A stretch of DNA of 19,091 nucleotides from Jimgerdemannia flammicorona (Eukaryota; Mucoromycota; Endogonomycetes; Endogonales; Endogonaceae): positions 1 to 19,091 of the forward strand of contig RBNI01002260.1 of NCBI GenBank assembly GCA_003990745.1. The letters are read 5' to 3'. A model generated the notes under the pieces. It did not search any database and had not been told where the DNA came from. It worked only from the letters and a program-made list of their open reading frames with translations. Position numbers and translations under genes: made by a program. Positions 1-19,091 of the stretch are shown in pieces; position 1 is the first letter of the stretch; every line of letters starts with the position of its first letter.

Positions 1-1053
1 GTGTTTCCTCAATCATCAGTAACTATATTATCTCTCTACGAGCAGTTTTTAAATAAAATAAACTTTTCAGATATATTTGTTTTATTATATGTGAGGGGCA
101 AAATTTAAAAACCCCGGTTATTTTTACAGTTTATTAATATAACTAAGCAAAATTCTATTTGTTGTATATACTTTATTTGTTATGCCAAATCACGTAATCC
201 ATCATCTGGTCTAAAGAGATCGCGAGGGTGTAGTGATTTCTTGGGGTAATGACAAACCTAAGATATGCAGTTAGTGGAGTCAATGTTGATATCATCAATA
301 TAACTACTAATTCTTTTTTACTAATTATGTTTTGAAATATTGCACCGATTTATGAGTGCAGTAGTGTTGATAATAGTTATTATCAAATATCTATCATTTT
401 ATAACAGGTAATTGCATTTTAAAGCTCAGGAACATGTCCAAACATAGGACATCTGACATGTGTTATTATGTATTTGTGGCTGGTGTCATTCGTACTAGGC
501 ACATATCCGCGGGTGATATATCATTTGGAACTGAACTTTGATGCAGGAAGCCTGGCGTTAACATGCGTTTGATATAATAATATTATATGATTTTGTAGTA
601 GTTTGTTGGGATGCCTTTGGGGCAGAGATGGGTGGAGTGTATGAATAAGTCTAAGAGTTGACATGGTCTTTCATTATTCCATGGCCTGGTGTGGTGCCAT
701 ACATATATCCTGGAGCTATTGGTATATTTGTATTCAATCGCTTCAACTTTTAACGTGCACGTTAATCGATGCATGTGCAACTCTCATAAGCAAGTATATG
801 ATTTGTATCACACAATGCATAACAATCCCACTCAAATAGGCAATTGAAGTGGGTTTTGATGACTCACTATATACTATTATACTATGGGCGCTCATCAACC
901 GTCTTCTTGGTTTTTGATGGGACTGCGATGTGCTTTTTCGAGATGGTGCATCCATTCCAATCAGCCTGCGTCTAGCAGCACAACAAGGATCCAATCCCGT
1001 CCATCGTTTTTATTGTCGGTTACACCAGCCGGGTTTGCAATACTCGAAGTGGA
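1..1053. other. Non-repetitive region with no supported gene
   Basis: This stretch has mixed composition with scattered CpG, unlike the CpG-depleted DNA further right. The open frames in it (all under 90 codons, on both strands) show no recognisable motif and no convincing splice-linked extension. A perfect 16-bp palindrome lies at 750-765. It could be intergenic DNA or a UTR of a gene off the left edge; the sequence does not decide. Confidence 0.5.
750..765. repeat. Perfect 16-bp palindrome
   Basis: TTAACGTGCACGTTAA equals its own reverse complement. Such a site could bind a dimeric regulator, but only the symmetry is visible and no regulated gene next to it is supported. Confidence 0.5.
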
Positions 1054-1360
1054 GATATAATTTTATATATTACGATGGTGATGGCGACGACGCCGTTGGA
1101 GACCTAGACCTCTTTAGAATAGCTTCGGAGAAAAATAAGTATACCGCCTCACCAGGTCCATACTATGTACCAGCATGACCTCCGGATTTAGAAGTCAGCC
1201 TCACCCCCGATGGACAACCTTTTTGGCATTAGAGAGTCACGTACCCTGCCCCGGGCTTTTTTTCTTATCAGCTGAGGTAACAATTTCACCCAAATTTGGA
1301 ATTGCGCCGTGCGAAGTTTGTCAATGGTTCTAACGAAATGTTCACGTGGACCTCTCCTAC
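1054..1360 (+). repeat. Diverged direct repeat, copy 1 (possible coding relic)
   Basis: The first 77 bases (1054-1130) match 1451-1527 at roughly 87 percent by eye. Weaker matches follow: a GACCTCC.GATTTAGAAGT block, a GATGGACAACC..TTTTGG block, and an ACGTGGAC box at 1338-1358. In the matching frame both copies read YNFIYY-(D/N)G-x-GDDAVGDLDL and later DGQPFW, so peptide-level similarity persists through the DNA differences. That suggests a duplicated coding segment. Copy 1 has in-frame stops after the first block, so it is probably a pseudogene. I do not recognise the family. Confidence 0.55.
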
Positions 1361-1450
1361 TGATGGATGCGTGGGTTGTCCCAGTGAAAAAATGTGTCAC
1401 GGTCCTGGACCGCGTTGCAGTCAAAAACTTGGCGCGTCGATCACGTCATT

Positions 1451-1900
1451 GATATAATTTTATTTATTACAATGGTAGTGGCGACGACGCTGTTGGAGAC
1501 CTGGACCTTCTTAGAAAAGCGTCGGAGATTAGGGAACGCGCCTCACTTCAGGTCCATACCACCAGCTGTACGAAACGCCCTATTGATAGCATGACCTCCA
1601 GATTTAGAAGTCCAGTTGCAACAACATTCTCTGATGGACAACCCTTTTGGTATCAGAGTAACATTGTACCCATACACCCTGGGCCTTTTCTTCTTAGGCC
1701 TATGTATCACTCTGAGCTTGCATTTTTATTTACCCACAACCTGCTGACATGCACCAATATAAACACTATTGGACTAAGATGTAATGGGGACGCTCAGTTG
1801 TCCCGGTCACAATTTTACCATCGCTCTTGCGCCATGCGGAATTGTCGATAGTCCTTCCCATTTTGGCAGGAAAAACAGAATGTCCACGTGGACTTCTCCC
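1451..1900 (+). repeat. Diverged direct repeat, copy 2 (possible coding relic)
   Basis: This is the second copy of the unit that begins at 1054, offset by 397 bases at its 5' end. It runs open in one frame from about 1453 to 1851, giving a peptide with GDDAVGDLDLLRKASE, then DGQPFWYQSN and a Cys-containing tail. The ACGTGGAC box lies 542 bases from its partner, so copy 2 carries about 145 extra bases or copy 1 has lost them. No start codon is evident before the first block, where an in-frame TGA lies at 1450-1452. The product is unrecognised; it may be an exon or a decayed paralogue. Confidence 0.5.
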
Positions 1901-2246
1901 ATGAAATGCACAGATGGGTTAAAAACACTCCAGTTAGACATACCAAATGCAACACTGATCGATTTATCATACTTGCTCGGTGTCGCGTGGCGTGGTTATA
2001 CTTACTGTGTTGTGCGCACTCCTTTGTATATGTAGTCCCTCTACTGGAACCCAAGACCCCAAACCAGGGTAAAAGCGACCGTTTGACCCGCACTAGCTCA
2101 TGAGGCATAGCAGCAGACATTTCACATTTTATTGTCCAATGACATTTCGGGGTGCTTTACAATTAATGACCCTTACATTATACACTGAATCGATGACAAG
2201 ACAACGTTGACCTCCTTTGCAGGCTTGAGGGTGCTTGGTACATGGC
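1901..2246. other. Stretch without a supported gene
   Basis: Only short frames in both directions are present. The right part would be the 3' flank of the minus-strand gene model at 2247-2810. No repeat or RNA gene is recognised. Confidence 0.4.
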
Positions 2247-2810
2247 TCATATATTCCATGTATATATGTACCCTCGCCATCGACGAAAACCCACACGGGG
2301 CTGTGAGTGGTTCTTTGTATTACTGCCCGAACAGATGCCTGTAATGGTGTATTGTTTCGAGATAGCTGTCATGATGGGATTGCTCACATGTTGTGGCTCG
2401 AGATTGTGATTTGCAAAGAGGATGACTTTCCCGACTGTGACACTGAAAAGTGGAAATTCAAATAAGAAAAGAGAAAAAAACATAATGAATTTGGAAAAGG
2501 GTTATTATTAGTCAAATACCTTTTGATAGCCTCAGTGAACTGTGTCATATTAGCTTTGATTCGCGAAGCTGTTGGTTTCACATGTACTGGCCGTATAACA
2601 AAGCCGCAAGTCAGCAGAATGATGTTTATATCAGAATGCGAACAATCCCTAAAAATTCACTTCTAAACCTGAGTCGTACATCATGAGGTCAGGTTCCTTT
2701 TTTTAATAAAAAAAAAAAATGAAAGAAAATATACCAAAAACAAGATACCTAATCTGCTGTTGCTGCTGTTCCTTTGCCTTAACGATCCTCTTTGAACCAA
2801 AGATCACCAT
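2247..2810 (-). CDS. Candidate three-exon gene, unknown 128-aa product
   Basis: Three minus-strand segments join in frame through canonical fungal-sized introns. Exon 1 (2810-2749) begins ATG and encodes MVIFGSKRIVKAKE followed by a Gln run; donor GTATCT at 2748. Intron 1 is 100 nt and ends TTTTTAG at 2649. Exon 2 is 2648-2520; donor GTATTTG at 2519. Intron 2 is 77 nt and ends CTTTTCAG at 2443. Exon 3 is 2442-2247 and ends TGA. The lengths 62+129+196 total 387 nt, and both junctions are phase 2. No domain is recognised: there is no signal peptide, and only a modest hydrophobic patch (INIILLTCGFVI) in exon 2. CpG is normal here, so it is not obviously mutated like the transposons. The model rests on splice consensus and frame only. 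The true gene could have more exons, or this may be chance. Confidence 0.35.
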
Positions 2811-3222
2811 TTTCCTTGGTATGGGTCAAGATCACTAACCACTTTTTAGCATCTATACATCAGCTTTTTTTTTAAAAGAAAAAAAAACAATTAATTGTCA
2901 TTATAATCTGCTAGAAAATATTATTATATGGGTATATATATATATATAATATATCTTTGGTTGATGGCAAATGCAGAAGTTTGCAACAATGCTTCATTGA
3001 AGAAAGGTCCTTTTCTGCACCCAACCCCAAGTTCTCCAACCACCTCTATGGAGTATTCTCTAAAAATATTGCCAACTTGAGTGATGAACAATAGAGCAAA
3101 ATTGTTTTGCAAGTAGTTCAGTATACTGCTCTCTAGTTTGATAAATACCTAGAGTTTAGTACTAAGTCTAATGAGTAGACTTAAGCAAAGAAAAAAAGGA
3201 TGTAAAGAATTATTACAAGCCT
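2811..3222. other. AT-rich stretch without a supported gene
   Basis: Homopolymer A/T tracts occur around 2866-2888 and a TA run at 2935-2953. Between about 2955 and 3110 both strands can be read as protein-like peptides of up to 62 codons, but neither has a recognisable motif or flanking splice signals, so no gene is called. Confidence 0.4.
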
Positions 3223-3223
3223 C

Positions 3224-3453
3224 TGGAATTTCTGACAGAAATTCCTATGGAAATTCCTATGGAAATTCCTAGAGAATTTCCAACTAGTAATCATAATTAT
3301 CCAAAGTAATATATATAACTATATATGGACATATCCAGCATACTATATTTAGTTATAGCCTTTAATTATACATAAATACTCTCTATACTGAGTATGTTGT
3401 AATCTCAGCTCTGCTCTCTCTGTATATAAGAATAAAGTAGTATTCTTATCACA
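3224..3453 (+). mobile_element. Possible solo-LTR relic
   Basis: The segment starts TGGAATTTC and ends CTTATCACA, so it is bounded by TG...CA. It contains CTCTCTGTATATAAGAATAAAG near 3415-3436, where a TATA-like box and an AATAAA signal are packed together as in many LTRs of fungal Copia-type elements. No second LTR, no internal coding region and no exact target-site duplication were found. The call is tentative. Confidence 0.28.
3225..3282. repeat. Palindrome plus short tandem repeat
   Basis: GGAATTTCTG and CAGAAATTCC form perfect 10-bp inverted arms around a single A (3225-3245). This is followed by tandem 12-mers of the form AAATTCCTATGG up to about 3274 and an inverted AGAGAATTTCC. The run looks like the edge of a transposable element terminal repeat. 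Confidence 0.6.
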
Positions 3454-3559
3454 AACCCTCAGATCTGACTTGTTAATAATTTCAAGTCTAATTAACTTAG
3501 AATATAAGCACAGCCATTCTTATCTATATAAGAACCCAAAAGTGATACCTAGACTCTAC

Positions 3560-3909
3560 TGTAATAAGTAATTAAAACTCAGTACTTTCTCAAGAACTTG
3601 GAACTTAGGGATGATAGTTATTATTGATTATCTGTAATATATTAATTTTATTGATATATAGTTTTATTACAACTACTATAAATTCAACCCATCTTATAAA
3701 GTAATTCTGAGTTAACTAAATACTCACAAAAAGTAGTATATCAAATTTTAAGACTATGTGGTTACTATTGAGCAAAAGTTATATATCAATATATATATCT
3801 AAAATACTTAAAAATATATATATCAAATGATATTATTTAAATTCCATCAATGAATATGATCTCAGTTACTTAAGCATAAATAATCTAAGACAGATATAGA
3901 TCTAAATAT
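3560..3909. repeat. Left part of degenerate AT-rich array
   Basis: The block at about 3735-3860 (AAAAGTAGTATATCAAATTTTAAGA, then TTACTATTGAGCAAAAG, then ATATATATATCAAATGATATTATTTAAATT) resembles the units at 10,870-12,230 to the right of the Gypsy element. It contains no CpG up to the element edge. It is the left flank of the insertion. Confidence 0.55.
3906..3909. other. Candidate target-site duplication, left (ATAT)
   Basis: ATAT abuts the left LTR, and ATAT (10631-10634) abuts the right LTR. A 4-bp duplication is within the range for Ty3/Gypsy elements, but the AT-rich surroundings make a chance match easy. Confidence 0.4.
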
Positions 3910-4088
3910 TGTAACGTAGCAGATACTTAACCTTATAAGTATGTCAGATTTCTGTATCTTGAATTTTTGATCTTCTTTGACTCCGCAGAGTCCTCAGTAT
4001 GCAGGGGTGGGTGAGTTCGAAGTGTATCTGCCCGCAGGCTTACTAGTTCCTTTGCTTTCTCTTTGCTTTGAACTATTTTGATCTGAGG

Positions 4089-4120
4089 TTTATTCACTCT
4101 AAGATACTGGGTTATTTATA
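4089..4120 (-). promoter_or_regulatory. 3' LTR TATA-like box and polyadenylation signal
   Basis: TATAAATA (4120-4113) is followed 18 bases downstream on the element strand by AATAAA (4094-4089). In the 3' LTR the AATAAA would end the element transcript. The motif pair is visible; function is inferred. Confidence 0.5.
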
Positions 4121-4180
4121 CAGGTTTTGCTAGCTATGTGATGGCTAAGTTATGTGGCTAAGTTTATGAGTCATTTAGTA

Positions 4181-4270
4181 AGTGTTGAGACTTTTCGACA
4201 TTGTCTAAATGCTATACTATATTGGGTCATCGATTTCACTAGTGTCAAGATATTTTGACATTGTCTAAAT
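4181..4270. repeat. 60-bp-period direct repeats inside the LTR
   Basis: AGTGTTGAGACTTTTCGACATTG (4181 on) recurs 60 bases later as AGTGTCAAGATATTTTGACATTG, both followed by TCTAAAT. A GCTATACTATAnTGGG block follows at 4211 and again at 4293. The same arrangement occurs in the right LTR at about 10429-10518, so it is ancestral. It may be an enhancer-like U3 repeat. Confidence 0.6.
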
Positions 4271-4377
4271 TGGAGACTTGGCTAACTATAAGGCTATACT
4301 ATACTGGGAATTGGATTCAGGTACTATGATCAAATGTCTAATTCCCTCTGATTCAGATTACTAATTTGGATTGACCA

Positions 4378-4881
4378 TCACAACTTCCTCCTGAATAGGT
4401 GATTCATCCCTGAAATATCCTATTCAAACTCCCAGGCTTCGATGGTTTTTATGGTCTTATACTGTGCAATTTGTTGTATCACAGTTTCCCAATGATGTCA
4501 CCTGACTTGCTCGAAGTCTGTAGGGATTATTCCTCGGAGATAGGCTAGTGCTGGTTCATCATCTCGAAACAGCTTATGAATTCTCTTGGCAATAGTGATC
4601 TGTGAATAAGAGAGCTGACATTCTGCGATCCAATCTTCTTTAGTCATTTCCACATTCTGATTGAGTATCTGTCCAAGCTTGAAGTACTCTTGGAACTCTG
4701 TTCTATGATGGTAGGCCTTGAAGTGCAAAATTTGGGAGAGGTGGGTCTGGACAATACTTTGGATACTGTCATAACATTCCTCTATAGTCGGGGGTTCAGT
4801 AGTATGCCACTGTCTCTCAATGGCTCTTTGGACAGCACTAGTGATCTTGAGTGCTGTTTCAGTACTTCGGTTATTGGCCAT
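4378..4881 (-). pseudogene. Unrecognised ORF downstream of integrase (ORF3)
   Basis: An ATG at 4881, 13 nt after the integrase stop and in another frame, opens 127 codons to a TGA at 4498-4500. Reading on in the same frame gives WETVIQQIAQYKTIKTIEAW, a TAG at 4420-4422, then SGMNHLFRRKL and a TGA at 4378-4380 just inside the LTR. Protein-like sequence continues past both internal stops, and each is one transition from a sense codon, so the ancestral protein was probably about 167 aa. It looks mostly helical and soluble, with no signal peptide, membrane segment, chromodomain or Cys/His cluster visible. It is not an obvious envelope. It could be an accessory protein or a continuation of Pol. 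I do not recognise the family. Confidence 0.6.
4383..4392 (-). other. Polypurine tract
   Basis: AGGAGGAAGT directly precedes the TGTGATGG start of the 3' LTR on the element strand. This is the expected place and composition for the plus-strand DNA primer in reverse transcription. The same bases encode Arg-Arg-Lys near the end of the ORF that precedes it. Confidence 0.8.
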
Positions 4882-4894
4882 GATACTTCTTGAG

Positions 4895-6124
4895 TCAGTT
4901 TCGGTGGATGGTGGTAGGGATGATTGTGCCTGAAGTTTTTCGTAGCCAAAAGGTAGTCCCTTTTATATCTTGCACCAGGTAAGGTCCTTCCCATTTGGGC
5001 TCCAGTTTTCGTGACCATGAAGCTTCTATCATATTCCGATATACCAGGACTTTGTCTCCTATCTTAATAATCTCCAAAGGCTTGTGGGTCTTTTCTGCAT
5101 TATTCCGTTGAAGTGTCTGTACCTTAATAATGTAATCTTCAGCCTTCTTCCTAATTTGGTGTAGTTTCCTTATCTCTGTGTCCACGTATTTCCAGACAGC
5201 ATCTCCATTGGACAATAAGGTTCCTTGAGAACTTTCTTCTCCGAACAGCATTTCTCGAGGGGTGAAGTGGGTGCTTTGTGATCGAATATCCCGAAGAGCA
5301 GATAATGCTATTGGCAGAGAGTGATCCCAATTTTCGTAGTTATCATAGATCTTAGCAATAATATTCTTGAGTGTTTTGTTGGTCCTTTCTGCTTGTCTGT
5401 TTTCTTGAGGGTAGTATGCCGTGGTCTGAATATGCTGGATTCTGTATTTCTTATAGAGGATCTCAAAGAACTGGTTCACGAATTCTGTTCCTCTGTCTAT
5501 GGTGACTTGTGCTGGGGTCTTGAATCGGCAGATGATTTCTTTGTGAAAGAAATCAGCAATTGACTGTACATTGGCTTCCTTGAGGGGTCCTGCCTCTATC
5601 CATTTTGTGAAGAGGTCCACAATGACAATAATATATTGGTTGCCAGTCAAGGTCAAGGGTAGAGGACCAATTACATCCATTGCAATGTGGGCGAATGGTA
5701 TCAGTTCTATGTGTGCTGATCCTGGGGCTTGATTTCGTTGGTCTTGTTTTTGTTTCTGGCATTTGTCACAGATCTTGACAAATTGTCTGATATCTTCCTC
5801 TATTCCTGGCCACCACATTGTTCTTCTTGCTTTGTCATATGTGTTTTTTCCTCCTAGATAGCCAAGTTCATGTATTGATTTCATTGCTTGCTCCTTCTTG
5901 TGATCAGGTATGACTAGTAGTTTTCCTTTCTTCAGTATTTCTCCATCAGTTTCAAATTGTTTCCATGTCCTGCTGATAATTGTTTGTGTCCATTCTTCTA
6001 GATATTGGGGCATCTTTCGCTGTCCCAGGTAGGTAATGATTCCATAGTAGAGTTCCTTATTCATGATTGATTTGCTGGTTGGAGGTGTTTCGGGATATTC
6101 ATGAGAGGGCATCTGCATTGGCAT
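4895..6124 (-). pseudogene. Integrase domain of Pol
   Basis: This 409-codon open segment holds a complete-looking integrase core. The N-terminal zinc finger reads H85-x3-Y89...C119-x2-C122; the second His of the HHCC finger is Tyr (codon TAT at 5860-5858), a C-to-T type change. The catalytic triad is present as D150 (AMDVIGPL), D210 (TIDRGTEF) and E246 (QAERTN); the Gly usual before QxER is Arg, another transition. A GPY/F module (KWEGPYLV) lies near the C-terminus, with about 30 residues after it and no chromodomain. The ATG at 6124 is probably not a real start: this is the downstream part of the polyprotein, entered after a frame change near 6095. The enzyme would insert element cDNA into the genome in the nucleus. 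Confidence 0.92.
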
Positions 6125-6540
6125 TGGTTCTTCCTGGGTGGTGTACGATTGTTACATCATAGGCTTGTATGTAACTTCATGATCCATCTGGCATAGATTC
6201 CTTTGGGTTGTCCAGTGGTCAGTAGCCAGGTGAGGGCTGAGTGGTCTGTCTGGATAGTGAAGTGTCTTCCAGCGAGGTAGTAGTGGAACTTTTCTACAGC
6301 CCAGATGACTGCGAGGCATTCCAACTTATAGGATTCGTATTCCTTTTCAGCTCCTCTGGTTCCTCGGCTCAGGTATGCGATGACATACTCTACTTTGTCT
6401 TTCTTCTGGGCCAAGACTGCTCCAAGTCTTTGTGCACTTGCATCTGTCTGCAGGATAAATTCTTGAGTCCAATCGGGTCTTCTAAGGATGGGTGCCTGGG
6501 TCAGTCTGACCTTGAGTTCATCAAATGCTTTTTGTTGCCT
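6100..6540 (-). pseudogene. RNase H domain of Pol, broken by a frame change
   Basis: The open stretch contains KAFDELKVRLTQAPIL, then the first catalytic Asp in LQTDASAQ, a Glu in YKLECLAVIWAVEKF, and an Asp in QTDHSALTWLL. These are typical of the Ty3/Gypsy RNase H that degrades RNA in the RNA-DNA hybrid. At about 6170-6180 the frame is lost (a few bases appear inserted near TTACATACAAG). The following frame supplies AYDVTIVHHPGRTNANADALS, the usual end of this domain with its last Asp. Another change near 6095 leads into integrase. In the family this domain is fused directly after RT, as here. Confidence 0.9.
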
Positions 6541-6943
6541 GCGTCCATTGGAACTTGATATCCTTCTTATTGAGTTTGTAAATTGGGCCTGCGATATTGG
6601 AAAATCCTTTAATAAATCTGCGATAGTAGGAGGCAAGTCCCATGAAGGCTTGGGCTTCAGTGACTGTAGTAGGTCTTGGATATGCTGCTACTGCCTATAT
6701 CTTGAGGGAGTCCATGTGTGTTCCAACTCAGTTGATAACATGTCCAAGATAAGAGATCTCGATTTCTGCAAACTTGCATTTCTTTGGTTTGATGTAAAGA
6801 TCATACTTCCTCAACCTTTCCATCATCTGCTGGATGTGCTACAGATGTTCTTCAGCTGTCTTGCTGTAGATGATTACATCATCTACATAAACCATCATCC
6901 ATCTCCCCATGTCATAGTGGAAGATTTTGTTCATCATTTGCTA
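6537..6943 (-). pseudogene. Reverse transcriptase, catalytic and C-terminal part
   Basis: This continues the RT frame after the TAG at 6941-6943. It contains the YVDD active-site motif at 6889-6878 followed by VIIYSKTAEEHL, then RKYDLYIKPKKCKF, ISYLGHVIN, and TEAQAFMGLASYYRRFIKGF, the standard C-terminal RT blocks of Ty3/Gypsy. Stops interrupt it at 6839-6841 (TAG), 6728-6730 (TGA) and 6695-6697 (TAG), each a single transition from a sense codon. At about 6537-6541 the frame shifts into the RNase H segment, best explained by a two-base loss within WTQA-QQKAF. Confidence 0.9.
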
Positions 6944-8158
6944 GAAGCTTGCTGGTGCATTGCATATTCCAAATGGTATTCGCAGATAGACATAGGTTCC
7001 GTCTGGGGTGATGAAAGCTGATTTCTCACTCACTGCTTCTGTGAGGCCAATTTGATAGAATCCTGAGTATAAGTCCAAGGTGCTGTAGTACTGTACTTCA
7101 TCTCTCAGAGTTACAAGAATATCACTGATAAGGGGTAGTGGTTGGCAATCCTTCTTGGTAATCGAGTTGAGCTTTCTATAATCGGTACAGAGTCTTGGTG
7201 CAAATTCTCTTGGCTTGCTTCCTTTCTTCAGGGCTAGTACGACTGGTAAAGCCCAAGGACTACTGGCTTCTTTGATGATACTGGCTTCTTCCATCTGCTT
7301 GATTTCTTCTCTGAGCCATTCGTGGTAGGCTGGCAGGATGGGTCTTGCTTTTTGATAGATTGGTTTGGTGTCTCCTGTATCCACATCATGGTAGTAGTGT
7401 GGGGTCTTTCCTTTGATATTCTTGAAATCTGTGGCAAGGACATCCTCGAATTCATAGAGTATCTTCTTGAGTTCTTTCTTGAGTGGAAACTCATTCCCAA
7501 TAGTGTAGCTGTGCTTGGTTGTGGTTTCCTCCTTCTTGTGATCTAATTCAGTGATTTTGGTGCTGGCAAATACTCCTCTTTCTATAGATCTGAATCCTTT
7601 TCTTCCTCTCTCTGTTTCCTGCAACTTCTTGACTTCCATGATCTTCAGTTGAAGAACTGGGAAGATCAGCATCTGTGCCAGCCGATCCTTCTTCTTGACC
7701 GGGAATGGAATGGTAGGATTGTGATTTCTAGTAATGAGTAGTATTTCCCCAATATAGTCTGAATCGATGACTCCTCCTTCAATGGTGATTTCGCTTTTTG
7801 CCAGACTGCTTCTTGTTTTGAGAATTCCAACATGGTCTTTTGGAATGGTCATCTCCAGTCCAGTTGCAAGTAGGGTGGTTGTCTGGGGCTCCAGTACAGT
7901 TTCCTCTACTGTGGCGATATCCATTCCGGCTGCATTTTCTGACTTGTATTCTGGTAGAACTGCATCAGGATGGATTTTCCAAATCTTGACCTTGATCTCT
8001 TCTTCATCGTCGCTGTCTTCTAGGAGGGCTGGTGATTCATCATCTTCCTCCTCTTCCTTTTTTCTTCTGGCCTGTTCTTCGAGAACCTTCTGTTTTCTTT
8101 CATAGTGGATCTTCTTGATTCCACTGGTACATTGGTAGCAATCATTGATATGCTCCAT
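6941..8158 (-). pseudogene. Pol segment: acidic linker, dUTPase and N-terminal RT
   Basis: This open frame of 405 codons starts inside Pol, in the same frame as protease upstream. Residues 1-30 carry a small Cys cluster, and 31-54 are very acidic and basic (KKEEEEDD...EDSDDEEE). Residues about 55-195 match trimeric dUTPases: motif 1 AGMDIAT (77-83), motif 2 KTRSSLA (114-120), motif 3 GGVIDSDYIGEI with catalytic Asp132 (128-139), motif 4 KKDRLAQML (156-164), and a damaged Gly-rich motif 5 RGRKGFRSIE (184-193). dUTPase hydrolyses dUTP to dUMP and pyrophosphate. RT then begins, with SSPWALPVV, LCTDYRKLN and the motif A Asp362 in LDLYSGFYQI, and stops at TAG 6941-6943 inside the FQQMMN-type block. 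A dUTPase between protease and RT is unusual for a fungal Gypsy element. Confidence 0.93.
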
Positions 8159-8224
8159 ACAGTATATCTTGATTCCATGGGGGTAGACTCCTTGTGGTGC
8201 ATATCCTTCTGCAATCTTCTTGCA

Positions 8225-8992
8225 CTATTCCTCCTCACTCATCCATCTGACTTTCTTTTTCTTTTTCTGCATGGTTACCATATAGGCTTCCTCTTGCTCA
8301 TCTTCTTCTTCCTCCATCTCGGGGAGTACTCCTTTGTTAACATTGATAGGGATTCGCATCTTTTGTCCTCGGTAGACAATCTGCATCTTCTGTGCATTCA
8401 GATTGATTATTGCTCTGGCTTTATGAAGCCACTGGTTGCCAATGAGGATGTCATAGTTGGTTGTATTGGTTACAATCACATCAACCAGGATGGTTGCTCC
8501 TCTGAACTTGATGGGAACGTCTCAGATCTTTCCCAGAGGGGTGGCTCTTGTGCCATCTGCTGTGATGAATACCAGCTTGGTTGCTTCTTTGATCTCCCAT
8601 CCTAAGCGGTCTACTGCCTTCTTGCTGAGGAGACATCCTCCTGCTCCTGTGTCTATGATGACTTCAAAGATTCTATCTTCAATTTGGCAGGTTGCATAGG
8701 CAGAAGTCTTGCGGTTGTCTTCACTTTCCTCTCCAGAGTCTTCTTGAACATTATTGGCCTCGGTTATCTTCCAACCTTACTCCTTGGTGGTTTCTGCCAG
8801 TCCAAATCTCATTTGCTGCCTAAATGTGGGGATTTCTGCCAGCTGGCCGAAGGTTGCATTGACTTTTTGTTAGCTGAGATCCTTGAAGATATCATACTTA
8901 AATGTCTTAGTCTTGCGAAGCTTCTTCTCCTTTTCTCCTTCACTTGCTGGAGTGGTTCCTCAGGATATCTTAGACTGCTTGCTCAAGCTCTA
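8225..8992 (-). pseudogene. Start of Pol and aspartic protease
   Basis: In the frame shared with dUTPase-RT, Pol begins overlapping or abutting the gag end and reads KTFKYDIFKDLS, NATFGQLAEIP, then the protease: EVIIDTGAGG with the catalytic Asp at 8653-8651, followed by LVFITADGT, and TNYDILIGNQWLHKARAIIN, the C-terminal half typical of retropepsins. It would cleave the Gag-Pol polyprotein. Stops occur at 8960-8962 (TGA), 8870-8872 (TAA), 8777-8779 (TAA), 8522-8524 (TGA) and 8225-8227 (TAG), all transition-type. A TAG at 8990-8992 bounds or also interrupts the frame. The frame is +1 relative to gag. Confidence 0.88.
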
Positions 8993-10055
8993 TATCTTGA
9001 TCCATTTCTTCAGCTTGGCTTTCTGTGGTTATTTCAATCTGCTTTTCCACTGGGTTCTTCTTGGGTCTTCCTGGCGGTCTCTTATAGGGTTCTTTGCGAA
9101 CATCCTTCTTAGTGGTCTGAGCAGGATAGGCCTCCCATTCCTCATCTGAATCTCCAATTTCCTCGAAGGTGATGATGTTGGCTTGCTCCTTATTTCTAGT
9201 AGTAGCATTACTTGGCTGGGCCTTGCGCTTGGTTTTACTCATACATTCATATGAGTAGTGGCCTTCTTCTCCACAGCTGTAGCAGGTACCTTTCTTCTTG
9301 TCTGAGGTGGCAGCAAACTTCTAAATTGGGCGGTGATCTCTTTCTCTGATTTCTTTTACCACATCTCCTAGGTGAGCGATCATTTCAGTGAACTGCTTGG
9401 CAAGTTCTTCCATAGGATCACTGTTTCTCTGTTGTTCTGTAGCTCTTGGCTGAGGTGTGTTTCAATTGATCATAGTGGTAGAGATTACACTAGTTGGCTT
9501 GGGTGCTTCGATTCTAATGCCAGTAACTCTTTTCATTGTGTGGTCTTGTGGATGTCTGGCTATCTAATATCGCTGAGCATAGGTGACCTTTTGTGCCAGA
9601 TCCAGGACTACTGGTGATGAGCAGATGGCCAAGGCTATCTCTGGGTGAACTCCTTTCATGAAGGTTGCTTCAGCTACTTGGTCTCGGATGGCATCAGCAT
9701 AATCTGTAAGGATTATCTGATATCGGATTCTTGTGAAGAATGTGTTTGGATCCTCACTTATTCCTTGACATATTGTATTGAGCTGGTCCTTCAGGGCTTG
9801 CTTGATCTCATCTGTGTAATAAGTATTCCAGAGCCAGGTCTTCTGTGCTGTCAGTGTAGCATCGGTATCATTTCCTGCATGGGTTGCAGCTATGAATACT
9901 GCTCTTGCAGGTCCTCATAGGCTATAGGGCATGAGGGCTACTTGCTGTGCTGCAGTTAAGATCCTAACTGCGGCATACTGCTCAAAATCATCTATGAAGG
10001 TGACGATTGATTCATCTGAAATATATCCATGAAATACAGGTGGTCTCATATCCAT
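8970..10055 (-). pseudogene. Gag (capsid and nucleocapsid)
   Basis: One frame runs from ATG 10055-10053 to TAA 8970-8972, about 361 codons. It encodes MDMRPPVFHGYISDE, then a retrotransposon capsid-type region (TAQKTWLWNTYYTDEIKQAL, TFFTRIRYQI, VAEATFMKGVHPEIA), and a CCHC zinc knuckle CYSCGEEGHYSYEC (9284-9243) that would bind the element RNA. A basic tail with an AT-hook-like KRPPGRPKK follows. Internal stops are TGA 9915-9917, TAG 9564-9566, TGA 9462-9464 and TAG 9321-9323. The frame stays readable upstream of 10055 until a TGA, so the true start may be earlier. Confidence 0.88.
9243..9284 (-). other. Gag CCHC zinc knuckle
   Basis: The codons give C-x2-C-x4-H-x4-C exactly (CYSCGEEGHYSYEC), the nucleocapsid knuckle for packaging element RNA. 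All four zinc ligands are intact although the flanking gag frame has stops. Confidence 0.9.
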
Positions 10056-10137
10056 TTTGTCTGATTGTGTTATATGAATTCTTGTGATAGCAGTTGTTCG
10101 TTGTTCAGCTTGAAAGTGAGGGATTCATCTTGAATCA

Positions 10138-10154
10138 CCAGCCAATGGGTACCA
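10138..10154 (-). other. Candidate primer-binding site
   Basis: On the element strand TGGTACCCATTGGCTGG starts three bases after the 5' LTR end. The leading TGG is complementary to a tRNA CCA end, in the normal place for minus-strand priming. I could not assign a tRNA from memory. Confidence 0.5.
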
Positions 10155-10157
10155 AGT

Positions 10158-10630
10158 TGTAACGTAGCAGATGCTTAACCTTGTAAGTATGTCAGATTTC
10201 TGTATCTTGAATTCTTGATCTTCTTTGACTCCACAGAGTCCTTGGTATACAGGGGTGGGTGAGTTCAAAGTGTATCTGCCCACAGGCTTACTAGTTCCTT
10301 TGCTTTCTCTTTGCTTTGAACTATTTCGATTTGAGGTTTATTCACTCTAAGATACTGGGTTATTTATACAGGTTTTGCTAGCTATGTGATGGCTAAGTTA
10401 TGCAGCTAAGTTTATGAGTCATTTAGTAAGTGTCAAGACTTTTCGATATTGTCTAAATGCTATACTATATCAGGTCATCGATTTTGCTAGTGTCGAGATA
10501 TTTTGACATTGTCTAAATCGGAGACTTGGCTAACTATAAGGCTATACTATACTGGGAATCAGATTCAGATACCGTGATCAAATGTCTAATTCCCTCTGAT
10601 TCAGATTACTAATTTGGATTGACCGTCACA
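10158..10630 (-). repeat. 5' LTR of the Gypsy element
   Basis: This is gapless with the left LTR over 473 bp. It begins TGTGACGG and ends GTTACA on the element strand. It contains the TATA-like box and AATAAA, and would hold the promoter for the right-to-left element transcript. It keeps CpG at several sites where the left copy has TG or CA, and the reverse holds at others. Confidence 0.95.
10337..10368 (-). promoter_or_regulatory. 5' LTR TATA-like box and AATAAA
   Basis: TATAAATA (10368-10361) followed by AATAAA (10342-10337) is identical in layout to the other LTR. Here the TATA box is the likely core promoter of the retrotransposon. The start site is inferred, not shown. Confidence 0.5.
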
Positions 10631-10634
10631 ATAT
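10631..10634. other. Candidate target-site duplication, right (ATAT)
   Basis: It matches ATAT at 3906-3909 and immediately follows the TCACA end of the right LTR. It is weak because the surrounding DNA is AT-rich. Confidence 0.4.
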
Positions 10635-10786
10635 ATTTACTAGCTATTAATAAAATAATTTTACTATTTATAAATAGAATTTATATTTATATTATAATAG
10701 TATACTCAAATAACAGATATATTAACCACCTTATTTCTAATGCTAAAATATATATGGGTAAAGCAAGTTTCAGCTAACAGTTCTAA

Positions 10787-10853
10787 GAAAAAAAAACCCC
10801 AGATAATGTAAAAAAAAAAAAAAACCCAAAAAAAAATAAAAAAAAAAAAAAAA
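10787..10853. repeat. A-rich low-complexity tract
   Basis: Several runs of 8-15 A are separated by CCC, T or ACCC. It could be a decayed poly-A tail of a retroposon or replication slippage; no element body is recognised next to it. Confidence 0.6.
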
Positions 10854-10859
10854 TTGAAG

Positions 10860-12230
10860 TATATTTATAGTATAGATATATCAAAGTATGAATCTAAATT
10901 GCATATATCAAATGATATTATTTTAATTTTATCATTAGATATAATATTATGGGTGACCTGTTGGCCCAATAATCTAGTATTCTACTTTTTATAAATAATA
11001 AGATATTTAGCAGAAATCTTCAGATAAGTCATATATATAATCAATCCAACTTTTTCAAGAACCCTATATTGCTTACAAAAAGTAGTATACTGAACTATTG
11101 AGTCATCAATATAAAGCTTCTATTTCTTCTTGAATAATATATATAACTATCTATTACCTTAAGATAGCTTTATATATATATATATATATATATTAGCAAA
11201 GTAACTATCTACTACTGAAGAACAGCTATACTGAGAATCTTTATAAAAGTTCAAATTTCATTTTAGAAGGCTATAATAGTTACTGTTAAGAAAAAGGATA
11301 TATCAAAGCATATGTATATCTAAAGAATGTAAAAGTATACATTGAATAGAATTATTTAATTTTACTATTGAGTGCAATGTTATAGATAACTTAATAGGCT
11401 GATAATTCAGTATACTACTTTTTCTGAATAACAGAGTATCCAGCAGAAATTCCCAGATAAGTTACATATGCAATTAATCTGGCTTTTTCTAAAAACTCTA
11501 TATTGCTTAAGAAAAGTAGTATTCTGAACTATTTAGTTATTAGTAATATATCTAATATCAAAAGAACAGCTACATCTTTTTCTCTTTAAGCAATATCACT
11601 ATCTACTACTGGAGTTTATCTAAAGAATAGCCATACTGAGAATTTTTATAAAAGTTCAAATTTTATTTTAGAAGATTATAGTGATTACTATTGAGAAAAG
11701 AGATATACTAAAGTATATATCTAAATTATATAAAAGTATATATATCAAATAGAATTTTTCAATTTTATCATTAGATATAATGTTACAGCCCAATAATTTA
11801 GTATATTACTTTTTGCAAACAATAGAGTATCTAGTAGAAATCTCCAAATAAGCTGTATATGAAATCAATCTGACATTTTCCAAAAACTCTATGTTGTTTA
11901 TAAAAGGTAGTATACTGAACTATTCAATTATCAATATGAGGCTTCTATTTCTTTTTGAGTAATGCAGCTGCCTAATCTAACTAAAGAATAGTCTTCTTGA
12001 GTAATATAACTATTTACTACTAAAGTTTATCTAAAGGACAATTATACTAGGAATCTTTATGAAACTTTAAACCTCTATCTCAAAGACTATGATTACTATT
12101 GAGCTAAAGGGATACTAAAGTATATACATATCTAGAATATATAATAGTGCAATTTTATTATTAGAGATGATATAACAAATCTGATAATTCAGCATACTAC
12201 TTTTTTGCAAAATCATAATATAGTCATTTA
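10860..12230. repeat. Degenerate AT-rich tandem array, about 0.4-kb units
   Basis: An anchor resembling AATTTTATCATTAGATATAAT recurs at about 10925, 11358, 11761 and 12151, spaced 433, 403 and 390. Further shared blocks recur in the same order: AAAAGTAGTATACTGAACTATT, CTATCTACTACTG, ACTGAGAATCTTTATAAAAGTTCAAATTT, and TACTATTGAGAAAAG. The units contain no CpG and have no coding potential. Another unit lies left of the Gypsy element near 3735-3860. They may be decayed terminal repeats or a satellite. Confidence 0.75.
11170..11193. repeat. (TA)n microsatellite
   Basis: An uninterrupted run of about 12 TA units sits in the AT-rich array. Confidence 0.9.
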
Positions 12231-13440
12231 TCTTCAATTAGGATTTTGTAATAATTTATAATAGAAAATGCATGAAAGTAAAATTGAAGTAGTCCAGCTA
12301 GTATTATTTCTTCAGATATTATATATTTGACAAAATATAGCTCTATAATCATATGAAGAAATGTCTTATTTACAATATTATAGAGCTTGAATTTACTATT
12401 ACTATTAAGCTACAGAGAGATTAATCATTAAATAGACATTATATAAAGTAAAAATTTCAAATATATAAACTGATCAAATCTTATTAATAGATAGTAATTC
12501 CAAGTTAACCAAAATTCAGTAAACTTGAGATTGCTTTACATTTATAAAATGTAAAATTTGGCCATTTGATATAGTATGATGCTAAAGCCAAGAAAATTAG
12601 GATAGTTCAAGAACTAATATAATACTAGTTTAGTTTATCTGATATTATTTTTGAAATATTTGTAACATTTGTAACTTAATTACTCATCTTTTTGATATTT
12701 TAACTATTATTTTTAATAATATTACTAACTTATCTCTATTACTTTTATTATGCTTCCTCTTGCCTAATATTATTATCTGGCCCTTCTTTATTATTATCTA
12801 TATATTTTAACCCTTTTTTAATTCCATTAAGTCAATCTGAATTATATATATAACTAATGAATTATCTGTCATAATATATCCCATCTTCTCTGCTCAAAAA
12901 AAATCTATTCTACTATCTTTATTATTAATATCACTCTTACTTTTAAGTATTTATTATATTACTATCATTGTGATCACCATTATACTCATAAATATATTTT
13001 CTAATCTCATCAATTTTACCCTCACTACTCTTCTTCTTCTGCAACTAATATTGATGATATACTGATTAAAGATTTTCTCACATAGATTTGAACTTTTTGT
13101 ACTCATAATTGAGGTAGACTTTCTGATGTATGGTGAGAGCAGTATTATAGTATATATGTTTCTACTAATTGTTTGATATTATAGATCAGGAGAAATCATA
13201 GCTCTATATAATAGATAAGGAAACTCTTTTCAGTCTTATTCTAATAAATCCATCCTTTGAATTGAACCTCAATAAAATCTATTATAATATATACAGTAGT
13301 ATAACAGAGAATCAATGAATATACAGTGATGGTTGAGGTCTAACCTGTATAATTCACATTATACCAACTTCAAGTAATGGCTTATTGATACAATTCAGAG
13401 AAAAGGTACTATAAAAATATCATCAAGTAAGAGTTCCAAC
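12231..13440. other. AT-rich region without a supported gene
   Basis: Very AT-rich and almost free of CpG. A perfect 11-bp inverted repeat (AGCTCTATAAT at 12339-12349, ATTATAGAGCT at 12377-12387) is present. Between about 12,700 and 13,080 the plus strand is pyrimidine-rich, and short minus-strand peptides can be read, but none has a motif. It is probably heavily mutated transposon DNA. Confidence 0.5.
12339..12387. repeat. 11-bp inverted repeat with 27-nt spacer
   Basis: The arms AGCTCTATAAT and ATTATAGAGCT are exactly complementary. Chance hairpins are common in such AT-rich DNA, so no function is claimed. Confidence 0.5.
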
Positions 13441-13443
13441 AGG

Positions 13444-15428
13444 TATGCTGGCTCAGGTGGACCTGGGGCATTCAGCTGGCAGAATGTGGGGAGAGGGTAT
13501 GGACTGGGGATGGGGGCTTTTGGAGGGTTGAAAGGTGGAGAAGGCTCTGGGGGAGTGGAACTGGAGGAAGGCCTGGCCCCTTCAGCTTTGCAGATAAGGT
13601 GAAGGTGAGTGGATGACTGGCTGGAACTAGGGCTGGTGCTGCTGAAGAGAAGGGCAAGACTAGTATCAGGCAGGAGAGTAGTACTCAGGTGGGGGTTGTG
13701 GGTGTAGGTGCTGGAGGTACTGTAGCTGGGAGAGTGACTGTTGATAGGAGTATGATGGGAAATCAGGAAAAAAAAAGAGATGTGACAGTTGATGGCCAGA
13801 TGGGGCAGGGGTTCTCGATGCAGAAGGGAGATCTGGCAGATGGTGTAATGGGGCTAGTGATGGCACCATTTCTCAAGAAGTTGATCTTAGAGTTTGTGGC
13901 TACCTTGTGCTTCTGGGGCTTGATAGTGATGGTGAGGATGGTCCTGGGGCTTATTTCGAAGCAGGTGGCTGGAGCAGCCTTGGTGAAGTTCCTGAAGGGT
14001 CTAGAGGGGGTTGAGGTGGGCTTTGAGGAGATGGGCCCACTGAATGAGGCTCTGAAGACTAGAGTGGTGGTCAGGGAGGTAGTGGTCTCCATGGTGTAGT
14101 GCTTGAGGTTGGACCCTAGGGTGGTGCAGTTACTGGTGAAGGGGGTGCCTATGATGATGAAGGATGAGACTAGGAGGAGGGTGGAGGAGATGATGGTGGA
14201 GTATAGTGATGTGGTAGATATTAGCTTCCAGATGTAGGAGGGGACTACCTTCAGGACAGGAGATGTAGATGTCAGGATTAGACTGGTTGAGAGAGAGGCC
14301 ATAGGAAAGATGAGTAACTGGTCCTCAGTGTTGATGTGGGGGGGCATTTGTCTGTAAGATATCAAGAGTAAAAGAGAGTGAAGAGGAGGAGGAGGACTTG
14401 TTGGAGGCTCTGGAGGAGTTGAGTAATGCTGTCAAGAGGAGGGCAAAAGTCTGGAAGTTGTTTGTGGAGTTGATGCATCTGGAGATTATAGGTGGGAAAC
14501 ATATTCACATAGACAGGAGGCAGTGAGAGAGGGCTCAAGGATGTAGGAGATAGAGGGAGCTGCTGGCAAGTATGGAAGGAGGGGTGAAGATGAAGGCTGG
14601 GAGCTCTGAGATATCTGAGGGCATAGAGGCAAGTGTCTGGGCTAGTAAGGGAGGAAGAGATATGGCAGAGGGCCTGGAGGGGGCTGGGAAGATACCGCAC
14701 ATAGACCCATTTGCTGATGGTACATTGGAAATCTGGGAACCAACCTTGAATGATACTCCCCCTCTAGTCCAGCAAGGTCCAGCTGCAAGGGGTCAGACAG
14801 TAGAGGATGTGTTAATGTAAGGTACTCAGTGGGTACACTTTGGGATTCCTGATGTGATAAAAGACAGGCAGGTGGTAGCAGTTAGTGAGGATGAGCTGGT
14901 GGATGTCTCAGAGGAGGAGTGGGATGAGACAGCCAGTGTAGGGGCTGATACCATGATGCTCGATGCAGGAAGGCCAGGGATACTGGGAGGGAAGAAGGTG
15001 GGGAACCTGTTGTAGATGAGCAAGATGATGGATAACTTCATAGCTGAGGAGTTGGGGGAAGTAGACCTGTATATGATGCCTGAGAGTACTGGGCATAGAT
15101 TCTGCATAGAGATGGAGTAGTGAAGGCACTGAAGGCAGAGATACTTGCGATTTTCCTGGAGAAGGAGGGATATGAGGTTGATCAGGTAAGGGAGGCTGAG
15201 CTGGTAGTCATTGCTGGTGAGCGAGCTGCCTACTGTTGGGTAGAGCATTATGGGTTGCAACTCTGGCAGGAGGTATATCTGGAATATCATGAGAATTTTG
15301 AGAAAAAAGAGGATGGGAAGATGGCTGAAATTCTGATAGGGTTGGAGGCACAGGCAGCTGAAGAGAAGGTACTAGCTGTAGAATATGACTTAGACTTGGC
15401 ACAGGAGGAGTTGAATGTAGATTTGTAG
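13444..15428 (+). pseudogene. LINE ORF1 (Gag-like), broken
   Basis: A single protein can be followed by switching frame at three places. A Gly-rich start (SGGPGAFSWQNVGRGYG) shifts near 13550 into PGPFSFADKVKVSG. This frame continues through the 136-codon open stretch at 13689-14099 and LDPRVVQLLVKGVPMMMKDE. A run of seven G at 14338-14344 shifts into an acidic stretch, ESEEEEEDLLEALEELSNA, and the open stretch 14572-14820, then VVAVSEDELVDVSEEEWDE. A G run at 15000-15003 shifts into EPVVDEQDDG and the last 103 codons (15120-15428), ending TAG. Several TAG/TGA stops also interrupt it. No CCHC knuckle was seen. LINE ORF1 proteins bind element RNA. A 200-codon minus-strand frame over the same DNA is judged a shadow. 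Confidence 0.65.
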
Positions 15429-15459
15429 AGGATGTGATTGATAATCAACATTATTTCTT

Positions 15460-18400
15460 ATGAATAGTACAACTAATATTTTCTCTCTGAATGTGAATAG
15501 GTTATGGAGATCTGAGTAGTATAAGAACATTTTTACTTGGCTTAAGGGATTGGAGGCTGATCTCTTTTTACTGCAGGATATATGGTGTGAGGGTGAGGAA
15601 GATTAAGTGGAGTGGACTAGAGAATAGGGTGGAGCTACTGCTTGGATTGGTAAAGTGGCAATTCTGATAAGGAAGGGTAGGGGATATTTGGGTGGAATTA
15701 GGAGCTAGAGTGACCATTTGGTCTGGAGAGAATAGCATTAGCCTGGGTGGGAATCAGTGAGGGTTGGCTTCTGCTACTGCCCTGTGGTTAGAGGTGAGAG
15801 GATCATGTGGATTAGAGATCTACTGGAGGGAGATATTCTCTTGGAGGAAGGAGTAGATGTTCTGGGTGGTGATTTTAATATGGTTTGGGATCTGTAGTTA
15901 GATAGAACTGATGGAGAGAGGTATGCAGATGGGAGGAGTAGTGGTCTGAATACATGGGAGGAGGTGGAGAACCTTAGCTCCTTAGGGGATATGGGCCAAA
16001 TATAGTGGGACAATACAAGGGTCTACACACATTGAGTGATTGGATTGGGTATGAGGATTGACTGAATTCTGATGGCCAAATGTTGGGGGGTTGATGTTTG
16101 GAAGACTTTGGAGGTGGAGTAGTGCCCATGGTCTGATCACTGAGGGCTATTAGGACAGGTGCAGTTTGGAGAGAGTGGAGATAGACCCAGACATTGGTAC
16201 CTTAACTCCTCCCTGCTGGCTGAGAAGATGTTGTAGGACCTATGGATGGAGAACATTCAGGTGAAGATCACTATTTGGATACATGAGGGTTCATCTGTAG
16301 GTATCTGTTGGATGAGGTTGAAGAAGGCTGTAAGGGTTTATTGGGGAGGAGCTAGTAAGAAGGCTGGGTGGCTGAAAAGGAAGCAAGTTAGGTGTACTTC
16401 TAATAGACTGGTGAGATTGTAGATAGAATGGACTGATTTGCTTTCTTCTGCAGAGATGGAGGATTGGAGGTTAGAATGAGTGAAATTAGAGGTAGTGGAG
16501 CTGTAACAGGTATTGCAAGAGGAGAAGGAGAATCACATGAAAGAAATAGCTGCCAGGCTAAGATGGCAGGGGCTTGAGGAGGGAGAGCAGTCTTCTAGAT
16601 ACTTGTCTAGGCTCCTCCAAGCTAGGAGAGTGTGCCATCGATGGGATGGGGTCTTTGATGCAGAGGGGGAAATGGTGCATAGTACATAACAGATCCTGGA
16701 GGAATTGAAGGAGAGATGGAGGGGTCTGTGGAGTGAGGAGGAAGGGGGTGTGGATGAAGAGGCAATTGAAGATACATTGGAGGAGTGAGTACTGCTGCAA
16801 GTAGAGGGACTTAGTGACTTGATCCTACCAGTCCAAGAGGAGGAGATCCAGAGAGTTCTTGCAGCAACTAAGCTTGATACAGTACCTGGAGAGGATGGCT
16901 TACCTTGGGATTTTTGAAATAAGATAGCAATGGTCCCTGGAGTGTTAGGGGAGATGGCAGCTCTCTGTGATTATGTACTTCTGAAGAGCGAGTGGGTTGA
17001 TGAGCAGGACTTGGGGCTGGTAGTCTTATTGTATAAAGACAAAGGGAGGAGGGAGGACTGGAAGAACTGGAGACCAATCATGCTTCTGGATATAGACAGA
17101 AAGATAGTAACTAAGATGATTGTTGCAAGGCTACAGAAGGTTGTCCAACAGGTGCTGAGTGAGGAGCAGTGGGGCTTTGTTGGAGGCAGGCTTATCAGAG
17201 ATGGGCCTGTCTGAGTGTATGACATCATTGAAGAGATATGGGCTTGTAGACTGAATGGATGACTGGTCTTTCTGGACCAGGAGAAGGTCTATGACCATGT
17301 TTGGCAGATATGGCTGGGTAAGGTGCTGGATAGAATTGGTGTCTCTCTACAATTTCAAGCTTCTATGTTAAATCTATTGGAGAGCAATAGAGCTGTATTG
17401 ATGTATAATAGCTACTGGGGTCTGGCATTTCCCTTGGAAAGAGAAGTTCCTCAGGGAGATCCACTGTCTCTTATTCTCTATGCCCTCTCATTAGAACTAT
17501 TGATAGATAGGATTCACAGGAAGGTGGCAGAGCTCTCTATGTTTGGTATGATATAGAAGATGGGGGCTTTTGCTGATGATATGGTAGTTGGACTTAGCTC
17601 AGTAGTAGACATTGAGGCACTTAAGAAGACAGTAGAATGGTATAAAGTACATTCTGGGGTGAAACTCAACTGGCATAAGTGTGAGACAATGGTGTTAGGG
17701 AATGGGCTAGTGAGAGGAGATATCATTAGAACAATTGTCTCTATAGGAGAGGTGGTACAGTATCTGGACATCTTCCTTTCTGTATATGGATCTGTCTTGC
17801 CACAAGTATGGTGGGAGAGGAGGGTAACTATTTGGGGAGAGGCTCTTAGAGGTTGGGGAGGTCACTACATCTCTCTGATAGGGCAGGTGTTGATTCTGAA
17901 TGTCTACTAGTTCTCCAAGCTATGGTATGTGACCTATCACTTAGACTTCCTAGCTTGGGTAGTGAAGAGACTGATGAAACTGGCTAGAGATTGGATTTGG
18001 GCAGAAAGAAGGTCCCAGATCAGATGGGATACTCTTGCAACACTGATGGTTAGGGGATGTCTAGGTCTTGTAGATCTCCCCAAGAAGCTATACTGCCTGT
18101 AAGCTTGGTAGTTGAAAAGAGCTGTTGAACTACAGGAAGGGGGTTGGGTGCTGCTGATACAGAAGATATGGAAGGTGAGATTCTCCCCTCAAGGGTCCTT
18201 GGGAGATTTGCTCTCTCTGGTTGGACTGAATGGGAGCTAACAGCTATGGTATAAGGGCTTCTGGTGAGGGGTGGTAGATGGAGCACACCAAATAGGCCTG
18301 TACTGGCAAGACAATGAGGGGGAGGTGAGGTGGGGTTGGGCTATGTGGCAATAGGACAGACTGCTTCTGGGGGGTGTTTCACTTACTGAGTTTGATATTG

Positions 18401-18995
18401 GTGATGGAGTAGAATATCAGCAGAGACTTGGCCAGGATCTTTGGCCAAGTGATTGGCAGAGAGTGGAGATTGGTGAGGAGTGAGACTGGGCTGGAGTCTG
18501 GTCATAGAGTGCTGAGATACAGTGGTGGCTTCCTTCCAAGTTCTGGGTAGTATGGTGGCAGATGTTGCAGAGGAATGTCATGTTGAATTTCCATGCTGGG
18601 CATCTAGTGGAGGGTGGCCGATTAGATTGTGAGGTATTTTATAATATAGGGCAAGTTGGGGGATTTGTACAGATGCCAGAACATTGGCTAGGAGAGTATG
18701 AGGTTTTGGAGGACTTTTGGATAGCTGTAGGGGACTGGCTGGGTGTGGAGAGAAGGCTGGATAGAGAGAGAGATCACTGGGAGGATTTGAAATCTCAGTT
18801 AGTGGGTGGTGTAGGCAATGGTTGGCTCACTATAGGGTGGGTTTTAGTAGTATAGATAGGGCTGGCTGGACATTGGCTCTTTGTTTTCGAGGAGAGGCAC
18901 TAGATGGATATACAGGAGAAGTTGTTAAGGTGGGAGAGGTTGATGGGAGATTTGCTGACTGGGTGGTGGGTTGGTTGGGGTCCCCAGAGTGGGTG
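15460..18995 (+). pseudogene. LINE ORF2: AP endonuclease, reverse transcriptase and C-terminal Cys/His region
   Basis: One frame stays readable through about 30 stops from ATG 15460. The endonuclease domain shows FSLNVNRLW, LFLLQDIWCEGEE, the GGDFN motif (15865-15879) and the SDH catalytic end (16132-16140); it nicks the target DNA. The reverse transcriptase shows VVLLYKDKGRREDWKNWRPI, EEQWGFVGGR, motif A FLDQEKVYDHVW with Asp at 17275, PQGDPLSLILYALSLELL, and FADD at 17569-17580. Toward 18540-18720 comes FWVVWWQMLQRN and LDCEVFYNIGQ..EHWLGEYEVLEDFW, where a zinc-finger-like region has Tyr in places where Cys would be expected. Stops include TAG, TGA and TAA, each one transition from Trp, Gln or Arg codons. 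The frame becomes uncertain beyond about 18850. Confidence 0.88.
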
Positions 18996-19091
18996 ACATC
19001 ACTGTCTGATGGAAGGGATCTGTGAACAGAGTGGTGGGTGGGTGGAGATGGTATTTGACAAAGTGGTTTTTCATTGAGAGGGGGTGGGGGG

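Follow-up and report, generated by a model that had tools for sequence, protein, structure and literature searches.

Retroelements with a dUTPase have been described from several fungi and animals, and the published accounts are cited here as far as their available text goes. In Postia placenta, the Gypsy element PosPlaTy3-5 has the dUTPase between the protease (PR) and the reverse transcriptase (RT), in other families it sits at one or the other end of Pol, and the elements in the dUTPase tree of that account contain a chromodomain (PMC2864245). LTR elements with a dUTPase were reported in Phanerochaete chrysosporium (Novikova and Blinov 2008; cited in PMC2864245, PMC2774666), as was the dUTPase-bearing Tmt1 of Tuber melanosporum (Riccioni 2008; cited in PMC2864245, PMC5408684, PMC6431247), and enrichment of PF00692 along with retroviral families was described for Entomophthora muscae (PMC11105155). 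Juno, Vesta and TelKA of bdelloid rotifers also hold the dUTPase between PR and RT, with an extra Zn knuckle before RT in Juno (PMC5408684), and the same place is occupied in a giant Gypsy-like element of planarians (PMC6431247). The betaretroviral dUTPase lies N-terminal to the protease, in trans-frame with the nucleocapsid (PMC4531489).

The element studied here comes from Jimgerdemannia flammicorona (Endogonales, Mucoromycota) and lies on the minus strand of the window, i.e., of the whole 19,091-nucleotide stretch of DNA analysed. An HSP70 segment from this genome (L079) shows 100% identity, over the query, to a J. flammicorona HSP70 (P0128), and a second entry of the species (P0129) likewise gave 100%; a Gossypium entry (P0127) ranked first by score but shares 68%. 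By the description of PosPlaTy3-5 the two are alike in being fungal Ty3/Gypsy elements with the dUTPase between PR and RT, and by the descriptions that cite them the Phanerochaete elements and Tmt1 resemble it as fungal LTR elements with a dUTPase. The window element has in addition a small Cys/His module (LINK) and a separate integrase frame, neither of which is mentioned in the available portions of the Postia placenta account (PMC2864245). The Zn knuckle of Juno, an element of an animal host, follows the dUTPase, whereas the Cys/His module of the window element precedes it; the planarian element has its dUTPase in the same place but a far larger polyprotein and an animal host. The betaretroviral and window dUTPases are both trimeric-type and next to the protease, although the betaretroviral order resembles that of two other J. 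flammicorona lineages (A and C, see below) and not that of the window element. Since dUTPases have been reported in fungal, rotifer and planarian elements, this kind of element is already known, and a sequence-only reading of the window, which had left it possible that the arrangement was undescribed, is superseded by the accounts in print for Postia placenta, bdelloid rotifers and planarians (PMC2864245, PMC5408684, PMC6431247). The PR-dUTPase-RT arrangement is not new; in the Endogonales host it is present in many copies, and the genome holds more than one arrangement. Among the papers listed from one open-licence library there was no earlier report of dUTPase-bearing elements of Endogonales or Jimgerdemannia, nor of J. 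flammicorona elements with the dUTPase on the other side of the protease.

Results and Discussion

Structure and State of the Window Element

The element is 6.7 kb long and is bounded by two 473-base LTRs (Table 1). It was classed as Ty3/Gypsy from its TG..CA LTRs and from the domain order PR, RT, RNase H, integrase; the complete order from 5′ to 3′ is gag/CCHC, protease, LINK (Cys/His), dUTPase, RT, RNase H, integrase and a small frame termed ORFX. The LTRs show 94.08% identity, with 28 differences that are transitions only, and the flanking ATAT is a weak 4-base target-site duplication within AT-rich DNA. The protease segment of a sister copy matched PF13975 (E 8.7e-13). Pfam searches gave no family at E ≤ 0.01 for the gag piece 9914–9564, and none scored above its cut-off for LINK or for ORFX. 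Each of the six Cys/His positions of LINK is kept in 43–47 of 48 distinct rows; the window copy of this module holds one stop, and Tyr replaces the first Cys. ORFX shares 53% amino acid identity with its counterpart in a diverged element of locus L012 (dN 0.269, dS 1.727). No chromodomain was detected in the C-terminal piece of the integrase (window 5401–4898; Pfam search, E ≤ 1), the place where chromoviruses carry it, and in this the window element differs from the elements of the Postia tree, as does its host in phylum. The window copy is dead, because gag, protease, LINK and RT contain stops and RNase H does not share the frame of RT.

Table 1. Features of the dUTPase-bearing element in the window.
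Feature	Position	Strand	Basis
5′ LTR, 473 bases, TGTGA...TTACA	10158..10630	-	LTR pair comparison
gag region with CCHC zinc knuckle, stop-broken	8970..10055	-	zf-CCHC 3e-06 in 9320-8970; frame reading
Aspartic protease, IDTGAGG, one in-frame stop	8248..8719	-	frame; PF13975 match of sister copy
LINK, Cys/His motif CPH...YC.EH...C..C and acidic tail	8012..8242	-	conservation among copies
dUTPase domain, motifs I-V	7574..8002	-	PF00692; PDB dUTPases; yeast Dut1 comparison
Reverse transcriptase, stops from 6943 on	6563..7459	-	RVT_1 2e-10; frames
RNase H, frame-shifted versus RT in window copy	6160..6582	-	ORF 6687-6157: PF17917 4.2e-34, PF17919 1.2e-33
Integrase, H2C2 and rve, own frame, ATG inside ATGAATAA	4898..6064	-	PF17921 8.9e-16, PF00665 2.4e-11
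ORFX, small conserved open frame 3′ of integrase	4498..4881	-	conserved in diverged L012 element
Polypurine tract AGGAGGAAG before 3′ LTR	4384..4392	-	sequence reading
3′ LTR, 473 bases	3910..4382	-	LTR pair comparison

Elsewhere in the window, the region of about 13200–19091 is LINE-like, with a weak RVT_1 match below cut-off at 17557–17910, a GC skew of about +0.34 to +0.55 and a CpG observed/expected ratio of 0.04. Degenerate repeats with a spacing of about 390–435 bases, 22–25% GC and no CpG occupy about 10860–12130, and a direct repeat pair of about 110 bases (82% identical) was found at 1054–1163 and 1451–1559.

The dUTPase Domain

The profile PF00692 matched residues 89–212 of the open frame 8224–6941 (minus strand), corresponding to window 7960–7589, with E 2.3e-27 and 95.7 bits against a curated cut-off of 22. 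A phmmer comparison of the segment with PDB gave 70 distinct sequences at E ≤ 0.001 (best 2.7e-21), and a chance match of motifs is ruled out by the Pfam and PDB E-values. The five dUTPase motifs are present in order, with the catalytic Asp in motif III, and 16 of 18 compared positions equal those of yeast Dut1, both departures being in motif V. Judged by these comparisons, the segment encodes a true dUTPase domain of the trimeric type.

The sequence-only reading had placed the five motifs in one frame at 7574–7996 and had proposed a profile search of the segment: the motifs were found there, in the open frame given above, the extent is in agreement with the domain limits of 7574–8002, and the search returned the PF00692 match. 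It had also put protease and RT in the same frame as the dUTPase. The shared frame is confirmed, but in the window copy protease, dUTPase and RT do not form one open frame, because two in-frame stops, at about 8524 inside the protease and at about 8227 just behind it, separate the protease from the open dUTPase-RT frame, in which the RVT_1 match (E 2e-10) lies downstream of the dUTPase.

Sister Copies and Constraint

When the genome of J. flammicorona was searched with the 143-residue dUTPase domain and the best 150 of 5286 first-look candidates were scored, all 150 matched, with 82–100% identity. The window element belongs to a high-copy family, with at least 150 matches to the domain. Two overlapping sets of loci, 30 picked by dUTPase and 30 by RT and each with the window, were then compared by six-frame matches; both consist of the best-scoring copies and are not a random sample. 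The order protease, dUTPase, RT was found in every locus holding all three (28/28 dUTPase-picked, 25/25 RT-picked). dUTPase and RT shared a frame in all loci holding both (28/28 and 27/27 in the two overlapping sets), and protease and dUTPase did so in 25/30 and 19/25 loci, respectively. In the sampled copies of the window's family the dUTPase lies between PR and RT, and its placement there in a fungal Ty3/Gypsy polyprotein, originally read from the window alone, is borne out by the Pfam matches, the LTRs and the order in the sister copies.

Among the 30 RT-picked loci, 27 hold the dUTPase, whole or nearly so in 25 and partial in L051 and L070. L055 and L068 stop at a contig edge no more than 103 bases ahead of RT, just short of the dUTPase, and in L065 the copy is cut off within the dUTPase. 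No copy cleanly without dUTPase was detected among these 30 loci; the search for sister copies, suggested together with the profile search, thus showed that the domain is kept. A piece of a host dUTPase gene lying in or beside the element by chance insertion or by an assembly join is hardly conceivable, as the junctions around the dUTPase are repeated in tens of different contigs, which rules out an assembly or host-gene artefact, and also in metagenome protein P0001, with 63% identity across the full query. When the genome was searched with yeast Dut1, the four loci inspected among the 150 matches listed (L075–L078) were all lineage C elements and not the host's own dUTPase gene.

In the RT-picked set, dN/dS was 0.166 for the dUTPase, 0.185 for RNase H, 0.304 for the protease and 0.349 for LINK; the two RT pieces gave 0.146 and 0.209, the first RT piece being favoured by this choice of loci. 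The value of 0.123 obtained for the dUTPase in the dUTPase-picked set is likewise biased low because these loci were chosen by dUTPase similarity. The dUTPase is under purifying constraint, to about the same degree as RT. Of the motif residues, eight (I-D, II-R, II-S, III-D, III-Y, IV-Q, V-R, V-F) occur together in 42/48 distinct rows; when the Arg of motif IV and the second Gly of motif V are added, the full set is kept in just 11/48. The motif IV Arg is replaced by Q, W or a stop, which are the products expected of C-to-T and G-to-A decay.

The differences among copies at the Arg of motif IV and the Gly of motif V could also mean that the domain is retained for a purpose other than the removal of dUTP, for example for folding, for assembly or for binding nucleic acid next to the Cys/His module. 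This module neighbours the dUTPase in lineage B, to which the window element belongs, and in lineage C, and a precedent exists in the dUTPase-like protein of bovine immunodeficiency virus, described in the available text as important for replication while being without dUTPase activity (PMC4531489). We regard such a purpose as unlikely, since 43–48 of 48 distinct rows retain most of the catalytic residues that belong to motifs I, II, III and V, the variable motif IV Arg changes as CpG decay would change it, and lineage A has no Cys/His module between dUTPase and protease.

Decay of the Copies

In the RT-picked copies the transition rate within CpG was 0.283 at C and 0.244 at G, as compared with 0.046 at C and 0.042 at G outside CpG, 0.011 at A and 0.027 at T, and transversions were below 0.005 in every class. 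Sorted by the next base, the C-to-T rate was 0.283 for CpG, 0.057 for CpA, 0.048 for CpC and 0.023 for CpT, and among the contexts outside CpG, the C of CpA (0.057) and the G of TpG (0.075) stood somewhat above the others. CpG-derived changes account for 21 of the 28 LTR differences. The CpG observed/expected ratio was 0.29 in the element, 0.00 in the AT-rich region, 0.04 in the LINE-like region and 0.69 in window 1–3700. The RIP indices of the element, TA/AT 0.69 and (CA+TG)/(AC+GT) 1.55, are values that we take to be not RIP-like. The indices and the C-to-T context together rule out CpA-type RIP as the main process, a slight CpA excess remaining.

This CpG-centred decay, similar on both strands, fits loss of methyl-cytosine after insertion, and the similar rates on both strands argue against editing of, or uracil in, one cDNA strand. 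The copies have probably decayed by loss of methylated CpG in integrated, putatively methylated DNA.

These results bear on the idea, put forward in the sequence-only reading, that the dUTPase protects the element from C-to-T decay of repeats in its host. The host does mutate its repeats, as the low CpG ratios of the element, the AT-rich region and the LINE-like region show, but the decay is located in the integrated copy, LTRs included, and the dUTPase-bearing elements are themselves decayed. Loss of 5-methylcytosine yields T and not U, and it takes place in integrated DNA and not in the dNTP pool, where a nucleotide-pool enzyme would act; the dUTPase cannot act on such decay. A benefit of this sort is accordingly unsupported, and we consider it very improbable.

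With good though not full confidence, we instead favour an ordinary dUTPase function, the window holding a dead copy of a high-copy Ty3/Gypsy element. The Gag-Pol of this element carries the trimeric-type dUTPase between the protease, with its small Cys/His module, and RT. As a part of Gag-Pol, the dUTPase would most likely be packaged with RT in the virus-like particle, where, presumably released by the protease and assembled as a trimer, it would split dUTP into dUMP and pyrophosphate. The element cDNA could then be made with little uracil, even when host dUTPase is low, and the element would benefit. Limitation of uracil in cDNA, the role proposed in the sequence-only reading, would be plausible and ordinary for the dUTPase of such an element.

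Other dUTPase Lineages in the Same Genome

Three arrangements were found in J. flammicorona. Lineage B, that of the window, has the order protease, LINK, dUTPase. Lineage A has the dUTPase directly before the protease (L001–L008, L010, L013; the contigs of L004 and L008 were also cut at greater length, as L011 and L012, and L014 holds a dUTPase only). Lineage C has the order dUTPase, LINK-like module, protease (L009, L075–L078); it was grouped by domain order, the dUTPases of L009 and L075–L077 sharing 40–43% with weak RT support (85/47). The betaretrovirus-like placement, with the dUTPase N-terminal to the protease, is thus seen in lineages A and C and not in the window element. B and C both have the Cys/His module between protease and dUTPase, on opposite sides of the protease, and their modules resemble each other, most constantly in the outer CPH and CxxC; the module of L009 is without the middle Cys and His. 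RT identity is about 57–59% between A and C and about 32–44% between B and either of them, and dUTPase identity across lineages is 31–42%, a comparison that includes a second B-type element in L010. In that locus the lineage A element (1480–5021) adjoins part of the second B-type element (6006–6893), which is 58% identical to the window dUTPase and 92–94% to metagenome protein P0001.

In the RT tree, the metagenome elements P0026, P0052, P0066 and P0081 grouped with A and C, whereas P0001, P0002, P0003 and P0005 grouped with B. A single clade of dUTPase bearers was rejected by this tree (p-AU 1.85e-06; 13 rows against 20, the rows counted as without dUTPase being database fragments whose upstream lack of the domain is assumed, as exemplified by P0005, which begins at RT). 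The dUTPase tree did not reject it (p-AU 0.083; 17 rows against 10, with few cellular rows, P0124 and P0125 counted as such by guess, and long branches). A single origin of all dUTPase bearers is therefore disfavoured by the RT tree and not by the dUTPase tree. One gain followed by a loss is possible in place of two gains; we lean, short of proof, towards two.

The Integrase Frame of Lineage B

The integrase frame of lineage B is displaced from that of RNase H by +1 in 24 of 30 loci (L045–L074) and by +2 in five, the frames being the same in one. In 26 of 27 aligned copies, namely those of the 30 loci with integrase from the first query residue, the TAA of the RNase H frame overlaps the ATG of the integrase frame within ATGAATAA (window 6064–6057, minus strand). 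The same stop-start layout was found in the diverged element of L012, and lineages A (L013) and C (L009) have RNase H and integrase in one frame, by position. Such an overlap could serve reinitiation or frameshifting. A narrow search of the open-licence literature found no published match for a separate overlapping integrase frame.

Locus L012 also contains, at about 3590–4610, an insert of about 1 kb at the integrase start of its lineage B-like element. The insert has an A-run at its end, and over 906 bases it shares 81% identity with window 18186–19091.

Taken as a whole, a history in which dUTPase and Cys/His module moved as a set around the protease among Gypsy lineages only distantly related to each other, the dUTPase was gained at least twice and the integrase of lineage B became separately framed through ATGAATAA is a tentative proposal that we find possible, yet doubtful.

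Conclusions

The range of dUTPase-bearing Gypsy elements is extended by these results to the Endogonales. The conserved integrase overlap may represent a separate expression device and, if the joint proposal above were true, the lineage B integrase would not simply be part of Gag-Pol. Since many copies and different dUTPase positions occur in one genome, J. flammicorona is a good place to study how retroelements gain a dUTPase. Whether the domain was gained from hosts or passed among retroelements, and what effect it has on the success of an element, are questions open to study there.
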